Below, piece after piece: positions 1-6,907 of a stretch of 6,907 nt of DNA. The stretch is from Candidatus Rokuibacteriota bacterium. Lineage in GTDB: Bacteria; Methylomirabilota; Methylomirabilia; Rokubacteriales; JACPHL01. Numbering within the stretch: position 1 is the first letter of the stretch; the number at the start of each line of letters is the position of its first letter. Location of the stretch: NCBI GenBank assembly GCA_016188625.1, contig JACPHL010000243.1, forward strand, positions 1-6,907, given 5' to 3'. The notes beneath the pieces were generated by a model. That model had not been told where the DNA came from. It saw nothing but the letters and a program-made list of their open reading frames with translations, and searched no databases. Position numbers and translations under genes: made by a program.

Positions 1-1
1 C

Positions 2-256
2 GGGGCCGCCCGCGGCCGGGTCAAGGCGGCGGTCCTGATCGGCGAGGGGCGGCCCCAGCTCCGGGCCGCGCTGAGCCCGGTCACCCGGGTGGTCGAGGCC
101 GCGGGGATGGCGGAGGCGGTGGCCGAGGCCCGCCGGCTGGCGGCGCCCGGCGAGGTGGTGCTCCTCTCGCCGGCGTGCGCGAGCTTCGACATGTTCCGCG
201 ACTACGAGGAGCGGGGCGAGGTGTACAAGCGCCTCGTCCACGCCCTGGAGGGCTAG
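2..256 (+). CDS. murD: UDP-N-acetylmuramoyl-L-alanine--D-glutamate ligase, C-terminal end (partial)
   Basis: This is the last 84 codons of an open frame that enters from the left edge and ends at TAG 254-256. MurD is the cytoplasmic ATP-dependent ligase that adds D-glutamate to UDP-MurNAc-L-Ala. The visible part is the C-terminal Rossmann-like domain. It has a strand reading VKAAVLIGEG and then the family-typical ending LLSPACASFDMFRDYEERG followed by VYKRLVHAL, where SPACASFDMF is the hallmark MurD motif that closes the active site against the central domain. The ATP-binding and N-terminal domains lie outside the window. ftsW begins 2 nt after the stop, the usual dcw order. The end of this gene (GGAGGG at 247-252) also serves as the ribosome-binding site for ftsW. 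Assignment to MurD rather than another Mur ligase rests on the SPACASFDMF motif and the neighbouring ftsW, and is secure. Confidence 0.93.
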   Translation, partial: GAARGRVKAAVLIGEGRPQLRAALSPVTRVVEAAGMAEAVAEARRLAAPGEVVLLSPACASFDMFRDYEERGEVYKRLVHALEG

Positions 257-261
257 GTTTG
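247..261 (+). promoter_or_regulatory. Ribosome-binding site and TTG start of ftsW
   Basis: GGAGGG (247-252) sits inside the last murD codons, 6 nt before the TTG at 259-261. No ATG or GTG in this frame has both a usable Shine-Dalgarno sequence and an FtsW-like N-terminus, so this site decides the start. A TTG start directly after the murD stop suggests translation of ftsW is coupled to murD. Confidence 0.7.
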
Positions 262-1356
262 CCGAAGAAGGTCAGCCCCGACTACTGGCTCTTCCTCGTG
301 GTCCTCTCCCTGGTCGGCCTCGGGGTCGTGATGGTCTACTCGTCGAGCGCGATCCTCGCCGCCGACCGCATGCGGGACCCGTACTTCTTCCTCAAGAAGC
401 AGGGCCTCTGGGCGGCTCTGGGGCTCGGCGTCCTCTGGGCCGCGATGGTGGTGGACTACCGGCGCTGGCGCGGGGTCGTCCTCCCGCTCCTCGCGGTCGC
501 CTTCGGCCTGCTCCTCCTGGTCCTCATCCCCCCCTTCGGCCAGGAGATCAACAGCACCCGCCGCTGGCTCCGCTGGGGGCCGCTCTCGTTCCAGCCGACC
601 GAGCTGGCGAAGCTGGCCCTGGTCGTCTACCTCGCCGACTTCCTGGCCCGGCGCCAGGCGGTGGTCGGGCAGTTCTTCCAGGGCTTCCTCCCCCCGCTCC
701 TGGTGACCGGCGCCATGGCGGGCCTCATCCTGCTCCAGCCGGACCTCGGCTCCAGCGTGGCGCTGGTGGCGATGGTCTTCTGCCTCCTCTTCCTCGGCGG
801 GGCGCGCCTCGGCCAGATGCTCGTCGTCGGGCTGGCCGCGCTCCCGGTCATCGTCCTGGCGGTCTCCGGGGCGAGCTACCGGCTCCGGCGGGTCTTCGCC
901 TTCCTCGACCCGTGGTCGGACCCCCGCGGCTCCGGCTTCCAGATCATCCAGTCCTACCTCGCCCTCGGGGGGGGTGGCGCGGCCGGCCGGGGGCTGGGGG
1001 AGTCCAAGCAGAAGCTCTTCTACCTCCCGGAGCCCCACACCGACTTCATCTTCGCCATCCTCGGGGAGGAGCTGGGGTTCCTCGGGGCCGCCGCGACGGT
1101 GGCCCTCTTCGGCCTCCTCCTCTGGCGCGGGGTCCGGGTCGGGCTCCGGGTCGCCGAGCCCTTCGGGGCCTTCCTCGCCCTCGGGCTCACGGTGATGCTG
1201 ACTACCCAGGCGCTGGTCAACCTGGGGGTCGTGGTGGGGCTCCTGCCGACCAAGGGGCTGCCGCTCCCCTTCGTCTCCTTCGGCGGCTCCTCGCTCCTGA
1301 CGGCGATGCTCGCCGCCGGGGTGATCCTCAACGTCTCCCAGCACGCCGATGTTTAA
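259..1356 (+). CDS. ftsW: Peptidoglycan glycosyltransferase FtsW (SEDS family)
   Basis: FtsW is the SEDS-family membrane glycosyltransferase that polymerises lipid II into septal glycan strands, working with the division transpeptidase (PBP3/FtsI). The 365-residue product is almost entirely hydrophobic segments, consistent with about ten membrane helices. The first is [20 protein letters not shown] near residues 9-28. Family motifs in order are [20 protein letters not shown], then [20 protein letters not shown], then [21 protein letters not shown], and [13 protein letters not shown] near the end. Asp262 in HTDFIF matches the Asp thought to be catalytic in SEDS proteins. I chose TTG at 259 because GGAGGG lies 6 nt upstream and the ORF then starts just after the murD stop. 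The in-frame ATG at 175 would overlap murD by 82 nt and add a basic tail unlike FtsW. RodA is the main alternative; the dcw context argues for FtsW. The 3' end overlaps murC by 8 nt. Confidence 0.95.
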
Positions 1357-2761
1357 GCGCTACCAGCAGATCCACTTCGTGGGGATCGGGGGGGCCGGGA
1401 TGAGCGGGATCGCCGAGGTCCTCCTCACCCTGGGCTACCGGGTCACGGGCTCGGACCTCAAGCGGAGCGAGCTCATCGAGCGCCTGGAGCGGCTCGGGGC
1501 CAAGGTCTTCACCGGGCACGCCGCCGCCCACGTCGAGGGGGCCCACGTGGTCGTCTACTCCTCGGCGGTGGCGCGCGACAACCCCGAGCTCCAGGCGGCC
1601 CGCCAGCGCGGGATCCCGGTCATCCCGCGGGCCGAGATGCTCGCCGAGCTGATGCGGATGAAGTACGGGATCGCCGTGGCCGGGACCCACGGCAAGACCA
1701 CCACCACCTCCATGGTCGCGGCCGTGCTGGCCGAGGGCGGCTTCGACCCCACCGTGGTCGTGGGCGGCCGGATCACGGCCCTCGGGGCCGGGGCGCGCCT
1801 CGGGCAGGGGGAGTTCCTGGTCGCCGAGGCCGACGAGTCGGACGGCTCCTTCCTCAAGCTCACCCCGACCATCGCGGTCGTGACCACCATCGACCGGGAG
1901 CACCTCGACTACTACGGCGACCTCCCGGCGCTCCGGGAGGCCTTCCTGGCCTTCATCAACCTGGTCCCCTTCTACGGGGCGGCGGTCCTCTGCTCGGACC
2001 AGCCGGAGATCCGGGCCCTCCTCCCCCGGGTGGAGAAGCGGGTGATCACCTACGGCCTCGCCGGCCCCGCCGACCTGGTGGCCGCGGGGACGGTCCTCGA
2101 GGGCCTCACCGCGCGCGTCGAGGTCCTCCTCCGGGGGGAGTCCCTGGGCGAGCTCGCGCTCCAGGTCCCCGGCCTCCATAACGTGGCCAACGCCCTGGCC
2201 GCGACGGCCGTGGGGCTCGACCTGGAGATCCCCTTCGCCGTCATCCAGCGCGCCCTGGGCGCCTTCAGCGGCGTCCAGCGCCGCTTCCAGCTCAAGGGCG
2301 AGGCGGGCGGGGTCCTGGTCGTGGACGACTACGGACACCACCCGGCCGAGATCCGGGCGACCCTGGCCGCAGCCAAGGCGGCCTTCGGCCGGCGGACCGT
2401 GGTGGTCTTCCAGCCCCACCGCTACACCCGGACCTATCATCTCCACGACGAGTTCCTGAACGCCTTCGACCAGGCCGACTGCCTGGTCGTCACCGACATC
2501 TACCCGGCCGGCGAGCCCCCGATCCCGGGCGTCCACGCCCGGAGCCTGGCGGAGGGGATCGCGGCCCGGGGCCGACGGGGGGAGGTGAGATATCTGAGCG
2601 ACCGGAGGGAGATCGTCGAGTTCCTCTTCCAGACCGTCCGGCGCGGGGACCTGGTCCTCACCCTCGGGGCAGGGGACGTCTGGGGCGTGGGCGAGGAGGT
2701 CCTGACCCGTCTCAAGCGGGTCGGGGGCGGGAGTGGAGAAGGAGAAGGGCATGCTGGGTGA
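1349..2761 (+). CDS. murC: UDP-N-acetylmuramate--L-alanine ligase
   Basis: MurC is the cytoplasmic ligase that attaches L-alanine to UDP-MurNAc using ATP, the first amino-acid addition in peptidoglycan precursor synthesis. The 470-residue product has a normal length. It opens with the UDP-binding Rossmann motif [17 protein letters not shown] (residues 9-25). The ATP-binding P-loop GTHGKTTTT starts at residue 112, followed by EADESDGSF (160-168) and [11 protein letters not shown] in the central domain. Next come [13 protein letters not shown] and QRRF, then [10 protein letters not shown] (326-335) and FQPHRYTRT in the C-terminal domain. GTHGKTT with DYGHHP separates MurC from MurD, MurE and MurF; the related Mpl lacks this dcw context. 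The ATG lies inside the ftsW 3' end (8-nt overlap, ATGTTTAA) and has no clear Shine-Dalgarno, so coupled translation from ftsW is likely. murG, usually found between these two genes, is not here. Confidence 0.97.
2739..2753 (+). promoter_or_regulatory. Ribosome-binding site deciding the murB start
   Basis: AAGGAG at 2739-2744 is 6 nt from ATG 2751, inside the last murC codons. It favours ATG 2751 over the upstream in-frame GTG at 2733, which has only a G-rich stretch (GGGGGCGG at 2723-2730) almost touching it. Confidence 0.6.
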
Positions 2762-3629
2762 CATCCGCGGTGAAGTGCGCTTCAAGGAACCCCTGGGCTT
2801 TCACACCTCGCTCCGGATCGGCGGGCCGGCGGACGTCTTCATCGTCCCCCAGGACGTGGACGACATCCGGAAGGCCGTGGCCTTCGCCGAGAAGGAGCGG
2901 CTCCCCGTGGTCATCCTCGGAGGCGGGAACAACCTCCTGGTGAAGGACAGGGGGATCCGCGGGGTCGTCATCAAGCTCGAAGGGTGCCTGGCGCGGATGG
3001 AGTTCCACGGCGAGGAGGTGACGGTCGGGGCCGGGGCCAGCCTCGCCCACGTCATCCGCGAGGCGGCGGCCCTCGGCCTCGGCGGGATCGAGCCCCTGGT
3101 GGGGATCCCCGCCTCCATCGGCGGGGCCCTCGCCATGAACGCCGGCACGCCCGACGGGGCCATCGGCGACTACGTCTCGGCCGTGTACTTCCTCCACCCC
3201 GACGGGACGATCGGGGACCTCAAGCCCCTCAACGGGACCTTCGCGTATCGGGCCTTCCAGTACCCGCCCGGCGCCATCCTCCTGGGGGCGCGCATCACCC
3301 TGCACCGGCGGCCCCAGAAGGAGATCCTCGCGGACATCAAGGCGCGCCTGAAGCACAAGAAGTCCACCCAGCCCCTGGCCCTGGCCTCGGCGGGGTGCGT
3401 GTGGAAGAACCCGCCGGCGGACCACGCCGGGCGGCTCGTCGAGAAGGCGGGGCTGAAGGGGAAGCGGATCGGGGCCGCCGAGATCTCGGCCAAGCACGCC
3501 AACTTCATCGTCAACCGCGGCGGCGCCACCGCGGCCGACATCCTGGCGCTCATGGATCTGGCCTTGGAGCGCGTCCAGACCCGGTTCGGGATCAAGCTGG
3601 AGCCTGAGATCCGGATCGTGGGGGACTAG
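2751..3629 (+). CDS. murB: UDP-N-acetylenolpyruvoylglucosamine reductase (type II-like)
   Basis: MurB is the cytoplasmic FAD enzyme that reduces UDP-GlcNAc-enolpyruvate to UDP-MurNAc with NADPH. The 292 residues include the FAD-binding (PCMH-type) segments [35 protein letters not shown] and [19 protein letters not shown], then [18 protein letters not shown]. The substrate-binding FAYRAF and [10 protein letters not shown] (Cys216) follow, and the protein ends with [11 protein letters not shown], which carries the conserved C-terminal Glu. The short length, compared with about 340 in E. coli, suits the type II class that lacks the extra tyrosine-loop insert. The proton-donating position is Cys rather than the Ser of E. 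coli. I prefer ATG 2751: AAGGAG (2739-2744) lies 6 nt upstream. An in-frame GTG at 2733 would add six charged residues. It overlaps murC by 11 nt. The Cys variant is known in the family to my recollection, so function is probably intact. Confidence 0.95.
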
Positions 3630-3646
3630 GGGCCGGGCCAATGAGC
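3627..3646 (+). repeat. Direct repeat, copy 1 (includes murB stop)
   Basis: TAGGGGCCGGGCCAATGAGC. The TAG is the murB stop codon and the sequence also forms the left tip of the palindrome. Copy 2 at 3782-3802 is identical except for one extra G in the G-run. Similarity continues weakly downstream as GTCCC after a 3-nt gap. Confidence 0.85.
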
Positions 3647-3753
3647 ATCGTCCCACGGCGTTCTCGGTCGTCGGCCATCCTCAACGTACTCGGAGTACGC
3701 CTCCGGTGGCCTCCTCCCTCGGGCCTTGTGGGACTCGCTCCTTGTCCCGGCCC
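3630..3753 (+). repeat. Long imperfect palindrome (REP/MITE-like element) between murB and ftsQ
   Basis: The two ends are inverted repeats. GGGCCGGG (3630-3637) pairs with CCCGGCCC (3746-3753), CAA (3639-3641) with TTG (3742-3744), GAGC (3643-3646) with GCTC (3737-3740), and GTCCCAC (3650-3656) with GTGGGAC (3728-3734). Further in, GGCCA (3673-3677) faces TGGCC (3707-3711), and the centre is the 7-bp palindrome CGTACTC-G-GAGTACG (3685-3699, axis at 3692). The arms keep nearly equal spacing along their whole length, so this is one folded unit and not chance pairing of short words. It carries no transposase. There is no T-run after it, so it does not look like an intrinsic terminator. Transcribed within the operon, it would form a strong stem-loop. 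A non-autonomous dispersed repeat is my best reading; its family is not recognised. Confidence 0.65.
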
Positions 3754-3784
3754 GGCGGGGGCGGGGTGGAAGGGGAGCCAGTAG
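3641..3784 (+). CDS. Small ORF of doubtful coding value inside the murB-ftsQ repeat region
   Basis: An open frame of 47 codons begins at the ATG in direct-repeat copy 1 (MSIVPRRSRSSAILNVLGV...) and ends at the TAG that begins copy 2, 12 nt before the ftsQ ATG. Its initiation region is nearly the same sequence as that of ftsQ. The product is rich in Arg, Pro and Gly, with no recognisable domain, signal peptide or membrane helix. Most of the ORF is the palindromic element, which argues for fortuitous reading rather than a protein gene. If translated, its stop would place terminating ribosomes right at the ftsQ ribosome-binding site, so it could act as a leader ORF. I list it because of that arrangement and do not claim a product. 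Confidence 0.15.
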   Translation: MSIVPRRSRSSAILNVLGVRLRWPPPSGLVGLAPCPGPAGAGWKGSQ

Positions 3785-3802
3785 GGGGCCGGGCCAATGA
3801 GC
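3782..3802 (+). repeat. Direct repeat, copy 2 (includes ftsQ start)
   Basis: This is the same sequence as 3627-3646 with one additional G. Here the ATG (3797-3799) is the ftsQ start and the G-run AGGGGG (3783-3788) acts as its Shine-Dalgarno sequence, with 8 nt spacing. The two copies are 155 nt apart. Deleting one copy plus the spacer would leave the murB TAG 12-13 nt before the ftsQ ATG. Confidence 0.85.
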
Positions 3803-4579
3803 GTCCCCCCATTCCTCACCCCCCGCGCCCGCTCCGCGGCGATGCGGGACCTGGCCGAACGGCAGCCGCTCCTGGCGCGCCAGCGACGGCGCCCCCGGGA
3901 CGGCCGCTCCACCCGTCGCGCGGCCCTCCTCGGACTGGGCCTGACCCTGGCGACGGCCTCCGCCGGCGCCCTCGCCTGGTGGGGGAGCCAGTGGCTCCGC
4001 AGCACCCCCCTCTTGGCGGTGAGGAGCATCGAGGTCCTCGGCCACGAGCGGCTCGTCGAGGCGGCGCTCGTCGAGGCCGCCGCGATCCCGCCCGGCACGA
4101 ACCTCCTCGCCCTCGACCCGATCGCCGTCCGGGAGCGGCTGGAGGCCCTCCCCGGGGTGAGGCACGCCCGGGTCGTCCGCCAGTTCCCCGGCCGGGTCGC
4201 GCTCCTCGTCCAGGAGCGGGAGCCCTACGTCCTCGCCAACGCCGACGGCCTCTTCTGGCTCGACGCCGAGGGACGGGTCCTCGGGCCCGAGCCGCACCCC
4301 CTGCCGCCGCGCCTCCCCATCCTGACCGGCGTGACGCTGCCGGCGGAGCCGGCCGCCTCCGCCCCGGACCGCGTCCAGACCGGGCTCGCCCTGCTCCGCA
4401 TCCTCTCCCGGGTGGGGGGGCGGCTGGTCCCCCGCGTCTCCGAGATCGACCTGGGCCGGCCGGAGGGGCCGGTCCTCTACACCACCGAGGGGGTCGAGGT
4501 GCGGATCGGGGTCGAGGCGTGGGAGGAGCGTCTGGGGCGCCTCGACGCCCTGCCCGCTTCCGGGATCTGGTGGTCATGA
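3797..4579 (+). CDS. ftsQ: Cell division protein FtsQ, apparently frameshifted at its 3' end
   Basis: FtsQ is a bitopic inner-membrane protein that links FtsA/FtsZ-stage proteins with FtsB, FtsL and the septal synthases. The 260-residue product has an Arg-rich cytoplasmic N-terminus (1-41), one membrane helix (about 42-62, ALLGLGLTLATASAGALAWW) and a POTRA domain (about 73-142, LLAVRSIEVLGHERL through VRVVRQF-like RHARVVRQFPGRVALLVQER). A beta domain follows, with NADGLFWLDAEGRVL and a GVEVRIGVEAWEERLGRLDAL end. After Leu252 the frame runs only PASGIWWS and stops, while FtsQ proteins usually end with a DLRF-type beta strand. That strand (RFRDLVVMTP) is present in another frame at 4555. The start ATG lies in a repeat copy with AGGGGG 8 nt upstream; ATG 3842 is a weaker alternative without a Shine-Dalgarno. 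The family call is firm; the true 3' end is not. Confidence 0.88.
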   Translation: MSVPPFLTPRARSAAMRDLAERQPLLARQRRRPRDGRSTRRAALLGLGLTLATASAGALAWWGSQWLRSTPLLAVRSIEVLGHERLVEAALVEAAAIPPGTNLLALDPIAVRERLEALPGVRHARVVRQFPGRVALLVQEREPYVLANADGLFWLDAEGRVLGPEPHPLPPRLPILTGVTLPAEPAASAPDRVQTGLALLRILSRVGGRLVPRVSEIDLGRPEGPVLYTTEGVEVRIGVEAWEERLGRLDALPASGIWWS

Positions 4580-4674
4580 CGCCCGGGGACGCCCACCTCC
4601 CGCCGGAGCGCCACCGCGCGCGGCCGGGCGGCCGGGTCCCGGCGGGGATCACGACTCGGGATGTGTCCCAGTAA
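4555..4674 (+). pseudogene. Likely displaced C-terminal end of ftsQ in another reading frame
   Basis: In the frame read from 4555, the sequence gives RFRDLVVMTP and then about 29 more residues to TAA 4672-4674. RFRDLVV is the type of strand that follows YVDL in the last part of FtsQ, the region that contacts FtsB in E. coli. The stop would overlap the ftsA ATG (4661) by 14 nt, matching the overlapping style of this operon. Joining it to the main ftsQ frame needs a net loss of 1 mod 3 bases (or gain of 2 mod 3) near 4553. About 15-20 residues usually found before this strand also seem to be missing, so a deletion rather than a single-base slip is plausible. Confidence 0.55.
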
Positions 4675-5923
4675 CGCCAGATCAGCGACCACCATCGCCG
4701 GCCTCGACATCGGGACGACCAAGATCCTGGCCGTCATCGGGGAGGTGACGCCGACCGGGATCGACGTCCTCGGGGTCGGCCAGAGCCTCTCGCGGGGGCT
4801 CCGAAAAGGGGTGGTGGTGAACCTCGACTCGACGGTGGAGGCGATCAAGCGGGCGGTCCAGGAGGCCGAGCAGGCGGCCGGCGTCGAGATCGAGTCGGTC
4901 TTCACCGGGGTGGCGGGGGGGCACATCAAGGGGGTGAACAGCCGGGGGGCCGTCGCCGTGCAGGGGCGGACCCGGGAGGTGAGCCGGGCCGACGTGGACC
5001 GGGCCCTCGAGGCCGCCCGGGCGGTGACCCTCCCGCCCGGCCGGGAGATCATCCACGTCCTCCCCCAGGCCTTCATCCTCGACGGCCAGGACGGGATCAG
5101 GACGCCGCTCGGGATGGCGGGGGCGCGGCTCGAGGTCGAGGTCCACATCGTCACCGGGGCGGTGACCTCGGTGCAGAACCTCGTCAGGAGCGTCAACCGG
5201 GCCGGCCTCACGGTCCAGGACATCGTGCTGCAGCCGCTGGCCTCGGCCGAGGCCGTCCTGACCCCGGACGAGCGCGATCTCGGCGTCATCCTCGCCGACG
5301 TGGGCGGGGGGACCACCGACGTCGCCCTCTTCCGGGACGGGGCGATCTGGCACTCGGCGGTGATCCCGCTCGGGGGGGACCACATCACCAACGACCTGGC
5401 CGTGGGGCTCCGGACCCCGTCCCAGGAGGCCGAAGAGCTGAAGAAGCGCTGGGGCTCGGCGCTCACCGCGCTGGTCCTCCCGGACGAGACCGTGGAGGTC
5501 CCCTCCATCGGCGGGCGGAAGCCCCGGGTCCTCTCCCGGCAGATCCTCGCCGGGATCATCCAGGCGCGCGTCGAGGAGATCTTCACCCTGGCGGCCCGGG
5601 AGCTCGCCCTGGCCGGCCTCGAGGACGTCGCCACGGCCGGCGTGGTCGTCACCGGCGGCTCCGCGGTCATGGAGGGGATCCCGGAGCTGGCCGAGCGGGT
5701 CTTCGACCTCCCGGTCCGGGTGGGCTGGCCCACCGGCGTCGGGGGGATGGCCGACCTCGTCGCGGGCCCGAGCTACGCCACCGGGGTGGGGCTGGTCCTC
5801 CACGGGGCGCGCCTCCGCGGGCAGAGCCCGCTGGGGATGGCCGGCGGGCTCGACGGCGGGGAGGGGGCCGGGGTGACCCGGCTCCTGCGGCGGATGCGCG
5901 AGTGGTTCAGCCAACTCTTTTGA
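4661..5923 (+). CDS. ftsA: Cell division protein FtsA
   Basis: FtsA is the actin-like ATPase that anchors FtsZ filaments to the cytoplasmic membrane and recruits later divisome proteins. The 420-residue product has the phosphate-1 motif AGLDIGTTKILAVIG (from residue 13), then the FtsA-specific SHS2 (1C) domain with SVFTGVAGGHIKGVNSRGAV. Phosphate-2 ADVGGGTTDVALF has its Asp at 213, and the adenosine motif is VVVTGGSAVMEGI (328-340). A Gly-rich linker (about 388-404) leads to the amphipathic membrane-targeting helix LLRRMREWFSQLF at the very C-terminus. Length and motifs are those of a complete, functional FtsA. The ATG at 4661 has only a distant, weak G-rich sequence (GGCGGGG, 13 nt away), so translation is probably coupled to ftsQ, whose shifted frame stops at 4674. 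ftsZ follows after 15 nt. SHS2 and the C-terminal helix exclude MreB or DnaK. Confidence 0.96.
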   Translation: MCPSNARSATTIAGLDIGTTKILAVIGEVTPTGIDVLGVGQSLSRGLRKGVVVNLDSTVEAIKRAVQEAEQAAGVEIESVFTGVAGGHIKGVNSRGAVAVQGRTREVSRADVDRALEAARAVTLPPGREIIHVLPQAFILDGQDGIRTPLGMAGARLEVEVHIVTGAVTSVQNLVRSVNRAGLTVQDIVLQPLASAEAVLTPDERDLGVILADVGGGTTDVALFRDGAIWHSAVIPLGGDHITNDLAVGLRTPSQEAEELKKRWGSALTALVLPDETVEVPSIGGRKPRVLSRQILAGIIQARVEEIFTLAARELALAGLEDVATAGVVVTGGSAVMEGIPELAERVFDLPVRVGWPTGVGGMADLVAGPSYATGVGLVLHGARLRGQSPLGMAGGLDGGEGAGVTRLLRRMREWFSQLF

Positions 5924-5941
5924 GGAAGGACGGACGCCATG
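5923..5941 (+). promoter_or_regulatory. Ribosome-binding site of ftsZ
   Basis: AGGAAGGA (5923-5930) overlaps the last base of the ftsA stop and is 8 nt from ATG 5939. It is a good Shine-Dalgarno match with normal spacing, fitting the high expression FtsZ needs, and it favours the long N-terminal form over ATG 6005. Confidence 0.65.
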
Positions 5942-6907
5942 GGTAAGCGGACCCACGCCAAGCCCCGGCCGGGCGGTGCCCGCCGGGCCCCGAAGGGGGA
6001 GGACATGGGGGAGGGGATCATCTTCCGCCTAGAGGACGAGGACGAGGCGGCGCCGGTCGAGAACGCCAAGATCAAGGTGGTGGGCCTCGGAGGCGGCGGC
6101 TCCAACGCGGTCAACCGGATGATCAGCGCCCGCTTCGACGGGGTGACCTTCATCGTCGCCAACACCGACCTCCAGGCCCTCCGCTCCTGCCCGGCCCCCA
6201 TCAAGCTCCAGATCGGCGCCACCCTGACGGGCGGGCTCGGCGCCGGCTCCGACCCCGAGATCGGCCGGCGCGCGGCGACCGAGGACCGCGACGAGATCGG
6301 GCGGGTCCTCGCCGGGGCCGACATGGTCTTCATCACCGCCGGGATGGGCGGGGGGACCGGGACGGGGGCGGCGCCCGTCGTGGCGGCCATCGCCAAGGAG
6401 CTGGGGGCCCTGACCGTGGCGGTGGTGACCAAGCCCTTCGCCTTCGAGGGGACGCGCCGGACGCAGGTGGCCGAGGGGGGGCTCGGGGAGCTCCGCGCGG
6501 TGGTGGACACGCTGATCACGATCCCGAACCAGCGCCTCCTCAGCGTCGTGGAGCGGACGACGCCGCTCCAGGAGGCCTTCCGGATCGCCGACTCCGTCCT
6601 CCACCAGGCCGTGCAGGGGATCTCGGACCTCATCCTCGTCCCCGGGCTCGTCAACCTGGACTTCGCCGACGTCCGAACGATCATGTCGGGGATGGGGCTG
6701 GCCCTGATGGGGACCGGGGTGGGGCGGGGCGAGCACCGGGCGATCGACGCGGCCCAGATGGCCATCGCGAGCCCGCTCCTCGAGGAGACCTCCATCGAGG
6801 GGGCGCGGGGCCTCCTCATCAACATCACCGGCGGCCCGGACCTCACCCTGCACGAGATCAACGAGGCGGCGACGGCGATCCGGGAGGCGGCCCACGAGGA
6901 GGCCAAC
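5939..6907 (+). CDS. ftsZ: Cell division protein FtsZ, N-terminal part (partial)
   Basis: FtsZ is the tubulin-like GTPase that polymerises into the Z ring. The first 323 codons are present and the frame runs off the right edge, so the C-terminal linker and FtsA-binding tail are missing. GTPase motifs are [18 protein letters not shown] (from residue 45), NTDLQAL, the tubulin signature [10 protein letters not shown] (137-146), and the nucleotide-contacting FEGTRR. The T7-loop sequence [11 protein letters not shown] supplies the catalytic Asp for the next subunit. The core therefore looks active. AGGAAGGA (5923-5930) lies 8 nt before ATG 5939 and supports that start. It gives an N-terminal extension of about 43 residues, longer than in E. 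coli (around a dozen), starting [20 protein letters not shown]. An internal ATG at 6005 (residue 23) is preceded by GGGGGAGG but only 2 nt away. It follows ftsA directly. Confidence 0.97.

Follow-up and report, generated by a model that had tools for sequence, protein, structure and literature searches.

A dispersed palindromic repeat of Rokubacteria/Methylomirabilota inserted between murB and ftsQ, with an element end that probably became the ftsQ start

ERIC (RU-1) is a bacterial MITE of 127 bp with TA termini. YPAL, or RU-2, of Yersinia and Erwinia is a palindromic repeat of ~168 bp that is known from empty and filled sites and has target duplications of 3-26 bp (Delihas 2007, PMC2229807; PMC2759123). 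GTAG-tagged REPs are RAYT-linked palindromes of 20-40 bp, the termini of which often give a TAG stop to the flanking ORF (PMC3733652). A literature search of open-licence papers returned no paper joining Rokubacteria with palindromic repeats. Here, we analyzed the whole of a 6907-bp contig (C43; the window) from a 2.6-Mb genome (G000). We observed that the palindrome separating murB from ftsQ is a member of a hitherto unnamed family of ~123-nt palindromes from Rokubacteria/Methylomirabilota, a phylum with almost no cultured members. The insertion is real, and the family, though undescribed, is of a known kind. The family is notable for its exact placement at stop codons, its variable target duplications and the probable recruitment of an element end as the start of an essential gene.

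The closest known kind is YPAL/RU-2, although we observed no significant sequence similarity to the published RU-2 (2/60 shuffles score as high). Similar to YPAL/RU-2 (~168 bp), the family described here (~170 in its long form) is palindromic, has many intergenic copies and lacks TA termini. Target duplications are variable in both (3-26 bp in YPAL/RU-2, ~3-27 nt here), in each case by comparison of empty and filled sites. The family differs from YPAL/RU-2 in its phylum and in a left end that lies exactly on stop codons. With ERIC/RU-1 and other MITEs it shares its size class, its intergenic location 3' of genes and its non-autonomous character, but in place of the TA termini of ERIC we observed no TA duplication and a duplication of variable length. 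The dispersed copies are MITE-like in having inverted terminal arms and no coding capacity.

On the window contig, ftsW, murC, murB, ftsQ, ftsA and ftsZ run in a single direction (Table 1). MurB is 68-79% identical to the MurB of relatives. The murB start at ATG 2751 was chosen over the ORF-caller start at 2733 because the N-termini of relatives' MurB begin there. The N-terminal FLTPR block of FtsQ aligned with ILSPR of relatives, the FtsQ of which starts at a nearly identical place. Junctions within the cluster are mixed: ftsW/murC and murC/murB overlap, whereas 81 nt separate ftsQ from ftsA and 15 nt separate ftsA from ftsZ. The proposal that murB and ftsQ, once rejoined without the insert, would have a 12-13 nt gap like the other junctions therefore holds only loosely.

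Table 1. Coordinates of genes and repeat features in the window
Feature	Position	Strand	Evidence or remarks
murC	1349..2761	+	Mur ligase domains (Pfam); overlaps the end of ftsW
murB	2751..3629	+	FAD_binding_4 and MurB_C (Pfam); stop TAG 3627-3629
CTAG, left border of the element	3626..3629	+	Contains the murB stop (TAG); CTAG is found before the left end in 78/150 family copies
Mobile-repeat copy, 124-nt imperfect palindrome	3630..3753	+	Covariance-model match; homologues in relatives; covariation
Outer arms	3630-3656 / 3728-3753	+	Part of the 3630..3753 palindrome
Inner stem	3666-3679 / 3705-3718	+	Part of the 3630..3753 palindrome
Apical stem	3685-3689 / 3695-3699	+	Part of the 3630..3753 palindrome
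Incidental 47-codon open frame	3641..3784	+	From the element's ATG to the TAG before ftsQ; no evidence of a gene
Element tail or filler, G-rich, with SD-like GGAAGGGGAG	3754..3780	+	In every family copy the hairpin is followed by a variable tail; this exact tail is presumably a family tail
Second copy of the left end (GTAG + GGGGCCGGGCCAATGAGCGTC...)	3781..3811	+	27-nt direct repeat, 89%; likely left over from a tandem or second insertion; holds the ftsQ initiation region
ftsQ	3797..4579	+	POTRA_1 and FtsQ_DivIB_C (Pfam); start codon ATG 3797 within the second left-end copy

We confirmed the direct repeat noted in an earlier, sequence-only reading of this DNA: TAGGGGCCGGGCCAATGAGC at 3627-3646 recurs, with one extra G, as TAGGGGGCCGGGCCAATGAGC at 3782-3802. 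As that reading stated, copy 1 holds the murB stop and copy 2 holds the ftsQ start (Table 1). A repeat search extended the pair to 27 nt with 89% identity (3629-3655 and 3785-3811, spacing 156). The longest exact repeat within 3500-3900 was 18 nt, compared to a maximum of 15 in 1000 dinucleotide shuffles. Across the whole G-rich 6.9-kb window, 18 nt was reached in 3/300 shuffles, and the exact length is less impressive at that scale. The long palindrome placed between the copies by the same reading is real, as judged from covariation over 28 family members, but it spans 3630-3753 and includes copy 1, which pairs with the element's right arm at 14/16 positions.

We performed a BLAST search with 3627-3760 and observed homologues in 55/195 relatives. 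Most begin at or near query base 6, i.e. GCCGGGCCAA, extend to GGCCCGGC and sit behind unrelated genes. A covariance model built from 28 family members matched 61/95 genomes of the phylum, many with 16 to at least 36 copies; its match in the window covered 3628-3755 (E 4.3e-24). The dispersed copies anticipated for a mobile repeat are thus many in relatives. The window's own genome, for which multiple copies had likewise been anticipated, holds only one: BLAST, pattern and covariance-model searches returned no second copy from its 344 contigs (84% complete). Scanning named genomes for the element pattern yielded 87 stretches, and all but one among the matches listed are from Rokubacteria, Rokuibacteriota or Methylomirabilota. 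Viral contigs gave no exact match to the element pattern. The sole non-Methylomirabilota match among those listed (L126, positions 39-67) lies at the extreme end of a contig of an Oligoflexales MAG and is possibly a binning error. Three genomes (G073, G078 and G082) gave 16-21 weak model matches each, with best E values of 1e-7 to 1e-9; these may represent a diverged sister family that resides in a different family of the class.

Filled and empty sites of sister species were compared at loci outside the window. Compared to the empty G047, the flanks of L206 (G024) match 5686-6164 and 5222-5712, with a 27-nt overlap and 131 nt missing; the site is also empty in G046 and G042. L060 (G013) has a 25-nt target duplication relative to the empty G001 and G011 alike, and the first element of L274 (G053) has a 3-nt overlap at TCTAGCC relative to the empty G036 and G018. 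G043 is empty at a site that is filled in G005 and G007. These duplications of ~3, 25 and 27 nt come from family members at other loci than the window copy, and the empty sites compared in this analysis belong to other families of the order than that of the window genome. The long duplications fall on overlapping genes and take in the stop of the first and the ATG of the second; both genes are thereby left intact. A direct repeat scoring at least 9 between left junction and right flank was present in 29/150 copies, 23 of them over the stop codon, compared to 5/299 in a mismatched-pair control. A fixed duplication of CTAG, our first idea, was dropped because duplications of 18-27 nt and sites at TGA or TAA exist. 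The variable duplication length, as in Yersinia YPAL, points to an insertion mechanism yet to be named. Together, the junctions form a natural series, filled and empty, in which a small palindrome enters essential operons and leaves genes unbroken: the upstream gene retains its stop and, where the duplication is long, a second copy of the overlapping start codon is made.

We observed no element between murB and ftsQ in any of 29 relatives, where 28 junctions are overlapping or short and one (G048) has an unrelated ~105-nt spacer. The element is therefore lineage-specific at this junction, and the spacer is not one that relatives conserve. Its absence here and the dispersed copies in relatives support the non-autonomous inserted element suggested by the sequence-only reading. 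That reading had also called such an element unusual in an essential division operon. This did not hold, as the family is also present in two further genomes, at different junctions within this cluster. A family element lies between ftsW and murC in L220 (G002:C427, 4977-5105 of the contig). In L084 (G025:C219, locus 481-643, - strand), a diverged element separates ftsQ from ftsA and is flanked on each side by the 11-nt direct repeat GAGAAAGTAGC. Both copies are independent of the window copy. With order-mates carrying copies elsewhere in the division cluster, essential operons are thus ordinary targets for the family.

Covariation was used in place of fold energy as evidence of structure. By fold energy, 3640-3785 was no more stable than shuffles on the + strand (z 0.10) and was more stable on the - strand (z -2.68). 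Four helices with 35 pairs in total make up the consensus, and 24/35 pairs show two-sided changes over the 28 members. Among stem cells we counted 155 two-sided and 7 one-sided changes, and 95.6% were paired, compared to 79.1% in shuffles. Shifting the partner by one to three columns abolished the covariation signal. Some internal mismatches (GTTCTCGGTCGTCG facing CTCCTCCCTCGGGCC) hardly vary within the family. Covariation this strong, with co-directional genes on either side and coding undamaged, would also suit a native, immobile intergenic RNA of the division operon, such as a terminator, processing site or regulator. Such an RNA is very improbable given that the sequence sits behind many unrelated genes, is absent at the orthologous junction in all of the relatives compared and has filled/empty pairs. 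The excess of two-sided over one-sided cells agrees better with correction of a DNA palindrome than with G-U drift in an RNA, and an Rfam search with the element returned only chance miRNA matches, none above the gathering threshold. G-U intermediates are nearly absent, which suggests that complementarity of the arms is maintained at the DNA level, via correction or through a requirement of the mobilising enzyme.

The left end lies at the stop codon of a gene-like upstream frame in 104/150 distinct copies, compared to 0.6% of random positions. These stops are TAG in 85 copies, TGA in 14 and TAA in 5, with zero offset in 77, and a co-directional start lies downstream in 78 of the 104. The left end of the element is CTAG or another stop codon, followed by NGCCG. 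CTAG is rare in element loci (0.28 per kb), and stop codons make up 36% of the other CTAG sites; a preference for CTAG thus accounts for part of the pattern. Loss of gene-breaking insertions would explain more of it.

Palindromes with termini that supply a TAG stop to the flanking ORF recall the GTAG REPs, for which terminal stop codons have been described (PMC3733652), and the element might accordingly be taken for a REP-type palindrome moved by a Y1 (RAYT) transposase. We regard this as highly unlikely. The element (~123 nt, compared to 20-40 bp) is three to six times REP length, its copies mostly carry CTAG, with GTAG in 13/150, and it makes target duplications. A co-occurring Y1 transposase was found neither in G000 nor in many high-copy genomes, among them G033, G035, G051, G016, G002, G089 and G093. 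As general candidates for the mover, Y1 transposases and reverse transcriptases were both rejected, since neither is present in all high-copy genomes or co-distributed with copy number. Our tentative and rather doubtful proposal is that a mover other than a fixed-stagger transposase, a Y1 transposase or a reverse transcriptase places the element at stop codons in operons, makes the ~3-27 nt target duplications and re-duplicates the left end. An ABC transporter gene (L054 and L059) and an S1/P1-nuclease-like gene (L055 and L057) are each followed by a single copy at orthologous sites. Some insertions are thus old and stably kept. An adjacent autonomous partner was looked for at single-copy sites; on inspection, the upstream genes there encode an ABC transporter and an S1/P1-nuclease-like protein rather than transposases.

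For the origin of the repeat pair, the sequence-only reading offered two versions. The first, in which the element duplicated the gene junction, is incorrect for copy 1: this copy is the left arm of the element itself and is seen again at unrelated loci, although junction duplication does occur at other sites of the family. The better fit is the second, in which one end of the element turned into the initiation region of ftsQ. In the window, the element and its tail are followed by TAGGGG and at least 16 nt of the left end, inside which ftsQ begins. At L303, its G007 orthologue and L214, the right-hand repeat consists of flank plus 22-27 nt of the left end, followed by short filler and the next gene; L056 apparently has two elements in series. 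Unlike L303, the window has no third target copy after copy 2. The order of element, tail, second left end and next gene at two independent loci indicates that copy 2 is most likely the remnant of a tandem or second insertion.

Copy 2 could instead be a native ftsQ leader (TAGGGG..CCGGGCCAATGAGC), at a target that resembled the element end, which would make the pair a long target duplication; here GGGCCGGGCCAATGAGC, the sequence before ftsQ, is taken as pre-insertion. Target duplications of 18-27 nt that hold a stop and the next ATG are real in the family, and GCTCCGGGC in the empty site of G036 (compared to the second element of G053) corresponds to GCGCCAGGC at the element end, which shows that a target can be similar to that end. 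However, the native leader would have to match the family left end over 18-20 nt by accident, copy 1 pairs with the right arm, and such a leader was found before ftsQ in no relative. We consider a native leader unlikely.

Very probably, 3630-3753 is a non-autonomous palindromic insertion of a family from Rokubacteriales and other Methylomirabilia, the spare left end of which is now the ftsQ start. In an ancestor, the element would have inserted at the CTAG that ends murB and kept the murB stop codon. A second or tandem insertion, or a duplication, followed by deletion may then have left a spare left end, with its AATGAGC as the ftsQ start. More speculatively, the present sequence could have arisen by deletion from the element's ATGAGC to an ATGAGC native to ftsQ. 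The operon would stay readable because no gene is cut, with the hairpin placed in the mRNA between the murB and ftsQ cistrons. By this route, an essential gene would have acquired its translation start from the end of a mobile repeat.

The 47-codon frame within the element stops 12 nt before ftsQ, the same stop-gap-start spacing as at murB, and could in principle keep translational coupling. An ATG near the left end is present in only 29/143 family copies. At L112 / L045, a 121-bp tandem duplication comprises the element's right half, the tail and the next gene's start. A presumed tandem pair on LDXP01000037 was rejected, as it represents two separate loci. In some GWC2_70_16 and GWA2_70_23 copies (L100, L102, L113, L133, L143 and others), an arm or the loop is interrupted or replaced by a CGCTCGCCTCGCCTGCGGCTGCGGCTCGC-type repeat. 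Long-form tails (L127, L161, L174, L177 and ~25 others) end in a conserved TCGTTGGAGG, which is Shine-Dalgarno-like for the next gene.
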